Of a DNA stretch of 64,000 nt, positions 1 through 64,000 are shown piece by piece. A program made the position numbers and the translations under genes. Under the pieces are notes generated by a model that worked only from the letters and a program-made list of their open reading frames with translations, was not told the DNA's origin and searched no databases. The stretch's first letter is position 1. Each line of letters opens with the position of its first letter. Origin of the DNA: Carboxylicivirga sp. M1479 (GTDB lineage Bacteria; Bacteroidota; Bacteroidia; Bacteroidales; Marinilabiliaceae); assembly GCF_007097485.1 (NCBI RefSeq), contig NZ_VKDE01000002.1, positions 1 to 64,000 of the forward strand, written 5' to 3'.

Positions 1-183
1 GGGGTATTGTCTTGTTTTCCAACCATATCTGCAAGCTTTGTTACTAAAATACACAATTGCTTGCAGAACAAGAAACTTAATGAGATGTATTATCTACTGA
101 ATATCAACTCCCTAAGTCACTTTTAAGGTTTGACTATTTAGCTTTATCCTACTCAACATATTTTAAGGATTAATCACACCATT

Positions 184-750
184 ATGGTATATACAAAAGC
201 ACTCTTAGTAATTGACATGCAAAAGGGCTCCTTTACACCTGCCACGCCACGCTTTGATACTGTAGGTGTGGTGAGAAGGATCAACGAACTGGCTTCTATC
301 TGTAGGGCACACAATTATCCTGTTATATATATTCAACACGACGGTACTGGAACTGGAGAATTTGAAAAGAATTCAACGGATTGGGAAAACCTGGATGAGC
401 TAATTGTTGAAGCAAAAGATATATTGATTGATAAGTATGCGAATGATGGCTTTTACAACTCAAAACTGCAGGCGAAATTAAATGAATTGGGCGTCAACGA
501 ATTGATTATTACTGGTTGTGCCACTGATTTCTGTGTGGAGTCTACTATTCAATCTGCTTTAGTTAAAGCTTATCAGCTTACCGTTGTTGAGAATGGCCAT
601 ACAACTGGAGAACGTCCGCATTTGACAGCCGCAAAAGTGATTGAACATTACAATTGGGTGTGGAGGAATATGCTACCCACCAATGGCAAAGTTGATGTGA
701 AAAGCTTTGAAGAAATAAAAAATGCTATCAACGCTGGTAGAAGTTTATAA
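184..750 (+). CDS. Isochorismatase-family cysteine hydrolase
   Basis: A single-domain alpha/beta hydrolase of the isochorismatase/nicotinamidase superfamily, 188 residues, the usual size. The catalytic triad can be placed: Asp11 in LLVIDMQ, Lys84 in LIDKYAND, and nucleophile Cys117 in GCATDFCVES, which also carries the cis-peptide oxyanion segment. These enzymes hydrolyse amides or vinyl ethers such as nicotinamide, ureidoacrylate or isochorismate. No substrate can be assigned: the metal-binding DxHxxxxH of true nicotinamidases is not evident, so PncA is unlikely. Cytosolic, with no signal peptide. It is followed 51 bases later by a small VF530-type gene on the same strand; the two may be co-transcribed. 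Confidence 0.88.
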   Translation: MVYTKALLVIDMQKGSFTPATPRFDTVGVVRRINELASICRAHNYPVIYIQHDGTGTGEFEKNSTDWENLDELIVEAKDILIDKYANDGFYNSKLQAKLNELGVNELIITGCATDFCVESTIQSALVKAYQLTVVENGHTTGERPHLTAAKVIEHYNWVWRNMLPTNGKVDVKSFEEIKNAINAGRSL

Positions 751-801
751 CTTTGTGGCAGATAAAAGTAGTAAGCAAGTACTTTCCACTAAAGCAGTAT
801 A

Positions 802-1038
802 ATGGATAAGCCTATAAATGAACAGCCCAACAACCCCTTGCATGGTGTAAAATTGAAAGATATTGTAGAGGCCTTAGTTGACTATTACGGTTGGGAGCAA
901 TTAGGCTATAATATTAATATCAATTGCTTTAACAAGGATCCGTCAGTTAAGTCGAGTCTTAAGTTCTTGAGAAGAACTCCATGGGCCCGAGAGGAAGTTG
1001 AGCAGCTATACCTTCGCTTAGGTCTTGGAGAAAAATAA
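802..1038 (+). CDS. VF530-type (DUF2132) small protein
   Basis: A 78-residue protein that matches the VF530/DUF2132 family: the core reads [19 protein letters not shown], then a conserved stretch with [21 protein letters not shown]. Members are small all-alpha cytosolic proteins proposed, from structure, to bind DNA; no reaction is known. Length and the tryptophan- and arginine-rich second half fit the family. It lies downstream of the isochorismatase-fold gene on the same strand. Identification is from memory of the family motif. Confidence 0.8.
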
Positions 1039-1160
1039 TAAGCGAAACGATGCTGTTATTCTTGTGTATTTCTTTTAGGCAAGAATTATCCGAAGCCACG
1101 AATCACGTATTAATAAACAAGTTGTAGGCGTCTCATCCACCATTCTATCCATAAACTTAA

Positions 1161-1537
1161 AATTGGGTTTCAGGTCCAAACCAAAAATATTACGATCTGA
1201 TTAAGGGGGATTTTTATCAGAGTAGATTTCAGATCGTATTCTTATATCTAGATGGAAAACAGCATGTAGGTTTAATTGATTGCCAGGCAAGAAGTGAAAA
1301 TAAGCTCGATTTTCACTTCAATGCGTCATTAATAGCCATGAATCTTGCTAAGCTGCGCATTGGTCAAGCATCCCCAAATAACAACTAAAATCATTTGCAC
1401 TGGCATATGTTAAAACAGTAAACCATAACACATTACTGCTTGATTATTTTTTTAATGAGTTCGGGATTAATGCATACACACGAATAAATAAAAGGCGACT
1501 CTCAAAATTAATGAGGTACGGTACAATTGCAGCTTAA
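1161..1537 (+). pseudogene. Remnant of an IS4-type DDE transposase (C-terminal part, frameshifted)
   Basis: Two reading frames of one degraded transposase can be joined. Frame A (1161-1388, open from a stop at 1158) includes QSRFQIVFLYLDGKQHVGL and then DCQARSENKLDFHFNASL, the typical C-terminal signature of IS4-type transposases (consensus YYxxRFQIEFLYRDAKQ...GLxxCQARSExKLxFHFN), where the catalytic-region Glu and Asp positions have changed (IEF to IVF, RDAK to LDGK). It stops at 1386. Frame B (1382-1537) continues as FALAYVKTVNHNTLLLDYFF and ends LMRYGTIAA-stop, a common end for this family. The frameshift lies near 1380-1386. The N-terminal two thirds are missing and no terminal inverted repeats were recognised, so this is a dead fossil. 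Confidence 0.75.
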
Positions 1538-1579
1538 AATTTTAACAAAATATTGATTAATCATAGTACATAATAATAC

Positions 1580-1611
1580 AAAAAGAGCAACTCCATCTGG
1601 AATTGCTCTTG
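1580..1611 (-). terminator. Rho-independent terminator of the SPFH/RHH operon
   Basis: Inverted repeat AAGAGCAACTCC / GGAATTGCTCTT (one mismatch) with loop ATCT. The A-run to its left becomes a U-tract on the minus strand. It lies just after the stop of the ribbon-helix-helix gene at 1616. Confidence 0.75.
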
Positions 1612-1615
1612 TTTC

Positions 1616-1798
1616 TTATTCATCTTTATCTGTGGATGTTTTTTTATTACTCTTTAAGCGTTTGGCATCTTTTAGGCTTTTATGAATCATGTATTCGAGT
1701 TGTCCATTGACGCTCCTAAATTCGTCATCAGCCCATTTTTCAATTTGTTTAAATGTTTCTGGGTCAATTCGTAATACAAATGATTTTTTTTTACTCAT
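1616..1798 (-). CDS. Arc-type ribbon-helix-helix protein
   Basis: A 60-residue basic protein with a ribbon-helix-helix fold of Arc/MetJ type: the beta strand KSFVLRIDPETFKQIEKWA (residues about 4-23), a turn, and second helix EFRSVNGQLEYMIHKSLKDA. It probably dimerises and binds DNA, but no operator was identified. It starts 5 bases after the stop of the SPFH gene, so the two share one transcript. The RSVNGQ(I/L)EY motif is what I remember from proteins encoded next to SPFH/band-7 genes in several phyla; the pairing suggests a functional link that has not been explained. The C-terminal tail is Lys/Ser/Thr/Asp rich and probably disordered. Confidence 0.82.
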   Translation of the reverse strand: MSKKKSFVLRIDPETFKQIEKWADDEFRSVNGQLEYMIHKSLKDAKRLKSNKKTSTDKDE

Positions 1799-1803
1799 GC
1801 CTA

Positions 1804-2658
1804 CTAAGAATGTAATGAACCTGTGTTGATAACTGGTGTAGCTTCTTTATCGCCGCACAAAACTACCATTAAATTGCTAACCATCGAAGCTTTTTTATCG
1901 TCATCAAAGTCAATAATGTTATCCTCCGATAGTTGAGTTAGAGCATCCTCAACCATACCAACAGCGCCTTCAACAATTTTTTTACGAGCTGCCACAATGG
2001 CCACAGCTTGCTGTCGTTTTAGCATCGAACTAGCAATTTCAGGAGCATAGGCCAGATAGCCAATGCGTGCTTCGGTTACTTCAATACCTGCTATGGCAAG
2101 TCGTTCTGTAATTTCATTCTCTAATGCTTCATTCACTTCGTGCATGCCCGATCGTAATGTCATCTCCGCCTGAGCATCGTCGAAATTGTCGTACGGGTAA
2201 GAGCCTGCTAATTTTCGTACTGCAGCATCGGTTTGTACACGCACAAACTCTTCGTAATGATCAACTTCAAATGCTGCTTTGTAAGTGTTATTCACTTTCC
2301 AAACCAATATAACATTGATTAAGATAGGGTTACCAATTTTATCGTTCACTTTAACACGATCACTGTCAAAGTTACGGGCACGTAAAGAAATAGCTTGTTT
2401 ACTGTAAAATGGGTTGGCCCAAAAGAAGCCATTTTCTTTTACCGTGCCTTTATACGCACCAAATAATACAAGCACTTTTGAACTGTTCGGATTGACGATA
2501 AAGAAACCTGGTAGAATTGCTAAAATAAAAGGTAGAGCGGCCAATAAAATAAATAAGCCGAAGATCACAATATTTGCAATAGTAGCTGCAAATAACACGA
2601 GGAATACGATCAACATGACGTATCCACTTTTGGGGTTGGTAGTTTGTTCTTGTCTCAT
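1804..2658 (-). CDS. SPFH/band 7 family membrane protein
   Basis: 284 residues. The N-terminus holds one long or two short hydrophobic segments (about residues 13-55) followed by the SPFH/prohibitin-homology core: NPNSSKVLVLFGAYKGTVK, then FFWANPF, the LRARNFDSDRVKVNDK strand pair, and an AlaGlu-rich helical region after about residue 190 (ERLAIAGIEVTEARIGYLAYAPEIA). SPFH proteins form oligomeric rings or cages on membranes and organise lipid microdomains or partner proteases. No NfeD partner or protease is adjacent; the only close partner is the ribbon-helix-helix gene 5 bases downstream. A scaffold role is inferred from the family. Confidence 0.87.
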   Translation of the reverse strand: MRQEQTTNPKSGYVMLIVFLVLFAATIANIVIFGLFILLAALPFILAILPGFFIVNPNSSKVLVLFGAYKGTVKENGFFWANPFYSKQAISLRARNFDSDRVKVNDKIGNPILINVILVWKVNNTYKAAFEVDHYEEFVRVQTDAAVRKLAGSYPYDNFDDAQAEMTLRSGMHEVNEALENEITERLAIAGIEVTEARIGYLAYAPEIASSMLKRQQAVAIVAARKKIVEGAVGMVEDALTQLSEDNIIDFDDDKKASMVSNLMVVLCGDKEATPVINTGSLHS

Positions 2659-2761
2659 AATGATATTAAAATAGTATCACAATGATAAATGAATTTGAGA
2701 TTAAAGGCAAGTATTTTCTTATTTAAATACTTGCTTTCTAATGAATAGTATCTGCAAGTGT

Positions 2762-2769
2762 TATATTTG
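2762..2769 (+). promoter_or_regulatory. -7 promoter element TATATTTG
   Basis: Perfect match to the Bacteroidota -7 consensus TAnnTTTG, ending 12 bases before the ATG at 2782. It argues against the upstream GTG at 2758 as start, since that lies before the element. Confidence 0.55.
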
Positions 2770-2781
2770 TGCTTAATTATT

Positions 2782-3438
2782 ATGATGAAACGCGCTTTAA
2801 TTTTACTATTTCTCATGTTTACCTTTACTTCTGTATGGAGTAAATGGGTTGAGGGCTATATTCAGACCAAGGATAGTGTGAGAATTGTTGGTGAAATTAA
2901 GTTGCCTAAAACCGACTTTTATACAGGAGGATGGTTCATAAAAGGCTTCGATCTGTCTTATTTATACTATGCAGTTAAATTCCGAGGGCCCGACAATAAA
3001 AGTCATATTTATTATCCTGATGAACTAAAATCTTTTAGTTTTAAATTTAAGGGTGAGGATCATTTTTTCATTAGTGAAACCCTTCATTATAAAAGTATTA
3101 TTAAAATAGACCGGCAAAAAGATCGCTTTCTAAATGTTATTTATAGCGGAGCTTTAATGCTTTGTAGAAACGAATTGCAATTAGATGAAGAGCGGATAGA
3201 AGCCAAGATTATTGTTTATGAAGATTACTATTTGTACAATTCTCAATTGGGTTTAACCAAGTTAGAAGTCAGTAATAATTATCAAAGTTTGAATGAGATT
3301 CTCAAGCAATATGGGATGTCTGAAGTGTATTTAGAAACTATAAGTCATAAAATCTCTCTTCGAAATATAACGGAGGTTCTATTCGACTATGATCAATGGT
3401 TAATAAATAACAAGGATAATTTTCAGGTCGTTATTTGA
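2782..3438 (+). CDS. Secreted protein of unknown function
   Basis: About 218 residues from the ATG at 2782 (a second ATG follows at 2785). Not recognised. The N-terminus MMKRALILLFLMFTFTSVWS is a clear Sec signal peptide, so the mature protein should be periplasmic or surface associated. The rest is mixed alpha/beta with many aromatic residues (GGWFIKGFDLSYLYYAVKF) and no cysteine pair, repeat or catalytic motif that I can name. A GTG in frame at 2758 is possible but sits upstream of the predicted -7 element. The 3' end overlaps the convergent permease gene by 8 bases. Confidence 0.7.
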   Translation: MMKRALILLFLMFTFTSVWSKWVEGYIQTKDSVRIVGEIKLPKTDFYTGGWFIKGFDLSYLYYAVKFRGPDNKSHIYYPDELKSFSFKFKGEDHFFISETLHYKSIIKIDRQKDRFLNVIYSGALMLCRNELQLDEERIEAKIIVYEDYYLYNSQLGLTKLEVSNNYQSLNEILKQYGMSEVYLETISHKISLRNITEVLFDYDQWLINNKDNFQVVI

Positions 3439-4240
3439 TCCATTTAATTATACGAAGAATCAGATAAATGGCTGTTAAGGTAAAAATAATGGTCGCCCCT
3501 GATGGTAAGTCAAAGAAATAAGCCATTAACAAGCCGCTAATACTTCCAAGCACACTAATTATAACTGATCCAAACATTACCTTTTTTAGGTCTTTGACAA
3601 ACAAATTAGCTGCCGAAGCCGGAATTGTAAACAAGGATAAGACGAGAATAATACCCATTACTTTTATCGATAGCACAATGGATATGGCAACGAAAACGGC
3701 GATGACGTATTTAATTGCCTGCACCGGTAAACCTGATACTTTTGCAAATTGACTGTCGAAAGCAACTGATAGAATGACTGGGTAAAATATTAAAACCAGC
3801 ACAATGCTGAGTGTTGCAATGCTGAATAGCCAAATTAAATCTAATACTTGCACCGTTAATACATCGCCAAACAAAAAGCCCATTAGGTTGGGCGTATAAC
3901 CAGGTGTGATAAAAACAAATAGTATACCAATCGCCATTCCGAGTGACCAAAGAATAGCAATTGAACTATCTTCTCTAATACCTGCTTTTGTACTGCTCCA
4001 TTCAATGCCAAGTGCTGATAAAAGAGCAAATATGGCTGCACCAAAAAAAGGAGGCCAGCCCATATAATAAGCGATTCCCATTCCGCCAAATGAAGCATGT
4101 GTGATGCCTCCACTAATAAAAACACTTCGCTTAGCAACAATATAACTGCCAACAATTCCTGCTATAATTGAGGTGAACAATGAGGCCAGCAAGGCATTTC
4201 TAAAAAATGAATAAGTGAATAATTCAAACAATTCATTCAT
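3431..4240 (-). CDS. Metal ABC transporter permease (ZnuB/MntB type)
   Basis: 269 residues with about eight hydrophobic segments, the ABC-3 permease family that carries Zn(II), Mn(II) or Fe(II) across the inner membrane. The N-terminal SIIAGIVGSYIVAKRSVFISGGITHASFGG segment, with the conserved HASFGG turn that contacts the ATPase, is typical. Its start overlaps the end of the ATPase gene by 8 bases, indicating translational coupling. Together with the ATPase and the His-rich binding protein upstream it forms a complete three-gene importer. Zinc is the likeliest substrate because of the binding protein, but manganese is not excluded. Confidence 0.9.
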   Translation of the reverse strand: MNELFELFTYSFFRNALLASLFTSIIAGIVGSYIVAKRSVFISGGITHASFGGMGIAYYMGWPPFFGAAIFALLSALGIEWSSTKAGIREDSSIAILWSLGMAIGILFVFITPGYTPNLMGFLFGDVLTVQVLDLIWLFSIATLSIVLVLIFYPVILSVAFDSQFAKVSGLPVQAIKYVIAVFVAISIVLSIKVMGIILVLSLFTIPASAANLFVKDLKKVMFGSVIISVLGSISGLLMAYFFDLPSGATIIFTLTAIYLILRIIKWIK

Positions 4241-4970
4241 GGTCGTGGTCCTTTAAAACGCGATGAGGTACTTTACCATGACTTACCAATTCAATTGGGC
4301 AGTTATAGGATTTAAGCACTTCGTTGGTAATTTTATTACTGTTATGGTAATGCAAGCCGCCGTTAACGCAGGCAATGGTTTTAACCATTGATGATATGGT
4401 GCCCACATCGTGCGATACCAATAGAATAGCCATTTGCTTATTCAAATCTTCTAGTAGATGATATAGATTGGCCTCAAAGGTTTTGTCAACGTAAGTATTG
4501 GGTTCATCCAAAATTAATAAGTTTGGTTCGCTAATAAGTGCTCTACAAAGAAATACACGTTGCATTTGTCCACCCGAAAGTTCTCCAATGGGTAGGTTAT
4601 GACGCGTTTCAAAACCAATAAATTCCAATAACTCATCAACACGTTTTAGCTGTGCCTTTGTTGCTTTATGCCACCATTTTGTACTCGATCTTCCCGACAA
4701 AATAACATCCTTAATTGTTATCGGAAATTGTTTGTCAATGGTATTGACTTGTGGCAAATAACCAATTCTGAGATCTTGCGATTTTTCTATTTGGCCCGAT
4801 AAAGGAGTATGCAAGTCCAAAATAAGCTTTAGTAGGGTAGTTTTTCCACCCCCATTTGGTCCTATAATTCCTATAAAGTCATTAGCATTCACTGTTAGGT
4901 CAACATTTTTGAGAACAGTTGTATCGTCATAAGCTGCAGAAATGTTTTTTAGTCGGATTAGTGGTTTCAT
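4233..4970 (-). CDS. Metal ABC transporter ATP-binding protein (ZnuC/MntA type)
   Basis: 245 residues. Walker A GPNGGGKTTLL (about residues 38-48), signature LSGGQMQRV (about 137-145), Walker B LLILDEPNT (about 157-165) and the switch His in VSHDVG (about 189-194) are all present, so the ATPase should be active. It powers the importer formed with the neighbouring permease and binding protein. The C-terminus has a His-containing tail (HGKVPHRVLKDHDHE) that could bind the transported metal; such tails occur in some ZnuC proteins. It lies 11 bases after the binding-protein gene. Confidence 0.93.
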   Translation of the reverse strand: MKPLIRLKNISAAYDDTTVLKNVDLTVNANDFIGIIGPNGGGKTTLLKLILDLHTPLSGQIEKSQDLRIGYLPQVNTIDKQFPITIKDVILSGRSSTKWWHKATKAQLKRVDELLEFIGFETRHNLPIGELSGGQMQRVFLCRALISEPNLLILDEPNTYVDKTFEANLYHLLEDLNKQMAILLVSHDVGTISSMVKTIACVNGGLHYHNSNKITNEVLKSYNCPIELVSHGKVPHRVLKDHDHE

Positions 4971-4981
4971 AGCCTTTAGTC

Positions 4982-5857
4982 TTACTGTGTCTCAAGATAA
5001 TTGATGAAACGTTCCATTTCATTTTTCCACTGCTCGTCTAAGGGGTTTACCTGAACGGTGGTGGCACCTATTTCTTTGGCAATTACCAGCGCATTTGATT
5101 GATCAAATTCTTGTTGAATATAAATGGTTTTAATTTGCTTCTCTCTGGCATTTTCTATGGTTGTTTTTAATCGGCCAGGAGTTGGCGTTTTACCTTCAAA
5201 TTCAATGGTTATTTGCTCAAAACCATAGGCTTGTGCCAAGTAGGTATATGCCGGATGAAAGATCATAAAGGCCAGATTTGGATTTCGTGAGGCAACGGTT
5301 TTTAAACGCTCATCCATTTCGTCTAATTCCGACATTAACAGTTCGTAGTTTGATGCGATTACACCCTTATGCTGAGGAAATAGTTCAACTAAATACTGAC
5401 GTGTATTTTTTATTATTTGTTGCACTTCTTTAGGCGATGTCCAAATATGAGGATCCACGCCTGCACTGCAGATGTGATCATGATCATGGTGATGATGACT
5501 GTGGTCTCCATGAATAGTCGAAATACCATTGGACATGTCAAACCATTTCAAATTTGGGTTGGCCGACTGTATTTTCTCTACCCATACAGATTCAAAACCT
5601 AAGTGCCCCATTTTTAGATAGGCTACCGATTTTGATAATTTTTTAATCTGTGTTGCCGATGGAGCATAGGTAGCATGATCAGATCCCTGAGGAATCATAA
5701 TGTTCACATCAATGGTATCTCCTATTAAGCGTTCAATAAAGTATTTCTGCGGAGCTATGCTGACAGTCAATATCTCTTTGCTTTGATCTGCTTGTTGTAA
5801 ATTACATCCAACTAAAAGTATGGAAATTAAGAATGTAAATAATAGTTTGTTAATCAT
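4982..5857 (-). CDS. znuA: Zinc/manganese ABC transporter substrate-binding lipoprotein (ZnuA type)
   Basis: 291 residues from the ATG at 5857, chosen because it gives a compact lipoprotein signal (MINKLLFTFLISILLVGC, lipidated Cys18); an upstream in-frame start at 5938 would lie beyond the predicted promoter. The cluster A-I binding-protein fold is shown by VSIAPQKYFIERLIGD, the first His ligand in SDHATYAPS (His61), HLGFE, and a loop at residues 116-128 with eight histidines and several aspartates, the hallmark of zinc-specific ZnuA proteins. Another ligand is in DPHIWTSP and a late one in FHPAY. First gene of the operon with the ATPase and permease. A dyad overlapping the -33 region suggests Fur/Zur-type control. 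Confidence 0.92.
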   Translation of the reverse strand: MINKLLFTFLISILLVGCNLQQADQSKEILTVSIAPQKYFIERLIGDTIDVNIMIPQGSDHATYAPSATQIKKLSKSVAYLKMGHLGFESVWVEKIQSANPNLKWFDMSNGISTIHGDHSHHHHDHDHICSAGVDPHIWTSPKEVQQIIKNTRQYLVELFPQHKGVIASNYELLMSELDEMDERLKTVASRNPNLAFMIFHPAYTYLAQAYGFEQITIEFEGKTPTPGRLKTTIENAREKQIKTIYIQQEFDQSNALVIAKEIGATTVQVNPLDEQWKNEMERFINYLETQ

Positions 5858-5904
5858 GTATAATCGCGCTAGTGTGTTTTGAATAATTTGGACGGTTAAC
5901 CATA

Positions 5905-5912
5905 CAAAAGTA
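5905..5912 (-). promoter_or_regulatory. -7 promoter element of the metal-uptake operon
   Basis: TACTTTTG on the minus strand. A TTG lies 19-20 bases upstream (minus-strand reading of GCAA at 5932-5935), giving a full -33/-7 pair. The predicted 5' UTR is about 40-45 bases to the ATG at 5857. Confidence 0.65.
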
Positions 5913-5930
5913 CTTGAACTGGCGAAGAAA

Positions 5931-5945
5931 TGCAACAATGTTGCA
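5931..5945. promoter_or_regulatory. Candidate Fur/Zur-family operator
   Basis: Perfect 7-1-7 inverted repeat TGCAACA-A-TGTTGCA covering the predicted -33 box of the metal-uptake operon. The size and single-base spacer are those of Fur-superfamily boxes, and the position would block RNA polymerase. No fur/zur gene is in the window, so the regulator is inferred. Confidence 0.55.
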
Positions 5946-5968
5946 ATAATAAAAAGATGCGAATATCT

Positions 5969-6823
5969 TTAATAGCTTTGTCCGAATAATTGGAAGATGG
6001 ATTCGGTATAAGTTTTTGATACGGGTATTTCTACAAGAGGTTGTGTGTTAAGCTTTATTCTCAAGCCATCTTTTGTTCGTTCAATCATCTTAACTTTTCT
6101 AAAATTAACCATGTATGAACGATGACATCGAATAATGTTGAGTGGCTTAAGCGTATCTTCAAGTTTTTTAAGCGTGTTTCGAAGTAGAAATTTCTCCTGT
6201 TTCTGCTGGTGTGAATAATAAATAGTTACGTAATTATCGGCGCCTTGCAGGTATAGTAAATCATCCTGTTTAATAGATAAACGCATAGTGCCCTTGTCAT
6301 CATTAAACATCACCATACCGTTCACTTCTGGCTTAATAGTATCTATGTCACCTTCTTCCAAAGCTTCTAATTTCTCCTTGTTATCCATCCATGCAAAAAA
6401 CAACCACGATACTGTATAAGGTATTAATAGAACCAGAGCTGTGTTAAGAATTGATACTTTAAAAGCCTCTTCGAAAGTTCTAGGATCATGTAATATTATT
6501 AGTTCGTAAAGCGTGTAGAACAACGACATGCAAATAATTTCAATGGCTATTGAAAGAAGATAGCGACCTATTGAAATGTGTTTGCCTCTTTTTGCCCGGT
6601 GGTACATTATAATTCGGCTAATTACCACAACCAATACGCCTGTTAGGATAACAAGGCTTGAGTATAAAAAGAGTTCAAGTTTGGAGATTTCAAACCAATT
6701 GCTAACATCAAATGGTTGATAAATATTAATGAATACCAAAGCAAAGGTCGCCGTGAAAAGAATTAAGCGAACTATGTTTTTCTTTTTTACCTGATAGGAT
6801 GGTAATGCTTTGCTAAAATCCAT
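5969..6823 (-). CDS. Membrane-anchored LytTR transcriptional regulator
   Basis: 284 residues. Four hydrophobic segments occupy residues about 18-145, then a linker, then a LytTR DNA-binding domain from about residue 185: DDLLYLQGADNYVTIYY, RNTLKKLEDTLKPLNIIRCHRSYMVN and the closing strands with VPVSKTY. There is no receiver domain, so this is a one-component membrane LytTR protein, a common Bacteroidota form whose signal is sensed in or at the membrane. No histidine kinase is nearby. A duplicated 10-base element about 85-115 bases upstream of its start may be its own binding site. Confidence 0.88.
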   Translation of the reverse strand: MDFSKALPSYQVKKKNIVRLILFTATFALVFINIYQPFDVSNWFEISKLELFLYSSLVILTGVLVVVISRIIMYHRAKRGKHISIGRYLLSIAIEIICMSLFYTLYELIILHDPRTFEEAFKVSILNTALVLLIPYTVSWLFFAWMDNKEKLEALEEGDIDTIKPEVNGMVMFNDDKGTMRLSIKQDDLLYLQGADNYVTIYYSHQQKQEKFLLRNTLKKLEDTLKPLNIIRCHRSYMVNFRKVKMIERTKDGLRIKLNTQPLVEIPVSKTYTESIFQLFGQSY

Positions 6824-6908
6824 AATGGGCTAAAGATGCAATTTATACTTTAATTTTTGAAGACAATTCTGGTAATTTACGTATTATTTAAAGATTAGTA
6901 AGGCTGTT

Positions 6909-6938
6909 TTTCACCCCACACTATCGAATTTCACCCCA
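6909..6938. promoter_or_regulatory. Direct repeat, candidate LytTR-binding site
   Basis: TTTCACCCCA occurs at 6909-6918 and again, exactly, at 6929-6938, a 20-base period with a 10-base spacer. LytTR proteins bind pairs of direct repeats of 9-10 bases spaced about two helical turns apart. The site lies in the intergenic region between the LytTR gene and the divergent DUF6051 gene. Confidence 0.4.
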
Positions 6939-7063
6939 ATATTTTGAATTTAAGCCCTGATTGATAGTGGAAATCACATAAAATTGCACATTCCTTTTTT
7001 GTTGACTTGGTTTGCATTCGTAAGATGTAAACAGGCAGAACATCCTATCGTATTCGAAACTCC

Positions 7064-8197
7064 ATGAATTATTTTTTTCTATATCAAACTCTGAAAGAAC
7101 ATCTTTTATCGGGAGTAGCCACACTACCTCCTGATAAAGATGCTTTCGGTATATCTATAGAAGAGTTTCATTCCAAATCTTCTGTGGCATCGTTTACAAC
7201 CGCACCAAGTGCTTTTGATTTGAAAAGTGGCGAGCAGGAGAAAAACAATCACTTTACATATCCAATGTTTAGGCCGCTAAATAACACACCAACTGACGGG
7301 TGCATTATTCTTTTGCATGGATTAAATGAACGTAGTTGGGAAAAGTATTTGCCCTGGGCCTATCAGCTAGCTAATAATACCAATAAATCGGTCATCTTAT
7401 TTCCTATTGCCTATCATATGAATCGCTCACCAAAAGCATGGTGCGATCCGCGTCAGATGACAGCTTTTGTTAAGAATAGAAAGGTACAGCTGCCGCAAGT
7501 AAAAGGATTGAGTGTGGCCAATGTGGCATTGAGCGAACGTTTAACAAATCATCCAGAACGTTTTCTTCTTTCTGGCTTCCAGGCTGCCAATGATATATTG
7601 GCTTTGGTTAAAGAAATAAAATTGGGCAAACATGCGGGTATTAAAAAAGACGGGCGCATCGATTTTTTCGCGTACTCAATTGGCTCCTTTTTAGCTCAAA
7701 TTATGTTTTTGGCTCATGGTGAACGAGAACTAGCAAAGAGCAAGCTCTTTATCTTTTGTGGAGGAAGTGCTTTTGCCGATTGGCAAGGCATATCGAAATA
7801 CATAATGGATAGCCGTGCTTTTGAAACTTTACACAGCTACTATAATAAAGCCAAAGTGGAAGGGAGTGAACAAGTGAATGATTTATTAAGTAATACTCGC
7901 TTAGGACAATCCTTTGTAGATATGCTTTCCTTAAGCAATCTTAGGCAAAAAGGAGAACATTATTTTGCCTTTATGAAAGATCGCTTATCGGCGGTTGTAC
8001 TTAAAAACGATTCGGTGGTAATTGCCGATACGGTAAAAAAAACATTAAAGGGGATGCATTTTGAGGAATGGGATTTAAACTATCCGTATTCTCATATTAT
8101 GCCATTTCCATTGCTTTCTAATAAATTGGTAAATCAGGTTAATGAGGCTTTTGACAAATTAATGTCAAAGTCGGCTCTGCTTTTTACAACATGTTGA
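7064..8197 (+). CDS. DUF6051-type alpha/beta hydrolase
   Basis: 377 residues with an alpha/beta-hydrolase layout: oxyanion strand IILLHGLNERSW (His85-Gly86), nucleophile elbow FFAYSIGSFLAQ with Ser205, and a late His in YPYSHIMPF (about residue 346). I recognise it as the DUF6051 family, found mainly in Bacteroidota; the substrate is unknown. No signal peptide, so cytosolic. It is divergent from the LytTR gene and could be a target of it. It ends before a strong bidirectional terminator shared with transketolase. Confidence 0.72.
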   Translation: MNYFFLYQTLKEHLLSGVATLPPDKDAFGISIEEFHSKSSVASFTTAPSAFDLKSGEQEKNNHFTYPMFRPLNNTPTDGCIILLHGLNERSWEKYLPWAYQLANNTNKSVILFPIAYHMNRSPKAWCDPRQMTAFVKNRKVQLPQVKGLSVANVALSERLTNHPERFLLSGFQAANDILALVKEIKLGKHAGIKKDGRIDFFAYSIGSFLAQIMFLAHGERELAKSKLFIFCGGSAFADWQGISKYIMDSRAFETLHSYYNKAKVEGSEQVNDLLSNTRLGQSFVDMLSLSNLRQKGEHYFAFMKDRLSAVVLKNDSVVIADTVKKTLKGMHFEEWDLNYPYSHIMPFPLLSNKLVNQVNEAFDKLMSKSALLFTTC

Positions 8198-8220
8198 GAA
8201 TGAATGATTGTTAACCTGAA

Positions 8221-8262
8221 AAAAAAGGGTGATTGGTTAAACGTAACCATCACCCTTTTTTA
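8221..8262. terminator. Bidirectional terminator between DUF6051 gene and transketolase
   Basis: Long hairpin AAAAAGGGTGA(T)TGGTTA / TAACCATCACCCTTTTT with loop AACG, one bulged base, and A/T runs on both sides. It serves two convergent genes. Confidence 0.88.
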
Positions 8263-8284
8263 GTTTTATAGAGGCTTGACCTTT

Positions 8285-10306
8285 TTATCCAAGCATCTCA
8301 ACCACTTGGTTGAAAACATTCTCGCCTGTAAAGCCAAATTCTTTGTCAAGTACAGTATAAGGGGCTGAGTAACCGAAATGGTTAAGTCCCCAAACTTTTC
8401 CATTGGCACCAACTAAGCCTTCCAATGTTACTGTTAAACCAGCTGTCATACCAAAACGTGGTGTTTCAACCGGAAGAATAGCATTTTGGTAAGCTGCATC
8501 TTGTGTGCGGAATAATCCTTCAGAGATAACGGATACAACATTTACTTTTAAGCCTTTTTGCTCGCGAAGTAATTTAGCACCATCAACCAAAGTAGCAACT
8601 TCAGAACCCGACGCTAATAACACTACATCTGGTGTATCGGCATCTTTCTCCACAATGTATGCTCCTTTTTCTGCCTGCAAAGCCATTTCGTATGAACTTC
8701 CTGGTAAGTTAGGAATGTTCTGACGAGATAGAATTAATGCAGTAGGTGTTTTTGTGTTCTCCATTGCCATTTTCCAGGCAACAGTTCCTTCGTTAACATC
8801 AGCAGGACGAACAACTAACATGCTGTTTTCTCCGTGGTGGTTTTGTAACTTCTCCATCAAACGAATTTGAGCTTCTTGCTCAATTGGCTGGTGGGTTGGG
8901 CCATCTTCACCTACACGGAAAGCATCGTGTGTCCAAATGTATTTAACTGGTAATTGCATTAAGGCTGCCATACGAGCCGCTGGCTTCATATAGTCAGAGA
9001 ACACAAAGAAAGTACCACAAGCAGCAATTACACCACCGTGAAGTGCCATACCGTTAGCGATAGCTCCCATTGTTAACTCAGCAACACCAATCTGTAAGAA
9101 TGCTCCTGAGAAATCACCTTTTTTAAATACAGTTGTTTTCTTTAAGAAACCATCTGTTTTATCTGAATTGGCCAAGTCAGCCGACATCACAATCATGTTT
9201 TCAACCTGCTCGGCAAATACGCCAAGAGCCGTTGCAGAAGCTGCACGTGTAGCGCTACCAGCTTTTTGCTCAATGGCTGAATAATCAACATTTGTTTCGC
9301 CAGATTTGAATTGAGCTAATTTAGCAGCTAACTCAGGGTTTGCTTTTGCCCATGCAGCTTCTTCAGCTTTCTTTTCAGCTACAAAAGCAGCTTTTTTAGC
9401 ATGTGCTTCAGCGTATAGCTCTTCAACACCCTCTAATAATTGGAAAGGGTTAGCAACATCACCACCTAAGTTTTTAATTGTATCATCAATTGATGCACCA
9501 GCAGCACTTAATGGCTGTCCGTGGGTTGAAACTTGCTTTTCAAATGAATCGCCATCGCCCTTAACAGCACCTTTACCCATTACTGTTTTACCAATAATTA
9601 AGAATGGTTTCTCTGTTTCAGCCTGTGCAGCATCCAAAGCTTTACGAATTTGATCGTGGTCGTTACCATCAATAGTCATGGTAGCCCATCCCCAAGCTTC
9701 ATATTTTTTAGCTGTATCTTCAATCGTTACATCATCACAAATTGTTGATAACTGAATATCGTTTGAATCGTAGAACATAACAAGGTTACTCATTCCTAAG
9801 TGACCAGCTAAACGACCAGCGCCCTGAGAAATTTCTTCTTGAATACCACCATCCGAAATAAATGTGTAGATGTTATGACTCATCCAGTCGCCAAAGCGAG
9901 CCGCTAAAAAGCGTTCAGCAATTGCAGCACCTAAAGCCATTACATGACCTTGTCCTAATGGGCCAGATGTATTTTCAACACCTCTTACAAAGTCCACCTC
10001 TGGGTGACCTGGTGTTGGGCTACCCCATTGTCTGAAGTTAGCCAATTCGTCCATGCTATATGTACCAGTTAAAGCTAAACCAGAATATAACATAGGAGAC
10101 ATGTGTCCTGGGTCAAGGAAAAAACGGTCGCGGTTAAACCAAGTGCGATCCGATGGGTCGTAGTTCAAATACTCCGAAAACAATACATGCATAAAATCTG
10201 CACCACCCATTGCACCACCTGGGTGACCTGATTTTGCTTTTTCAACCATTGCGGCTGATAAAATCCGAATGTTATCGGCTGCGCGCTTTGAAATGTTCTT
10301 GTCCAT
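8285..10306 (-). CDS. tkt: Transketolase
   Basis: 673 residues from the ATG at 10306, which gives the usual start MDKNISKRAADNIRILS; nine more in-frame codons upstream are unlikely to be used. It transfers two-carbon ketol units between sugar phosphates in the non-oxidative pentose phosphate pathway, with thiamine diphosphate and Mg. Visible landmarks: KSGHPGGAMGGADFMHVLF near the N-terminus, the GHV of the TPP-binding part, SDGGIQEEISQGA, the pyrimidine-domain segment with GVAELTMGAIANGMA, and DAFRVGEDGPTHQP near substrate His residues. The mid-region linker is Ala/Lys/Glu rich. Transcribed alone, with a leader of about 140 bases that contains two hairpins. Confidence 0.96.
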   Translation of the reverse strand: MDKNISKRAADNIRILSAAMVEKAKSGHPGGAMGGADFMHVLFSEYLNYDPSDRTWFNRDRFFLDPGHMSPMLYSGLALTGTYSMDELANFRQWGSPTPGHPEVDFVRGVENTSGPLGQGHVMALGAAIAERFLAARFGDWMSHNIYTFISDGGIQEEISQGAGRLAGHLGMSNLVMFYDSNDIQLSTICDDVTIEDTAKKYEAWGWATMTIDGNDHDQIRKALDAAQAETEKPFLIIGKTVMGKGAVKGDGDSFEKQVSTHGQPLSAAGASIDDTIKNLGGDVANPFQLLEGVEELYAEAHAKKAAFVAEKKAEEAAWAKANPELAAKLAQFKSGETNVDYSAIEQKAGSATRAASATALGVFAEQVENMIVMSADLANSDKTDGFLKKTTVFKKGDFSGAFLQIGVAELTMGAIANGMALHGGVIAACGTFFVFSDYMKPAARMAALMQLPVKYIWTHDAFRVGEDGPTHQPIEQEAQIRLMEKLQNHHGENSMLVVRPADVNEGTVAWKMAMENTKTPTALILSRQNIPNLPGSSYEMALQAEKGAYIVEKDADTPDVVLLASGSEVATLVDGAKLLREQKGLKVNVVSVISEGLFRTQDAAYQNAILPVETPRFGMTAGLTVTLEGLVGANGKVWGLNHFGYSAPYTVLDKEFGFTGENVFNQVVEMLG

Positions 10307-10330
10307 TACGTTTTTTAAAATTAAAAATTT

Positions 10331-10384
10331 CATACAGTACCTGTGCTGTATGGAACTTGTTAAATAGCTCAGCGAACCGAGCTA
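10331..10384 (-). promoter_or_regulatory. Paired hairpins in the transketolase mRNA leader
   Basis: Two consecutive inverted repeats lie between the predicted promoter and the start codon: CATACAG / CTGTATG (10331-10337 and 10346-10352, 8-base loop) and TAGCTC / GAGCTA (10365-10370 and 10379-10384, 8-base loop). Their function is unknown; candidates are mRNA stabilisation or translational control. Confidence 0.35.
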
Positions 10385-10453
10385 CTAACAGTTTCTATTG
10401 TTGATAATTTACCCTGTAAATAAACAACAGTAGAACAGTCTTCAAACTTGGCG

Positions 10454-10461
10454 CAAAAATA
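10454..10461 (-). promoter_or_regulatory. -7 promoter element of transketolase
   Basis: TATTTTTG on the minus strand, a consensus TAnnTTTG match, about 148 bases upstream of the tkt start. Confidence 0.5.
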
Positions 10462-10592
10462 CACTTTTTTCCCTTGTATATTAATTTAAATCAACATGAT
10501 TTTTGTTGTTTTTAGTTGATTAGCTACTCTTTATAATGTAGCTGGAAGTAATTGGATGTAGCAACGTAGCCAAATAACTACGACATAATGAT

Positions 10593-10600
10593 TACTTTTG
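10593..10600 (+). promoter_or_regulatory. -7 promoter element of pdxB
   Basis: TACTTTTG, ending 27 bases before the ATG at 10628. It overlaps a possible TTG start at 10598, which rules that start out. Confidence 0.6.
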
Positions 10601-10627
10601 AATTATAAATTAATACGATTTGTTGCT

Positions 10628-11776
10628 ATGTTAAAGATTGTTGCTGATGATAAAATCCCTTTTCTAACTGGCGCTTTAGAGCCGAAGGCTGAGGTGAAAT
10701 ATATGGCGGGAGGAGATATTTCCAATGAAGATTTAAAAAATGCTGATGCCTTAATAACAAGGACCCGAACCAAATGCAATGAGGGTTCGTTAAACGGAAC
10801 TTCGGTAAAAATGATAGCCTCAGCAACAATTGGTTTTGATCATATAGATACCAATTGGTGTGAGCAAAACAATATAAAATGGACCAATGCACCTGGTTGC
10901 AATTCAGAATCGGTAAAACAATATTTGGGAGCTGTTTTGGCTTTGCTAGTGAGTGAAAAAAAGTGGGTTCTGAAAGATAGAAGTATTGCTGTTGTTGGTG
11001 TAGGAAACGTAGGGAGTAAGGTGAGTGCTATGGCAAAAGCGCTAGGCATGACCGTTTATGAAATTGATCCGCCAAGGGCAAGGCAAGAGAACAATATGCA
11101 TTTCGTTAATTTAACTGATGTGGTGAATAAAGCCGATGTTATTACTTTTCATACGCCACTAAGCAAAACAGGAGAAGATAAAACCTTGCATTTGTGCGAT
11201 GATAACTTGCTTAAATGTATGAAATCGGATGCAATAGTGGTTAATTCTTCGCGCGGAGAAGTGATTGATGGGCAGAGTTTGAAAGCGGCTTTAACAGAAA
11301 AGCAGATTGGTGGAGCTGTAATCGATGTGTGGGAGAATGAACCTGCCATTGACAAAAACTTAGTTGATTTGGTATGGATTGGAACACCTCATATTGCTGG
11401 GTATTCAAAAGACGGAAAGGCTAAAGGCACCCAAATGAGTGTTCAAGCTATTAGTCGTTTTTTTAAATTGGGAATGGATGATTGGGAGGCAAGCGGACTG
11501 CCACTTCCTGAGCAGGCACAACTAGAGATTAATTGCGTGGGTTTAACAGAAGACGAAGTTATTGCCCGTGCAATTCTACATACTTACCCATTATTTAACG
11601 ATGATGCTGATTTGCGTGGTGACTTGGCGAAGTTTGAATACCTACGTGGTGCATACCCTGTGCGCAGAGAGTTTAAAGCTTACCAGATTGTGTTAGAAAA
11701 TGGCAATGAATCCATGTTAAAAAAACTGATTGATATTGGTTTTGGTAAGGTCATAAAAAAAATGAGCGGCAGATAA
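10628..11776 (+). CDS. pdxB: 4-phosphoerythronate dehydrogenase
   Basis: 382 residues from the ATG at 10628. D-2-hydroxyacid dehydrogenase fold: the nucleotide-binding GVGNVG (about 124-129), catalytic Arg209 in NSSRGEVID, Glu238 in VWENEP and His255 in GTPHIAGYS. The N-terminus MLKIVADDKIPFL and the C-terminal dimerisation extension mark it as PdxB, which oxidises 4-phospho-D-erythronate to the 2-oxo acid in the DXP-dependent pyridoxal phosphate pathway. The upstream transketolase gene is divergent and feeds the same pathway through erythrose 4-phosphate, which makes the neighbourhood sensible though not an operon. Confidence 0.93.
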   Translation: MLKIVADDKIPFLTGALEPKAEVKYMAGGDISNEDLKNADALITRTRTKCNEGSLNGTSVKMIASATIGFDHIDTNWCEQNNIKWTNAPGCNSESVKQYLGAVLALLVSEKKWVLKDRSIAVVGVGNVGSKVSAMAKALGMTVYEIDPPRARQENNMHFVNLTDVVNKADVITFHTPLSKTGEDKTLHLCDDNLLKCMKSDAIVVNSSRGEVIDGQSLKAALTEKQIGGAVIDVWENEPAIDKNLVDLVWIGTPHIAGYSKDGKAKGTQMSVQAISRFFKLGMDDWEASGLPLPEQAQLEINCVGLTEDEVIARAILHTYPLFNDDADLRGDLAKFEYLRGAYPVRREFKAYQIVLENGNESMLKKLIDIGFGKVIKKMSGR

Positions 11777-11795
11777 AACGATATCCACCGCTCTT
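11764..11795. terminator. Possible terminator at the pdxB end
   Basis: GAGCGG (11764-11769) and CCGCTC with an 18-base loop, A-run before and TTT after; it spans the pdxB stop and could serve both convergent genes. The long loop makes it weak. Confidence 0.35.
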
Positions 11796-11801
11796 TAAAT
11801 T

Positions 11802-13148
11802 CTACACTTTACTAAGGTTTAATTGATGTGTTTTTACAAACGTTTCTAATGAATCTTGTAAGGTTGGATCGCCAATCTCTTGTAAGTCGTAGTGTACACG
11901 AGTATTGGCTTTGCTGATTTTTACAATTCGGTTTAAATCAATTGGCGTTCCAATGATGATGGAATCACACGGCACATTGTCAATGCTTGCTTGCAAATCT
12001 TTTACTTGCTCTTCGCCATAACCCATGGCAGGAAGCAAAGCCCCAATGTTTGGGTAAATTCGGTAGGTATCTGCCAATTTTCCTATCGCATATTCGCGTG
12101 GATCAATAATTTCAGCTGCTCCATATTTTTTAGCAGCCACCGTGCCTGCACCCAGTTTCATCTCACCATGCGTGAGGGTGGGGCCATCTTCAATTACCAA
12201 TACGCGTTTACCTTTTATGGCAGAAATATCTTCAACGCGAATAGGAGAAGCACCATCTATAACGATTGCTTTTGGATTAGTCGCTTCTATGTTTGCTCTT
12301 AACTGGTTAATGTCTTCGGGAGCGGCGCTATCCATTTTGTTGATGACCACAATATCGGCCATTCGCAAGTTGACTTCCCCAGGATAATAGCTCAGCTCGT
12401 GGTTAACACGATGGGGATCGGCCACGGTTATTAATAGGTCGGGCTGGTAAAATGAAAAATCATTGTTGCCACCGTCCCATAATATCACATCGCAGCCATC
12501 TGGATCATTTTCAGCCGCATCTAAAATAGCTTGATAGTCAACGCCAGCATAAATTACATTGCCTCGCACAACATGAGGTTCGTATTCCTCCATTTCTTCA
12601 ATGGTGCATTCATGAAATGCTAAATCGTCAAGGCTGGCAAAACGTTGAACTTTTTGCTTAAGTAAATCGCCATAGGGCATTGGATGGCGTATGGCAACTA
12701 CCTTTAAGCCTTGCTCCATTAATATTTCAATTACTTTGCGCGAAGTTTGGCTTTTGCCACAGCCAGTTCTGGTGGCACAAACAGATATGACTGGCTTGTT
12801 GCTTTTGATTTGCGTGTCCTTTGGGCCGAGAAGCATAAACGAGGCACCTGCCGCATTAACTCTCGCCGACACATTCATCACTCGATTATAAGGAACATCC
12901 GAATACGAAAAGATACAAACATCAACTTCATTCTCTTTAATGAGCCTTTCCAGTTCTTCCTCGGCGTAGATGGGTATGCCTTGTGGGTAAAGCTCGCCAG
13001 CTAGTTCGTCAGGGTATTTTCTACCGTCGATATCAGGTATTTGTGCAGCTGTAAATGCAACCACTTGGTAGTCTCTGTTGTTTCTTAAAAAAGTGTTGAA
13101 GTTGTGAAAATCTCTTCCGGCAGCGCCGATGATAATGGCTCGTTTCAT
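11802..13148 (-). CDS. P-loop GTPase / cyclic 2,3-diphosphoglycerate synthetase-like protein
   Basis: 448 residues. Residues 1-115 form a Rossmann-like domain (RAIIIGAAGRDFHNFNTFL), residues about 118-330 a P-loop NTPase with Walker A TRTGCGKS (126-133) and a Mg site in ILWDGGNND. The fold and order match archaeal cyclic 2,3-diphosphoglycerate synthetase, which closes 2,3-bisphosphoglycerate with ATP, and the COG2403 predicted GTPases. In Bacteroidota the true reaction is not established, so no symbol is given. Cytosolic, single gene, convergent with pdxB. Confidence 0.75.
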   Translation of the reverse strand: MKRAIIIGAAGRDFHNFNTFLRNNRDYQVVAFTAAQIPDIDGRKYPDELAGELYPQGIPIYAEEELERLIKENEVDVCIFSYSDVPYNRVMNVSARVNAAGASFMLLGPKDTQIKSNKPVISVCATRTGCGKSQTSRKVIEILMEQGLKVVAIRHPMPYGDLLKQKVQRFASLDDLAFHECTIEEMEEYEPHVVRGNVIYAGVDYQAILDAAENDPDGCDVILWDGGNNDFSFYQPDLLITVADPHRVNHELSYYPGEVNLRMADIVVINKMDSAAPEDINQLRANIEATNPKAIVIDGASPIRVEDISAIKGKRVLVIEDGPTLTHGEMKLGAGTVAAKKYGAAEIIDPREYAIGKLADTYRIYPNIGALLPAMGYGEEQVKDLQASIDNVPCDSIIIGTPIDLNRIVKISKANTRVHYDLQEIGDPTLQDSLETFVKTHQLNLSKV

Positions 13149-13300
13149 TTTTTATTGATTTGGTTATTAATTGATTGGGTAGCTAGTTGTAGCTTGACTA
13201 CTATAAATGTACCGGAAGCAGTATTAAATGGCTAGTGGAGTAAACATGTTAAGAAACAGAATGGTAATGTTGATTTAGTGAGCATGTTCACGTAATTTAA

Positions 13301-13308
13301 TAAGTTTG
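13301..13308 (+). promoter_or_regulatory. -7 promoter element abutting the acpH start codon
   Basis: TAAGTTTG ends only 4 bases before the ATG at 13313, so transcription would begin at or near the start codon (leaderless mRNA). No clear -33 TTG at 19-21 bases was found. Confidence 0.45.
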
Positions 13309-13312
13309 TCGT

Positions 13313-13900
13313 ATGAATTTTTTGGCTCATCTATATTTATCGGGCGATAATACAGGCATCCAGATTGGTAACTTTATTGGCGACCATGTGAAAGGACGCG
13401 ACTATGAGAAGTATGCGCCAACAATTCGTCAGGGTATTCTTTTGCATCGAAAAATTGATCATTTTACCGACACACACCCTTTGGTTAAGCAAAGTGCCAG
13501 GAAACTGAACGATGGATATGGGCGTTACTCAGGCATTGTGATGGATGTGTTTTACGATCATTTTTTAGGTGTTAATTGGTCGCATTTTAGCGATGTGAGT
13601 TTGTCGCAATATGTTTCTGCTGTACATAAAACATTGCTGCGAAACTACTTTAAATTACCTGCTAATGTGAAGCGCTTTCTACCATTCATGGTTAAGAGCC
13701 GTCGTTTAGAAACCTATGCAACTAAAGAGGGCATTAAGCGAAGTTTAGAAATTATGGCCAACTATTCGTCATTACCTGCCGAAACAGATTGGGCAATGGA
13801 ACAGATGGATTTGCATTATCAGGCCTTGAACGATGAGTTTATGGCGTTTTTTCAGGAAGCTCGAATAATGGCCAATGAAGAGTTGCAATTAGCTCTTTAA
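13313..13900 (+). CDS. acpH: Acyl carrier protein phosphodiesterase (AcpH)
   Basis: 195 residues of the AcpH/DUF479 family, an HD-like all-helical phosphodiesterase that removes 4'-phosphopantetheine from acyl carrier protein. The family start MNFLAHLYLSG is present, followed by GNFIGDHVKG, the metal-site run GILLHRKIDHFTDTHP (about residues 42-57) and DVFYDHFLG. The start is fixed by the conserved N-terminus. Its 3' end overlaps the prmC 3' end by 12 bases in convergent orientation. A phosphopantetheinyl transferase that would perform the opposite reaction is encoded at 42792-43415. Confidence 0.85.
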   Translation: MNFLAHLYLSGDNTGIQIGNFIGDHVKGRDYEKYAPTIRQGILLHRKIDHFTDTHPLVKQSARKLNDGYGRYSGIVMDVFYDHFLGVNWSHFSDVSLSQYVSAVHKTLLRNYFKLPANVKRFLPFMVKSRRLETYATKEGIKRSLEIMANYSSLPAETDWAMEQMDLHYQALNDEFMAFFQEARIMANEELQLAL

Positions 13901-14743
13901 ACGTGCTTTCATCATACGGTCTTTGCCATTAATATCTTTCCTGTATTCAATGTTGTTAAATCCTGCAGTACTTAACATGGCCTCCATGTCCTTTGCCAGG
14001 TACTCATTAATTTCGAAATATAAATACCCTTGAGGATTGAGTATTTGCTTTGCCAGTAGGGCAATGCTACGGTAGAAAAGTAATGGGTCGGTATCTTTTA
14101 CAAACAAAGCGGTGTGTGGCTCATTCTCCAGAACATTGGCCTCCATCATGCTTTTTTCTAACTCACGAACATATGGTGGGTTACTTACAATGCAATCAAA
14201 CTTTTCGGCGTTGGGTTGATGGTTGAGTACGTCAATTAACTCAAACTGAACTTCTTGTTTTAAGTGTTTAGCATTTTGTTTAGCTACTGCAAGAGCTTCT
14301 TCCGATATGTCCCATGCCGTAACCTGTGTGTTGGGCATGTTTGCTTTTAATGCTGTTGCAATGCATCCGCTCCCTGTTCCAATATCAAGTAGGCTGTTTA
14401 TCGGAAGTTGATCGGTCAATATCCAATTAACCAGCTCTTCGGTTTCGGGTCGTGGAATAAGCACGGCAGGACTTACGCTAAATTGAAGATTGTAAAACTC
14501 AGTGTGTCCAATGATATATTGCAGAGGGATGTGTTGCTTTAGCTGCTCTTTATATCCATCAAGTATTTGAAGTTGCTTTTCATCAAGTTGCTCACGATTC
14601 ATCATCAATAACTCGGTGTTGCTAACCTTCAATACCTCTTGTAGTAAGAGTTTTGCCATTTGCCTGATCTCGTACTCTGGATAATAATCACTAAGCTCTG
14701 TTAGTAGCTTAGAAGTGAATTGATGAATCGTAGTGCCGCTCAT
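13889..14743 (-). CDS. prmC: Peptide chain release factor glutamine methyltransferase
   Basis: 284 residues from the ATG at 14743, the start that gives the usual N-terminus MSGTTIHQFTSKLL; a longer frame reaches 14788 but includes the predicted promoter. N-terminal helical domain, then an AdoMet-binding Rossmann domain with DIGTGSGCIA (120-129) and the glutamine-methylating motif NPPY (188-191). PrmC methylates the Gln of the GGQ motif in RF1 and RF2. Divergent from ribD with a 36-base gap, a frequent arrangement in Bacteroidota. Confidence 0.93.
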   Translation of the reverse strand: MSGTTIHQFTSKLLTELSDYYPEYEIRQMAKLLLQEVLKVSNTELLMMNREQLDEKQLQILDGYKEQLKQHIPLQYIIGHTEFYNLQFSVSPAVLIPRPETEELVNWILTDQLPINSLLDIGTGSGCIATALKANMPNTQVTAWDISEEALAVAKQNAKHLKQEVQFELIDVLNHQPNAEKFDCIVSNPPYVRELEKSMMEANVLENEPHTALFVKDTDPLLFYRSIALLAKQILNPQGYLYFEINEYLAKDMEAMLSTAGFNNIEYRKDINGKDRMMKARLKS

Positions 14744-14761
14744 TTTTTGTATCTTGAACGG

Positions 14762-14769
14762 CAAAATTA
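14762..14769 (-). promoter_or_regulatory. -7 promoter element of prmC
   Basis: TAATTTTG on the minus strand, 18 bases upstream of the prmC ATG. The prmC-ribD intergenic space is only 36 bases, so the divergent promoters must overlap the opposite gene ends. Confidence 0.55.
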
Positions 14770-14779
14770 CGAAACTCCA

Positions 14780-15832
14780 ATGAATCATTTATCGATTGAT
14801 GAAAAATACATGCAGCGTTGCCTGCAATTGGCACAATTGGCTGAAGGCAATACTTATCCGAACCCAATGGTTGGCAGTGTTGTGGTGCACAATGGTAGGA
14901 TTATAGGAGAGGGCTATCATCGAAAATCAGGCGAGCCCCATGCCGAAGTAAATGCGGTACATTCGGTCAAAGATAAAAGTCTATTAAAAGAATCGACCTT
15001 ATATGTCAACCTTGAGCCATGTGCACATTATGGCAAAACACCGCCTTGTTCCAAATTAATTATTGACCATCATATTCCCAAAGTTGTTATTGGCTGTATC
15101 GATTCATTTTCTGAGGTTTCGGGCAAAGGTGTCGCCATGATGGAAGCAGAAGGTATCGAGGTCATAAGCGGAGTGTTGGAAGCCGAGAGTTTGGAGTTGA
15201 ACCGTCGTTTTTTTACTTATCACAATAAAAAACGTCCATACATTATCTTAAAATGGGCCGAAACGCTTGATGGTTTTATCGATATTGAACGTACACAAGA
15301 AAATTACGGGCAACCAACCTGGATAACAAACGAATGGGCCAGACGAGCTGTGCATAAACAACGCAGTACAGAACAAGCAATTTTGGTTGGTACTTATACC
15401 GCTATTAAAGATAATCCCTCGCTAACCTTGCGCGATTGGTCGGGCATACAGCCTTTGCGATGTGTTATTGATAAAAAGTGTCAATTGGATGAATCATCGA
15501 AACTGCTTGATGGTTCGTGTGCAACGGTTGTTTATAATTGTGAACAATCAAAAATAGATGGACTAACTGAATATGTAAAAGTAAATGAGGAAGAAGTGCA
15601 GGATCAGTTATTGACCGACCTTTGGCAACGAGGTGTTCAATCTGTGATTGTAGAGGGAGGCCAGGCTACCTTACAACATTTAATTGCATCTAATTTATGG
15701 GATGAGGCACATCAGTATGTTGGCGATGTGGTTTTTAAGGCGGGAATACCAGCTCCAAAGGTCAAAGGAACTTTTATTCGTCAGGAAAGTTTTGGTTCCA
15801 GTAAACTATTGGTGCATCGTAATAATTTGTAA
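14780..15832 (+). CDS. ribD: Bifunctional riboflavin biosynthesis deaminase/reductase
   Basis: 350 residues from the ATG at 14780 (an upstream in-frame ATG at 14720 lies inside prmC). N-terminal cytidine-deaminase-like domain with zinc ligands in HAEVNAV (His54, catalytic Glu56) and EPCAHYGKTPPC (Cys81, Cys90). C-terminal reductase domain from about residue 150 (PYIILKWAETLDGFI) to the end, with VIVEGGQATLQHL for NADPH/substrate binding. It converts the pyrimidine from GTP cyclohydrolase II to 5-amino-6-ribitylaminouracil phosphate. No other rib gene or FMN riboswitch is nearby. Confidence 0.94.
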   Translation: MNHLSIDEKYMQRCLQLAQLAEGNTYPNPMVGSVVVHNGRIIGEGYHRKSGEPHAEVNAVHSVKDKSLLKESTLYVNLEPCAHYGKTPPCSKLIIDHHIPKVVIGCIDSFSEVSGKGVAMMEAEGIEVISGVLEAESLELNRRFFTYHNKKRPYIILKWAETLDGFIDIERTQENYGQPTWITNEWARRAVHKQRSTEQAILVGTYTAIKDNPSLTLRDWSGIQPLRCVIDKKCQLDESSKLLDGSCATVVYNCEQSKIDGLTEYVKVNEEEVQDQLLTDLWQRGVQSVIVEGGQATLQHLIASNLWDEAHQYVGDVVFKAGIPAPKVKGTFIRQESFGSSKLLVHRNNL

Positions 15833-15862
15833 ATTACCAACTACGAACATTTATTCAACTCT

Positions 15863-17326
15863 ATGGATTTTATTGATTCTATTCCTCCTCTGGTAATTAA
15901 CATTGTTAAGGTGGCTTATGTATTTGCCATGCTGGCCATTGTGTTTGTGGTAATGCTCGAAAACAGAAGTCCACTTAAAACCATTCCCTGGATGTTGGTA
16001 CTGCTTTTTGTGCCTGTTTTAGGTGTGGTCTTTTTTGTGTTCTTTGGGCAAAACCTTCGAAAAGAGAAGATTATTAGGCGTAAGGGACTGAAGAATCATG
16101 ATTTGGTGCGTGAGATTGCACACTCACAAAGTAGCAAATTAGCAGAAGGAAACATGGATGATATGTCCATGGTGGCTAATAATAAAAAGCTCATTCAGTT
16201 ATTTTTAAATAACTCATCATCCATATTAACTATTGGTAATCAGGTAGATGTTTTAAACAATGGCGAGGCCACTTTTGCTTGTATCCTGGATGCCTTAAAG
16301 AATGCCCGTCAAAGCATTCATCTGCAATATTATATTTTTGATGAGGATGAAATTGGCAATCAGATACTGGATATACTAAAGGAAAAGGCAAGTAAAGGTG
16401 TTGAGGTTCGCATGATTGTTGATGATGTGGGTAGTTGGGAGTTGAAACGTCCATTCTTTAAGAGTTTACAGCGTTATGGTATTGAGATTTATAGCTTTTT
16501 AACTGTTCGTTTTCCTTCTTTAACCTCCAAAGTAAATTATCGAAATCATCGTAAGATAGTGGTAGTAGACGGAGAGATTGGCTTTTTAGGAGGCCTAAAT
16601 GTGGCTGATCGATACATAAAAGGTAATCCTGTTTATGGTATTTGGCGCGATATGCATTTGCGTATAACGGGAGATGCTGTAAATGCTCTACAATCAGTGT
16701 TTTTTATCGATTGGTATTTTGTGAGTCAGAAAGACATTGCAGATCCGAAATACTTTCCACCTAAAAATCCTATTGGCGATAAGGCTGTTCAAATTGTTAC
16801 CAGTGGTCCGGATTCTGATTGGCCAGGCATTATGATGGGTTACTACCAAGCAATTGCCAATGCGCGAAAATACGTTTACATTACCACGCCATACTTTATG
16901 CCAGGTGAAAGCGTTTTGATGGCACTTAAGGCATCGGCCATGAGTGGTGTTGATGTGCGCATACTAATTCCTGAGAAAAGCGATGCTTATTTTACTGCTT
17001 TGTGTACCAAATCGTATATAAAGGAGATGCTTATTACTGGCGTTAAATTTTATTTCTATCAACCAGGCTTTTTACATAGTAAAATGATGGTGGTGGATGA
17101 TGAGTTGTGCACCATTGGTACCACTAATATGGACTTCAGAAGCTTTGAGCAAAACTATGAGGTGAATGCCTTTATTTTTGATGAAGAAAAAAGTATTGAA
17201 GTAAAAGGTTATTTCTTAGAAGATCAGAAACAATCGCGTTGCATTAATTTAGATGAATGGAAAAAACGACCGCGTTGGCAGAAAGCTAAAGAGTCGTTCG
17301 CTCGTTTATTTAGTCCCTTATTGTAA
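15863..17326 (+). CDS. cls: Cardiolipin synthase (phospholipase D family)
   Basis: 487 residues. Two N-terminal membrane helices (about residues 10-32 and 40-62) anchor it in the inner membrane. Two phospholipase D domains each carry an HKD motif: NYRNHRKIVVVDG (about residue 229) and GFLHSKMMVVDD (about 404), with the downstream GxxN-type GTTNMDFRSF. It joins two phosphatidylglycerols into cardiolipin and glycerol. The gene starts 30 bases after ribD and may be read through from it. Confidence 0.93.
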   Translation: MDFIDSIPPLVINIVKVAYVFAMLAIVFVVMLENRSPLKTIPWMLVLLFVPVLGVVFFVFFGQNLRKEKIIRRKGLKNHDLVREIAHSQSSKLAEGNMDDMSMVANNKKLIQLFLNNSSSILTIGNQVDVLNNGEATFACILDALKNARQSIHLQYYIFDEDEIGNQILDILKEKASKGVEVRMIVDDVGSWELKRPFFKSLQRYGIEIYSFLTVRFPSLTSKVNYRNHRKIVVVDGEIGFLGGLNVADRYIKGNPVYGIWRDMHLRITGDAVNALQSVFFIDWYFVSQKDIADPKYFPPKNPIGDKAVQIVTSGPDSDWPGIMMGYYQAIANARKYVYITTPYFMPGESVLMALKASAMSGVDVRILIPEKSDAYFTALCTKSYIKEMLITGVKFYFYQPGFLHSKMMVVDDELCTIGTTNMDFRSFEQNYEVNAFIFDEEKSIEVKGYFLEDQKQSRCINLDEWKKRPRWQKAKESFARLFSPLL

Positions 17327-17438
17327 ACAATTGCTTGTTGGCTTTTCGAACAGTACTTTTCTGTCAATCAATAAGTCTCCACATTTCTAAAGAATAAGAT
17401 GTTTGGTCCTTAAACAGGATGCTTATGACTTTAACTTA

Positions 17439-18212
17439 TTAGAGTGTTGATCTTACTGCTCCACCTTCCAAAGCGTAAACTTGACCGCTTACAAATTCGG
17501 CCATGGGCGATAGTAGCCAGGCTGCCAAATTGCCCAAATACTCTGGGTTACCAAATTGTTTAGCAGGTATGTCCTCAATAAAATTAGCTTTGGTGGTTTC
17601 AAAATCTATACCTGTCATCTGGCTTTTCTTTTCAATAAGACGGTTGATGGCAGAAGTGTCGTGCGCACCTGGAGCTATCATGTTAAAATTAATATTCTGA
17701 CCGCTTACTTCTTGAGACGCCGTTTTCATCATGCCTAAAACAGCTAAACGCAGCGATGTGCTCAGTACGAGATTCTCATAGGGCTGCTTAACCGATGAGC
17801 TCTCGACATAAACCAAGCGACCATAACCCTGGTTTTTAAAGTGCGGTAAAAGTTTTTGCGTTAGTTCTACTTTCCAACGTAATATGCCCCTGTAGGCATC
17901 ATCCCAGTCCGATAAACGCGTTTCTTCAAATTGCTTGGCTGGTGGGCCTGACGAATTAATGAGGATGCCATTTATTTGGTGACCGCTAGCGAGGCTAACC
18001 AGTTGATTAATCGTATCTGATTGAGTTACGTCTCCTTTAATGCCAGTAAATAACTTTTGGAATTGAAGTTCCATCGCATCCAGCCCTTCTTGCTGGCGTG
18101 CAATGCCAATTACTTTAGCGCCTTCAATCATTAATGCAATGGCCGTAGCACGACCAAAACCCGCGGTAGCACCGCATACGATAAAGCTGTGGTTATTTAT
18201 TTTCAGATCCAT
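17439..18212 (-). CDS. Atypical short-chain dehydrogenase/reductase
   Basis: 257 residues with a Rossmann fold, cofactor loop VCGATAGFGRATA (about 12-24) and NSSGP in the NNAG position. The classic YxxxK is absent: after the SSS strand the sequence reads VKQPYENLVLSTSLRLAVLG, so the Tyr has no Lys four residues on. A subfamily with KQP...LSNxxR in this place is known among proteins labelled 3-oxoacyl-ACP reductase, so this looks inherited, not decayed. Substrate unknown. Ends GQVYALEGGAVRSTL. Stands alone. Confidence 0.78.
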   Translation of the reverse strand: MDLKINNHSFIVCGATAGFGRATAIALMIEGAKVIGIARQQEGLDAMELQFQKLFTGIKGDVTQSDTINQLVSLASGHQINGILINSSGPPAKQFEETRLSDWDDAYRGILRWKVELTQKLLPHFKNQGYGRLVYVESSSVKQPYENLVLSTSLRLAVLGMMKTASQEVSGQNINFNMIAPGAHDTSAINRLIEKKSQMTGIDFETTKANFIEDIPAKQFGNPEYLGNLAAWLLSPMAEFVSGQVYALEGGAVRSTL

Positions 18213-18622
18213 GGTTTAGAAGTTTCCTTTATTGACAATTTGAAGTACAAAAGGTTTAAAGGTATGGAGTGATAGATGCTTAAAGTTTTGCAATGGCGCG
18301 TTTGTTGGCTTTTTACTTTCAACTTAATGCAGTTAAAGTTGAGATAAAATAGAGCTGGACTGTTTTTATTGAATAGCATTCTATTTTAGTCCTTGTTTGA
18401 ATTTAGGGTATTAATTACTAGTAAATGTGCTTTACTCTTTTTGTGTAACAGATTTCTTTAATTCGGTCAATTATTTACTTCTTCATCACAAACATGTACC
18501 TTATGTAACTCTGCATAATACAACTCTAATTATAGTGTTGATTTTATTGCGGCAGAGAAAGGATTCATTGTCCAAAGGCATGAATAGGGAACAATCATTT
18601 TACCTTACTAAGAATAACGTAC
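18213..18622. other. 410-base intergenic region, no convincing gene
   Basis: A/T-rich. The only structure seen is a perfect 9-base inverted repeat TAAAATAGA / TCTATTTTA (18345-18353 and 18380-18388) with a 26-base interior whose ends (GCT near the left arm, AGC near the right) could extend pairing. A frame at 18427-18651 is hydrophobic and low complexity and overlaps the next gene; I regard it as spurious. Confidence 0.5.
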
Positions 18623-19546
18623 ATGAATCGATTGGTAACTTCTTTGTTTAAGTGTATTGTTTTTATCATTGCGTTTGCGTGTAGCAATGATGATTGTGGT
18701 GATGAAATATTTATTGACGTCAATTCAAAAAACAGAAAAGTGTTAATCATTGGTATCGATGGTTTTAGAGCAGATGCGATGCAAGCTGATATTTCACCCT
18801 TTTTATTTAAATTATCTCAACGAGATGAAACTTACTTTAATAATGAGCATCTAGTTGAAAGATTAACTTTTAGTGGTCCTAATTGGACAAGTATACTAAC
18901 TGGGGTACATGTGCAAAAACATCAGGTAAGAACGAATGATTTAAGATATCACAATCTACGAGAGTATCCTCATGTGTTTGACTATATTGAATTGGCCGAT
19001 AGTGGACTGAATACTATTTCGGTGTCGAGTTGGAAAATAATAAACGAACGAATTGTATTGGGAAATGCCGATTATGCGCACACATTCGTTTATAACGATG
19101 AAGAGGTTTATAATATTGCGAAGCAGCTCCTGACGGAGGGTGAGCCAATTGAGCCAAATGTGATGTTTATGTCATTTCATGATCTTGATAGGGCAGGACA
19201 TAAATATGGGTTTAGTGCTCAATGTACCGAATATACTATAGCATTAGGCCGAATTGACACCTATGTTGAGGATGTTATTTCTATTGTAAATGCAAAACGA
19301 GATCTTGGTGAAGACTGGTTGATAATGATTGTTTCTGATCATGGAGGCGCCAATAAAAGTCATACAGGTGGATATAACAACTACCATATTCGACATACGG
19401 TTTTTTATGCAAATCATCCAAGCATTTGCTTCAAACAATCGCACGTTAGTTCACAAGTAGATGTAGCGCCGACGGTGTTAAGTTTTTTAGGTATTACCAG
19501 CCAAGAGTTTAACTGTAAGACAGATGGAGTATCGTTAACCGAATGA
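18623..19546 (+). CDS. Alkaline-phosphatase-superfamily phosphodiesterase, probable lipoprotein
   Basis: 307 residues. Hydrophobic N-terminus ending AFAC (Cys20) suggests a secreted or lipid-anchored protein, although the lipobox is poor. Type I phosphodiesterase/nucleotide pyrophosphatase layout with all metal-site motifs kept: IIGIDGFRADAM (Asp46), nucleophile Thr89 in SGPNWTSILTG, HDLDRAGHKYG (about 187-197), SDHGG (about 238) and a late His. It should hydrolyse a phosphate mono- or diester in the periplasm; the substrate is unknown. Shorter than most relatives (400-550). Alone, between long A/T-rich stretches. Confidence 0.8.
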   Translation: MNRLVTSLFKCIVFIIAFACSNDDCGDEIFIDVNSKNRKVLIIGIDGFRADAMQADISPFLFKLSQRDETYFNNEHLVERLTFSGPNWTSILTGVHVQKHQVRTNDLRYHNLREYPHVFDYIELADSGLNTISVSSWKIINERIVLGNADYAHTFVYNDEEVYNIAKQLLTEGEPIEPNVMFMSFHDLDRAGHKYGFSAQCTEYTIALGRIDTYVEDVISIVNAKRDLGEDWLIMIVSDHGGANKSHTGGYNNYHIRHTVFYANHPSICFKQSHVSSQVDVAPTVLSFLGITSQEFNCKTDGVSLTE

Positions 19547-19605
19547 GTGTTGGAGATTAAACTATCAAATAGAGTTCTGAAAATTACATCGCTTAGTTTT
19601 ATTGT

Positions 19606-19947
19606 TTATTTTTTTTTGCTTGACTTAGCAAAGGGGTTAAAATCGATGCATCGCTGTACCCACTTGTCTAAATCTTCATCCATGTCTATGCCACGTGGCT
19701 CAATCATCACATATCCTTTCATGGGCTTGCCGGTAAAATTCATCACTTTACAGCCTTCCTCCTTTAGTGCCTCTTCGTAGATGCTTGGCGAAATGCGCGC
19801 CATCAAGTCATTCTTAATGATACCAATGCACATTTTATTATCTATCATAAACGTAAGCCCTCCCATCATCTTTTTCTCTTGGTATAGAGTGCCTTTAGTG
19901 CGCAATGACAACCTGATTCTGTCTGCTAAATGTTCGTCGTAAGCCAT
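19606..19947 (-). CDS. TfoX N-terminal domain protein
   Basis: 113 residues matching the stand-alone TfoX N-terminal domain: LADRIRLSLRTKGTLYQEKKMMGGLTFM, then CIGIIKNDLMARISP, and GKPMKGYVMIEP. Homologues are small cytosolic proteins; the full two-domain TfoX/Sxy is a competence regulator, but single-domain forms have no known role. The C-terminus is a Lys-rich tail. Located 52 bases after the patatin gene on the same strand. Confidence 0.85.
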   Translation of the reverse strand: MAYDEHLADRIRLSLRTKGTLYQEKKMMGGLTFMIDNKMCIGIIKNDLMARISPSIYEEALKEEGCKVMNFTGKPMKGYVMIEPRGIDMDEDLDKWVQRCIDFNPFAKSSKKK

Positions 19948-19999
19948 TGGATTAATGTTTTTATAATTAAATACAGTGCCTTATTTTAGGGGTAAATTT

Positions 20000-22273
20000 T
20001 TACATAAATGGAAAGCCTACATTTACATATGCCCTTACTTTCCAGTCGTCAAGATTGGTTCCTAGACCAACAGTAATTGGCCCAATTAGGGAGTTGATAG
20101 AAAGACCTCCTCCAAAACCAATGATGTATTCATTCGCTCCTAGGTAAAAGTTTTGCCCTTCAAATGTTTTGTTGCCGTAGTTGGGAGAGTAAATACCATT
20201 AGCTGCCGCATGAGCATAGATGGTTGGAGTAATGTTAAAATTTATTTTAAAACTACCTAAAGCATAGTTTTCGGCTATTTTTTCCCGGTAATTTAACCCG
20301 ATAAAGGCAGCGTCTCCCGTACTAATATTGTATGCCGTACCACCAATGTGGTGCATGTCAAAAAATGGGGCATCAGCTGAAAATGCGGCTAAAGAAGCAC
20401 CTACTTCAATATGCGTATTCTTTGATGCACTAAAGTTCTTTTGATAATGAAGCGATCCTGCTAAGTAATATTGCTCAGGTACGTCGATAAATGGTTCTAT
20501 AAGTGCTTTGGCATCTGACTCGCCTTCGTAAAATTCGTATGCCTTATAATTGAGCTTTGCTTTAAGGTGTATGTGGTGTCCTTTAGTGGCATAAAAACGT
20601 TTGTTAAGTGTGTTCCGATCTGCAATCAATGTACCGTAAACAAATCCATTTCCAAACAATTCAACACCTTGATCAAATACATTTGATAAACCCGAGGCTT
20701 GGGTTACTCTAATTTCCTCCCAGGAAACTTTGGCCGCAATCATTGATCTTGTTTTGTAAGAAAGGAAGATGCCACCTCCAGCCATTATTTGACTATAATT
20801 AAGTGTTCCTGCTTTTTTTAGGTTGTTTTGGTATATGGGTAAAGGTGTGTACTCAAAGTATCCATCAGCAATAAATCCAGTATTTTGTTTCTCTCCCAAG
20901 TAGCTTATCATCTCTCCGTGTGCTCTCGGGTTTTCTGATATGTCGGTAGTTATGGATAGGCGACTATTCTTAAAAATTAAGTTGCGTAGGGTAATATTGG
21001 CAATTAGGCCAGCCTTTAACTCATTGTCGTAGTGGATTGAGAATTTGGTTCTGGCAAGTTTTGTTTCTTCGGTATTAAATGTGATGATGTAGTTCGATTC
21101 GTCGGGCTCAATATCGTAGGTTACCAAATTGTAAAAGCGGGTGCCAATCAGTCGGCTAATGCCTGTATTAATTCTTTCTTTACTAATCGTATCGCCCTCG
21201 TTTATGCCAAGTTTTGATAGAAAATAATTGCGAGAGACATGCTGGCGATTGTTTATGATGATTTTAGATACCACCAAGGTGTTGGCAGTATAATTATTTG
21301 TTTTTGGTGTACGTTTTTGTATGCCAAGTGAGTCAGCCAAGTGTCTGAATGCTTCTTCTTGCAGGCGGGCCGCTTCTTCTCCACGCTCAATAATACCTTC
21401 TCCATCGGTAAAACTTGCTGATGTGTAAGGATGCAGTTCAGGTGTAATCAGATAATCAGTAGCGTCAATGGACTCATCTAAGACTGTACTGCTGCCAATC
21501 ATGGCCGAGGTCATCAGTATTTCAGTAATACTTTTTAAATCTTCAATGTCTGGTTTTTCACTGCTGCCAACGTTCACCCCAATAATAATGTCTGCACCCA
21601 TTTCTCGGCACAAACGAGTTGGGAAGTTATCCAGAACACCACCATCAACCAGATACATACTATCTTTTTCAACTGGTGTAAATACCGATGGTATGGCCAT
21701 GCTGGCTCTCATGGCTTGGACTAAGTCACCATCTTTATATACATAAGATTCTCCAGTCACTAAATCAACAGCTACACATCGAAAGGGAATGGGCAAATCG
21801 TCAAATGTTGCACAGTCGGATACATGCCAAGTGAGGTCAGAAAGCATTCTCGAAATTTGTTGTCCTTGAACCATGCCAGCTGGCAGTTTTATGCCTTTGG
21901 GAGTAATGTCGAACTCCAATTGAAAACGATTATAATCTGCTTTTTCTTCAGGTACCACATCGCTAAGTGGTATTTGGTCACTTAAAACTACCGCCCAATC
22001 AATTGTTCTAACAATAGAATCCATCTCTGTTGCCGAATAGCCAGCGGCATAAAGTCCACCAATGATACTACCCATGCTTGTTCCAGTAATATAATCAGGT
22101 CGAATACCTGCTTCCTCCAGAACTTTGATAGCACCAATATGTGCGAGGCCTTTTGCACCACCACCACTAAGCACAAGTCCTATTTTTGGGCGAGCTGGCT
22201 CCTCTTGCGACAGCAACCGTATGCTATTGAGGCAAAATAGAACCAGTAGTATGGAGCCTAGTAGTTTAGTCAT
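20000..22273 (-). CDS. Patatin-like phospholipase with POTRA and outer-membrane barrel (PlpD/type Vd-like)
   Basis: 757 residues. Signal peptide (about 1-22), then a patatin lipase domain with oxyanion loop SGGGAKGLAH (36-45), nucleophile Ser66 in GTSMGS and Asp210 in DGG, all intact. Around residues 330-400 is a POTRA-like unit (KIIINNRQHVSRNYFLSKLG, IGTRFYNLVTYDI) and from about 400 to the end a BamA/Omp85-type barrel ending in an aromatic strand (VRAYVNVGFPFM). This is the order of type Vd autotransporters such as PlpD, so the lipase may be carried to the cell surface. The methyltransferase gene upstream ends 7 bases before it, suggesting one operon. Confidence 0.9.
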   Translation of the reverse strand: MTKLLGSILLVLFCLNSIRLLSQEEPARPKIGLVLSGGGAKGLAHIGAIKVLEEAGIRPDYITGTSMGSIIGGLYAAGYSATEMDSIVRTIDWAVVLSDQIPLSDVVPEEKADYNRFQLEFDITPKGIKLPAGMVQGQQISRMLSDLTWHVSDCATFDDLPIPFRCVAVDLVTGESYVYKDGDLVQAMRASMAIPSVFTPVEKDSMYLVDGGVLDNFPTRLCREMGADIIIGVNVGSSEKPDIEDLKSITEILMTSAMIGSSTVLDESIDATDYLITPELHPYTSASFTDGEGIIERGEEAARLQEEAFRHLADSLGIQKRTPKTNNYTANTLVVSKIIINNRQHVSRNYFLSKLGINEGDTISKERINTGISRLIGTRFYNLVTYDIEPDESNYIITFNTEETKLARTKFSIHYDNELKAGLIANITLRNLIFKNSRLSITTDISENPRAHGEMISYLGEKQNTGFIADGYFEYTPLPIYQNNLKKAGTLNYSQIMAGGGIFLSYKTRSMIAAKVSWEEIRVTQASGLSNVFDQGVELFGNGFVYGTLIADRNTLNKRFYATKGHHIHLKAKLNYKAYEFYEGESDAKALIEPFIDVPEQYYLAGSLHYQKNFSASKNTHIEVGASLAAFSADAPFFDMHHIGGTAYNISTGDAAFIGLNYREKIAENYALGSFKINFNITPTIYAHAAANGIYSPNYGNKTFEGQNFYLGANEYIIGFGGGLSINSLIGPITVGLGTNLDDWKVRAYVNVGFPFM

Positions 22274-22280
22274 GTTAATT

Positions 22281-23021
22281 TTATTGGGTGTTCTTAATCA
22301 GTATCACAGATCCATACATATCTGTAAGTTCAACAAAACATTCAGGTATTCCTTCTTCGAACTCATCTACGGCTTTTTTTACCCCCGACCAATCGTGATT
22401 ATAATCATGTACGATAATAGCGCCTTTCTGATTTAATTTTGGGTAAAAGTAATTGAGTGCATCTATAGTTGACTGGTAGAGATCTGCATCAATGTGAACT
22501 AAAGCATATCCATCCTCATTAAGCCCTTCTGTTGTTTCAGGAAATATGCCCTCCTTGATGATTAGTTTTTCATTGTTACCATTGATGTATTTAAGCACTT
22601 CCTCAGGGGATGTGTTGCCAAAATGAACAGTTTGCGGCCTTACAGTTCCGTCACAATCTTCCTTGATTACCTGTTTTGGTAATCCGCTAAAACTATCAAA
22701 AAGATAAAAGTTCTTTTGGGGCAGAAAATCATGGATCATTTTGGCCGTTTCGCCTTTGTATACGCCTAGCTCGGCGATAGCTCCTTCAATTTTCTGTTCC
22801 TTAATACGTTTTAGTTGCAACCACAAGGCGTAAAACCGCATCTTATCCTTAAACCCTTTCTCTAATTTTAATGTTGATCGATTGTGTTCTTTCTTTTTTT
22901 GAGCATCTAACCATGCAAAAGGTTTAAATAATTTGTGCGTATAGAAGCTCCAAAAATAGCTCAGTGCCATTAAGACCACCAGATTAACGAGAATTAAGTT
23001 TGCGTATTGAATAAGTGTCAT
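22281..23021 (-). CDS. TylF/MycF-family methyltransferase, membrane-anchored
   Basis: 246 residues. A single N-terminal hydrophobic segment (about 8-28), then an AdoMet-dependent methyltransferase of the TylF/MycF (macrocin O-methyltransferase) family: AELGVYKGETAKMIHDF for AdoMet, FDSFSGLP, ALVHIDADLYQSTIDALNYF with the metal-binding Asp, and IIVHDYNHDW. Such enzymes usually methylate sugar hydroxyls in glycans or antibiotics. No glycosylation cluster is nearby; it precedes the patatin-barrel gene by 7 bases, which hints at a surface-lipid role. That link is inference. Confidence 0.83.
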   Translation of the reverse strand: MTLIQYANLILVNLVVLMALSYFWSFYTHKLFKPFAWLDAQKKKEHNRSTLKLEKGFKDKMRFYALWLQLKRIKEQKIEGAIAELGVYKGETAKMIHDFLPQKNFYLFDSFSGLPKQVIKEDCDGTVRPQTVHFGNTSPEEVLKYINGNNEKLIIKEGIFPETTEGLNEDGYALVHIDADLYQSTIDALNYFYPKLNQKGAIIVHDYNHDWSGVKKAVDEFEEGIPECFVELTDMYGSVILIKNTQ

Positions 23022-23038
23022 GCGTGTGTTTTTATAAA

Positions 23039-23046
23039 CAAATATA
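23039..23046 (-). promoter_or_regulatory. -7 promoter element of the methyltransferase-patatin operon
   Basis: TATATTTG on the minus strand, 17 bases before the methyltransferase ATG. Confidence 0.5.
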
Positions 23047-23294
23047 AATCAATTTTAATGGCTATTAATCCCTTTCTACATTAAATAATTGTCGATTTAA
23101 CAATTGGCAAAGTACCTAAGTTTATAATTATTCATATCTAAGAGTTAAAGTTACGAACTTTAGAATGCCTGTTATGCGATAATTATTGGAGCGTTTATTA
23201 ATGTATAAAGTGTATGTGTCCATGGTTGAAGTTAGTGCCAAGTTGAGTTATTTAATAAATCATTACTTTTAAGCATCACAAAAACTAATTAACC

Positions 23295-24278
23295 ATGAGA
23301 TATTTTATTCCTCTATTGATTATTCTTTTGGCCGCATGTCAAAAACCTGAGCCAACTCAAATGGATTGGGCTATAGCATTGCATGGCGGTGCTGGCAATA
23401 TGGATAGTACTAAGTTCTCAGCAGATGATATTCTGCGATATGAAAAAGCTTTGCAAGATGCTTTGGAAATTGGTAAAGATGCACTAAAAGATAGTGTTAC
23501 AGCGATTGAAGTGGTTGAACTAGTTGTAAGAGAGTTAGAGGATAATCCATTGTTTAATGCAGGTAAAGGTTCTGTTTTTTCTCATGATGGGCGTAATGAA
23601 TTGGATGCAGCCATTATGGATGGGCGTAATTTAAATGCAGGCGCAGTTGCAGGTGTGGGAGATATTCGTAATCCAATTAGTGCGGCACGTTTGGTTATGA
23701 ATGAATCGCCTCATGTATTATTAATCGGAAAGGGAGCTTCTCTTTATGCTTCGCAGAATGGGATTGAGATGGTTGATAGTTCGTATTTCTACACCGAAAA
23801 AAGATGGCAATTACTGCAGAGAACATTACAACGAGCAGGAAAGAATGGGACCGTTGGTTGTGTGGCTTTAGATAAAAGTGGTAATCTGGCCGCTGCTACA
23901 TCTACTGGTGGGATGAACAATAAGCGTTACGGCAGGGTAGGCGATGTGCCAATTATTGGTGCTGGTACCTATGCCAACAATGCTACTTGTGCTGTTTCTG
24001 CAACCGGACATGGCGAGTATTACATTCGTTTTACGGTGGCACACGATATTTCTGCATTGGTTGAGTACAAAGGGATCAGTGTAATGGAGGCAGCTAAACA
24101 GGTTGTGAATGGTAAGTTATCAAATACCGAGGGCAATGGAGGCGTTATTGCAGTTGATAAGTATGGGCAGGTAGTACTTGAGATGAATTCAACAGGAATG
24201 TTTAGGGCTTGGGCTAACTCGGCCGGTAATGAAGAGGTTGCTATCTTTAATCATATCCCAATAGTAGAGTCGAACTAG
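23295..24278 (+). CDS. Isoaspartyl peptidase / L-asparaginase, lipoprotein
   Basis: 327 residues of the Ntn-hydrolase, plant-type asparaginase family. N-terminal lipoprotein signal MRYFIPLLIILLAAC (Cys15) places it in the envelope, whereas E. coli IaaA is cytosolic. Family motifs: ALHGGAGN near residue 28, NPLFNAGKGSVF, and the autoprocessing site NGTVGCVALD with nucleophile Thr186; GGMNNKRYGRVGDVPIIGAG and ATGHGEYYIR line the active site. Self-cleavage before Thr186 gives alpha and beta chains. It removes beta-aspartyl residues or hydrolyses asparagine. Shares a bidirectional terminator with lysA. Confidence 0.92.
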   Translation: MRYFIPLLIILLAACQKPEPTQMDWAIALHGGAGNMDSTKFSADDILRYEKALQDALEIGKDALKDSVTAIEVVELVVRELEDNPLFNAGKGSVFSHDGRNELDAAIMDGRNLNAGAVAGVGDIRNPISAARLVMNESPHVLLIGKGASLYASQNGIEMVDSSYFYTEKRWQLLQRTLQRAGKNGTVGCVALDKSGNLAAATSTGGMNNKRYGRVGDVPIIGAGTYANNATCAVSATGHGEYYIRFTVAHDISALVEYKGISVMEAAKQVVNGKLSNTEGNGGVIAVDKYGQVVLEMNSTGMFRAWANSAGNEEVAIFNHIPIVESN

Positions 24279-24282
24279 CAAT

Positions 24283-24338
24283 AAAAAAAGAACCCGTTCA
24301 CTATGTAATTGAAATGAACGGGTTTATCATTTTATTTT
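24283..24338. terminator. Bidirectional terminator between asparaginase and lysA
   Basis: Perfect 10-base stem AACCCGTTCA / TGAACGGGTT (24291-24300, 24315-24324) with a 14-base loop, A-run on the left and T-rich sequence on the right. Confidence 0.82.
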
Positions 24339-24347
24339 TAAATAGGC

Positions 24348-25502
24348 TTAAACTTCATCTGAATAATAAGCCAATGGTAATTCCCGTAAATTATAGCGAT
24401 TAGCCATTATTTCGCCATAGGCACCTGTTGATCGAATGGCAATTAAATCGCCTCTTCCAGTTTGAGGTAAATCAATAGCTTTGCCGAAACAATCACTCGA
24501 TTCGCATATAGGACCAACAACATCGTATTTCTCTGTTTCTTTGGCAGAAACAAGGTTTTCAATTTTGTGGTAAGCCTGGTAAAGAGCTGGGCGTAATAAA
24601 TCGCTCATGCCAGCATCAACAATAGCAAACTTTGTATTTACTCCGTTTTTAACATACAATACGCGAGTTAGTAAAGCACCACACTGAGCTACCACAGAGC
24701 GGCCAAGCTCAAAATGTACTTCCTGTTCTGGCTGTAACTCCAGAAACTCGTCAAATATTTTAAAAAAGCTTTTAAAATCAGGAATAGATCCTTCATCAGG
24801 CTGTTCATAGTCGATGCCTAAACCACCACCTACATTAATTACTTTTGGTAAAATTTGCTGACTAATAAACCACTTCTGTATTTCATTTACACGCAGGCAT
24901 AGTTCTTTAAACGATAACAAATCTGTTATTTGTGAACCGATGTGGAAGTGTAAGCCTTCTAGCTCTACATTCTTTAGCGTAGCCAATGCTTTAATCACGT
25001 TTTCAAGATCCCACTGGTTGATGCCGAATTTGTTTTCTTCCAGTCCTGTGGTTATGTAGTGGTGCGTATTGGCATTAACATTGGGGTTAATGCGTAATGC
25101 TACTCGTGCTATTTTGCCTTTCTTTTCAGCCAGTTCATTAATAACTTCCAATTCAGGAATTGACTCTACATTAAAACAAGCTATGTCATTTTCCAGACCT
25201 AAATTAATCTCCCAATCAGCTTTACCCACTCCGGCAAAAACTACACCTTGTGCATCGAAACCAGTTTCTAATGCTTTTTTAACTTCGTTGCCACTAACAC
25301 AGTCAGCGCCAAAACCAGCTTCTTTAATGGTTGATAAAATACGATCGTTAGCATTGGCTTTTACGGCATAATGTACTTTAAAACCATAGTTGCCTGCTTC
25401 GTTATTAATGCTATTTAATGTGGCATTCAACAACTCCATATCGTAATAGTAAAATGGGGTTTGATGCTGTTGCAATGCGTCAATAGGAAAAGTAAAATTC
25501 AT
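24348..25502 (-). CDS. lysA: Diaminopimelate decarboxylase
   Basis: 384 residues, fold-type III PLP enzyme making lysine from meso-diaminopimelate. PLP lysine Lys48 in VHYAVKANAN, LHFHIGSQ, the Gly-rich phosphate site NVGGGLGIDYE, ELGRS and the substrate/cysteine site GPICESSD are all present. Slightly shorter than the E. coli enzyme (420). It follows lysC by 8 bases on the same transcript, so the first and last steps of the lysine branch are paired, as often in Bacteroidota. Confidence 0.95.
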   Translation of the reverse strand: MNFTFPIDALQQHQTPFYYYDMELLNATLNSINNEAGNYGFKVHYAVKANANDRILSTIKEAGFGADCVSGNEVKKALETGFDAQGVVFAGVGKADWEINLGLENDIACFNVESIPELEVINELAEKKGKIARVALRINPNVNANTHHYITTGLEENKFGINQWDLENVIKALATLKNVELEGLHFHIGSQITDLLSFKELCLRVNEIQKWFISQQILPKVINVGGGLGIDYEQPDEGSIPDFKSFFKIFDEFLELQPEQEVHFELGRSVVAQCGALLTRVLYVKNGVNTKFAIVDAGMSDLLRPALYQAYHKIENLVSAKETEKYDVVGPICESSDCFGKAIDLPQTGRGDLIAIRSTGAYGEIMANRYNLRELPLAYYSDEV

Positions 25503-25510
25503 CTTTCTTA

Positions 25511-26824
25511 CTAATTAAATAGTTGATCACTTAATAGATTTAGAGCTTGTTTTTTGTCTTGGGCATTAATCAGCAGCGATAGGTTGTAGTTGCTACCGCC
25601 ATATGAAATCATTCGGATAGGAATATTCTGCATTGCCTCAAAAATAGTACTTGCATAACCTTTGTTTTCAGCAATTAAATCGCCCACAACGCATACGATA
25701 ACTTGATCAGTATCTACTTCAACACTTCCGTATTTCTTTAGATCATTTACAATTTCTTCCAAGTGTTGATTTTCATCAATGGTTACAGAAACACCCACTT
25801 CTGATGTGGTAATCATATCGATTGGTGTTTTATAGCTTTCAAATATTTCAAACACTTTACGCAAGAAACCATATGCAAGTAACATGCGACCCGATTTTAT
25901 TTTGATAGCTGTTATGCCATCCTTGGCCGCTACCGCCGCCATGCGATGTTTGCGTTGTTTCGATGATATAAGGGTTCCCTCAGCTTCTGGTGCCATTGTA
26001 TTAAGAAGCCTAACAGGGATGTTGGCTAGTTTTGCAGGCAATACACTTGTTGGGTGTAGAATTTTTGCCCCAAAATATGCCAGCTCCGCCGCTTCGTCAT
26101 ATGATAATTCAGACAAACTCTTGGTATTCTCAACGTAACGAGGGTCGTTGTTGTGCATCCCATCAATGTCGGTCCAAATCTGAATCTCATCAGCTGCAAT
26201 AGCGCTACCAATTAAAGATGCAGAGTAATCACTTCCTCCACGTTGCAGGTTGTCTATCTCGCCAAATGCATTCCTACAAATGTATCCTTGAGTTATGTAT
26301 ATATTCTTTTGGCCTTGTTCCTTAATAACATTCGCTATATTCTCTTTAATATAGTCCATGTCAGGTTCATTGTTTTTATCAATACGCATGTAATCTAGCG
26401 CCGGTAAAAGCGCAGAATCATGTCCGTTTTCTTGTAAAAAGAAATGAAATAAAGCGGTTGATATTAGCTCACCTTGCGCTAAAATTGATTTCTCTTCAAA
26501 AACGGTAAACATATCTACCGTAAACGAGCGGATGAAATCAAAATGGGATTTGATGAGCTCCTTGCCTTTAGTCTTGTACTCTGTTGCAGAATAAAGCAAT
26601 TCAACTTCTTGCTCATATTTTTTTTCGAGCGTAGAAATTATGGTATTGGCTTCATCGTGTTTCTTTTGGTATAAATTATTTGCAATTTCTACCAAACTGT
26701 TGGTTGTGCCCGACATAGCTGATAATACCACAATCTTTTGGCTATTATCGCTAATTATTTCAGCAACTTCTTTCATTCGCTGAGCTGAACCTACTGATGT
26801 TCCTCCAAACTTAAGTACCTTCAT
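25511..26824 (-). CDS. lysC: Aspartate kinase (monofunctional)
   Basis: 437 residues. N-terminal amino-acid kinase domain with KFGGTSVGSAQRM, the RGGSDYSASL catalytic loop and WTDIDGMHNNDPR; C-terminal tandem ACT domains (about 300-437), including TTSEVGVSVT, that normally bind lysine or threonine. No homoserine dehydrogenase domain is fused. It phosphorylates aspartate at the entry to the lysine, threonine and methionine pathways. First gene of the lysC-lysA operon; feedback by lysine is inferred from the pairing. No lysine riboswitch was seen upstream. Confidence 0.95.
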   Translation of the reverse strand: MKVLKFGGTSVGSAQRMKEVAEIISDNSQKIVVLSAMSGTTNSLVEIANNLYQKKHDEANTIISTLEKKYEQEVELLYSATEYKTKGKELIKSHFDFIRSFTVDMFTVFEEKSILAQGELISTALFHFFLQENGHDSALLPALDYMRIDKNNEPDMDYIKENIANVIKEQGQKNIYITQGYICRNAFGEIDNLQRGGSDYSASLIGSAIAADEIQIWTDIDGMHNNDPRYVENTKSLSELSYDEAAELAYFGAKILHPTSVLPAKLANIPVRLLNTMAPEAEGTLISSKQRKHRMAAVAAKDGITAIKIKSGRMLLAYGFLRKVFEIFESYKTPIDMITTSEVGVSVTIDENQHLEEIVNDLKKYGSVEVDTDQVIVCVVGDLIAENKGYASTIFEAMQNIPIRMISYGGSNYNLSLLINAQDKKQALNLLSDQLFN

Positions 26825-26862
26825 TTTTATCCTGTAATACGTGTTACAATAACTTAACGATG

Positions 26863-26870
26863 CAAAATTA
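26863..26870 (-). promoter_or_regulatory. -7 promoter element of lysC-lysA
   Basis: TAATTTTG on the minus strand, 38 bases upstream of the lysC ATG. Confidence 0.55.
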
Positions 26871-26937
26871 AAAGTTTTATAGGCATATGGGCTAACTAAT
26901 TATAAGAAAAACGGCTGGCGAAATTTTGATTATTAAC

Positions 26938-26953
26938 AAATCACACGTGATTT
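26938..26953. repeat. Inverted repeat between lysC and engB
   Basis: Perfect 7-2-7 dyad AAATCAC-AC-GTGATTT, about 75 bases upstream of the lysC -7 element and 125 before the engB element. It could be an operator for either gene; no regulator is assigned. Confidence 0.35.
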
Positions 26954-27077
26954 TCGCAAAAACAACCAAAAATAACAAAAAGTTAAATAATTAACAACAA
27001 ATTTTATTTTCATTATTTTTGTTAATATTTATGTCTTTTTGGATGAATTGTGAGTTTTAACTTAAAAAAAATGCTTT

Positions 27078-27085
27078 TACCTTTG
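27078..27085 (+). promoter_or_regulatory. -7 promoter element of engB
   Basis: TACCTTTG, ending 17 bases before the engB ATG. Confidence 0.6.
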
Positions 27086-27102
27086 TCTAAAATATCATCT
27101 CG

Positions 27103-27699
27103 ATGAAAATAATATCAGCAGAGTTTCACAAGAGTAGTGCCAAAGTAAGTCAATGTCCTAAAGAAGATCGACCAGAATATGCATTTATTGGTCGTTCAAA
27201 TGTTGGAAAGTCGTCGCTAATAAATAAGCTATGCAAGCGTAAAGCCTTAGCTAAAACGTCCTCAACACCTGGTAAAACACAGTTGGTAAATCATTTTAAT
27301 ATCGATAATAGTTGGTATTTAGTGGATTTACCTGGCTTTGGATATGCAAAGGTTTCCAAAACTCTTAGAGCTACATTTGGAGCTTTAATTACCGATTATT
27401 TAGCAAATCGGAAAAACTTAATGTGCCTTTTTGTTTTAATCGATTCGCGTATTCCAATGCAGGAAATTGATTTAGCTTTTATGAATTCGATGATCGAAAA
27501 TGGTGTGCCAATTGCCATTGTGTTTACTAAAACCGATAAATTAAATAAGGAGCAATTTGCCACTAATATGAAAAAGTATGAAGAGGAGCTTCTGGAATTT
27601 TGGGAAGAGTTGCCGCCTGTTTTTTATACTTCGTCGAAAAATGGATTAGGCAGTGGAGAGATTCTTTCTTTTATAGATGATCTAAATTCTAAGTTTTAA
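27103..27699 (+). CDS. engB: Ribosome biogenesis GTPase EngB/YsxC
   Basis: 198 residues, a compact TRAFAC GTPase needed for 50S subunit assembly. All G motifs are present: G1 GRSNVGKSS (about 30-38), G2 TPGKTQ, G3 DLPGFGYAKV, G4 TKTDK and the G5 region SSKNGLG. Length is normal. It opens a run of plus-strand genes for translation and nucleotide metabolism (prs, rplY, pth), each with its own promoter element or short gap. Confidence 0.95.
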   Translation: MKIISAEFHKSSAKVSQCPKEDRPEYAFIGRSNVGKSSLINKLCKRKALAKTSSTPGKTQLVNHFNIDNSWYLVDLPGFGYAKVSKTLRATFGALITDYLANRKNLMCLFVLIDSRIPMQEIDLAFMNSMIENGVPIAIVFTKTDKLNKEQFATNMKKYEEELLEFWEELPPVFYTSSKNGLGSGEILSFIDDLNSKF

Positions 27700-27786
27700 G
27701 ATTCAGTATATTAGGTGTTTATGTAGTGATTGAAACAATTATATTTTTTTATGATGTTTGTACATGTTAAGAAAACATGAATTGAT

Positions 27787-27794
27787 TACCTTTG
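27787..27794 (+). promoter_or_regulatory. -7 promoter element of prs
   Basis: TACCTTTG followed by CAGCCA, about 45 bases upstream of the prs ATG. Confidence 0.65.
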
Positions 27795-27839
27795 CAGCCA
27801 CAAAGCAACATTGAAATAATCTGATAAACATCAATTTAA

Positions 27840-28778
27840 ATGCCACCAAAAGCTCCAATTAAGATTTTTGCGGGAACGAGTACGAAATATCTTGCTGAAA
27901 AAATTAGTCTTTGCTCAGGCAGAGAACTAGGAAGTGTTAACTGCCTACGCTTCAGTGATGGTGAATTTACAACAGCTTTTGAAGAAACTGTTCGAGGCTC
28001 TCACTTATTTTTATGCCAATCTACTTTTCCTCCTTCAGATAACCTGATGGAGTTATTGATGATGATTGATGCAGCTAAACGTGCATCGGCTTATAAGATT
28101 GTAGCCGTAATGCCATATTTTGGTTTTGCACGTCAGGATCGTAAAGATCAACCACGCGTTGCCATAGGCGCCAAGTTAGTAGCAGATATGTTACAAGCCG
28201 CTGGTGTTGATCGTGTAATTACCATGGATTTACATGCTGATCAGATTCAGGGATTTTTCGATATCCCAGTTGATCACTTATATGCTTCGTCTATTTTTGT
28301 GCCTCATATTAAGCACATGAATCTTGACGACCTTATTATTGCATCGCCAGATGTTGGAGGTACTAAGCGTGCCAATACCTATGCTAAGTTCTTAGAAACG
28401 CCAATGGTTATCTGTCACAAACATCGTTCAAAAGCCAATGTGGTTGATGAAATGCGTGTAATTGGTGATGTTAAAGGAAAGAACGTTATTATGGTTGATG
28501 ATATGGTTGATACAGCTGGAACATTAACAAAAGCTGCTGACATGATGTTAGAAGCAGGTGCTAAAAGTGTTCGCGCTTTTACCACTCATGCGGTACTATC
28601 AGGACCAGCCTATGAACGTATCGAGAACTCTGGTTTGAGTGAGCTTTATGTAACGGATTCTATTCCATTAAAACAAGAAAGTGATAAGATAAAAGTGCTT
28701 TCTGTAGCGCAGCTTTTTGCCGATACAATTGAGAAAGTATATAATTATCAGTCGATAAGTAATCAATTTTTATTATAA
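27840..28778 (+). CDS. prs: Ribose-phosphate pyrophosphokinase
   Basis: 312 residues. Makes PRPP from ribose 5-phosphate and ATP for purine, pyrimidine, His, Trp and NAD synthesis. Visible: the start IKIFAGTSTKYLAEKI, the flexible-loop/ATP region YFGFARQDRK, the metal His in MDLHADQIQGFF and the PRPP loop MVDDMVDTAGTL. Length matches class I enzymes. It is directly followed, after its own promoter, by rplY, a common order in Bacteroidota. Confidence 0.95.
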   Translation: MPPKAPIKIFAGTSTKYLAEKISLCSGRELGSVNCLRFSDGEFTTAFEETVRGSHLFLCQSTFPPSDNLMELLMMIDAAKRASAYKIVAVMPYFGFARQDRKDQPRVAIGAKLVADMLQAAGVDRVITMDLHADQIQGFFDIPVDHLYASSIFVPHIKHMNLDDLIIASPDVGGTKRANTYAKFLETPMVICHKHRSKANVVDEMRVIGDVKGKNVIMVDDMVDTAGTLTKAADMMLEAGAKSVRAFTTHAVLSGPAYERIENSGLSELYVTDSIPLKQESDKIKVLSVAQLFADTIEKVYNYQSISNQFLL

Positions 28779-28783
28779 TATAT

Positions 28784-28791
28784 TATCTTTG
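28784..28791 (+). promoter_or_regulatory. -7 promoter element of rplY
   Basis: TATCTTTG followed by CAGCCGC, 80 bases before the rplY ATG and 5 bases after the prs stop. Confidence 0.65.
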
Positions 28792-28871
28792 CAGCCGCTT
28801 TTAAGCAAGCGTGTGATGGGAAATTAAGCCTCACATGGTTATAATTTTGAGTAGCACTTAAAAAAAGAATT

Positions 28872-29459
28872 ATGCAAACTATTGAAATTAAAGGTAATGT
28901 TCGCGCCGAGTTAGGTAAAAAATCAACTAAAGCGATACGTGCAGAAGGTAAAGTTCCTTGTGTTATTTATGGTGGAGACAAAGTAATTCACTTTACTGCT
29001 CTTGAAGCTGAATTTCGCAAAATTATTTACACTCCAAATGTTTACCTTATTAATGTAAACGTTGACGGAACTGTATATCCTACTGTTCTTCAGGACACAC
29101 AATTCCACCCTGTAAAGGAGCAAGTATTACATGCTGACTTCCTTGAGGTTCGTGAAGGTAAGCCTGTAACAATCGAAATTCCAGTTAAATTAGACGGATT
29201 TGCTGAAGGTGTTAAAGCTGGTGGTAAATTGCAATTGGAAAAACGTAAGTTAAAAGTGAAAGCTTTAGCAGAAAACTTGCCTGATACTTTAGATATCAAC
29301 ATTGATTCAATTGGCTTAGGTCAAACTATTCAGGTTGGTAACTTATCATATGACAATCTAGAGTTGCTTAACGCTAAGAATGCGGTAGTAGTTGCTGTAC
29401 GTTTGACACGTGCTGCTCGTGCTGCTCAGCAGTCTGGTGGCGAAGCTGCTGCAGAGTAA
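28872..29459 (+). CDS. rplY: 50S ribosomal protein L25 (CTC/TL5 type)
   Basis: 195 residues: an N-terminal 5S-rRNA-binding L25 domain (about 1-92) and the C-terminal CTC beta domain (about 93-180), then an Ala-rich acidic tail. The long CTC form is usual in Bacteroidota, in contrast to the 94-residue E. coli L25. Motifs include IEIKGNVRAELGKKSTKAIR and EVPV-like FLEVREGKPVTIEIPV. A strong terminator follows. Confidence 0.95.
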   Translation: MQTIEIKGNVRAELGKKSTKAIRAEGKVPCVIYGGDKVIHFTALEAEFRKIIYTPNVYLINVNVDGTVYPTVLQDTQFHPVKEQVLHADFLEVREGKPVTIEIPVKLDGFAEGVKAGGKLQLEKRKLKVKALAENLPDTLDINIDSIGLGQTIQVGNLSYDNLELLNAKNAVVVAVRLTRAARAAQQSGGEAAAE

Positions 29460-29481
29460 TTATAAAATACTTTCAAAGAAG

Positions 29482-29510
29482 CCTCCATATATTGCATATG
29501 GAGGTTTTTT
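29482..29510 (+). terminator. Rho-independent terminator after rplY
   Basis: Perfect 9-base stem CCTCCATAT / ATATGGAGG with loop ATTGC followed by six T. Confidence 0.92.
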
Positions 29511-29553
29511 GTATTTTAGTCATTCATTTGTTTAAAAAAATCGTAGTAGAAAT

Positions 29554-30174
29554 ATGTTTCGCTTGTTTAAGTTATTTTCAAGACAAGAAAAAGATAAGAC
29601 TCTATCAGACATGAAGTATTTGATTGTTGGTTTGGGTAATATTGGTGATGAATATGACCAAACGCGCCATAATGTTGGTTTTGAGGTGTTGGATGCCATT
29701 GCAAAAAATAATAAGGTAAAATTTGAAAGCGAACGATATGGTGCTGTAGCTAGATATAAGTTTAAAGCACGAAATGTTTTTTTGCTCAAACCTAACACCT
29801 ATGTTAATTTAAGTGGTAAGGCACTTAATTATTGGATGCAAAAAGAGAAAATACCTTTGTCGAATGTGTTAGTTGTGGTTGACGATTTGGCTTTGCCATT
29901 CGGAACCGTAAGACTGAAAACAAAAGGAGGTGATGCTGGACACAATGGCTTAAAAAGTATTCAGGATACTTTGGGAACGACTGCCTACTCTCGTTTGCGT
30001 TTTGGTATTGGAAACGATTTTTCAAAGGGACGACAGGTGGATTATGTTTTGGGAAAATGGACTGATGAAGAATGGTCTGAACTTTTAAATCGAGTTACGG
30101 TTGCCGAAGATATAGTTAAGGCATTTGCTACAATTGGAGCTGGACAAACCATGAGCCAGTATAACAATAAATAA
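29554..30174 (+). CDS. pth: Peptidyl-tRNA hydrolase
   Basis: 206 residues from the ATG at 29554; the family core begins MKYLIVGLGNIGDEYDQT at residue 20 (ATG at 29611), so a 187-residue form is also possible. The extra 19 residues (MFRLFKLFSRQEKDKT) are basic and amphipathic, and such extensions occur in other Bacteroidota. Catalytic His in TRHNVGFEVLD, substrate Asn in KPNTYVNLSG, and Asp in VVDDLALPFG are conserved. It recycles peptidyl-tRNAs released from stalled ribosomes. Followed after 32 bases by an S4-domain gene. Confidence 0.93.
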   Translation: MFRLFKLFSRQEKDKTLSDMKYLIVGLGNIGDEYDQTRHNVGFEVLDAIAKNNKVKFESERYGAVARYKFKARNVFLLKPNTYVNLSGKALNYWMQKEKIPLSNVLVVVDDLALPFGTVRLKTKGGDAGHNGLKSIQDTLGTTAYSRLRFGIGNDFSKGRQVDYVLGKWTDEEWSELLNRVTVAEDIVKAFATIGAGQTMSQYNNK

Positions 30175-30206
30175 AAAACAGTACTTACCAATAAAAGCTG
30201 TGATGT

Positions 30207-30596
30207 ATGGGTGCAGGCGTAAGAATTGATAAATATTTATGGGCCGTCCGTTTGTTTAAAACACGGAGTATAGCAGCTGAAGCGTGCAAGAAGGGAAGAG
30301 TTACCATTGGAGGTATGTCTGTTAAGTCATCGCGCATTATTAAGGAGGGTGAAGAAATTGATATTCGTATTGCTCCAATAACACGACGCTTTAAGGTGCT
30401 TGATGTTGCTGAAAAGCGAATGGGTGCTAAGCTGACCCCTGATTTTGTCAAAGATATTACACCTCCTGATCAATTGGAAATGCTCGAACTAGCCAGGTTA
30501 GCAAGTAATGCTAATCGTGATAGAGGGATGGGACGACCAACAAAGAAGGATAGAAGAGATTTAGAGCGACTGCAAGACGGAGATTGGGATATTTAA
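30207..30596 (+). CDS. S4-domain RNA-binding protein (HslR/Hsp15 type)
   Basis: 129 residues. An S4 RNA-binding domain covers about 5-65 (VRIDKYLWAVRLFKTRSIAAEACKKGRV in two parts with VTIGGMSVKSSRIIKEGEEID), followed by a basic C-terminal tail rich in Arg, Lys and Asp. This is the Hsp15 layout; in E. coli Hsp15 rescues 50S subunits that carry stuck peptidyl-tRNA, which fits the position just after pth. The rescue role here is inferred from that context. Confidence 0.88.
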   Translation: MGAGVRIDKYLWAVRLFKTRSIAAEACKKGRVTIGGMSVKSSRIIKEGEEIDIRIAPITRRFKVLDVAEKRMGAKLTPDFVKDITPPDQLEMLELARLASNANRDRGMGRPTKKDRRDLERLQDGDWDI

Positions 30597-30606
30597 AAAT
30601 ATTAGT

Positions 30607-31149
30607 ATGATAGTAGCAAATCAAAAGAAGAAAGAGAATATAGCTGAGTATATCTTGTACATGTGGCAGGTTGAAGATTTAATTCGAGCCAATAAGCTTG
30701 ATATGGAACTAATTGATAAGCATATTATCACTGGCTATAAACAAAACGAAGATGTTACTTTGGAGATACGAGATTGGTGGGCCAACCTTGTTGAAATGAT
30801 GCGTATCGAGCAAAAAGCTGAAAAGGGTCACTTGCAAATAAACGTGAATACTGTTAACGATGTGAATCGTTTGCATAACGAGCTTTTGAAATCGCCCAAT
30901 GAAGTAGCATACCAACATTTATATAATGGACTATCTGCTACTATTCAAGAATTTGATAATAAGTCAGGTAATACCTTATCTAACGATATTGAAATTTGCT
31001 TAACAGCTATCTATAGTTCATTTCTAATGAAATTGAACAAGCAGAAGGTTTCAGAAGGGACCGAAGATGCGCTTAAAAATTATAGCAAGTTATTGAGTGT
31101 GCTGGCGAAAAAATACAAGGAAGAACAGGCTGGAAAGTTAGAGCTTTAG
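30607..31149 (+). CDS. DUF4924 family protein
   Basis: 180 residues, mostly helical, recognised as the Bacteroidota family DUF4924 by its start IVANQKKKENIAEYILYMWQ and the conserved EDLIRAN and LHNELL segments. No signal peptide, cysteine pair or enzyme motif. Function unknown. It begins 10 bases after the S4-domain gene, so it is likely co-transcribed with pth and the S4 gene, and overlaps the convergent DCC-family gene by 4 bases. Confidence 0.82.
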   Translation: MIVANQKKKENIAEYILYMWQVEDLIRANKLDMELIDKHIITGYKQNEDVTLEIRDWWANLVEMMRIEQKAEKGHLQINVNTVNDVNRLHNELLKSPNEVAYQHLYNGLSATIQEFDNKSGNTLSNDIEICLTAIYSSFLMKLNKQKVSEGTEDALKNYSKLLSVLAKKYKEEQAGKLEL

Positions 31150-31502
31150 TCAATTCTACAGCTGTTTTTGCCAAACCATTTGTATCGATTGTTCGCAATA
31201 AAGTAATAGAGGCGATTAAGCATTTTGCCAGGTAGGCATTGGAGAGCGTAAGCGGGTATTGCAAAAAGCCCGCCGGCGCTTAGTAAAATTTGAATAATAG
31301 CCTCGCCTGCATCGTAATATAAATTGTTTTTAATAACAATTACTTCGCTATGTTTATTGCTACTTACGAGTTGAGAAGGTAATAAATGAGTTTTTTGTTC
31401 TCCACCTAGATTCCTAAATATCCGAATTAAACCTGAGCAAAAGTTACATTGTCCATCGTAATAAACAATGGGTAGGTCGCTGGTTTTGTCAGAATATTCC
31501 AT
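31146..31502 (-). CDS. DCC-family thiol-disulfide oxidoreductase (DUF393)
   Basis: 118 residues. The signature DGQCNFC (about residues 16-22) gives the family name DCC, a thioredoxin-like CxxC (Cys19 and Cys22); DAGEAIIQIL and the C-terminal YRWFG-like NNRYKWFGK also fit. Proteins of this family are presumed redox enzymes of unknown substrate. It lies 8 bases after a small hypothetical gene on the same strand. Confidence 0.86.
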   Translation of the reverse strand: MEYSDKTSDLPIVYYDGQCNFCSGLIRIFRNLGGEQKTHLLPSQLVSSNKHSEVIVIKNNLYYDAGEAIIQILLSAGGLFAIPAYALQCLPGKMLNRLYYFIANNRYKWFGKNSCRID

Positions 31503-31510
31503 TGATAAAA

Positions 31511-31747
31511 CTATAGATCAATATCGCCAATCTTTAATTGTTCATTTTTGTCAGTTTCAAGCTTGCTGTTTTCTTGATTACTTCCTTTTTGTAGGAATAG
31601 ATTGGCGTTGGTAACAAAGCCGTTATCTTGAAAAATGGTAAAGATAAAGTCTTTATCACTCATGTTTTTACAGGGTAATTTTTTATTTAAGATCATGTGA
31701 TTGCTTTTATTAAAAGTATGTGAGCAATTTACGGTTCTCATTAACAA
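31511..31747 (-). CDS. Small hypothetical protein
   Basis: 78 codons from 31747, possibly 61 from an internal ATG (MILNKKLPCKNMS). Not recognised. The middle reads DKDFIFTIFQDNGFVTNANL and the end is polar and acidic; there is no membrane segment or motif I can name. Support comes only from its tight spacing (8 bases) to the downstream DCC gene and from its amino-acid composition. Confidence 0.4.
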   Translation of the reverse strand: MLMRTVNCSHTFNKSNHMILNKKLPCKNMSDKDFIFTIFQDNGFVTNANLFLQKGSNQENSKLETDKNEQLKIGDIDL

Positions 31748-31844
31748 CTCCCCTTAAGCCTGCATTATTAATGTGTTAATAAAAAGGGTGGTGGGGCCGG
31801 TAACTATTGCTATAAGGTAAACATGATCTTTTATTAAAGGTTCA

Positions 31845-33167
31845 TCATGGATCAAAGATCACAACGTCAGATCTCCTGTTAATGACTTCAATGCCACCGC
31901 TTTTTTGCTTGTTTTTAGGAAGAAGTAAGTCGTTCTCTCCTTTTGGAAGGAGCTTAAAACGATTAGCATCTAATCCAAGATCATCCACAAAATACGAAAG
32001 TACTTCTTGACATCTTGATTGACTGATTTTCATATTTTCGTCAGGATCATCTCTGCTATCATTATATCCATAAATTTCTACTGTTGATCGATGATTTTTT
32101 GTCATGTATAGGGCTACAGTGGCTAGTGTTACCTGATCTTTGGTATCAAGGATGCTTTCAAACGAATCAAAATAAATAGAAACCATGTTATCGCTTCCGT
32201 AAATGCGCTTGGCGTTGTGTTTAATGGTTACCGTATCTATTTTAATTGTGCGCTGTGCTTCATACTGTCTCAGCTGTTCCTCAAGTAATGCGACCTCTTC
32301 AGCTAAGGGATCTTTCTTTGGTTTATCAAATACGTTAAATCCGTATCCACGATGTGTCCAACGCGAATGTCGCTTGTTTTTCTTACCAATTTTGTATGAT
32401 ATGTTAATGTTTGAATGCCAGTATCGATCGTTGTCAGCTCCAGATAAAATGTTGTCAAGCTTATCCTCAAGAGAAAATCGCATAGAAGTTTCAAAACCAA
32501 GGTCGAAACTACGGTTGATGCGGTATTGTACGCCAAATGTTAGTGGTGTTACCAGTTCATTCACACGTGCGATTTCTTTATATGGATCTTCGGGGTCATA
32601 ACCTAAAACGATGTAGCCGTCAGCTTCGTTTTCTGGAGCAATATCCCTGTAATGTATCACTTCATCCGTTTGTGTAAAATGTACTCGTGTTCGATATGAT
32701 GTTACTCCCACACCTATTTTCATATAGATGTTCCAGTGATCCCGCATTGGTCCTGGGTAAGTAAACCATTGATTAATATATGTAATGGCGTTAATCGAGT
32801 AGTCAAAAATGTTTCCCATGCTATAGTAAGCGTCATTACCCGAACGAAAATCACTTGTTAAAACCTGACCATCTATTGCCCATGCAGGATGTGTCTGTTT
32901 CGAAACCTTAAGCATAGGACCAAAATTCCAATGCTGATCGGGAATTACCGCATAGGATGTAAGATCGTTGTGCATGATCAAAGGGCCGTATCCAAATGCC
33001 ACCGACCATGTGTTGAATTTTTTATCTCTCGAATAGCGCATGTGCTCTTCTAAATTTCTATGGTCGGTAGAAAACTGCGCAAGCAAGGATGTGTTAATGC
33101 CAAGCAGAATAATGCTAATTAGAGCCGTATATAAGATTTTATAAATCTGATTGTGATTCGCTTTCAT
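31845..33167 (-). CDS. OmpA-like outer membrane protein (first of a tandem pair)
   Basis: 440 residues from the ATG at 33167, chosen to give the signal peptide KILYTALISIILLGINTSLLAQ. Residues about 40-270 are a beta-barrel-like domain with repeated aromatic strands; a heptad-like stretch near 290 (EEVALLEEQLRQYEAQ) links to a C-terminal OmpA peptidoglycan-binding domain with the Asp in YGYNDSRDD and the Arg in KISQSRCQEVL. It should tie outer membrane to peptidoglycan. It follows a paralogue 51 bases upstream with the same layout. Confidence 0.88.
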   Translation of the reverse strand: MKANHNQIYKILYTALISIILLGINTSLLAQFSTDHRNLEEHMRYSRDKKFNTWSVAFGYGPLIMHNDLTSYAVIPDQHWNFGPMLKVSKQTHPAWAIDGQVLTSDFRSGNDAYYSMGNIFDYSINAITYINQWFTYPGPMRDHWNIYMKIGVGVTSYRTRVHFTQTDEVIHYRDIAPENEADGYIVLGYDPEDPYKEIARVNELVTPLTFGVQYRINRSFDLGFETSMRFSLEDKLDNILSGADNDRYWHSNINISYKIGKKNKRHSRWTHRGYGFNVFDKPKKDPLAEEVALLEEQLRQYEAQRTIKIDTVTIKHNAKRIYGSDNMVSIYFDSFESILDTKDQVTLATVALYMTKNHRSTVEIYGYNDSRDDPDENMKISQSRCQEVLSYFVDDLGLDANRFKLLPKGENDLLLPKNKQKSGGIEVINRRSDVVIFDP

Positions 33168-33218
33168 TCGCTTAAAATTTAAAGCCACTATATAAATCAA
33201 TTTGGCTAAACAGCTTAT

Positions 33219-34538
33219 TTATTCTATTATCACAAATAAATCAACGCGCCTATTCACAAGGTGTAAGCCTCGTGGAGCTAATTTTTGTGTGTCGGATAAA
33301 AGTTCGGTTTCTCCTTTGTAATCTACCTCAAATCGATCTCTATCCAGGCTGTACTCTTCAGCCAAAACTTTTATTACGGCATTACACCTACGCTGACTTA
33401 ATTTCACGTTGTATTCATATGATCCTCTTTCATCACAATACCCAACTATTTTTACCCTTAATGTTGGGTCTTTTGACATAACATAGGCGGCTTTGGCAAG
33501 TGTCATGTGTGCATCTTGTGTAATGTCTGATTTGTCGAAGTCGAAAAATACCGACGCCGACATGTTTTTCTTGCGTTCGATTGAATAGGTAACAATAGTA
33601 CTGGTATCCGATTTTGTTGAATCAACTCGTGCAAGTAACTCAATTTGGCGTTTTAATGAGTCTAATTTGTGCGCCATTGGGTCGTCTTCGCGCTGACGTT
33701 TGTAGTTGATGTTGAAATCCTTGTATGTCCATGATGAATGGCGTTTGTTCTTTTTCCCTATTTTATAGGTGACGTTAAGTGATGCTAACATGTAGCCATC
33801 GTTGTCGGCACCCGTTAGGTTAACATCCAGATTATCGGCATTCATATGGTGCATCATTATTTCGGTACCAACATCAAAGCTTTTGTTGATTCGATATTTA
33901 ACACCAATACCAAATGGAATAACAACTTCTGATCGTCGCTTGGTTTCTTCATCTGGAGCACCTTCGCCTCTTCTTTCGTAACCCAAAACAAGGTAGTCGT
34001 CAGGTAGCCATCCATGCGGGGTAGGGTAACCTGCTACGGTCTCATATACATCTGATACGATTAATACACGATCGTCTTCCAGTGAGTGTTGACGGCTTCT
34101 GAAGTAATTAAGTCCAATGCCTAATTTGGCATATATATTCCAATGATCGCTTATGGGACCAAAAATTGCGAGTTGATTAATATTAAGTGTTCCATTAATT
34201 GTAAAGTCGTGCAGATCGCCTTTGAAGTAGCGACCGTTTTTCTCACCATACATGTCAGCCATCATCCATTGGAAGTCGATTCCCCAAGGTCTGTTAAATT
34301 GCTTACTAACCATTATGGTTGGAGCAAACTTCCACTTATCGCCCGAGGGCATGGCCGTATAATCGATGACATCTACATAATAAATGATTGGGCCTCCACC
34401 AATGGTTACCGACCAATTGTTGTACTTGTTTCCTCTTCGGTATATTTGCTCCTCGGAGAGTTGACCAGCATTGTTTTGGCCTATTGCTGATAGGGTGAGA
34501 CCTAAAACTATTACCAAGAAAGTAAATGACTTAACCAT
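33219..34538 (-). CDS. OmpA-like outer membrane protein (second of a tandem pair)
   Basis: 439 residues. Signal peptide ending SAIGQ, an N-terminal barrel domain (about 30-275), a coiled linker (HKLDSLKRQIELLARVDS) and an OmpA C-terminal domain with Asp in GYCDERGSYEYN and Arg in LSQRRCNAV. Shared signatures with the downstream paralogue include KKNKRHS(R/S)WT, (L/N)LTGADND or LSGADND, and YRINKSFD or YRINRSFD, so the pair arose by duplication. No type IX secretion gene is adjacent. Confidence 0.88.
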   Translation of the reverse strand: MVKSFTFLVIVLGLTLSAIGQNNAGQLSEEQIYRRGNKYNNWSVTIGGGPIIYYVDVIDYTAMPSGDKWKFAPTIMVSKQFNRPWGIDFQWMMADMYGEKNGRYFKGDLHDFTINGTLNINQLAIFGPISDHWNIYAKLGIGLNYFRSRQHSLEDDRVLIVSDVYETVAGYPTPHGWLPDDYLVLGYERRGEGAPDEETKRRSEVVIPFGIGVKYRINKSFDVGTEIMMHHMNADNLDVNLTGADNDGYMLASLNVTYKIGKKNKRHSSWTYKDFNINYKRQREDDPMAHKLDSLKRQIELLARVDSTKSDTSTIVTYSIERKKNMSASVFFDFDKSDITQDAHMTLAKAAYVMSKDPTLRVKIVGYCDERGSYEYNVKLSQRRCNAVIKVLAEEYSLDRDRFEVDYKGETELLSDTQKLAPRGLHLVNRRVDLFVIIE

Positions 34539-34659
34539 AAATCCCTTTTTGCTTCAATAAATAACTAAAGCTAAGTTATTTAGGAATTCGTTAAAAGAGT
34601 TGTGATTAAGATTTTTACTAATAGAGCAATTTCGTCCATTAACGCCTGATTCTACAAGC

Positions 34660-34694
34660 TAAAAAAAGCCCTTTCTGTTAAGAAAGAGCTTTAA
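34660..34694 (-). terminator. Terminator after dsbD
   Basis: AAAGCCCTTTCT / AGAAAGAGCTTT with loop GTTA and one internal mismatch; the A-run to its left gives a U-tract on the minus strand. Confidence 0.65.
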
Positions 34695-34718
34695 TATGGT
34701 CTAAATATTTATTAATAC

Positions 34719-36665
34719 TTATCTGTTCTTATATTTCTCCAAGCCGTCTTGCAGCCAATTCGAATACTTTTTAGTATCCGGATCGTATGCTGTAGGAGAG
34801 TTTAAGGTCTTTTCATTTTCGTCAATAATCACGTAGTATGGTTGACCTTGTTGCTGGTAACGAGCCATCTGAAATTCGGCCCATTTCTGTCCAACCGTAC
34901 GAATCTTTTTACCTGTAATGTCAGAAATATACGCTTCCTCTAGCTTCTTACGATCGTCAACATACAATGAAACCAAAATGTAGTCATTGGCTAACATGCC
35001 TTTGATTTTTTCATTCGACCATACCTTATCTTCCATCTTACGACAGTTAGTGCAACCTAAGCCTGTAAAATCAAGCAGAAGAGGTTTGTTGACTTTCTTT
35101 GAATATGCCAATGCTAAGTCGTAATCTTTAAAGGCTGGTATACCCTGTGGACCATAATGCATTCCTTCAGGCATGCCACCATGATTATCGGCACTAACTA
35201 TCCCTTGAACAGGCGTTTGATCTCCTACACCAAATGGAGATTCAGCGTAGTTTTTCGGAGGTGGGAAACCACTAATTAAATTAACTGGTGCTCCCCAAAG
35301 ACCCGGAATCATATAGATTGTAAAACTTAAGACAAGTAGTCCAAGTAAAAATCTTGATACAGGCGTGTATTCCATTGGAGAATCGTGAGGTAAACGAATT
35401 TTGCCAAGTAGGTAAAAACCCATTGCGCCAAAAATAGCTATCCAGATGGCAATAAATACTTCTCTCTCAAGAATGTGCCATCCCATTGTCATATCGGCAA
35501 TTGAAAGGAATTTGAATGCAAATGCCAATTCTAAAAAGCCTAAGATAACTTTTACCGAATTTAACCAGCCACCTGATTTTGGTAATGAGTTAAGGTAACC
35601 AGGGAAAGCTGCAAAAAATGCAAATGGTAAGGCTAATGCAGATGAAAATCCTAACATACCTACTATTGGTCCCATATATCCTCCTGTGGCTGCTTTTACA
35701 AGTAATGCACCTACAATTGGTCCTGTACAGCTAAATGAAACCAAGGCCAGTGTAAATGCCATGAAGAAGATACCTAAGAAGCCACCTTTATCTTCATTTT
35801 TTGTGGTGAAGTTGACCCATGAACTTGGCATTACAATTTCGAACGCACCAAAGAATGATGCTGCGAAAACAACCAACAATAAGAAGAAGAATATATTAAA
35901 CCAAACATTTGTTGAGAGTGCATTTAGTGCGCTCGCTCCAAATATTGCCGATACAGCCACTCCAAGAATGACGTAAATAGCTATAATGGATAAACCATAT
36001 GAAATACCATTTCGAATACCTGCAGCTTTAGTCGCACTTGTTTTGGTAAAAAAGCTAACAGTCATAGGAATCATTGGAAATACGCATGGTGTTAATAGCG
36101 CTGCTAAACCACCACCAAATGCTAATAAGAAGATTCCCCAATACGACTCATCCTCTTCTGTTTCATCGGTGCTTTGAGTCTCGGAAACTTCAGTAGTAGC
36201 CGGGCTTGATGTATTGACAGTCAATTCAAAGTCAACCATTTCAGGAGGCATGCATGTTTCATCGTTACAAATCATTGATTCGATATAGCCTTTGATCGTT
36301 ACGCTACCTTCTTGAGTTAGCTGAATAACTTTTTTGAAAGTTGCCTTCTTTTCGAACCATTTAAGTTCAGCACCAAATGTTTCATCAAAATGTGCCGTTG
36401 GTTTAGGTTCTTCGATGATACCTTCAATTACGGTAAAGCCTGTAGTCTCTTCAAATTCAATACCAGTCGGTACAGCTGTGTTTTCTGGTAATTCTGATGA
36501 GTAAACGTGCCATCCTTCATCAATGTTTGCTTCGCAAATAATTTCAACTTTCCCATCTTCGATGTTTTTAGTTGAAAACTTCCAGGTAATATGTTGCTCC
36601 ATTTGGGCAAAGCTGCCTGTGAAAACAGCCAACATAAGTACCAACGCTGCTAATGTCCTTTTCAT
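34719..36665 (-). CDS. dsbD: Thiol:disulfide interchange protein DsbD
   Basis: 648 residues in three parts. After a signal peptide (ending GSFAQ) comes the periplasmic alpha domain with the cysteine pair in ICNDETCMPP (about 133-140). From about residue 178 there are eight membrane segments with redox cysteines in LLTPCVFPMIP (about 193) and FSCTGPIVG (about 312). The C-terminal thioredoxin-like gamma domain carries GCTNCRKM (about 537-544). It moves electrons from cytosolic thioredoxin to periplasmic proteins and could keep envelope proteins such as the TlpA-like pair at 54.7-55.8 kb reduced. Single gene with a leader of roughly 220 bases. Confidence 0.94.
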   Translation of the reverse strand: MKRTLAALVLMLAVFTGSFAQMEQHITWKFSTKNIEDGKVEIICEANIDEGWHVYSSELPENTAVPTGIEFEETTGFTVIEGIIEEPKPTAHFDETFGAELKWFEKKATFKKVIQLTQEGSVTIKGYIESMICNDETCMPPEMVDFELTVNTSSPATTEVSETQSTDETEEDESYWGIFLLAFGGGLAALLTPCVFPMIPMTVSFFTKTSATKAAGIRNGISYGLSIIAIYVILGVAVSAIFGASALNALSTNVWFNIFFFLLLVVFAASFFGAFEIVMPSSWVNFTTKNEDKGGFLGIFFMAFTLALVSFSCTGPIVGALLVKAATGGYMGPIVGMLGFSSALALPFAFFAAFPGYLNSLPKSGGWLNSVKVILGFLELAFAFKFLSIADMTMGWHILEREVFIAIWIAIFGAMGFYLLGKIRLPHDSPMEYTPVSRFLLGLLVLSFTIYMIPGLWGAPVNLISGFPPPKNYAESPFGVGDQTPVQGIVSADNHGGMPEGMHYGPQGIPAFKDYDLALAYSKKVNKPLLLDFTGLGCTNCRKMEDKVWSNEKIKGMLANDYILVSLYVDDRKKLEEAYISDITGKKIRTVGQKWAEFQMARYQQQGQPYYVIIDENEKTLNSPTAYDPDTKKYSNWLQDGLEKYKNR

Positions 36666-37114
36666 ACGTTAAATTTTGTTTCAGTTGCCGTTTGAAATTC
36701 GCAAAAAGAATTTGCAATGTTAAGCAAGGTCCTTATGCTTGTTTCATTTGTCTTTGTTTGTTCCTATAATGATGCTTGTGCTTTAGCTAGAATAGCAATG
36801 CTTCAGCAAAATATTTTACATTAACAGATATAGTGCCATAATTGATAAAGCATGCTAAATTATCAATTCATATCTACATCTGTATATGTGTACAAAGTTA
36901 CAATATTTAGTTTGTTCAAGACTTATACTAATCTGTTATAGAAACGTTAATAGGTCTTGAAAAAGCATGATTTTACGCATTCTCCTTTGTGTTTCATGCG
37001 TACAATCGTAATTGCGACTGTGTATGAATAAAGACACTTTAACTTTAAAAGAGGGTGACATGTATTGGAAGGGAATTGTATGACTTCTGTCACTACAAAC
37101 AAAAAAAGGCTGAC
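36666..37114. other. 449-base intergenic region between dsbD and rng
   Basis: Contains the predicted dsbD promoter (36893-36900) and, at the far end, the rng terminator. The roughly 220 bases from the promoter to the dsbD start show no clear strong hairpin, and no short gene with codon-like composition was seen. Confidence 0.5.
36893..36900 (-). promoter_or_regulatory. -7 promoter element of dsbD
   Basis: TAACTTTG on the minus strand, 227 bases upstream of the dsbD ATG. A TTG at 16 bases upstream is closer than the usual -33 spacing. Confidence 0.4.
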
Positions 37115-37134
37115 CTAAGAAAGGTCAACCTCAT
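37100..37134 (-). terminator. Terminator overlapping the rng stop codon
   Basis: AGGCTGACCT / AAGGTCAACCT with loop AAGA and one mismatch; seven A on the left side supply the U-tract on the minus strand. The stop codon of rng (37115-37117) lies inside the hairpin. Confidence 0.6.
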
Positions 37135-38665
37135 TTTTATCGTTATCTAATATCTTGAACTCTAGTATTCCTAGTGAGTCGGAAGGTACAACTTTTAAGC
37201 CATGCGTAAATTTAAATTTCCATCTTAATACTTGTGAAGGAAATCCTTTTTTAATATACGCATACACCATTGGGTGTACATTCAGGGTCAATTTCTTCAT
37301 TTTTAGGTCTTGCACAGCTTTTTTAATAGCAGCTTCAATCTTCTCTGGCCAAAATAAGGATGGAACAATTGTGCCTGTTCCATTACAAGTAGGGCATCCT
37401 TCGATTGTTTTGATATTCAGTTCAGGTCTTACGCGTTGTCGTGTGATTTGCATTAAACCAAATTTGCTTAATGGCAAAATATTGTGCTTAGTTCGATCAG
37501 ACGACATGGCCTGTTTCATTCTTTCGAAAACCTTTTGGCGGTTCTCATTATTCTGCATATCAATAAAATCTACTACGATGATTCCTCCCATATCGCGTAA
37601 TCTCAATTGTCTGGCCATTTCGTCGGCAGCTGCCAGATTAACTTCTAATGCATTGTTTTCTTGATTAGAAGCCGATTTTGAGCGATTACCACTGTTAACA
37701 TCAATAACATGCAGTGCTTCGGTGTGCTCTATAATTAAATAGGCGCCGCTTTTAAATGAAACGGTTTTGCCAAAGAGCGCTTTTATTTGTCGGTTTACCA
37801 TAAACTGATCAAATATTCCCGCTGCACCTTTGTAATGTTTTACAATCTTTTGACGGTCTGGGGCAATTAATCCCACATACTCTTTTATCTCTTGACATAC
37901 TTCCTCATCATTCACATAAATAGAATTGAATGATGGATTGAGAATGTCCCTTAACAAAGCAGAAGTTCGTCCAATTTCTCCCATTACCAATCCAGGAGCT
38001 TTCACATCTTTAATTCGTGATGTGTGATCTTCCCAACGTTTAACCAGCATTTTTAATTCTTTATCAAGCTCGGCGGCTTGTTTTCCTTCGGCAACGGTTC
38101 TTATTATGACTCCGTAGTTTTTAGGTTTGATGCTTGTTAAAAGGCGTTTAAGTCTACTTTTTTCTTCCGAAGAAGATAATTTTTGACTAACCGACACCTT
38201 GTCTGAAAATGGTAATAGAACAATGTTTCTTCCTGCTATTGAAAGTTCAGATGTTAACCGGGGGCCTTTAGTAGAAATTGGTTCCTTTGCAATTTGAACC
38301 AATACGTTTTGACCTGCTGTTAAAACTTCCGGAATAGTCCCGTTTTTGTTAATGTCGGGTTCCGATTTTAGCTTGTGCAATGACACAACTCCTTTTTTCG
38401 CTTGTGCAATGTTTAAGAATTTATTGAGGGAACGAAATTGTGGTCCAAGATCTAGATAATGTAAAAAGGCATCTTTCTCGTATCCTACATCAATAAAGGC
38501 GGCGTTAAGACCGGGCATAATTTTTTTAACTCTGCCCAAATATATATCACCAACCGCAAACTCAACATTACTTGTCTCCTTGCGGAGTTCAACTAAGCGC
38601 TTATCTTCCATTAGTGCTAATGAAAGATGATCAGGAGTGACATCTACAAACAGTTCTGCATTCAC
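37115..38665 (-). CDS. rng: Ribonuclease G/E family endoribonuclease
   Basis: 516 residues. S1 RNA-binding domain near residues 35-130 (GDIYLGRVKKIMPGLNAAFIDVG in part), RNase H-like and DNase I-like catalytic region with the two Mg-binding Asp residues in HVIDVNSGN (about 321) and VVDFIDMQ (about 363), and a Zn-link CPTC (about 427-430) for dimerisation. There is no long RNase E scaffold tail. It cleaves single-stranded A/U-rich RNA and matures 16S rRNA ends. The order HU, basic ribosomal peptide, rng with mutY divergent is a conserved Bacteroidota arrangement. Confidence 0.95.
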   Translation of the reverse strand: MNAELFVDVTPDHLSLALMEDKRLVELRKETSNVEFAVGDIYLGRVKKIMPGLNAAFIDVGYEKDAFLHYLDLGPQFRSLNKFLNIAQAKKGVVSLHKLKSEPDINKNGTIPEVLTAGQNVLVQIAKEPISTKGPRLTSELSIAGRNIVLLPFSDKVSVSQKLSSSEEKSRLKRLLTSIKPKNYGVIIRTVAEGKQAAELDKELKMLVKRWEDHTSRIKDVKAPGLVMGEIGRTSALLRDILNPSFNSIYVNDEEVCQEIKEYVGLIAPDRQKIVKHYKGAAGIFDQFMVNRQIKALFGKTVSFKSGAYLIIEHTEALHVIDVNSGNRSKSASNQENNALEVNLAAADEMARQLRLRDMGGIIVVDFIDMQNNENRQKVFERMKQAMSSDRTKHNILPLSKFGLMQITRQRVRPELNIKTIEGCPTCNGTGTIVPSLFWPEKIEAAIKKAVQDLKMKKLTLNVHPMVYAYIKKGFPSQVLRWKFKFTHGLKVVPSDSLGILEFKILDNDKNEVDLS

Positions 38666-38713
38666 TTTATGATCGCATTTTTATTTCAAAGATCGTTGTA
38701 TATAAATACAAAC

Positions 38714-38745
38714 AACAAACAGAAAGTATACACTTTCTGTTTGTT
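38714..38745 (-). terminator. Strong hairpin between the bS22-like gene and rng
   Basis: Perfect 14-base stem AACAAACAGAAAGT / ACTTTCTGTTTGTT with loop ATAC, then T-rich sequence on the minus strand. It probably ends the HU/small-protein transcript before rng. Confidence 0.8.
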
Positions 38746-38769
38746 TAAATTCTTAAGACTAAAAGAAAA

Positions 38770-38862
38770 TTATTTCTTTTTCTTATGACGGTTTTTTCTT
38801 AATCTCTTCTTACGCTTGTGCGTAGCCATCTTATGTCTTTTTCTCTTTTTTCCACTTGGCAT
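38770..38862 (-). CDS. 30-residue basic ribosomal-type protein (bS22 / AURKAIP1-COX24 motif)
   Basis: A 30-codon frame starting MPSGKKRKRHKMATHKRKK and ending RLRKNRHKKKK-stop. More than half of the residues are Lys or Arg. It carries the KRKRHKMxxHKxKKRLRKxRxKK motif of the AURKAIP1/COX24 domain shared by mycobacterial ribosomal protein bS22 and mitochondrial mS38, both small-subunit proteins near the decoding centre. It begins 25 bases after the HU stop and is followed by a strong terminator. That it sits in the ribosome here is inferred from family. Confidence 0.85.
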   Translation of the reverse strand: MPSGKKRKRHKMATHKRKKRLRKNRHKKKK

Positions 38863-38887
38863 GGCGTAACGTTTTAAATGGTTATAA

Positions 38888-39172
38888 TTACTTTACGTTG
38901 TTTTTTACTTTTGTTACGAAGCTCTTAGAAGGCTTGAACGAAGGTATGAAATGAGCTGGGATGATGATTGTCGTGTTCTTAGAGATGTTACGAGCTGTTT
39001 TTTCAGCACGCTCCTTAACTACGAAAGAACCAAAACCTCTTAAATACACATTTTTACCCTTAACCAAAGAACCTTTGATAGTATCCATAAAAGCCTCAAC
39101 AGTCTTCTGAACTGTCACTTTCTCAATTCCAGTATTTTTTGAAATCTCGTTTACGATATCAGCCTTTGTCAT
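38888..39172 (-). CDS. HU-family DNA-binding protein
   Basis: 94 residues: MTKADIVNEISKNTGIEKVTV at the start, the central GFGSFVVKERAEKTARN, the DNA-binding arm (ISKNTTIIIPAHFIPSF) and the closing helix KPSKSFVTKV. Normal length for HU/IHF; the TIIIPA arm differs from the RNPQTG of E. coli HU, as in many Bacteroidota paralogues. Nucleoid protein. It has its own promoter divergent from mutY, and the small ribosomal-type gene follows. Confidence 0.93.
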   Translation of the reverse strand: MTKADIVNEISKNTGIEKVTVQKTVEAFMDTIKGSLVKGKNVYLRGFGSFVVKERAEKTARNISKNTTIIIPAHFIPSFKPSKSFVTKVKNNVK

Positions 39173-39231
39173 TTTTTCTTAAAATTATTTAATTATCAAT
39201 TATTTACGGTCGTTTTCAGAAATTCAGAATG

Positions 39232-39239
39232 CAAAGATA
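39232..39239 (-). promoter_or_regulatory. -7 promoter element of the HU gene
   Basis: TATCTTTG on the minus strand, 59 bases upstream of the HU ATG and 32 bases away from the divergent mutY element. Confidence 0.65.
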
Positions 39240-39271
39240 AATGAAATCTCATGAAAAAAAAACAAATGCTT

Positions 39272-39279
39272 TACTTTTG
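39272..39279 (+). promoter_or_regulatory. -7 promoter element of mutY
   Basis: TACTTTTG, 15 bases before the ATG at 39295. It lies inside an in-frame extension that begins at 39241, which supports the downstream start. Confidence 0.65.
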
Positions 39280-39294
39280 CATAAAATTTTAATA

Positions 39295-40326
39295 ATGACT
39301 GATTTCGGTATAAAATTACAGCAGTGGTACCAAGTTAACAAAAGAGCCCTTCCTTGGCGATCGACAAACGACCCTTATAAAATATGGTTATCTGAGATTA
39401 TTATGCAGCAAACGCAGGTGGTACAAGGAGAGCGTTATTACCTTAGTTTTATCAATAATTTCAAAACGGTATCTGATTTAGCTAAGGCTTCCGAAGATCA
39501 AGTTTTGAAACTATGGCAAGGTTTAGGTTATTATAGTCGTGCAAGAAACCTGTACGCTACGGCCAATTTTATTCATGAAGAATTAAATGGTGTATTTCCC
39601 GATACATATCATGATCTTCTAAAATTAAAGGGTGTTGGTGTTTATACAGCAAGTGCTATTGCCTCTTTCTGCTATAATTTACCCAATGCAGTGGTAGATG
39701 GGAATGTGTACAGGTTTATTTCCAGGTATAAAGGAGTGTATACTCCAATTGATAGTACCGAAGGAAAAAAGGAATTTGCTCTTTTAGCTGATGCTTTGTT
39801 AGATAGACATAACCCCGGTTTGCATAATCAGGCCATGATGGAAATTGGAGCTTTGGTTTGTCGGCCTAGCAATCCTGTTTGCGCTGAGTGTCCGTTTATA
39901 AATGATTGTTATGCCTATGCTAAAAATGATGTTAGTTCTTTACCGGTGAAAAGTAAGAAAGTAAAGCAGCGATCGCGGTATTTTAACTATTTCCTGTTTG
40001 TTAAGGATGAAGAAGTATGGATCGAAAAAAGAACTGAACAAGATATTTGGAAAAACTTGTATCAGTTGCCTTTGTTGGAAACAAAACAGCCCTTGTCGAA
40101 GGAAGAAATTAAAAAGTACCAGAAAAATAAGATTGAACTTTTTCAAAGTTGTACTCACGTCTTGTCTCATCAGCTTATAAATGCTCGGTTCTTTATTGGC
40201 GGTTCTGGAAGTCATATTTTAAATGGTAATGAACAAAAAGTGAAAATTTCTGATTTAAAAAATTATCCATTCCCGCAATTACTAGTGAATTTTCTTAAAG
40301 AAAAAATACCTGATTGGGAGGATTAA
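39295..40326 (+). CDS. mutY: Adenine DNA glycosylase
   Basis: 343 residues from the ATG at 39295. Helix-hairpin-helix glycosylase that removes A opposite 8-oxoG: substrate loop LPWRSTNDPYKIWLSEI, catalytic Glu in MQQTQV segment, HhH LKGVGVYTAS, catalytic Asp in VVDGNVYRF, a [4Fe-4S] cluster from Cys residues in CRPSNPVCAECPFINDC, and a C-terminal NUDIX-like 8-oxoG recognition domain (about 220-343). An upstream ATG at 39241 is in frame but precedes the promoter element. First gene of a Bacteroidota-typical run leading to ssb, gldE and gldD. Confidence 0.95.
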   Translation: MTDFGIKLQQWYQVNKRALPWRSTNDPYKIWLSEIIMQQTQVVQGERYYLSFINNFKTVSDLAKASEDQVLKLWQGLGYYSRARNLYATANFIHEELNGVFPDTYHDLLKLKGVGVYTASAIASFCYNLPNAVVDGNVYRFISRYKGVYTPIDSTEGKKEFALLADALLDRHNPGLHNQAMMEIGALVCRPSNPVCAECPFINDCYAYAKNDVSSLPVKSKKVKQRSRYFNYFLFVKDEEVWIEKRTEQDIWKNLYQLPLLETKQPLSKEEIKKYQKNKIELFQSCTHVLSHQLINARFFIGGSGSHILNGNEQKVKISDLKNYPFPQLLVNFLKEKIPDWED

Positions 40327-40328
40327 TC

Positions 40329-40336
40329 TACTTTTG
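40329..40336 (+). promoter_or_regulatory. -7 promoter element of ssb
   Basis: TACTTTTG directly after the mutY stop and about 48 bases before the ssb ATG. Confidence 0.6.
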
Positions 40337-40384
40337 TGCTTAATTTTATTATTTTTAGAATTCATCAAAATATAAAAACGTACC

Positions 40385-40861
40385 ATGTCTGTTAATAAAG
40401 TAATTTTAGTTGGGAATGTTGGAAAAGATCCAGAAGTAAGGCATTTTGAAAATGATAGTGCTGTTGCGAACTTCCCTTTGGCAACCACCGAAAGAGCTTA
40501 CAAAACACGTAACGGGCAAGAGATACCCGAGCGCACAGAATGGCACAATGTTGTTGTTTGGCGTGGATTAGCGAAGGTGGTTGAGAGCTATGTTAAAAAA
40601 GGAACACAACTTTACATAGAAGGTAAAATACGAACACGCTCGTACGACGATAAAGAGGGTAATAAGCGTTATATAACAGAGGTGTATGCTGATAGTTTAC
40701 AGCTGTTGGGGCGTAAAGGCGATAATCCTGGTGGAGCTGATCAAAACATAGGTGGAGCGTCTAGCCCACAAGCTTCGGTTCAAAATACGGCAAGTTCTAA
40801 TACCACTGCTCAAGAAGAAACGTTTTTAGGAAATGATGAAACCGACGATCTTCCATTTTAA
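40385..40861 (+). CDS. ssb: Single-stranded DNA-binding protein
   Basis: 158 residues. N-terminal OB fold (about 1-110) starting MSVNKVILVGNVGKDPEVR, with EWHNVVVWRGLAKV and GTQLYIEGKIRTRSY; a disordered Gly/Ala/Ser/Gln-rich linker; and the acidic C-terminal tip DETDDLPF that recruits repair and replication partners. Homotetramer in the cytosol. Followed after 23 bases by gldE. Confidence 0.96.
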   Translation: MSVNKVILVGNVGKDPEVRHFENDSAVANFPLATTERAYKTRNGQEIPERTEWHNVVVWRGLAKVVESYVKKGTQLYIEGKIRTRSYDDKEGNKRYITEVYADSLQLLGRKGDNPGGADQNIGGASSPQASVQNTASSNTTAQEETFLGNDETDDLPF

Positions 40862-40884
40862 TCATCTATTATAAATCTTCTTTT

Positions 40885-42204
40885 TTGGAAATTGACAGTA
40901 TAAGTTTAGTAATCCTAAACATTTTTGAAGGCTTCGATTTTTTACCTCTTACAGGAGGAACGCTAACGGCAATTTTAATTAATTGTTGTTTGCTATTGTT
41001 GTCGGCATTGATATCCGGTTCAGAAGTGGCGTATTTTTCTTTGGAACCTAAAGACTTACAGGATCTTAAAGATGATGAGGGGAAGCGAAGTAAGCGTGTG
41101 CTAAAACATCTTAAGGATAAAGAGTTGTTGCTAGCTACTATATTGATTAGTAATAACTTTGTTAATGTTGCTATCGTTATTCTTACTTCATTTATAGTTA
41201 CCGGATTAGTTGATTTTGGAAATAATGAATTGCTGAAATTTGGTATTGAAATTGTTTTTATCACTGGCTTAATACTTTTTTTTGGCGAAATTTTACCAAA
41301 GGTTTATGCATCGCAATCGTCACGTAGGTTTGCCGCATTTATGGCATCTCCATTACTGTTTTTAACACGTTTGTTAAAGCCTTTGAGTTTAGTTTTAACC
41401 AAATCAACGAGTATTGTTAACAGACGAATTGCTAAAAAAGTAAGCAACTTGTCAATGGATGATATCTCTCATGCTCTTGAATTGGCGGGGAATGATATTT
41501 CTGATGAAAAAGATATTTTGGAGGGAATCGTCAAGTTTGGAAACATTGATGTTTCTGAGATAATGACTTCGAGGGTTGATGTTATTGATGTTGAGATCCA
41601 AAGTGATTACAATAAAGTATTGCAAGTAATTATTGATTCGGGTTTTTCTCGTATTCCTGTATTTGATGAGACGCCCGATAATGTGAAAGGGATCTTATAC
41701 GTTAAGGATCTGTTGGCACATTTAAATAAATCTACCGATTTTGAATGGCAGAAATTAATTCGCAAAGCGTATTATGTGCCAGAAACAAAAATGATTAATG
41801 ACTTGCTGGAGGAGTTTCAGTCGGAGAAAATTCATATGGCAATTGTGGTGGATGAATATGGCGGCACAATGGGCATTGTGACTTTAGAGGATGTGCTCGA
41901 AGAAATTGTAGGCGACATTAGTGATGAGCTCGATGAAGAAGAGGAGTTTTTTACACGAATGGTGGATGGCTCAATTGTTTTTGAAGCAAAGATTTTATTG
42001 AAAGATTTTCATAAAATAACAGACACCGATGAGCAATTATTTTCAGAAGCTCGTGGGGAAGCTGAAACGCTGGCAGGTCTAATTTTGGAATTGAAAGGAG
42101 AGATGCCGCAAAAAAATGAAGTTGTTGTTTTTCGTAACTGTACCTTTACAATTGTAGCTGCCGATAACCGACGAATTAAGAAAGTTAAGTTTGAACAAAA
42201 GTAA
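40885..42204 (+). CDS. gldE: Gliding-motility protein GldE (CNNM/CBS/CorC domain)
   Basis: 439 residues from a TTG start; there is no ATG before the first membrane helix, so a non-ATG start is required. DUF21/CNNM membrane domain with SGSEVAYFSLEP and three or four helices (about 25-185), a CBS pair (about 205-330; DVIDVEIQSDYNKVL, VDEYGGTMGIVTLEDVLEEIVG) and a C-terminal CorC/HlyC domain. GldE resembles CNNM metal transporters; genetic work in Flavobacterium links it to GldD in gliding and type IX secretion. It ends 5 bases before gldD. Confidence 0.92.
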   Translation: MEIDSISLVILNIFEGFDFLPLTGGTLTAILINCCLLLLSALISGSEVAYFSLEPKDLQDLKDDEGKRSKRVLKHLKDKELLLATILISNNFVNVAIVILTSFIVTGLVDFGNNELLKFGIEIVFITGLILFFGEILPKVYASQSSRRFAAFMASPLLFLTRLLKPLSLVLTKSTSIVNRRIAKKVSNLSMDDISHALELAGNDISDEKDILEGIVKFGNIDVSEIMTSRVDVIDVEIQSDYNKVLQVIIDSGFSRIPVFDETPDNVKGILYVKDLLAHLNKSTDFEWQKLIRKAYYVPETKMINDLLEEFQSEKIHMAIVVDEYGGTMGIVTLEDVLEEIVGDISDELDEEEEFFTRMVDGSIVFEAKILLKDFHKITDTDEQLFSEARGEAETLAGLILELKGEMPQKNEVVVFRNCTFTIVAADNRRIKKVKFEQK

Positions 42205-42209
42205 TAGAT

Positions 42210-42785
42210 ATGAATAGGGGGAAAGTACTTGCTTTATTAGTTTTGGTGTTGTTTTCTTTTGCATGCAAACAAAAACACACGCCCAAGCCGCGTGGTTATT
42301 TTCGAATTGATTTCCCTGAAAAAGAATATGTCAATTTTAAAAGTACATACCCATATACTTTCGAATACGCCACTTATTCTACGGTAGTTCCCGACACTAG
42401 TAAAAATGCCGAAAGCTATTGGTTAAACCTGATGTTTCCGCAGTTAAATGGGCAGTTGCACTTGAGTTATAAGGCAATTGATAATAATCTTAATGAGCTG
42501 ATAGAAGATAGTCGGAAGTTGGCCTACAAGCATACGGTAAAAGCTGACGCCATTAATGAGCGCATGTTTTATAATTCTGACAATCGAGTAACAGGTATTT
42601 TGTATGAAATAAAGGGGAATGCCGCCTCACCCTTGCAATTTTTAGCAACAGATAGTCTCAACCATTTTATTCGTGGCTCCTTGTATTTTAATGCAGTTCC
42701 CAATCAAGATAGCTTAGCACCCGTTGTAAATTTTGTTTATGATGATGTCGTACATCTGATGGAAACAATTCGTTGGGATAATTAA
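42210..42785 (+). CDS. gldD: Gliding-motility lipoprotein GldD
   Basis: 191 residues with a lipoprotein signal (MNRGKVLALLVLVLFSFAC, Cys19) and the GldD core: KPRGYFRIDFPEKEY, YPYTFEYATY, SYWLNLMFPQLNGQLHLSYK and a late FVYDDVVHLMETIRW. An envelope lipoprotein required for gliding and T9SS secretion in Flavobacterium johnsoniae. Tight spacing on both sides (5 and 6 bases) ties it to gldE and the phosphopantetheinyl transferase gene. Confidence 0.94.
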   Translation: MNRGKVLALLVLVLFSFACKQKHTPKPRGYFRIDFPEKEYVNFKSTYPYTFEYATYSTVVPDTSKNAESYWLNLMFPQLNGQLHLSYKAIDNNLNELIEDSRKLAYKHTVKADAINERMFYNSDNRVTGILYEIKGNAASPLQFLATDSLNHFIRGSLYFNAVPNQDSLAPVVNFVYDDVVHLMETIRWDN

Positions 42786-42791
42786 AACAAG

Positions 42792-43415
42792 ATGCCACTC
42801 TACAAGACTATAAAGGTTACGGAGCAACATGTTGTTGCACTCTGGAGGATTGAGGAAAGTGTTGCTTTCTTAATGGATTCATTGCATTTATCTGCAGAGG
42901 GCGAGAGTATTTTGGAGAGTTTTAAATTGGATAAACGCAAGAAAGAGTGGTTGGTATCGAGGTTATTGTTAAAGGAGTTGCTAGAAGAATATCCGCACGT
43001 GCGTTATGGCCATAATGGCAAACCCGAGCTGTCGAATCGAACAGAATATATTAGCATCAGCCATTGTGATTCCATGGTGGCAGTAAGTGTGTCAAACAAA
43101 CCAACCGCTTTAGATATTGAAGTTTGCGGATCTCGTGTAGAGCGCGTTGCAAATCGCTTTGTTCATACCGATGAGAATAAATACATCCAAGAAAAATCCT
43201 TACGTACTTACTTAACAATTCTGTGGTCTGCCAAAGAAGCCCTTTACAAATATTACAACGTAGCGGGTGTTATCTTTAACGAGCAGTTTAAGATTAGTGC
43301 TTTTGATATTCAGAATGATGGCATACTTCAAAGTGAGTTCATCAATGATGGGGTTCATAAGAAGATGAATTTGAACTATGTACTGCTAGAAAATTTTGTT
43401 TTGGTGTATTGCTAA
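42792..43415 (+). CDS. 4'-phosphopantetheinyl transferase superfamily protein
   Basis: 207 residues of the Sfp/AcpT type. Family motifs: SISHCDSMVAV with a substrate Asp site, the Mg-binding ALDIEVCG, and WSAKEALYKYY with catalytic Glu and Lys. It moves phosphopantetheine from CoA to a carrier protein. Whether it serves fatty-acid ACP or another carrier cannot be told; no carrier gene lies nearby. AcpH, encoded at 13313-13900, would reverse the modification. It overlaps or abuts the next gene, and gldD ends 6 bases before it. Confidence 0.9.
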   Translation: MPLYKTIKVTEQHVVALWRIEESVAFLMDSLHLSAEGESILESFKLDKRKKEWLVSRLLLKELLEEYPHVRYGHNGKPELSNRTEYISISHCDSMVAVSVSNKPTALDIEVCGSRVERVANRFVHTDENKYIQEKSLRTYLTILWSAKEALYKYYNVAGVIFNEQFKISAFDIQNDGILQSEFINDGVHKKMNLNYVLLENFVLVYC

Positions 43416-43426
43416 ATAATGAGTTT

Positions 43427-44164
43427 ATGATTTACGACCAGGTAATAGAACGATATAATAGCCAACAAAAACAACTGGCATTTCTTATTGATCCAGATAA
43501 GTTTTCGTGGGAGATGCTGCCCAAGCTTCAGTCTATTATAGAAAAGGCTAAGCCCGACCTTTTGTTTGTTGGAGGTAGCTTGGTAAGTGTAGAAATTGGT
43601 GTCTTTGTTAAGAAGTTAAAGCAGTTTATTTCCTTGCCAGTCATATTATATCCAGGCTCTTCGAGTCAAATGTGCGATGATGTCGATGCTGTTCTATTCA
43701 TTTCTCTCATTTCGGGTCGTAATCCCGAGTTCTTAATCAGTCATCATGTGGCGGTGGCACCACAAATTAAAGCAAAAGGGATAGAGGCGATTTCTACAGG
43801 TTATATACTAGTTGATGGAGGTTCTCAAACATCAGTGCAGTATATGAGTCAGACACAGCCTATCCCAGCTGATAAAAAAGATATTGCTGTTGCCACCGCA
43901 TTAGCCGGACAATATTTAGGTATGAAACTGATTTATCTAGATGCGGGCTCGGGCGCAAAAACTCCCATCTGTAAAGAAATGATTACTGCTGTTAGTAATG
44001 CGATTGATGTTCCATTGTTAATTGGAGGAGGTTTAAAAACAACAAACGATGTCAAAGCAGCCTGTGATTCAGGCGCCGACATCGTTGTAGTTGGTAATAT
44101 TTTCGAAAAAGACTTGTCCTTAATTAATGATTTTTGCGATACAGTGCATCAATTTAATAAGTAA
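43427..44164 (+). CDS. Geranylgeranylglyceryl phosphate synthase family protein
   Basis: 245 residues from the ATG at 43427 (a TTG at 43409 overlapping the previous gene is less likely). TIM-barrel prenyltransferase: LAFLIDPDKFSW (Mg/glycerol-1-phosphate), DLLFVGGSLVS, ILYPGSSSQM, STGYILVDGG, LIYLDAGSGAKTPI and LIGGGLKTTNDV, with VVGNIFEKD at the end. Bacteroidota carry group II members of this otherwise archaeal family, and purified examples joined a long prenyl diphosphate to glycerol 1-phosphate; the lipid product in these bacteria is still unclear. Last gene of the mutY-to-GGGPS run. Confidence 0.9.
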   Translation: MIYDQVIERYNSQQKQLAFLIDPDKFSWEMLPKLQSIIEKAKPDLLFVGGSLVSVEIGVFVKKLKQFISLPVILYPGSSSQMCDDVDAVLFISLISGRNPEFLISHHVAVAPQIKAKGIEAISTGYILVDGGSQTSVQYMSQTQPIPADKKDIAVATALAGQYLGMKLIYLDAGSGAKTPICKEMITAVSNAIDVPLLIGGGLKTTNDVKAACDSGADIVVVGNIFEKDLSLINDFCDTVHQFNK

Positions 44165-45761
44165 GCCCTTCAAGGGGTAGTCCTTCGCAGCCATTGGGGA
44201 AAGGTATTTCTAAAAATGAGCTGATCGTTGGAGCAATGTGTGTCATTGGTACAGAGCGGTATACATTCTTAGGCATAATCTTCCATCCATAAAAAATTAC
44301 TGGCAAATGGGTGGCATCCCAATTTCTGTTTATTTTCTTTCCATTGTCCAGCTCTTCACTCCATCCTGGTCTTAGTTTTATCACAATATCACCCGAACGA
44401 CGTGGGTGGTAGTTGAGCTTTAGGCTTCGTAATGAAGAAAAGTCTGACGATGCCACTTTTAACTCTGAGAAAGGCATGGCAAAAGCTACCCCCCGCATGT
44501 CACTAATGAAACTTGCTGCTTCTAATTTTATTGCAGTAAGGTCAATTTTATTCTCCTTAATTAATTCATGGTTCAAGTAGATTTGAGCATCATGATAGGC
44601 CATTACCCATTTTCCCTGACCATATTTAGCCATTAAAAATAGGTTTAGCAAGGAGGCTGTTTTGTCGCCACTAAAAACACCAGTAGGAATGCCATGCTTA
44701 GAATTATCCTCAACGGGCCTAACAGGGTGTGCAATTGAAGTGGTAACAACAAGTGTATTTTCCAGACCAACTTCTCGATCTATGGTTCTGAGTAAGTCAG
44801 CAATTTCAGCATCTAACCGAACCATCATGTCTTCCGTTTCAACATCAAAGGCACCGTGTATATCACCATGTACTGCTCTTGCTGTAAATTGGAGTGTAAT
44901 AACATCAGTCACATCATCTTTGCCATATTGGCCATTTATTATTTGCGACATAGCAAAATCTCGAATGAGTTTATTGCCATACGGAGAATGGAGTACGGGT
45001 ATATAGGCATTTTTACCATCTTGCTTTTCGAGGGTGTACATAAATTCTTCAGATTTAATGCGTTGCTCGCTAAAGAATTTCATCTGATGGTAATTGTTTA
45101 AATCTTTAAATGGACCCCACTTGCGCTTGCTATAGGTGTCCAGAAGTCTTTTTTTATTGAATTTTCGAGCCCACTCTGGCATCTGTTTGATGTTATCGCT
45201 TTGAGGTACTATAACAAACTCGCCTGAGTTAGGGTCAACTCGGTAAAGGTAGTCGGGTTTATGACCTCCTGCCCAAACAAGAAAGTTACGGTTAAACCCG
45301 ATGGCTGTAACTCTTGATGTACCATTGTTCATCCATTTTAATTCATCTGTTACTGTAGATGTTAATAAACGATCTGCGGTGGGGTAGCGTTCACTTTCAT
45401 TCTGATTGATAAAGATATCGCCATAAGCAGCATTTACTTCTTTTCCCCTTAATCTATCGTACCACCAGTTAGACACGATGCCATGGGTAGTAGGGTAGGC
45501 GCCGGTAGCTAAGGTCGCCAGATTGGTTCCGTAATAAGTTGATCCAGCCGGGTAGGAGCCATTTCTGTAAAAAGCACCTCCGTTTATGAGCCTGTTGAAT
45601 CCATTGTCTGAAAATTGATCTCTAAAGGCTACAATTTGATCAGTGCTAAGTTGATCAATCAGGATAAAAACAACTAATCTTGGTCGTTGAGATGGAGCTT
45701 GGCTAATTGAAAGTTGAACAACAAGTAATAAAATGGCTAATGAAAGAATTTTTTTTATCAT
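44154..45761 (-). CDS. Alkaline-phosphatase-superfamily protein with altered metal site
   Basis: 535 residues from the ATG at 45761, with signal peptide MIKKILSLAILLLVVQLSIS. The PafA-like layout is visible: VFILIDQLSTDQI (Asp36), then GSTYYGTNLATLATG where the nucleophile Ser/Thr would be, and TTHGIVSNWWYDRL. However the metal-binding pieces expected later are changed: the usual ADHG reads TTSIAHPVRP (about 338-347), and the usual DxxGHxxGP reads ARAVHGDIHGAF. It may be a pseudoenzyme or use a different site. Convergent with the GGGPS gene (11-base overlap). Confidence 0.75.
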   Translation of the reverse strand: MIKKILSLAILLLVVQLSISQAPSQRPRLVVFILIDQLSTDQIVAFRDQFSDNGFNRLINGGAFYRNGSYPAGSTYYGTNLATLATGAYPTTHGIVSNWWYDRLRGKEVNAAYGDIFINQNESERYPTADRLLTSTVTDELKWMNNGTSRVTAIGFNRNFLVWAGGHKPDYLYRVDPNSGEFVIVPQSDNIKQMPEWARKFNKKRLLDTYSKRKWGPFKDLNNYHQMKFFSEQRIKSEEFMYTLEKQDGKNAYIPVLHSPYGNKLIRDFAMSQIINGQYGKDDVTDVITLQFTARAVHGDIHGAFDVETEDMMVRLDAEIADLLRTIDREVGLENTLVVTTSIAHPVRPVEDNSKHGIPTGVFSGDKTASLLNLFLMAKYGQGKWVMAYHDAQIYLNHELIKENKIDLTAIKLEAASFISDMRGVAFAMPFSELKVASSDFSSLRSLKLNYHPRRSGDIVIKLRPGWSEELDNGKKINRNWDATHLPVIFYGWKIMPKNVYRSVPMTHIAPTISSFLEIPFPNGCEGLPLEGLTY

Positions 45762-45821
45762 CGAATATAGGTTTAAACGGGTCAATAACTTGCTTTGTAA
45801 CAAATATATAAATAGAAGTGT

Positions 45822-46190
45822 TTATTTGAGTCCACTCTTATATGAAATAACATCAACGTGTTCTGTAAAAATAATACCTCCACTTTGAGCCTTTTCAAGT
45901 AATTTAGATGTAATTTCAGCAAAACTTGAAATTCTTTCTGCTCTATCAATTAATTCAATAATGATTGGTACCTCATTGGAAATGGAAAATACTTTACGGT
46001 TATTCACTATGCTATCCGCTCCATAGGATAACATTCCTTTGTAAACCGTAACACCTGCCATTTTATACTTTTTCGCAGCAAAAACAATTGCTTCAAACAA
46101 TGGTCGCTGGTAAACTCTGTCCTCTTCTCCGATAATCACCTTTAGCTTTTGAGCGTCTCCTTCTAATACCATTGTGTGCGGATTAAACAT
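45822..46190 (-). CDS. DUF190 PII-like protein
   Basis: 122 residues (116 if it begins at the ATG at 46172). DUF190 core: DAQKLKVIIGEEDRVYQRPLFEAIV, GVTVYKGMLSYGAD and PIIIELIDRAERI, a ferredoxin-like fold related to PII signalling proteins. In many genomes it is next to a CrcB fluoride channel; none is here. Ligand and target unknown. Confidence 0.85.
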   Translation of the reverse strand: MFNPHTMVLEGDAQKLKVIIGEEDRVYQRPLFEAIVFAAKKYKMAGVTVYKGMLSYGADSIVNNRKVFSISNEVPIIIELIDRAERISSFAEITSKLLEKAQSGGIIFTEHVDVISYKSGLK

Positions 46191-46431
46191 GAAAGGTCAA
46201 ATTACGGATATTAACTTGCTTAATCAACCTTCTGGAGTTGTATCATTGAATTTTAAAGCCTTAGTAAAAGATGTAAAAGTCTTAATTGTTGCTTGATATA
46301 CAGGAGTATAAAATGTTGTTAGGGGTATCGAGTTTGACCCTGATTTACTTGTATGTTATCTAAATATTACTAATTTTACAGGTACCCACAAATTTACCTA
46401 AAATTTTAACAAACTCTTAAATTTAGCTTTT

Positions 46432-48588
46432 ATGAAAGTATATCAAGCTGATCAAATTAAAAATCTTGCGCTGCTCGGTGGTAGCGGCTCAGGTAAAACC
46501 ACTCTCGCAGAGGCAATGCTTTTCGAAGGCGGTGTCATTAAACGTCGTGGCGACGTTGAAAGTAATAATACTGTATCTGATTATAACCGAGTCGAGCATG
46601 AATATGGCTACTCGGTTTTTTCGTCCGTTTTATTTACCGAATATCAAGGGCGTAAGTTTAATTTTATCGACTGTCCTGGTTCTGATGATTTTATAGGAGG
46701 TGCCATAACATCGCTCAATGTAACTGATACGGCTCTTATGTTGTTGAATGCAACTCAAGGCGTTGAGGTTGGAACAGAAAACCTTTTTAGGTATACCGAA
46801 GAGTATTCAAAACCAGTTGTATTTGTTGTTAATCAGCTGGATCATGAAAAAGCAAACTACGAACAAACAATTGAAAATGCGACCGATGTATTTGGGAGTA
46901 AAGTTGTAATCGTTCAGTACCCTGTCAATGTTGGGCCTGGATTTAATGCAGTGGTTGATGTTTTAAAAATGAAAATGTATCAGTGGGGTGCCGATGGAGG
47001 TGAACCACAGATTTTAGATATACCAGCTGACCAGAAAGCTAAAGCTGATGAATTGCATAATACTTTAGTTGAAGCAGCTGCAGAAAATGATGAGCCTTTA
47101 ATGGAGCTATACTTTGATGAGGGTACGCTTAATGAGGATCAAATGCGTCAAGGGATTCGCAAGGGTTTAATTGCTCGCGATATGTTTCCTGTTTTTTGTG
47201 TGTCGGCTAAAATGGATATGGGTGGTCGTCGTCTAATGGAATTTTTAGGTAATGTAGTGCCAAACGTATCTGAAATGCCTACGCCAGTTACAAGTACAGG
47301 CGATGAAGTACCTTATGATCCATCAGGACCAACATCCTTATTTGTTTTCAAAACGAGTATAGAGCCTCATTTGGGTGAAGTATCTTACTTTAAAGTGATG
47401 TCGGGTAAGGTTGAAGAAGGAATGGATTTAATTAATGCCAACCGTGAAGCCAAAGAACGAATTGCTCAGTTGTACTGTGTTGCGGGTAATACTCGTCATA
47501 AAATAGAGCAGCTTGTTGCTGGTGATATTGGGGTGACTGTTAAACTTAAAGAAACACATACCAACCATACCCTAAATGAAAAAGGGACCGACTATTTATT
47601 TGATGCCATCAAGTATCCAAATCCTAAATATCGTTCGGCCATATCGCCTATAAATGATGCTGATGATGAGAAATTAGGTGAAGTACTACAGCGCATGCAT
47701 GAGGAGGATCCTACTTTAAGTGTTGAGTATTCAAAGGAATTAAAGCAGATAATTGTGCATGGGCAAGGGGAGTTTCATTTAAACACGATGAAATGGCGTC
47801 TTGAGCATAACGATAAAATTGAAATAGAGTTCCATAATCCACGTATTCCGTACAGAGAGACGATTACAAAAGTAGCCAGGGCCGATTATCGCCATAAGAA
47901 GCAATCGGGAGGTTCTGGTCAATTTGGTGAAGTGCACATGATTATTGAACCATTCTACGAGGATATGCCAACGCCTGCGACCATGAAAATTGATGGGCAG
48001 GAGATAAAACTGAATGTTAAAAACGAAGAAGTTATAAAATTACCTTGGGGTGGTAAATTGGTATTCAACAGCTGTATTGTTGGTGGTGCCATTGATGCGC
48101 GATTCTTGCCTGCCATTATGAAAGGTATTATGGAAAAAATGGAAGAAGGTCCGTTAACAGGGTCTTACGCTCGCGATATTCGTGTGTTTGTTTACGATGG
48201 AAAGATGCATGCTGTTGATTCCAACGAAATATCATTTAAGTTGGCAGGTCGTCATGCTTTTAGTGAAGCCTTTAAAAATGCCAAGCCTAAGATTATGGAG
48301 CCGGTTTACGATGTAGAGGTAAAAGTGCCTAGTGATCGAATGGGTGATGTAATGAGTGACCTGCAAGGGCGTCGTGCCATGATTGAAGGCATGTCTAGTG
48401 AAAAGGGTTTTGAGGTAATAAAAGCCAAGGTGCCTTTAAAAGAGATGAACAAGTATTCTACTTCGCTAAGTAGTATTACGGGTGGGCGAGCTTTCTATTC
48501 AATGTCGTTCTCGGCATACGATAAAGTGCCGCCAGAAATTCAGGTTGACTTAATGAAGGCTTTTGAAGAAGAGCAAAAAGATGATTAA
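46432..48588 (+). CDS. Elongation factor G paralogue (EF-G2 type)
   Basis: 718 residues with all five EF-G domains. The P-loop reads GGSGSGKTTLAEAML (about 16-30) in place of the GHIDAGKTT of canonical EF-G, the G3 motif is DCPGSDD, and G4 is NQLDHE in place of NKxD. Later domains include GQGEFHLNTMKWRLE, the domain IV run YRETITKVARADYRHKKQSGG and GSYARDIRVFVYDGKMHAVDS. This is a second, EF-G-like translational GTPase common in Bacteroidota, probably not the housekeeping translocase. Single gene; ends before a bidirectional terminator. Confidence 0.9.
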   Translation: MKVYQADQIKNLALLGGSGSGKTTLAEAMLFEGGVIKRRGDVESNNTVSDYNRVEHEYGYSVFSSVLFTEYQGRKFNFIDCPGSDDFIGGAITSLNVTDTALMLLNATQGVEVGTENLFRYTEEYSKPVVFVVNQLDHEKANYEQTIENATDVFGSKVVIVQYPVNVGPGFNAVVDVLKMKMYQWGADGGEPQILDIPADQKAKADELHNTLVEAAAENDEPLMELYFDEGTLNEDQMRQGIRKGLIARDMFPVFCVSAKMDMGGRRLMEFLGNVVPNVSEMPTPVTSTGDEVPYDPSGPTSLFVFKTSIEPHLGEVSYFKVMSGKVEEGMDLINANREAKERIAQLYCVAGNTRHKIEQLVAGDIGVTVKLKETHTNHTLNEKGTDYLFDAIKYPNPKYRSAISPINDADDEKLGEVLQRMHEEDPTLSVEYSKELKQIIVHGQGEFHLNTMKWRLEHNDKIEIEFHNPRIPYRETITKVARADYRHKKQSGGSGQFGEVHMIIEPFYEDMPTPATMKIDGQEIKLNVKNEEVIKLPWGGKLVFNSCIVGGAIDARFLPAIMKGIMEKMEEGPLTGSYARDIRVFVYDGKMHAVDSNEISFKLAGRHAFSEAFKNAKPKIMEPVYDVEVKVPSDRMGDVMSDLQGRRAMIEGMSSEKGFEVIKAKVPLKEMNKYSTSLSSITGGRAFYSMSFSAYDKVPPEIQVDLMKAFEEEQKDD

Positions 48589-48597
48589 TTAATAATC

Positions 48598-48627
48598 AAA
48601 AAAAGGAGGGTTTAGCCCTCCTTTTTT
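48598..48627. terminator. Bidirectional terminator between EF-G2 and the T9SS cargo gene
   Basis: GGAGGG / CCCTCC with loop TTTAG, flanked by seven A on the left and six T on the right. Confidence 0.93.
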
Positions 48628-48645
48628 ATTTGTAAATAATTTCCT

Positions 48646-49839
48646 CTAATTGACAATTAAATGAACGGCACCTTCTAATTCTTCTTTTTCCCCTTTAAAA
48701 CCTTCAGCCTCTATTTTGTAGAAGTAAACGCCAGGTTCTGCTTTCTGATTTCCAATGCGGCCATTCCATCCTGTTTCAGGATTACTGCCTTGATATACCT
48801 TTCTTCCCCAACGGTTATAAATCATCATGGTAAATTTATTAACTGAGCGGTAGGATACTCTAAACTCATCATTTTGGCCAGGGCTGCTAAATGGTGTAAA
48901 TGCGTTAGGTACTTTAATAACCATTTCATTAACAGTGAAAACTTCCGGGGCTGTCTCATCTTCGCATTCCGACGTCAGATTTTTAACTTTTAATACCACA
49001 GGATAGCCGTCTTCGTTGTATTTCTGAAAGGTAAAGATTGGATCCGGAACAAAATCCTTTCCAGCATCGCCAAAAGTCCATTCCCAATCCGTTACATTTC
49101 CCAACGATTCATCTGTGAAACGTACAATCATCGGTGCTGAACCCTCTGTTGCTTCGTTATCTGCTGTTCCTTCGGTTTCAAATGAGAAAGCGGCTTTAAC
49201 AGCGATAGCCGTGTATGAATAATCTGCCTCAGCAGCAGGAATGCCTGCTGCAAATTTACTTCCGCTTATAACGGTGTATTCTGTGTCTTCTGTTGGGGCA
49301 TCAATAAAAACCGAAATGTCAGTTAGACCTTCCACATCGCCCTGGGGAGATGAAGTCCATGTATAGCCATAATCCACACTAATTATTTCGTGGGTGTTGC
49401 GATGGTTGTAGTAGTTGAGTGCTTTGTTATCGTTCGAGGCTGTTAATCGGATGTTGTTGCACGATTCAAATTCATTATCAATATTATTAACCATCGGGAT
49501 GGGAACAAAATTCCAACAATAATGAGGTACCCCATCTACATCCACTCTGAAGCCATTTTCTACAAGGTTAGTTAATGTATTTTGAGTAGCTCCAGCAATG
49601 GGTTCAAAAGCCATGTTGGCTGATGAGTATTGATACCACTGAAAGTTGATGCCAGTAGGTGCCGTTAGTGTAGCTGTGTTTATGTCTGTGTAAAAAAAGA
49701 TTGGATCTTCAGTAAATCCGCCTCCGTAAGCTGTTGATTCGGAGTAAAAGGCATTGGACGTTATTTGTCCTTTAGTCAGCGTAGCCGAGAGAATAAAAAG
49801 CGATATGAATAATAGGATTCGATTGATCGACCAAAGCAT
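48646..49839 (-). CDS. Secreted protein with PKD domain and type B T9SS sorting domain
   Basis: 397 residues. Signal peptide (about 1-25), two immunoglobulin-like or unclassified beta segments, a PKD domain (about 225-305; VTDWEWTFGDAG), and a gliding-motility-associated C-terminal domain from about 312: PNAFTPFSSPGQNDEFRV, then MMIYNRWGRKVY, TGWNG and PGVYFYKIEAEG. Such CHU_C-type domains direct export by the type IX system and attachment at the cell surface. Cargo role unknown; possibly an adhesin-like surface protein. Convergent with EF-G2. Confidence 0.9.
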   Translation of the reverse strand: MLWSINRILLFISLFILSATLTKGQITSNAFYSESTAYGGGFTEDPIFFYTDINTATLTAPTGINFQWYQYSSANMAFEPIAGATQNTLTNLVENGFRVDVDGVPHYCWNFVPIPMVNNIDNEFESCNNIRLTASNDNKALNYYNHRNTHEIISVDYGYTWTSSPQGDVEGLTDISVFIDAPTEDTEYTVISGSKFAAGIPAAEADYSYTAIAVKAAFSFETEGTADNEATEGSAPMIVRFTDESLGNVTDWEWTFGDAGKDFVPDPIFTFQKYNEDGYPVVLKVKNLTSECEDETAPEVFTVNEMVIKVPNAFTPFSSPGQNDEFRVSYRSVNKFTMMIYNRWGRKVYQGSNPETGWNGRIGNQKAEPGVYFYKIEAEGFKGEKEELEGAVHLIVN

Positions 49840-49974
49840 TGCATCAGTTTTTTAGTAATAATTGAACTCGAGACATAAATAAACTATTTATGCTTTTCAA
49901 AGCTATAATAAATCTTCAAACGATAAAAAGGATAATATTATTACATTGGTACTCGATGGTTTAAAATGAACTCC

Positions 49975-49982
49975 TATTTTTG
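49975..49982 (+). promoter_or_regulatory. -7 promoter element of uvrD
   Basis: TATTTTTG, 35 bases before the GTG start at 50018. Confidence 0.6.
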
Positions 49983-50017
49983 TAGGTCGAAGTTTATCAA
50001 TATTAAAACAAGGTATA

Positions 50018-52297
50018 GTGCAGGATTATTTAGAAGGTTTAAATGAGGCGCAGCGTAGTGCAGTTGTTGAAACGGATGGGCCGTCGTTGGTAATTGCGGG
50101 AGCGGGCTCGGGTAAAACGCGTGTGTTAACCTATCGTATTGCTCATTTGTTGGCCGAAGGAGTAAAATCGTATCGTGTTTTGGCCTTAACCTTTACCAAT
50201 AAGGCTGCCAAAGAAATGAAAGAACGAATTGGTTCCGTGGTTGGGCAACATATTGCGGCCAGTTTGTGGATGGGTACTTTTCACTCAATTTTTGCCAGAA
50301 TACTTCGTCACGAATCAAAACACCTAGGTTATCCTTCATCATTTACCATCTACGATTCACAGGATTCTAAGAATTTGATTAAAAGCATTGTTAAAAAAAT
50401 GAAGCTGAATGAAAAAGCATACAAGCCTGGTGCTGTGTTGTCTAGGATTTCAGCTGCTAAAAATGACCTGGTAACTCCTGTTGTTTATGCTCGCGATCCG
50501 CATCGAACTACACATGATAAAGCATCACAAATGCCTATGATTTACGAGGTGTATGCTCGCTACATGAAAGAGTGTTATAAATCTGGGGTAATGGATTTTG
50601 ACGATTTACTGCTCAATACCAATATTTTATTTCGCGACTTTCCTGATGTCATGCAAAAATACCAAAGTCAATTTGACTTTATCATGGTGGATGAGTACCA
50701 GGATACCAACTACTCGCAGTACCTGATTATAAAAAAACTGGCCGAAAAGCATAAAAACATCTGTGTGGTTGGAGACGATGCACAAAGTATCTATAGTTTC
50801 CGAGGTGCCAAAATCGAGAATATTCTTAATTTCAGAAACGATTATCCAGGTTACAAGTTATTTAAGCTTGAGCAGAATTATCGCTCATCGCAAAATATAG
50901 TTAATGCAGCTAACAGTATTATAGCCAAAAATAAAGGACAGATTCAGAAAAACGTGTTCTCGGCCAATGATGTTGGTAAGCCTGTACGTGTTTTAAAGGC
51001 CTATTCCGATGTAGAGGAAGGCTTTTTAATCACCAATGATATTTTCGAAAAACGGATGAAAGAGCATATGGAGTATAAGGATTTCGCCATCCTTTACCGA
51101 ACCAATGCTCAGTCAAGGGTTTTTGAGGAGGCCTTACGAAAGAAAAACCTGCCATATAAAATATATGGAGGATTGTCGTTTTATCAACGTAAAGAGATAA
51201 AAGACCTCTTGGCCTATTTCAGAATGACCATCAACCCGTCGGATCAGGAGGCACTAAAGCGTGTGATTAACTATCCAGCTCGTGGTATTGGTAAAACTAC
51301 CATGGATAAAATTATTACTGCTGCCGATTCTGCCGATCAAAGCCTGTGGAATATACTGATTAATCCGAACATTGGGCAAATTGGCATTAACGCGGGTACA
51401 CAAAAGAAGTTGGCCAATTTTGTGGCTTTAATAGCACAATTTAAAGCTCAGCTCGAGAATTTATCGGCCTACGAGTTAGCTGCCGAAATTGTGTCGGCCA
51501 GTGGTATCATGAAAGATCTTCATAATGACAAGTCGATAGAGGGTCAGGGACGAATTGATAACATTGACGAATTGCTAAACGGTATCAAGGAGTTTACTGA
51601 ATCAAAACAAGAAGAAGGAGAGCCAGCTAATTTGGTTAACTTTTTGGAAGATGTTGCCCTATTAACCGATCAGGATGGCGATAAAGAAGATGATATTAAT
51701 AAAGTTACATTAATGACAATTCATTCGGCCAAAGGATTGGAATTTAAGAACGTGTATGTCGTTGGTGTTGAGGAAGGGCTTTTCCCAGCCACTCAATCTA
51801 CCGACAGCGAAAAAAATCTAGAGGAAGAAAGACGTTTGTTTTACGTGGCCGTTACCAGAGCCGAAATTAACGCAACCATTTCGTTTGCCAGATCAAGATA
51901 TAAGTATGGCGAGTTAACGTATAGCAAGCCAAGTCGTTTTATTGGCGACATCGATCAGGAGTATTTGGATATTAATCCAGAGGACTTTGTGGGTAATGAT
52001 AGACCACAGCCAAGCTTCCGAAAACCTTTGGGATCGCAGGCAAGCCCAAGTTTAAAGCCTCGCATAAAAATGAATTATACATCCGAAAGTGCTAGTTCGA
52101 AACCTAAGATTAATTTTAAAGGTTCAAATACGAACGAACTTCAGGCGGGTATGCGGGTTGAACACGAACGATTTGGACAAGGCGAGGTTGTTAACGTAGA
52201 GGGAGTTGCGCCTAATGTGAAGGCCACCGTGCAATTCACTAATGCGGGTCAGAAACAATTATTACTCAAATTTGCCAAACTAAAAATTTTGACTTAG
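50018..52297 (+). CDS. uvrD: UvrD/PcrA/Rep-type DNA helicase
   Basis: 759 residues from a GTG start that gives MQDYLEGLNEAQRSAV, the family N-terminus. SF1A helicase motifs: Q motif LNEAQRSAV, Walker A GAGSGKTR (28-35), motif II DEYQDTNYSQ (about 224), motif III VVGDDAQSIYSFRGA, motif IV LEQNYRSS, motif V VTLMTIHSAKGLEF and motif VI EERRLFYVAVTRA. A C-terminal Tudor-like segment (MRVEHERFGQGEVVNVEG) contacts partners. It acts in repair and removal of stalled proteins. A DUF4290 gene and murA follow on the same strand. Confidence 0.94.
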   Translation: MQDYLEGLNEAQRSAVVETDGPSLVIAGAGSGKTRVLTYRIAHLLAEGVKSYRVLALTFTNKAAKEMKERIGSVVGQHIAASLWMGTFHSIFARILRHESKHLGYPSSFTIYDSQDSKNLIKSIVKKMKLNEKAYKPGAVLSRISAAKNDLVTPVVYARDPHRTTHDKASQMPMIYEVYARYMKECYKSGVMDFDDLLLNTNILFRDFPDVMQKYQSQFDFIMVDEYQDTNYSQYLIIKKLAEKHKNICVVGDDAQSIYSFRGAKIENILNFRNDYPGYKLFKLEQNYRSSQNIVNAANSIIAKNKGQIQKNVFSANDVGKPVRVLKAYSDVEEGFLITNDIFEKRMKEHMEYKDFAILYRTNAQSRVFEEALRKKNLPYKIYGGLSFYQRKEIKDLLAYFRMTINPSDQEALKRVINYPARGIGKTTMDKIITAADSADQSLWNILINPNIGQIGINAGTQKKLANFVALIAQFKAQLENLSAYELAAEIVSASGIMKDLHNDKSIEGQGRIDNIDELLNGIKEFTESKQEEGEPANLVNFLEDVALLTDQDGDKEDDINKVTLMTIHSAKGLEFKNVYVVGVEEGLFPATQSTDSEKNLEEERRLFYVAVTRAEINATISFARSRYKYGELTYSKPSRFIGDIDQEYLDINPEDFVGNDRPQPSFRKPLGSQASPSLKPRIKMNYTSESASSKPKINFKGSNTNELQAGMRVEHERFGQGEVVNVEGVAPNVKATVQFTNAGQKQLLLKFAKLKILT

Positions 52298-52426
52298 TTT
52301 TGTGCTATTCAGTTACTGCACTAATTAACAAGACAGTAACACTACTCCGAAAGGGATTATAAAAGAAAATTCCGTAGAACCACCGTTTGAAGGATAAAAA
52401 CACAAGTAAGATTTTAATATCTATTA

Positions 52427-53059
52427 ATGGATTACAATTCTAATCGTAAAAATTTGATTCTGCCTGAATATGGCCGTCATATTCAAAAAATGGTTAACCA
52501 TGCTGTTACCATAGAGGATCGTGAAGAGAGAGCCAAGTGTGCTAAAACAATTATTGGAATCATGGGTAATATGTTTCCTCATTTACGTGATGTAAATGAT
52601 TTTAAGCACAAACTGTGGGATCATTTAGCCATTATGTCTGATTTTAAACTCGATATTGATTATCCATATGAGCCTTTAGAAAAAGAAGCCTTGGCCGAGC
52701 GACCAGATAAGATTCCATATAAGAATAGCCGCATTAGCTATAAGCACTATGGAGAGTTGGTTGAGAAAATGATTGAGCAGGCTATTCTGTTGGAAGATGA
52801 AACGGAAAGAAAGCACTTAATCGTGATGATTGCCAACCATATGAAAAAATCATTGTTCATGTGGAATAAAGATTCAGTAACCGATGAGCGTATTTTTGAT
52901 GATCTTAAACGTTTGTCAAAGGGTAAACTGGTAGCTGAAGAAGGGACGAAATTGACGGAATTTAAAGAGCAGCAGCAGAACAGAAATAACCGCAACAATA
53001 AAAAGCGTCCGCAAAATAAGCCACAGCATAAATCACAGAATAGACCACATAAAAAGTAA
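52427..53059 (+). CDS. DUF4290 family protein
   Basis: 210 residues recognised as DUF4290, a Bacteroidota-specific family: MDYNSNRKNLILPEYGRHIQ, MVNHAVTIEDREERAKCAKTI, FPHLRDVNDFKHKLWDHLAIM. Helical, with a disordered basic tail rich in Asn, Arg, Lys and Gln from about residue 180 that could bind nucleic acid. Function unknown. It stands directly upstream of murA (27-base gap), an order I recall from other Bacteroidota, so it may matter for envelope synthesis. Confidence 0.86.
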   Translation: MDYNSNRKNLILPEYGRHIQKMVNHAVTIEDREERAKCAKTIIGIMGNMFPHLRDVNDFKHKLWDHLAIMSDFKLDIDYPYEPLEKEALAERPDKIPYKNSRISYKHYGELVEKMIEQAILLEDETERKHLIVMIANHMKKSLFMWNKDSVTDERIFDDLKRLSKGKLVAEEGTKLTEFKEQQQNRNNRNNKKRPQNKPQHKSQNRPHKK

Positions 53060-53086
53060 CCACGCCGTTACCTAAACCGTGTTGCC

Positions 53087-54391
53087 ATGAATTGCTTTGA
53101 GATCGAAGGAGGACACCGCCTTAAGGGAGAGATTACGCCGCAAGGAGCTAAAAATGAAGCATTACAAGTTATTTGTGCTGTTTTATCTACTGCTCAAAAA
53201 GTAACTATTTCTAACATTCCTGACATTGTAGATGTTAACAACCTGATTGATTTATTAGGGGTTATGGGTGTTGTTATTAATCGTATCGATCGAAATACAT
53301 GCGAATTTACAGCTGCTAATGTAAATCTTGAATTTCTTCAAAGCGATGAATTCAAAAAACGCGCATCGTCTTTACGAGGGTCCATTATGATTATGGGGCC
53401 GCTTTTGGCGCGATTTGGTAAAGCTTATTTTCCAAAGCCAGGTGGAGATAAAATTGGGCGTCGTCGATTAGATACTCACTTTATTGGTTTCGAGAAACTA
53501 GGAGCACGATTCAATTACAATGCTGAAGATGTATTTTATACAGTAGAAGCATCGGAAATGAAAGGCTGTTATATGTTGCTTGATGAGGCTTCGGTAACAG
53601 GAACAGCAAATGTGTTAATGGCAGCCGTTTTAACCCCTGGAACTACCACAATTTATAATGCGGCATGTGAACCTTATTTGCAGCAGTTAAGTCGCATGTT
53701 AATATCCATGGGAGCTAAAATTACTGGTGTTGGTTCTAACTTGTTGGTAATTGAGGGTGTTGATGAGCTTGGAGGCTGTGAACACAAAATATTACCAGAC
53801 ATGATTGAGGTTGGTAGTTTTATTGGGATGGCCGCTATGACTAGCTCTGAAATTACCATCAAAAATGTAGGAATTGAACATTTGGGTATCATTCCAATGA
53901 TGTTTCAGCGTATTGGCATAAAGCTCGAAGTTATTGGCGACGATATCTTTATCCCTGAGCAGGAGTCATATGAAATTGATACTTTTATCGATGGTTCAAT
54001 AATGACCATTGCAGATGCACCTTGGCCTGGTTTAACGCCAGATTTGCTAAGTGTATTCCTGGTTGTAGCTACCCAAGCCAAAGGGAGTGTGCTTATTCAT
54101 CAAAAGATGTTTGAGAGCCGCTTGTTCTTTGTTGATAAACTAATTGATATGGGAGCTCGAATAATTCTTTGTGATCCTCATAGAGCAACTGTAATTGGTT
54201 TAAACAAAGAAAACTCTTTAAGAGGAGCCAATTTAACATCGCCCGATATACGTGCAGGAGTTGCTTTGCTAATAGCTGCGTTATCTGCAAATGGAAAAAG
54301 TACAATTCAAAACATCGAACAAATTGATCGTGGTTATCAAAATATTGATGTTCGACTTCAACAGCTTGGTGCTAAAATAAAACGAGTTTAG
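53087..54391 (+). CDS. murA: UDP-N-acetylglucosamine 1-carboxyvinyltransferase with Cys-to-Asp active site
   Basis: 434 residues, the first committed step of peptidoglycan synthesis (enolpyruvyl transfer from PEP to UDP-GlcNAc). EPT fold with six repeats; substrate Lys and Asn in QGAKNEAL (22-23) and Arg in RGSIMIMGPLLARFGKA. The catalytic loop reads KPGGDKIGRR: Asp121 replaces the Cys (Cys115 in E. coli) that fosfomycin alkylates. Asp at this place is known to be active and fosfomycin-insensitive in Mycobacterium and Chlamydia. Follows DUF4290 by 27 bases. Confidence 0.95.
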   Translation: MNCFEIEGGHRLKGEITPQGAKNEALQVICAVLSTAQKVTISNIPDIVDVNNLIDLLGVMGVVINRIDRNTCEFTAANVNLEFLQSDEFKKRASSLRGSIMIMGPLLARFGKAYFPKPGGDKIGRRRLDTHFIGFEKLGARFNYNAEDVFYTVEASEMKGCYMLLDEASVTGTANVLMAAVLTPGTTTIYNAACEPYLQQLSRMLISMGAKITGVGSNLLVIEGVDELGGCEHKILPDMIEVGSFIGMAAMTSSEITIKNVGIEHLGIIPMMFQRIGIKLEVIGDDIFIPEQESYEIDTFIDGSIMTIADAPWPGLTPDLLSVFLVVATQAKGSVLIHQKMFESRLFFVDKLIDMGARIILCDPHRATVIGLNKENSLRGANLTSPDIRAGVALLIAALSANGKSTIQNIEQIDRGYQNIDVRLQQLGAKIKRV

Positions 54392-54584
54392 GAATTATTA
54401 ACATTCTATGGTGGATGTAATGAGCTGTTTATGAGCTTATTTAGAATGAATTTACACTAAAAACTCACACCTTCCATTTGTTAAATTGCTGATGTGTAGT
54501 GCGTTGCGTTTGTGTAATGACTAATATAACAATTGTATCTACAAATCCTATCGTTATAAAATTGCCTGATGATGCTATGTAATT

Positions 54585-54592
54585 TACATTTG
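54585..54592 (+). promoter_or_regulatory. -33/-7 promoter of the thioredoxin-fold pair
   Basis: TACATTTG with TTG at 54562-54564, a 20-base spacer, which is the best-spaced -33/-7 pair in the window. The leader to the ATG at 54707 is about 110 bases. The rest of the 315-base gap after murA shows no gene. Confidence 0.65.
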
Positions 54593-54706
54593 CATACACA
54601 AATCAGACACTTCATCACATAAAACCGCATATTCATCTAAAAAGAAAAAAAACCTCGTTTATTTTTCTGAAACTTTACACCGAAAATTAATTCAATTTAA
54701 TGTATC

Positions 54707-55237
54707 ATGAAGCAGCTAAAGTTAATATTAGCTACTATAACCGTGGGTTTGTTCTTTTTGTCGTTCATTAACGATAATCAGACAGCTGAAGTTGGTTTAG
54801 ATGCTGGAAATAAAGCTCCGGTATTTAAAACTGAACTTATCGATGATACGCCTTTTAATTTAGACGATTTAGAGGGAAAAATGGTCCTTTTAAATTTCTG
54901 GGCGTCATACGATTCGCAGTCACGCATGAATAATTACTACTTGAATCAACTTCTTACAGAATATGGGAATGAAGGTTTCCATAATGGCGAAGAGTTTGTA
55001 GTAGTAAGTATTTCACTTGACCGCTTTAAAGCTCCACTTAAGCTTGCCATAGAGCAAGATGAAACCATGAAATTTTTGCATATCTGCGATTTCAAGGGCG
55101 CTAACGGTAGCATTAGCAAGATGTATAACATCAATAATCCTGTCAATATTCTTATTGATGGCGAAGGACGTATAGTTAACAAAGACGTCGAGTATTCAAC
55201 GATTGAAAGATCGCTAGCCTTCCTGGCAGCTATTTAA
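54707..55237 (+). CDS. TlpA-like thioredoxin-fold protein without active-site cysteines
   Basis: 176 residues. N-terminal hydrophobic signal or anchor (about 5-20), then an AhpC/TlpA-type redoxin fold: GNKAPVF, LNFWASYDSQSRMN (about 62-75), VVVSISLD, a late cis-Pro site NNPVNILIDGEG. At the place where thioredoxins have WCGPC the sequence is YDSQS, so both redox cysteines are gone (Asp69 and Ser72). The rest of the fold is kept, which suggests a binding or scaffold role, not decay. A paralogue with an intact WCGPC starts 21 bases downstream. Confidence 0.82.
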   Translation: MKQLKLILATITVGLFFLSFINDNQTAEVGLDAGNKAPVFKTELIDDTPFNLDDLEGKMVLLNFWASYDSQSRMNNYYLNQLLTEYGNEGFHNGEEFVVVSISLDRFKAPLKLAIEQDETMKFLHICDFKGANGSISKMYNINNPVNILIDGEGRIVNKDVEYSTIERSLAFLAAI

Positions 55238-55258
55238 TTACCCATTATTTTTTTTAGT

Positions 55259-55786
55259 ATGAAAGAACTGTTTAAATACCCATTTGGGGTACTTATTATT
55301 TTGTTGCTTTTATCAGCTATGGGTGCCGAGGCACAAAAGAAAGGAACTGATATTGGCGATGTAGCCCCTAATATAAAGTTGCGAAATCCTGATGGCGAAA
55401 TGATGGAATTAGAATCATTGCGCGGGCAATTGGTGCTCATTGATTTTTGGGCCAGCTGGTGTGGCCCTTGTCGACGTGAGAATCCGATAGTTGTAGATGC
55501 CTACAATAGTTTTAAGGATAAGAAATTTAGCAGCGGTAAAGGATTTACTGTTTATAGTGTTTCCTTGGATAAAAAACAAAGTTCGTGGGAGGCAGCCATT
55601 AAAGACGATAAGTTAACTTGGCCTTATCATGTTAGTGATTTAGCCGGATGGAATAGTAGAGCCGCCGCTATGTATGGAGTTAATGGTATTCCGATGAACT
55701 TTTTAATTGATGAAAATGGAATCATCATTGCTAAAAATTTAAGGGGACATGCTTTAAAATCGACCTTACAGACTTTAGTGAAATAA
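55259..55786 (+). CDS. TlpA-like periplasmic thiol-disulfide oxidoreductase
   Basis: 175 residues with signal peptide (ending GAEAQ, about residue 26). Redoxin fold with GDVAPNIKLRNPDGE, intact active site FWASWCGPCRREN (Cys68, Cys71), VYSVSLDKK, and cis-Pro in GIPMNFLIDENG. Probably reduces cysteines of envelope proteins and would be fed by DsbD. Length, domain order and the LSLR-type spacing match the neighbour at 54707, so they form a tandem duplicate pair. Confidence 0.9.
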   Translation: MKELFKYPFGVLIILLLLSAMGAEAQKKGTDIGDVAPNIKLRNPDGEMMELESLRGQLVLIDFWASWCGPCRRENPIVVDAYNSFKDKKFSSGKGFTVYSVSLDKKQSSWEAAIKDDKLTWPYHVSDLAGWNSRAAAMYGVNGIPMNFLIDENGIIIAKNLRGHALKSTLQTLVK

Positions 55787-55798
55787 ACTAAAAAACAG

Positions 55799-55846
55799 AT
55801 GGCAAAAAGGCACTTTCATATCGCATGTTAGTGCCTTTTGTCATGT
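55799..55846 (+). terminator. Terminator after the thioredoxin-fold pair
   Basis: AAAAGGCACT / AGTGCCTTTT with a 15-base loop and outer partial pairing, T-run within the right arm. Confidence 0.75.
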
Positions 55847-55922
55847 TATGGCCTACCAATTAATTATTTGAGGCCTAATTCTGTCAATTTGTCCTTATTA
55901 AAATATATTGGCAGAATAATTG

Positions 55923-55930
55923 TAATTTTG
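55923..55930 (+). promoter_or_regulatory. -7 promoter element of grpE-dnaJ
   Basis: TAATTTTG, 63 bases before the grpE ATG. No CIRCE inverted repeat (TTAGCACTC-N9-GAGTGCTAA) was found near it. Confidence 0.6.
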
Positions 55931-55993
55931 CACGCGGAAATCCAAGGCTAATAAATCTTGGTATAAACTGAGAACAAAATAAAGAAAGATATA

Positions 55994-56593
55994 ATGGATA
56001 AGAAGTCATCTAAAAAGGAGCGAGCTAAGGAAAAAGAAATGGATGCACAAGCGGCAGAAGAGCTTATTGAGATGAATGAGGATAGCGAGGCGACTGAAAA
56101 GGAAGAAGTGAAAGAGGAGGCAGCAGAAGAAGTGCCAGAACAGTCTGAAGAGGAAAAAGCAAAGGAAAAACTGAATGAAGCCAATGATAAGTATTTGCGC
56201 TTAAGTGCTGAATACGACAATTACCGTCGAAGAACCCTTAAAGAGAAGATGGAGTTGACCAAAACAGCTGGCGAGAGTTTACTTTTAGCATTGTTGCCAG
56301 TAATTGATGACTTAGATAGAGCGATGGCCCACATGGATGATGCCAAGGATGTAGAAGCTCTGAAAGAAGGCATGAAATTAATCCAAACGAAATTCAACGA
56401 TTTTCTTGGTCAGCAAGGAATGAAAGAAATTGAGGCCAAGGATAAGGAATTTGATACTGACCAACACGAGGCAATCACAAAAATACCTGCTCCAACAGAG
56501 GATATGAAGGGTAAAGTTATTGACTGTATCGAAAAGGGATATACTTTGCACGAGAAGGTGGTGCGTTTTTCAAAAGTTGTTGTAGGCGAGTAA
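55994..56593 (+). CDS. grpE: Nucleotide exchange factor GrpE
   Basis: 199 residues. Long acidic, Glu/Lys-rich N-terminus (about 1-65), then the coiled-coil NEANDKYLRLSAEYDNYRRRT and head domain with LLPVIDDLDRAM and FDTDQHEAI; ends KVVRFSKVVVGE. It releases ADP from DnaK. It lies 12 bases before dnaJ; dnaK is elsewhere. Confidence 0.94.
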   Translation: MDKKSSKKERAKEKEMDAQAAEELIEMNEDSEATEKEEVKEEAAEEVPEQSEEEKAKEKLNEANDKYLRLSAEYDNYRRRTLKEKMELTKTAGESLLLALLPVIDDLDRAMAHMDDAKDVEALKEGMKLIQTKFNDFLGQQGMKEIEAKDKEFDTDQHEAITKIPAPTEDMKGKVIDCIEKGYTLHEKVVRFSKVVVGE

Positions 56594-56605
56594 AATAGCT
56601 GTATT

Positions 56606-57757
56606 ATGTCGAAAAGAGATTATTATGAAGTGCTGGAGGTATCAAAAGGTGCTTCAAAAGAAGAAATAAAAAAGGCTTATCGTAAAAAAGCGATTAAGTT
56701 TCACCCTGATAAGAACCAGGGCGACAAAGCAGCTGAGGAAAAATTTAAAGAGGCAGCAGAAGCTTACGAAGTGCTATCGAGCGAAGAAAAGCGTCAGCGC
56801 TATGATCAATATGGTCATGCAGGTGTTGGTGGTGCAGCTGGTGGTGGCTTTGGCGGCGGTGGCATGTCAATGGACGATATCTTTTCACATTTTGGCGACA
56901 TTTTTGGCGGCGGCTTTGGTGGTTTTGGTGGCTTTGGCGGCGGATCATCACGTGGTGGACGACGCGTAAATAAAGGTTCCAATCTTCGTGTTAAGGTAAA
57001 GCTTAACTTGAGTGAGATAGCCAATGGTGCTGAGAAAAAAATTAAAGTTAAGAAACATGTAGAGTGTAAGCACTGTAGTGGTTCGGGAGCTGAAAATGGT
57101 TCTTCATACAGCAACTGTTCAACTTGCCATGGTAGTGGGCAGGTAACTCGGATTTCCAACACCATATTGGGTCAGATGCAAACAGCATCAACATGTCCTA
57201 CTTGTGGAGGAGAAGGTAAAATTATTACCAATAAATGTAAGCCTTGTGCCGGAGAGGGTGTTATGCGCGATGAAGAAGTCATCAGCTTAAATATTCCAGC
57301 AGGTGTAGAAGAGGGTATGCAGTTATCTTTAACTGGTAAAGGTAATGCGGCTCGCCGAGGTGGTGTGAATGGCGACTTGCTTGTTTTGATTGAAGAAGAG
57401 AAGCATCCTGATCTTGTGCGTGACGGCAACAACCTAATTTATAGTTTAAATGTAAGTATTCCTGATGCTATACTTGGTAAGGCTGTGGAAATACCAACTG
57501 TTGATGGTGCTGTTAAAGTTAAAATTGAACCTGGCACACAGCCTGGGAAGATTTTGAGACTGAGAGGTAAAGGTCTTCCAGAGGTGAATAGCTACGGAAA
57601 AGGAGATTTACTTGTACACATACAGGTATTTATACCAAAAGAAGTATCCAAAGATGAACGCAAGGTAATTGAGAAGCTTCAGGGAGCTGAAAGCTTTGAG
57701 CCGCAAGAAGGACAGTCTGAAGGTTTCTTTAGTCGTATGCGCAGTATGTTTGATTAA
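56606..57757 (+). CDS. dnaJ: Chaperone DnaJ (type I Hsp40)
   Basis: 383 residues: J domain with HPD (33-35), Gly/Phe-rich linker (about 72-113) of GGFGG repeats, four CxxCxGxG zinc motifs ([32 protein letters not shown]; about 153-215), and the C-terminal substrate-binding domain. Stimulates the DnaK ATPase and delivers unfolded clients. All zinc cysteines are present. Operon with grpE. Confidence 0.96.
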
Positions 57758-58116
57758 AACAAACGAAGATAAAATTAAAAGGGCATCCGTTGTGGTGCCC
57801 TTTTTTATTGGTATACCTACCAAATAGAATACGAACTTTTTTTATGAGATTTTCAACTAACGCTTAAGCTGTATGTTTACCCGCTTTTTTAAAAACGCAC
57901 CGTTCATAAGTTTTGCACTTGCTTATTGAAAAGTGTTTGATAGTCAGTTAATATGTTTTTCCTTCCATCTATAAAGTTTTATTGACTATACTTTTTGTGT
58001 GAAATCTGCTATTATGCACCATTAAATAGTAACCTTTTTCTTTAAGATAAGTAACTGTGAACAGTAATACACAATTGATGTTGTATTTGTTTATCTGATA
58101 AGAAAAGTACCAATTT
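57758..58116. other. 359-base gap between dnaJ and the lipoprotein gene
   Basis: Besides the dnaJ terminator I see only A/T-rich sequence. TATACTTTTTG near 57988 is one base longer than the -7 consensus and could be a weak promoter; nothing else stands out. Confidence 0.4.
57775..57807 (+). terminator. Terminator after dnaJ
   Basis: GGGCA(T)CC / GGTGCCC with loop GTTGT, preceded by A-run and followed by six T. Confidence 0.88.
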
Positions 58117-59637
58117 ATGCAAAGAAATTATTTATTAGTGATGCTTGCCATACTTTTGGCAGGCTGTGTTGGAGATGCTTTTAATACCGAAAAGTTATCG
58201 GGAGAAGTAGAATGGGAAACCGGATTGGCCGTGCCACTTATTAAGGCTTCGGTAAGCATGGGAGACGTTTTCTCTGAGAATACCGATTACGTAAAGTATT
58301 ATATGGATGAAGATGGTAATGAACGCATCATGCTTTATCAAGATCAGGATTCTGTATCACGTATTGGCCTTAATGACTTATTTGTTGTTAATGGCGAAAC
58401 AACTTCCATTCCAGTGCCTTTTAGTTTATTAAATAACGGTGCCGAACATTCGATTGATGTCAACATCCCTTTTAATGTTCAAAATGGTGTGCTTAGTAGC
58501 ATTCAGGTCGATTACGAGTTGCGTGTCGAAGGATCTGATATGGCTGCACCATTGAGTCTTCAAATAAGTATGCCAAGTGTTAATGCTGATCAGGGTGGGA
58601 AAATAATTGATGTGTTGGTTGATAATAATCAGCCTGTTATTCAATTACACGAAGATGATGTTATTGACTTGGTCGATGGCTCTATACCAGCTGTGTTTAC
58701 TTTTAAAACCAATGATAATAACCTGTGGTTTGATATGTACCAGGTTGGTAATGTTTCTTTGTCAATGGATCAGATCCATTTTGATTCTGCCAAAGGACGC
58801 TTGCAAGAAATTGTTACGCGCTTTGATGAGGGAATTTTGGATTTTGACTTTGATATTTTTGAAGAGTTACCTGAGGGCGTAGAGTTTGTTAAGCCAAATC
58901 TTAAATTGTTAATCACTAATTCAACTCCATTTAGAGGATTAATACGTCCTGAGTTTATAGCGCAAGGGGGTGCCGTTGATGGGATGGCATTGAACGTTAG
59001 TGAAGACATTATTGTGCAGCAGATGGAAGATGGTAAAGTACTGTATGATACCATTTCATTATCAGATCGCTCTAACCTTAATGAGTTCTTTTCAAATGTG
59101 CCAGATCAAATTGCGTATTCAGCCGATTTAGTGCTGAACCCTAATAATGCCGTTACCGAAGAGGTGGAGCTGGACGAGACCAGTAACGTGCATTTTGGTT
59201 ATATGATTGAAGTGCCTGCTGAGTTCTTGGTCAATGCTGAGTTTGATACCGAAACCGTTGATTTAAATGATAATGATTTTATTCGTGACTTTGAGAATGC
59301 ACAAATAGATATTAACGGCATAAGTAATTTTCCTTTACAAGCAGAGGCCTTTATCGATTTTTATGAAGAAAGCTCAGACCAGGTAACAGAAACTATACAT
59401 GCTATTGTATTAAATGCTGCCGAGGTAAATGAAAAAGGTATTGTTGTGAATGAAGTGACACGCACCGAGCGCATTAAACTTACACCTGATCAAATTGAGA
59501 AATTAGCGGTTGCTGATCAATTACGTATTCGATTTAAGCTGCAGTCGGCCAATTATGAAAGCGGACAGCCTGTAGTGTTGCTAACCGATAATTCATTGGC
59601 AGTAGATTTTTCTATTAAAGGACAGATTAAGAATTAA
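58117..59637 (+). CDS. Large lipoprotein of unknown function
   Basis: 506 residues. Lipoprotein signal MQRNYLLVMLAILLAGC (Cys17). The mature chain is acidic and beta-rich with many Asp and Asn; repeated features include long amphipathic strands and several Asp-Asp pairs. No known domain is recognised. It begins WETGLAVPLIKASVSMGDVF, a run I associate only loosely with Bacteroidota lipoproteins that precede DUF5723 barrels. It is 15 bases upstream of such a barrel gene, so the two products probably work together at the outer membrane. Confidence 0.78.
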   Translation: MQRNYLLVMLAILLAGCVGDAFNTEKLSGEVEWETGLAVPLIKASVSMGDVFSENTDYVKYYMDEDGNERIMLYQDQDSVSRIGLNDLFVVNGETTSIPVPFSLLNNGAEHSIDVNIPFNVQNGVLSSIQVDYELRVEGSDMAAPLSLQISMPSVNADQGGKIIDVLVDNNQPVIQLHEDDVIDLVDGSIPAVFTFKTNDNNLWFDMYQVGNVSLSMDQIHFDSAKGRLQEIVTRFDEGILDFDFDIFEELPEGVEFVKPNLKLLITNSTPFRGLIRPEFIAQGGAVDGMALNVSEDIIVQQMEDGKVLYDTISLSDRSNLNEFFSNVPDQIAYSADLVLNPNNAVTEEVELDETSNVHFGYMIEVPAEFLVNAEFDTETVDLNDNDFIRDFENAQIDINGISNFPLQAEAFIDFYEESSDQVTETIHAIVLNAAEVNEKGIVVNEVTRTERIKLTPDQIEKLAVADQLRIRFKLQSANYESGQPVVLLTDNSLAVDFSIKGQIKN

Positions 59638-59652
59638 GCTTGTAGGGAGAGT

Positions 59653-61068
59653 ATGATGATGAAGAATTTTAAAAAACTATATATAAGTGCGCTTTTAATG
59701 TTAGTGAGTGTTGCCACTATGGCACAAGATAACTCACTAATGTTTACCAAGGGTATTCCGCAATCGAATCAGTTAAATGTTGCTTTTCGTCCGGTTAAGA
59801 AATGGTACCTGTCTATGCCCGCCTTGGGAAGTGTGCAAATGAACGGTGCAAACAGTGGCTTTTCGTGGGACGATGTGATTAGACAGGGAACAGGTATGCG
59901 TTCAGATTCCTTGATAGTTGATTTGGATTATGCGGCCAGTCAAATGGAAGAGAACAATTTATTTGCCACAGAGGCCTCATTGCAGGTGCTAGGTTTTGGT
60001 TTCGCAGCCAATAAGTGGTTTTTCAGTTTTGATATTAACCACAAGCTAAAGGCAAAAGTGAATTACCCTTTATCGCTGATGAACCTGCGCTACGGAAACT
60101 GGAATTTTGAAGATGACAAGCCAATCAACCACTCATTTTCGAATATGTATGTTAATGGTATCGACTATCATGAAGTCGCTATTGGAGCCTCACGCATTAT
60201 TAATGACAAGCTTACGCTAGGTATGCGCGTGAAATACATATTGGGTGTAGCTAATGTGCAATCGGAATACATGAACCTGGAAATGCAAACTTTGGATAAT
60301 GGCACCATGCTTATCAATTCAGACATGGCTTTTCGTACTAACATACCTCTGGACATAAGTTACGATGCCGATGGTTTTGTAAGTAGTTTTGATGTGAGTG
60401 ATGAAGTAGAAGATAACTTAACTTCTACAGATAATGTAGGTTGGGGATTTGATTTTGGAGCTACCTATCAGGTAACTGATAAGTTAATGCTTGGTGCTGC
60501 GGTTAACGATCTTGGTTTTATTAAATGGACTGGTGAAACATCACGTTTATATACCAAAGGTTCATTTGAATACAGTGGTGTTGATGTGTCGGACGAATTA
60601 ACTGGCGATGATGGAGACGGTGAGTACCTTGATCAGATAGCAGATGACTTTGAAGATGCCTTTAAGTTCAATAACGATGTGGAGGATTATAAAACAGGTT
60701 TAATGGGCAGCTTTAACGTGTCGGCTGATTACCAGTTAAAACGTTGGTTGAACTTTGGTGTGGTATCGAAAAACTATTGGTTAGACGAGAAGTTAGTGCC
60801 ACAGGTAACTTTGGCAACAGGTGTACAGGCTGGTAGAATATTATCAACCGCCATTACCTATTCATACATGAAAAATGCTCCGGCTAACCTAGGGGCTGGC
60901 TTAGCCCTTAACCTGGGAGCACTACAGTTCTATGCTGTTACCGATAATTTGTCATCCGCCTTAAAGCCTGAAACGGCCAAATATGTGAATGCCCGTTTGG
61001 GTATCAACTTTGTGTTTAATGGCAAGCGTGAGAAAAAGCAGGAATTTATCGAGATTACTGAGGAGTAA
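59653..61068 (+). CDS. DUF5723 outer-membrane barrel protein
   Basis: 471 residues (starts at 59656 and 59659 are also possible). Signal peptide (ending TMAQ), then DUF5723: DNSLMFTKGIPQSNQLNVAF, PALGSVQMNGANSGFSWDDV, many alternating aromatic strands typical of a porin-like barrel such as PorV/FadL, including VGWGFDFGATYQVTDKLMLG and a closing strand NARLGINFVFNGK. Its role is unknown. Shares an operon with the lipoprotein upstream and a terminator with the convergent FAD oxidoreductase gene. Confidence 0.85.
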   Translation: MMMKNFKKLYISALLMLVSVATMAQDNSLMFTKGIPQSNQLNVAFRPVKKWYLSMPALGSVQMNGANSGFSWDDVIRQGTGMRSDSLIVDLDYAASQMEENNLFATEASLQVLGFGFAANKWFFSFDINHKLKAKVNYPLSLMNLRYGNWNFEDDKPINHSFSNMYVNGIDYHEVAIGASRIINDKLTLGMRVKYILGVANVQSEYMNLEMQTLDNGTMLINSDMAFRTNIPLDISYDADGFVSSFDVSDEVEDNLTSTDNVGWGFDFGATYQVTDKLMLGAAVNDLGFIKWTGETSRLYTKGSFEYSGVDVSDELTGDDGDGEYLDQIADDFEDAFKFNNDVEDYKTGLMGSFNVSADYQLKRWLNFGVVSKNYWLDEKLVPQVTLATGVQAGRILSTAITYSYMKNAPANLGAGLALNLGALQFYAVTDNLSSALKPETAKYVNARLGINFVFNGKREKKQEFIEITEE

Positions 61069-61092
61069 GTTACTCAGACCATAATATATAAG

Positions 61093-61128
61093 AAAGGTTA
61101 CTCATTAGGTGAGTAGCCTTTTTTTATT
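61093..61128. terminator. Bidirectional terminator between DUF5723 and FAD oxidoreductase genes
   Basis: AAAGGTTACTCA / TGAGTAGCCTTT with loop TTAGG (one G-T pair), then seven T. The stop codon of the minus-strand gene (61124) lies at its edge. Confidence 0.85.
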
Positions 61129-62140
61129 GCTTCAAAATATTCATTGCCATCTCCTTTGCTAGATAAGGAGCCATTAGGCCACCACGTGAGCCGAGTCCAT
61201 TAAAAAGGCCAATTTGTGGGTGTTTATCCGATTGTTGTGTAACTGGTCTCCTGTCAGCAAATGTGGGGCGTATGCCAGTAATTTGTTTTTGCACATTAAG
61301 GGGCAGGTCGGCTATTCGCTGCCATTTATCCAATAGTTCCTCTTGTTTATTGGCCGATGGAGCCAGATCGTTCCAATGGTGAGCATAAGTAGCGCCTATC
61401 TTGAATTGCTGAGGCCCAACCGGCATAACAAACACTCCTTTACTAATAATGCTCTTTAGTTCAAGTCCTGCTATCTTCACATCCAGTAGCTCGCCCTTGG
61501 TATTGTTCCATTTATGATGAGAGAAAAAACGGCTTTGAGCATCAGAACTGCCTCTGCAAAAGATTACTCTTTGGGCCTTGATGTTTCTCCATTTAACACC
61601 CTCGCTGTGTAGTTCCAGGTCATCATCGTTAAAGTCTGCCTCAATAAGGTTGTCGTTTTTAATAAGGAACTGACGATAAGCATCCAGCATGTGAGCCATG
61701 TCTAGGCGTGCACAAGGATGTATAGTGCCATAGCCAAATGGCTGATGAAAACCTTGGGGCAAGTCATGTTGTGCTTTAACTGAGAGGTAATCGCCCAGCT
61801 GTTCTTTCTCCTGGCGATGCTGCCAAAATTGCTCATCATCTTTACCATATAATTTATAAACCGGCATGGGGTAGTAAAAACGTGTGTTTAAATGTTGCTC
61901 CAACTCCTGATAGAGTGCATGGGCATAGGGCTGAAAAATGTTGGCCTGCCAGGTTTTAGTTACCCGCTTAACAACAATGGGGTTAATTAAACCGGCTGCC
62001 GCACGGGAGGCACTTCCGTTTTTGGGTACATCAATCAACTTGTGCGCAATATTGTTTTTCAACAGGTGATACGATAGCATGGTGCCGGCTAAACCCTGAC
62101 CAATAATTAACACCTCTGTTTTGTCGTCTTTTTGCATCAT
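61124..62140 (-). CDS. FAD-dependent oxidoreductase (D-amino-acid oxidase type)
   Basis: 338 residues, DAO/GlpO fold. FAD dinucleotide site VLIIGQGLAGTMLSYHLL (about 10-27), SRAAAGLINPIVVKR, and the C-terminal FAD contact GLFNGLGSRGGLMAPYLA. Relatives include glycine oxidase and the oxidase half of MnmC, but no tRNA-methyltransferase domain is fused, so the substrate is open. Cytosolic, no signal. Single gene, divergent from the GH20 gene. Confidence 0.86.
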   Translation of the reverse strand: MMQKDDKTEVLIIGQGLAGTMLSYHLLKNNIAHKLIDVPKNGSASRAAAGLINPIVVKRVTKTWQANIFQPYAHALYQELEQHLNTRFYYPMPVYKLYGKDDEQFWQHRQEKEQLGDYLSVKAQHDLPQGFHQPFGYGTIHPCARLDMAHMLDAYRQFLIKNDNLIEADFNDDDLELHSEGVKWRNIKAQRVIFCRGSSDAQSRFFSHHKWNNTKGELLDVKIAGLELKSIISKGVFVMPVGPQQFKIGATYAHHWNDLAPSANKQEELLDKWQRIADLPLNVQKQITGIRPTFADRRPVTQQSDKHPQIGLFNGLGSRGGLMAPYLAKEMAMNILKQ

Positions 62141-62559
62141 AGATCATCAGCATTCGTTCTATCAAAAGAAACAAAAGAACGGCCGATTGTTCAAAGTGCG
62201 GAATACCTGATGCGATTGTTTGACTTGAAAAGACCAAGTATTGCTCTCAAATGCCAGTGCATAGCTCAGTTTTGGTGTTTTGTTCTTAAGATCTTGATAA
62301 TGTGCCTCATCATCCCTCTTGCATGTGTGTGTGTAACAATAGTTGACACAATTGTTCAACTATCTGTAACAAGATTTCAACTCGAAATGTGGCAGGCAAG
62401 GTACTTTTGCAAGTAGTCATTTTAGGTTTTCTATCTATGCTATTTATTAAATGGAGTGAGTGACTTAATAGAAAGATGCTAAGACAGAAAACTGGCGGTA
62501 TAAATAAATATTAGTTGTTTATCCCGCAACGACTGATGAATTGAACTAAACAAAAATCT
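62141..62559. other. 419-base intergenic region with a dyad upstream of the GH20 gene
   Basis: Holds an inverted repeat ATAGTTGA / TCAACTAT (62339-62346 and 62356-62363) with an inner ACAATTGT palindrome, and a predicted promoter at 62402. Short frames on both strands are not gene-like. Confidence 0.5.
62402..62409 (+). promoter_or_regulatory. -7 promoter element upstream of the GH20 gene
   Basis: TACTTTTG, 150 bases before the ATG at 62560 and 39 bases after the dyad at 62339-62363. No good -33 TTG at the usual spacing. Confidence 0.4.
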
Positions 62560-64000
62560 ATGCGACTAAATCTATTTATACTTCTCATAATTGCTAGCCT
62601 GCTTGGCGCTTGCAATCAAAAGCACGAGTTAGCACCACTTAAGCTTATTCCTTATCCGGCTGAGCTGGAGCAAAGTGCCGATGTTTTAAGCATCCCTGCC
62701 AAGGAATTGACGATTTCCCTTAAGGATGAAAGCATTAAGGAAATACTTAGTTCGCAATTGGCCACAGAGCACCAAATTAAGCTGGTTGATGCTGATGAGG
62801 CACTTATTCGCTTTGTAAAGCTTAATGATGATGCTTTACCTGCCGAAGCTTACCGTTTAAAGGTGAATGATAAGGGCGTGCTGATTGAAGCCTCAGAAAG
62901 AAGCGGTCACTTATATGCTGCACAAACCTTGCGTCAGCTGATTACGCTTAACAAGGGTCGGGTTGAGATTCCGCATGTAAGCATTAGTGATTATCCACGT
63001 TTTGCCTGGCGAGGCATGCATTTCGATGTGTCGCGCCACTTCTTTAGTGTTGATGAGGTAAAGCAGTTTTTAGATTACATGTACATGAACAAGCTCAATG
63101 TTTTTCATTGGCATTTGGTTGATGATCAGGGCTGGCGTTTAGAGATTAAGAAATACCCGAAACTAACAGAGGTGGGAGCCTGGCGCGAGCATGTTGGTTT
63201 TAATGCCAACCAGGCCAAAGGTTTAAACGAAAAATATACCGAAGCATACGGAGGATATTATACACAAGCAGATGTAAAAGAGATAGTGGCTTATGCCTCA
63301 GAACGTAATATTACTATTGTGCCTGAGATAGAATTACCGGGGCATTCAGCTGCTGCTCTTGTTGCATATCCCGAGTATTACTGTAATAATGCAGGCGAAC
63401 TAAAGATATGGGATCAGGCAGGTGTGTCGGCAGGGGTGTACTGCGCTGGCAAGGAGTCTACCTTTCAGTTTTTAGAAGATGTATTGAGCGAAACCATGGA
63501 GCTGTTTCCGGGTGAGTTTATTCACATAGGAGGCGATGAAACACCCAAAGATACCTGGCTGGCTTGCCCCGATTGCCGCAAGCGCATGAAGCAGGAAAAT
63601 GCACATGATGAGCATGAGTTGCAGAGTTATTTTGTGCACCGTATTGAGAAATTTTTGAATAAGCACGATAGGCGCCTGATTGGTTGGGACGAGATACTGG
63701 ACGGTGGATTGGCACAGAGTGCGGCCGTGATGTCGTGGCGTGGTGTAGCAGGTGGTGTTAAAGCTGCCGAGGCTGGTCACGATGTGGTGATGACACCCAT
63801 GTTTCCGTATTATTTTAACCATACACAAAACCATTTGCCAACATCCCCAGGGCATCCAGGCATTAGCACCCTGCGCGATGTGTATACCTTTCCATCTATT
63901 CCACAGGATATATCGGCCGATAAAAGGCAGCATGTGATTGGTGTGCAGGCTAATTTATGGAGCGAGTACATGCCCTTATTTAAGCACATCGAGCATAATT
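62560..64000 (+). CDS. Beta-N-acetylhexosaminidase, GH20 lipoprotein (3' end outside window)
   Basis: 480 codons are open and the gene runs off the right edge. Lipoprotein signal MRLNLFILLIIASLLGAC (Cys18). An N-terminal GH20b domain (about 25-150) leads to the catalytic barrel: YPRFAWRGMHFDVSRHFFS, NVFHWHLVDDQGWRLEIK, PEIELPGHS, and catalytic Asp326-Glu327 in HIGGDETPKDTW; later GWDEILDGG and MSWRG. It removes terminal GlcNAc or GalNAc from glycans by the substrate-assisted mechanism, at the cell envelope. Usual length is 520-780, so little to several hundred codons are missing. Confidence 0.95.
   Translation, partial: MRLNLFILLIIASLLGACNQKHELAPLKLIPYPAELEQSADVLSIPAKELTISLKDESIKEILSSQLATEHQIKLVDADEALIRFVKLNDDALPAEAYRLKVNDKGVLIEASERSGHLYAAQTLRQLITLNKGRVEIPHVSISDYPRFAWRGMHFDVSRHFFSVDEVKQFLDYMYMNKLNVFHWHLVDDQGWRLEIKKYPKLTEVGAWREHVGFNANQAKGLNEKYTEAYGGYYTQADVKEIVAYASERNITIVPEIELPGHSAAALVAYPEYYCNNAGELKIWDQAGVSAGVYCAGKESTFQFLEDVLSETMELFPGEFIHIGGDETPKDTWLACPDCRKRMKQENAHDEHELQSYFVHRIEKFLNKHDRRLIGWDEILDGGLAQSAAVMSWRGVAGGVKAAEAGHDVVMTPMFPYYFNHTQNHLPTSPGHPGISTLRDVYTFPSIPQDISADKRQHVIGVQANLWSEYMPLFKHIEHN

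Follow-up and report, generated by a model that had tools for sequence, protein, structure and literature searches.

In the accessible text of two papers on the BAM complex of Bacteroidota (PMC12578637; PMC12611786), BamG is a FadL-type 14-stranded barrel and holds BamH, a lipoprotein of the cell surface. BamG2 and BamH2 are placed in a putative operon (PMC12578637), and universal conservation of BamG and BamH throughout the phylum is stated in PMC12611786. PorP-like barrels hold type B proteins of the T9SS, as described in the accessible part of PMC9143113.

Here we describe a lipoprotein and a DUF5723 barrel encoded side by side in Carboxylicivirga sp. M1479, within a 64,000-nucleotide stretch of DNA that was analysed as a whole (the window). 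A literature search for DUF5723 and PF18990 found no paper naming the barrel family.

Two genes between terminator-like hairpins

A first-pass annotation had singled out two open reading frames 15 bases apart as an acidic lipoprotein and a barrel, both with export signals. The spacing is borne out by the coordinates (59637/59653), and the locus has the following features:

57777..57804, + strand: terminator-like hairpin after dnaJ and ahead of the pair (terminator scan)
58117..59637, + strand: lipoprotein gene, 506 aa, ATG start; remote DUF4621-like beta-sandwich, matched to 4h3w by fold and profile
58117..58167, + strand: lipoprotein signal peptide with lipobox LAGC and lipidated Cys17 (by eye; predicted cleavage)
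59248..59634, + strand: lipoprotein C-terminal domain (alignment A6, profile match, model pLDDT)
59638..59652, + strand: gap of 15 bases between the two genes (ORF coordinates)
59653..61068, + strand: DUF5723 (PF18990) outer-membrane barrel, 471 aa, ATG start (Pfam match; predicted FadL-like fold)
59776..59784, + strand: N-V-A close to the N-terminus of the barrel, at the putative NPA motif site of FadL-type proteins (sequence)
61090..61124, no strand assigned: terminator-like hairpin between the barrel gene and a convergent FAD oxidoreductase gene (scan and folding)

Both proteins carry export signals when read by eye: the lipoprotein begins with MQRNYLLVMLAILLAGC, which includes the lipobox LAGC, and the barrel has a Sec-type signal ending in ...VATMAQ. 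The description as acidic was apt, the mature lipoprotein having a pI of 4.05 with 87 D+E against 28 K+R; the barrel is likewise acidic (pI 4.52). Both open reading frames are real genes, since homologues occur in many lineages.

The hairpin at 61090–61124 carries a T-run, and the stretch 61085–61135 folds with −18.7 kcal/mol (z −5.3; equalled by 0 of 200 shuffles). The terminator scan is weak by itself, since it gave three sites against 2.2 in shuffles, the third of them within the lipoprotein gene. With hairpins on either side of the pair, the lipoprotein and barrel genes therefore look like a single transcription unit.

A lipoprotein remotely related to DUF4621

The window lipoprotein had no match above the Pfam cut-off and none in NCBIfam, and PF15414 (DUF4621) did not match it at E 1. 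A DUF7677 match at E 0.15 and, for the lipoprotein of locus L048, a RE_AccI match of 21.7 of 22 bits were taken as noise. The lipoprotein model matches 4h3w, the DUF4621 structure of Parabacteroides distasonis BDI_1231, with Z 16.8 over 279 residues (next row 9.1), and the lipoprotein profile A3 found 4h3w alone in the PDB at E 10 (E 3.2e-4). Fold and profile place the lipoprotein as distantly related to DUF4621, from which it differs in its greater length and in an additional middle region that is modelled with low confidence. A 4h3w-like (DUF4621) gene (E 5.2e-99) lies 30 bases ahead of a DUF5723 gene in genome G388, and the orphan crystal structure gains a genomic partner. In their accessible parts, the papers that came up were a plant paper for DUF4621 and, for 4h3w/BDI_1231, a chemistry review and a paper on crystallography methods in which 4h3w is mentioned.

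The C-terminal domain can be aligned (A6) in members whose length runs from 183 to 911 aa, with 9–33% identity to the window protein. Its profile matches the window lipoprotein, itself a row of A6, at E 2.2e-33, and pLDDT is 70–91 per ten-residue block in the model.

Overall length of the lipoprotein ranges from 181 to 1063 aa (CV 0.41), whereas that of the barrel is near-constant (CV 0.04), and in 9 of 10 close pairs the lipoprotein shows less conservation than its barrel. Such variability would suit a barrel that is a mere membrane foot for an adhesin-like or coat lipoprotein, and the PorP-like barrels described in the accessible part of PMC9143113 offer a precedent. The lipoprotein is already membrane-anchored by itself, however, and scanning the lipoproteins brought up no adhesin or repeat domain; we consider an anchoring role of this kind unlikely.

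By the rule for surface lipoproteins found in the accessible text of PMC12578637, at least two of the six residues following the lipidated Cys are acidic. The window lipoprotein has one acid there (VGDAFN). Two or more were found in 29 of the 62 family members (of 79) with a script-found lipobox, some of these lipobox calls looking misplaced, and the family mean is 1.47 acids against 0.84 expected from the protein body.

The barrel has a predicted FadL fold

The DUF5723 identity stood up well in Pfam, with PF18990 matching at E 4.7e-84 and scoring 283.7 bits where 26.8 is the cut-off (profile positions 2–376 of 376). The barrel part of the AF2 model, which was built on 8 barrel rows and is a prediction rather than a solved structure, shows the FadL fold, with Z 23.0 to 6z34 (308 residues aligned, rmsd 4.9) and 3pgr. 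Its nearest folds are the FadL, CymD, TbuX and TodX channels (Z 22–23). The model also matches 8gl6_F (Z 21.3) and 6h3i_F (Z 21.2), which we take to be PorV, and 9n2d_B (Z 18.7), 9hjm_F (Z 18.1) and 9hiv_F (Z 17.2), presumably BamG judging from the entries, where molecule names were not printed. The DUF5723 barrel is thus predicted to have a FadL fold common to PorV and BamG, and the first-pass comparison with PorV is apt at this level.

In sequence, FadL/Toluene_X (PF03349) matched the barrel below its cut-off (16.3 against 29.7 bits, E 0.0035) and TodX matched weakly (E 0.089). The putative counterpart of the FadL NPA motif, taken to be the earliest N[PVAGS][AGSV] within residues 31–130, reads NPA in 54, NPG in 12 and NVA in 2 of 76 DUF5723 barrels (L040–L115), a set outside which the window barrel lies. 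PDB titles among the barrel fold matches name FadL NPA mutants.

These likenesses in predicted fold, in sequence and at the putative motif site would fit a FadL-like channel for hydrophobic molecules with the lipoprotein as an outer receptor or lid that hands ligand to the barrel, and the beta-sandwich domains of the lipoprotein show a low-Z resemblance to many jelly rolls. The fold is, however, common to PorV and BamG, and the BAM papers in their accessible text give no transporter role for BamG. The window barrel itself has NVA where the motif has NPA, and the size range of the lipoprotein is unusual for a receptor. Neighbour clustering gave no lipid-metabolism gene kept across families. We hold the channel to be a tentative reading with less than even chances.

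Pairing across the Bacteroidota

By profile, a homologous lipoprotein lies immediately upstream in 51 of 72 DUF5723 loci drawn among the matches listed. These loci represent every second phylum-survey row among the matches listed, which cover all but the weakest matches, excluding rows of the window's genome (G000); 73 rows were chosen and the second listed G089 match was left out. The count was made among 2600 ORFs of 76 loci, with a recruiting profile iterated on the same loci as counted, and BLAST clustering added a further upstream lipoprotein at L047. The first-pass annotation had counted it against its own proposal if DUF5723 genes usually lacked this lipoprotein and no contact were predicted; on the first point the lipoprotein is instead usually present, which supports the proposal of an undescribed lipoprotein–barrel envelope system.

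The gaps are tiny or overlapping, with 40 bases or fewer in 48 of the 51 measured (including two in G000 and leaving out L086 and L091). In separately fetched named loci the lipoprotein is upstream in 10 of 12 and downstream in one (L119); L128 and L129 were dropped, their 5' side being missing, and L123 is probably the same record as L055. Clustering of neighbours (without L143 and L144) showed that no DUF5723 neighbour other than the lipoprotein persists over many families; the clusters that follow it cover 16 loci at varying positions, or 12 loci that belong largely to a single family. These other neighbours are lineage-specific, and no conserved enzyme or transporter among them hints at a substrate. 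Three lipoprotein–barrel pairs occur in the window's genome, of which C43 and C63 are mutually nearest for both genes; here lipoprotein and barrel were co-duplicated. None of 69 stretches in a viral contig scan encodes a relative.

At the level of whole genomes, PF18990 is present in 178 of 296 phylum genomes and in 91 of the 92 that are lipoprotein-positive; in the remaining one (G018) a barrel lies directly behind the lipoprotein. The figure of 92 in 296 is a lower bound because A3 misses short Flavobacteriaceae lipoproteins: it scores nothing in G021, G025 and G029, though L048, L050 and L054 have the lipoprotein. The profile used for recruiting at the loci reaches the shortest members only weakly (L044, E 6.9e-4). 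Within the class sample (Bacteroidia) DUF5723 is nearly universal, with PF18990 in 236 of 247 genomes, and is carried by 193 of the 195 lipoprotein-bearing genomes. Fisher tests, in which relatedness of genomes is ignored, gave p 1.2e-24 for the phylum and 1.7e-5 for the class. The two samples overlap (G000, G021, G025 and others), and some A3 and A6 rows were taken from genomes or loci later searched.

Exceptions to the pairing

The barrel can occur alone, since 20 of the 72 DUF5723 genes, again among the matches listed, are without a linked lipoprotein. Twelve of these belong to one paralogue clade and five to a clade in whose genomes the lipoprotein is encoded at another place. A quick barrel tree, in which seven long terminal branches were flagged, has 6 changes of pairing status against a shuffled mean of 19.8. 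The lipoprotein, too, can stand apart: it is unlinked from DUF5723 in f16/f29 genomes, lies ∼2.2 kb from a PorV-family gene instead at L130, L131 and L133, and occurs as a second copy without adjoining barrel in G037 (L141).

The unlinked genes could be taken to mean that lipoprotein and barrel are mere neighbours. This is highly improbable, as the adjacency recurs across many families while other neighbours change, the lipoproteins themselves are homologous across families, and they depend near-completely on DUF5723. Chance neighbourhood was rejected on the adjacency and this dependence.

Among the 20 unlinked barrels, five carry OmpA (L058, L059, L061, L062 and L114), one carries SPOR just below the cut-off (L111) and 14 have neither; the unlinked barrel at L117 carries SPOR. 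Such fused relatives may on their own link the outer membrane to other layers, and an inward-facing lipoprotein, for which the single acid after the window Cys would speak, could let the pair do the same. The 14 barrels with neither domain argue against such a tether, as does the finding of no peptidoglycan-binding domain among the lipoproteins scanned. Locus L119 has both the OmpA domain and the lipoprotein, so that the two are not simple substitutes. We judge the periplasmic tether to be quite unlikely.

A proposed two-protein complex

We read barrel and lipoprotein as one module, a FadL-fold DUF5723 barrel with its cognate lipoprotein in a BamGH-like two-protein outer-membrane complex, and put the probability of this reading at roughly 0.6. 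The barrel would be the integral anchor within a stable outer-membrane complex, to which the lipoprotein, tethered via its N-terminal lipid, would dock by the C-terminal beta domain, its middle domains, of varying length, pointing away. Physical association of the two proteins is probable. A location of the lipoprotein on the outer surface is somewhat favoured, and docking through the C-terminal domain has about even odds. The fused-chain model reached a pTM of 0.47, a score that comes without inter-chain confidence or PAE; its alignment (A5) kept five barrel-only rows and dropped seven, A4 having put lipoprotein rows into the barrel.

As to role, we lean with weak commitment to scaffolding or assembly at the outer membrane, which we place slightly ahead of passage of lipids or hydrophobes across it, itself tentative. 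More speculatively, and rather unlikely as a whole, DUF5723 and the lipoprotein might form a widespread machine parallel to BamGH, with a variable-length arm, that builds, exports or moves lipids or surface proteins, its paralogues tuned to different cargos inside a single cell. Both families occur jointly in 193 of 247 Bacteroidia genomes, yet no paper on the barrel family was found, and directly testable pairs are available in Flavobacterium.

Comparison with known systems

SusC–SusD is likewise an outer-membrane barrel and a lipoprotein encoded together in Bacteroidota, but SusC is a 22-stranded TonB-dependent barrel while the window barrel is FadL-sized; SusCD identity was rejected, with no SusC or SusD match in Pfam or NCBIfam. 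PorV of the T9SS shares the predicted fold of the barrel (Z 21.3 and 21.2) but not its family: PF19572 did not match the window barrel at E 1, although this model finds other proteins, and PorV family identity was also set aside. The families thus differ from SusCD and PorV partners, as had been proposed at first pass. PorV is not known to have a comparable lipoprotein partner.

FadL/Toluene_X (PF03349) resembles the barrel in predicted fold (Z up to 23), weakly in sequence and perhaps at the NPA motif site. It differs in that the barrel falls below its Pfam cut-off and has its own lipoprotein partner, which belongs to a different family. True Toluene_X genes occur in this genome as well, on C40 and C35, the former a FadL adjoining a GDSL-type lipoprotein and the latter matching TbuX and CymD; in a search for the genome's BamG neither was assigned as such.

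The DUF5723 (A2) and lipoprotein (A3) profiles each found no BAM chain in the PDB, BamG and BamH included, at E 10, a search whose sensitivity is low, because the same-genome Toluene_X FadL finds only 9hjm_F (E 0.0081). The lipoprotein fold matches listed include no BamH chain, which is uninformative either way. On these tests the pair was not filed as BamG/BamH, since PF18990, though nearly universal within the class sample, is not so in the phylum sample, and the profile searches, of low sensitivity, gave no BAM chain.

The pair might still be a BAM-associated or BAM-like unit, an extra or client-specific BamGH-type module that assembles outer-membrane proteins or surface lipoproteins. The hold of BamG on BamH and the putative BamG2–BamH2 operon (PMC12578637 and PMC12611786, accessible text) are in keeping with this, as is the match of the barrel model to BamG chains (Z 17–19). 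Yet the accessible text of PMC12611786 makes BamG and BamH universal, against 178 of 296 phylum genomes for DUF5723, the string 'DUF' is absent from the main text of both papers, and the profile searches, for all their low sensitivity, matched neither protein; we regard such a unit as improbable.

BamG–BamH is the nearest known arrangement to the window pair, each being a FadL-type barrel, predicted in the case of DUF5723, with a lipoprotein. Taken with BamGH, the DUF5723 pair suggests that the combination of a FadL-type barrel and a lipoprotein recurs as a design in the Bacteroidota envelope.

A lipoprotein gene directly upstream of a DUF5723 barrel gene

The window encodes a lipoprotein followed by an outer-membrane barrel of the DUF5723 family (PF18990). 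The genes concerned are:

58117-59637, + strand, lipoprotein gene, ORF of 506 aa
59653-61068, + strand, DUF5723 barrel gene, ORF of 471 aa (PF18990 E 4.7e-84)
61124-62140, convergent with the pair, FAD-dependent oxidoreductase (DAO), downstream neighbour

The lipoprotein and barrel ORFs share strand and reading frame and are separated by 15 bases. As read from the sequence, the lipoprotein starts with a lipoprotein signal (LAGC, Cys17) and the barrel with a Sec signal. No family was found for the lipoprotein in Pfam or NCBIfam. A hairpin with a T-run is located 5' of the lipoprotein gene and a second one 3' of the barrel gene, the latter with a predicted folding energy of -18.7 kcal/mol (z -5.3). 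The genes upstream of the pair are grpE and dnaJ. No mention of DUF5723 or PF18990 was found in the literature searched, which left most subscription papers and all preprints outside, so that absence is unproven.

The DAO of the window groups by BLAST with opposite-strand genes from a different Bacteroidota family, present in 11 loci (including L082, L093, L094 and L097) as the first, second or fourth gene downstream of the pair; the L097 member was confirmed as a DAO. The window also contains two consecutive thioredoxin-fold genes at 54707-55786 (54707-55237 and 55259-55786). The first has WASYDSQSR at the place of WASWCGPCR in the second, and the catalytic cysteine pair is therefore absent from its product.

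Searching the whole genome (G000) with PF18990 gave five matches, four of them above the cut-off. The window barrel shares 55% identity with the barrel on contig C63; both have a lipoprotein upstream, and these two lipoproteins are 39% identical. The C1 barrel (27% identity to the window copy) has directly upstream a short lipoprotein that is homologous according to the lipoprotein profile (3.5e-25), and C39 carries a DUF5723 barrel without a lipoprotein. The C40 match, below the cut-off, is a Toluene_X/FadL gene. Here (L043:4747-7215), 3 bases separate the FadL gene from the next gene, which encodes a lipoprotein-like GDSL lipase/acylhydrolase, a further FadL-lipoprotein pair in G000.

Conservation of the pair in Bacteroidota

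PF18990 was present in 178 of the 296 genomes (completeness ≥90%) of the phylum sample. Every second match among the matches listed outside G000 was chosen, and 72 of the 73 chosen loci were taken. Profiles grown from both window proteins were used to search 2600 ORFs in 76 loci. The lipoprotein profile matched 53 ORFs, two of them from G000, and each of the 53 immediately precedes the DUF5723 gene (with a 61-base overlap in L073, from the start as called). Outside G000, the profile places the lipoprotein upstream of DUF5723 in 51/72 loci. It matched the shortest lipoproteins only weakly (L044, E 6.9e-4) and did not reach the 191-aa upstream lipoprotein of L047, which clusters by BLAST with ten other short lipoproteins.

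The gap between the genes was ≤40 bases in 48 of the 51 pairs measured (two from G000 included, L086 and L091 left out). In these same pairs the lipoproteins vary between 181 and 1063 aa in length (median 694) and the barrels between 428 and 521 aa. A separate scan for named loci, including Carboxylicivirga, Saccharicrinis, Prolixibacteraceae, Flavicella and Culturomica, gave 14 loci, two without their 5' side; the lipoprotein was upstream in 10 of the 12 usable loci, downstream in L119 and lacking in L117.

According to BLAST clustering of the neighbours, the lipoprotein is the only one conserved across many families, with 59 loci in one cluster and 11 short lipoproteins in another. The next-largest clusters reach 16 loci, in scattered positions, or 12 loci, most of them from one family. 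Clade-specific neighbours include LptF/LptG permeases (a 5-locus cluster, confirmed for L068) and a DUF3467 gene, and no neighbour naming a substrate was found among the conserved or clade-specific genes. Two LptF/LptG-type permease genes run convergently towards the pair in L068, L071, L073, L077 and L087.

A3, a profile made from 12 lipoproteins, identified the lipoprotein in at least 92 of the 296 phylum genomes, a lower bound because A3 misses the short Flavobacteriaceae type. PF18990 was also present in 91 of these 92. In the last, G018, a barrel is encoded right behind the lipoprotein (L139; E 1.1e-43 with our own barrel profile), for which no PF18990 match was found at E 1. In the class sample (247 genomes, some common to the phylum sample), where presence per genome and not adjacency was counted, PF18990 was found in 236 and the C-terminal lipoprotein domain (profile A6) in 195 genomes. 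Both occurred in 193 of these 195, the exceptions being G455 (56% complete) and G485. Fisher tests of co-occurrence, which ignore kinship, gave p = 1.2e-24 for the phylum and 1.7e-5 for the class.

Unlinked copies and fused barrels

A quickly built tree of 88 barrels shows 6 changes of the paired/unpaired label, compared with a mean of 19.8 after shuffling (0/500 shuffles as low). One clade of 13 unlinked barrels (SH-aLRT 100) comprises 12 of the 72 sampled loci and C39 of G000, and OmpA and TSP3 domains are present in four of these barrels (L058, L059, L061, L062). Of the 72 sampled loci, 20 are unlinked in total; OmpA is found in five of them (the four above and L114) and a SPOR match just below the cut-off in one. 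Among the named loci, the L117 barrel has a SPOR domain and the L119 barrel an OmpA domain.

A second unlinked clade (L069, L075, L103, L111, L114) belongs to the genome families f16 and f29, and all five genomes keep the lipoprotein elsewhere (L130, L131, L132, L136, L135). The remaining three unlinked loci (L065, L113, L115) are single and on long branches. A PorV-family gene (PF19572) lies ∼2.2 kb from the unlinked lipoprotein in L130, L131 and L133, the last from a further f29 genome, and could represent a change of barrel partner. In L132, L135 and L136 the unlinked lipoprotein directly precedes phosphoglycerate kinase (PF00162 confirmed); by eye, the same arrangement is seen in L134 and L137 (G237, G276), where no barrel adjoins the lipoprotein within the stretch read. 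In G037, one additional lipoprotein (L141) has no accompanying barrel.

Predicted structures

The lipoprotein model, built from 12 rows (pLDDT 68.9, pTM 0.60), is mainly β, with a confident C-terminus and poor regions at residues 1–19, 74–96 and 135–173. Among solved structures it is closest to 4h3w, a protein secreted by Parabacteroides distasonis, with Z 16.8 across 279 residues (next row 9.1); A3 also reaches 4h3w by sequence (E 3.2e-4). In G388, a genome of the same order, the gene of a DUF4621 (PF15414) member matching 4h3w (E 5.2e-99) is separated by 30 bases from a downstream DUF5723 gene (PF18990 1e-117). As G388 alone among the 247 class genomes has a match to 4h3w or PF15414, this adjacency rests on one locus. 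In the literature searched, DUF4621 comes up in plant work and 4h3w or BDI_1231 in other papers.

In a fused-chain model of lipoprotein and barrel (17 rows, pLDDT 69.4, pTM 0.47, no inter-chain confidence figure), the predicted barrel is FadL-like, with Z 23.0 to CymD and FadL. The modeled fold also resembles T9SS chains that we take to be PorV (Z 21.3 and 21.2) and BAM chains that are presumably BamG (Z 18.7, 18.1, and 17.2). With a pTM of 0.47, the model is no basis for claiming lipoprotein-barrel contact.

Comparison with BamG-BamH

Most likely, the barrel would serve as an anchor onto which the lipoprotein docks. The lipoprotein length classes have the N-terminal lipid tail and a low-identity C-terminal domain in common and a variable middle (A3, A6), from which we infer that the ends may bind while the middle reaches. 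Two or more of the six residues after the Cys are acidic in 29/62 lipoprotein members, and one in the window lipoprotein; on such sequence features, surface exposure is unproven.

The best known analogue is BamG-BamH of the BAM machinery. BamG is reported to belong to the FadL family of barrels and to anchor the lipoprotein BamH through its extracellular part (PMC12578637, PMC12611786), and BamG2-BamH2 is a putative operon (PMC12578637). We did not file the DUF5723 pair as BamGH because the phylum sample shows a patchy distribution of DUF5723 (close to universal in the class sample) and because a search of low sensitivity found no sequence match between the two pairs. The TamL paper mentions another FadL homolog with a neighboring lipoprotein (Fjoh_4941/4940), and pairs of a FadL barrel and a lipoprotein may be commoner than has been noticed.
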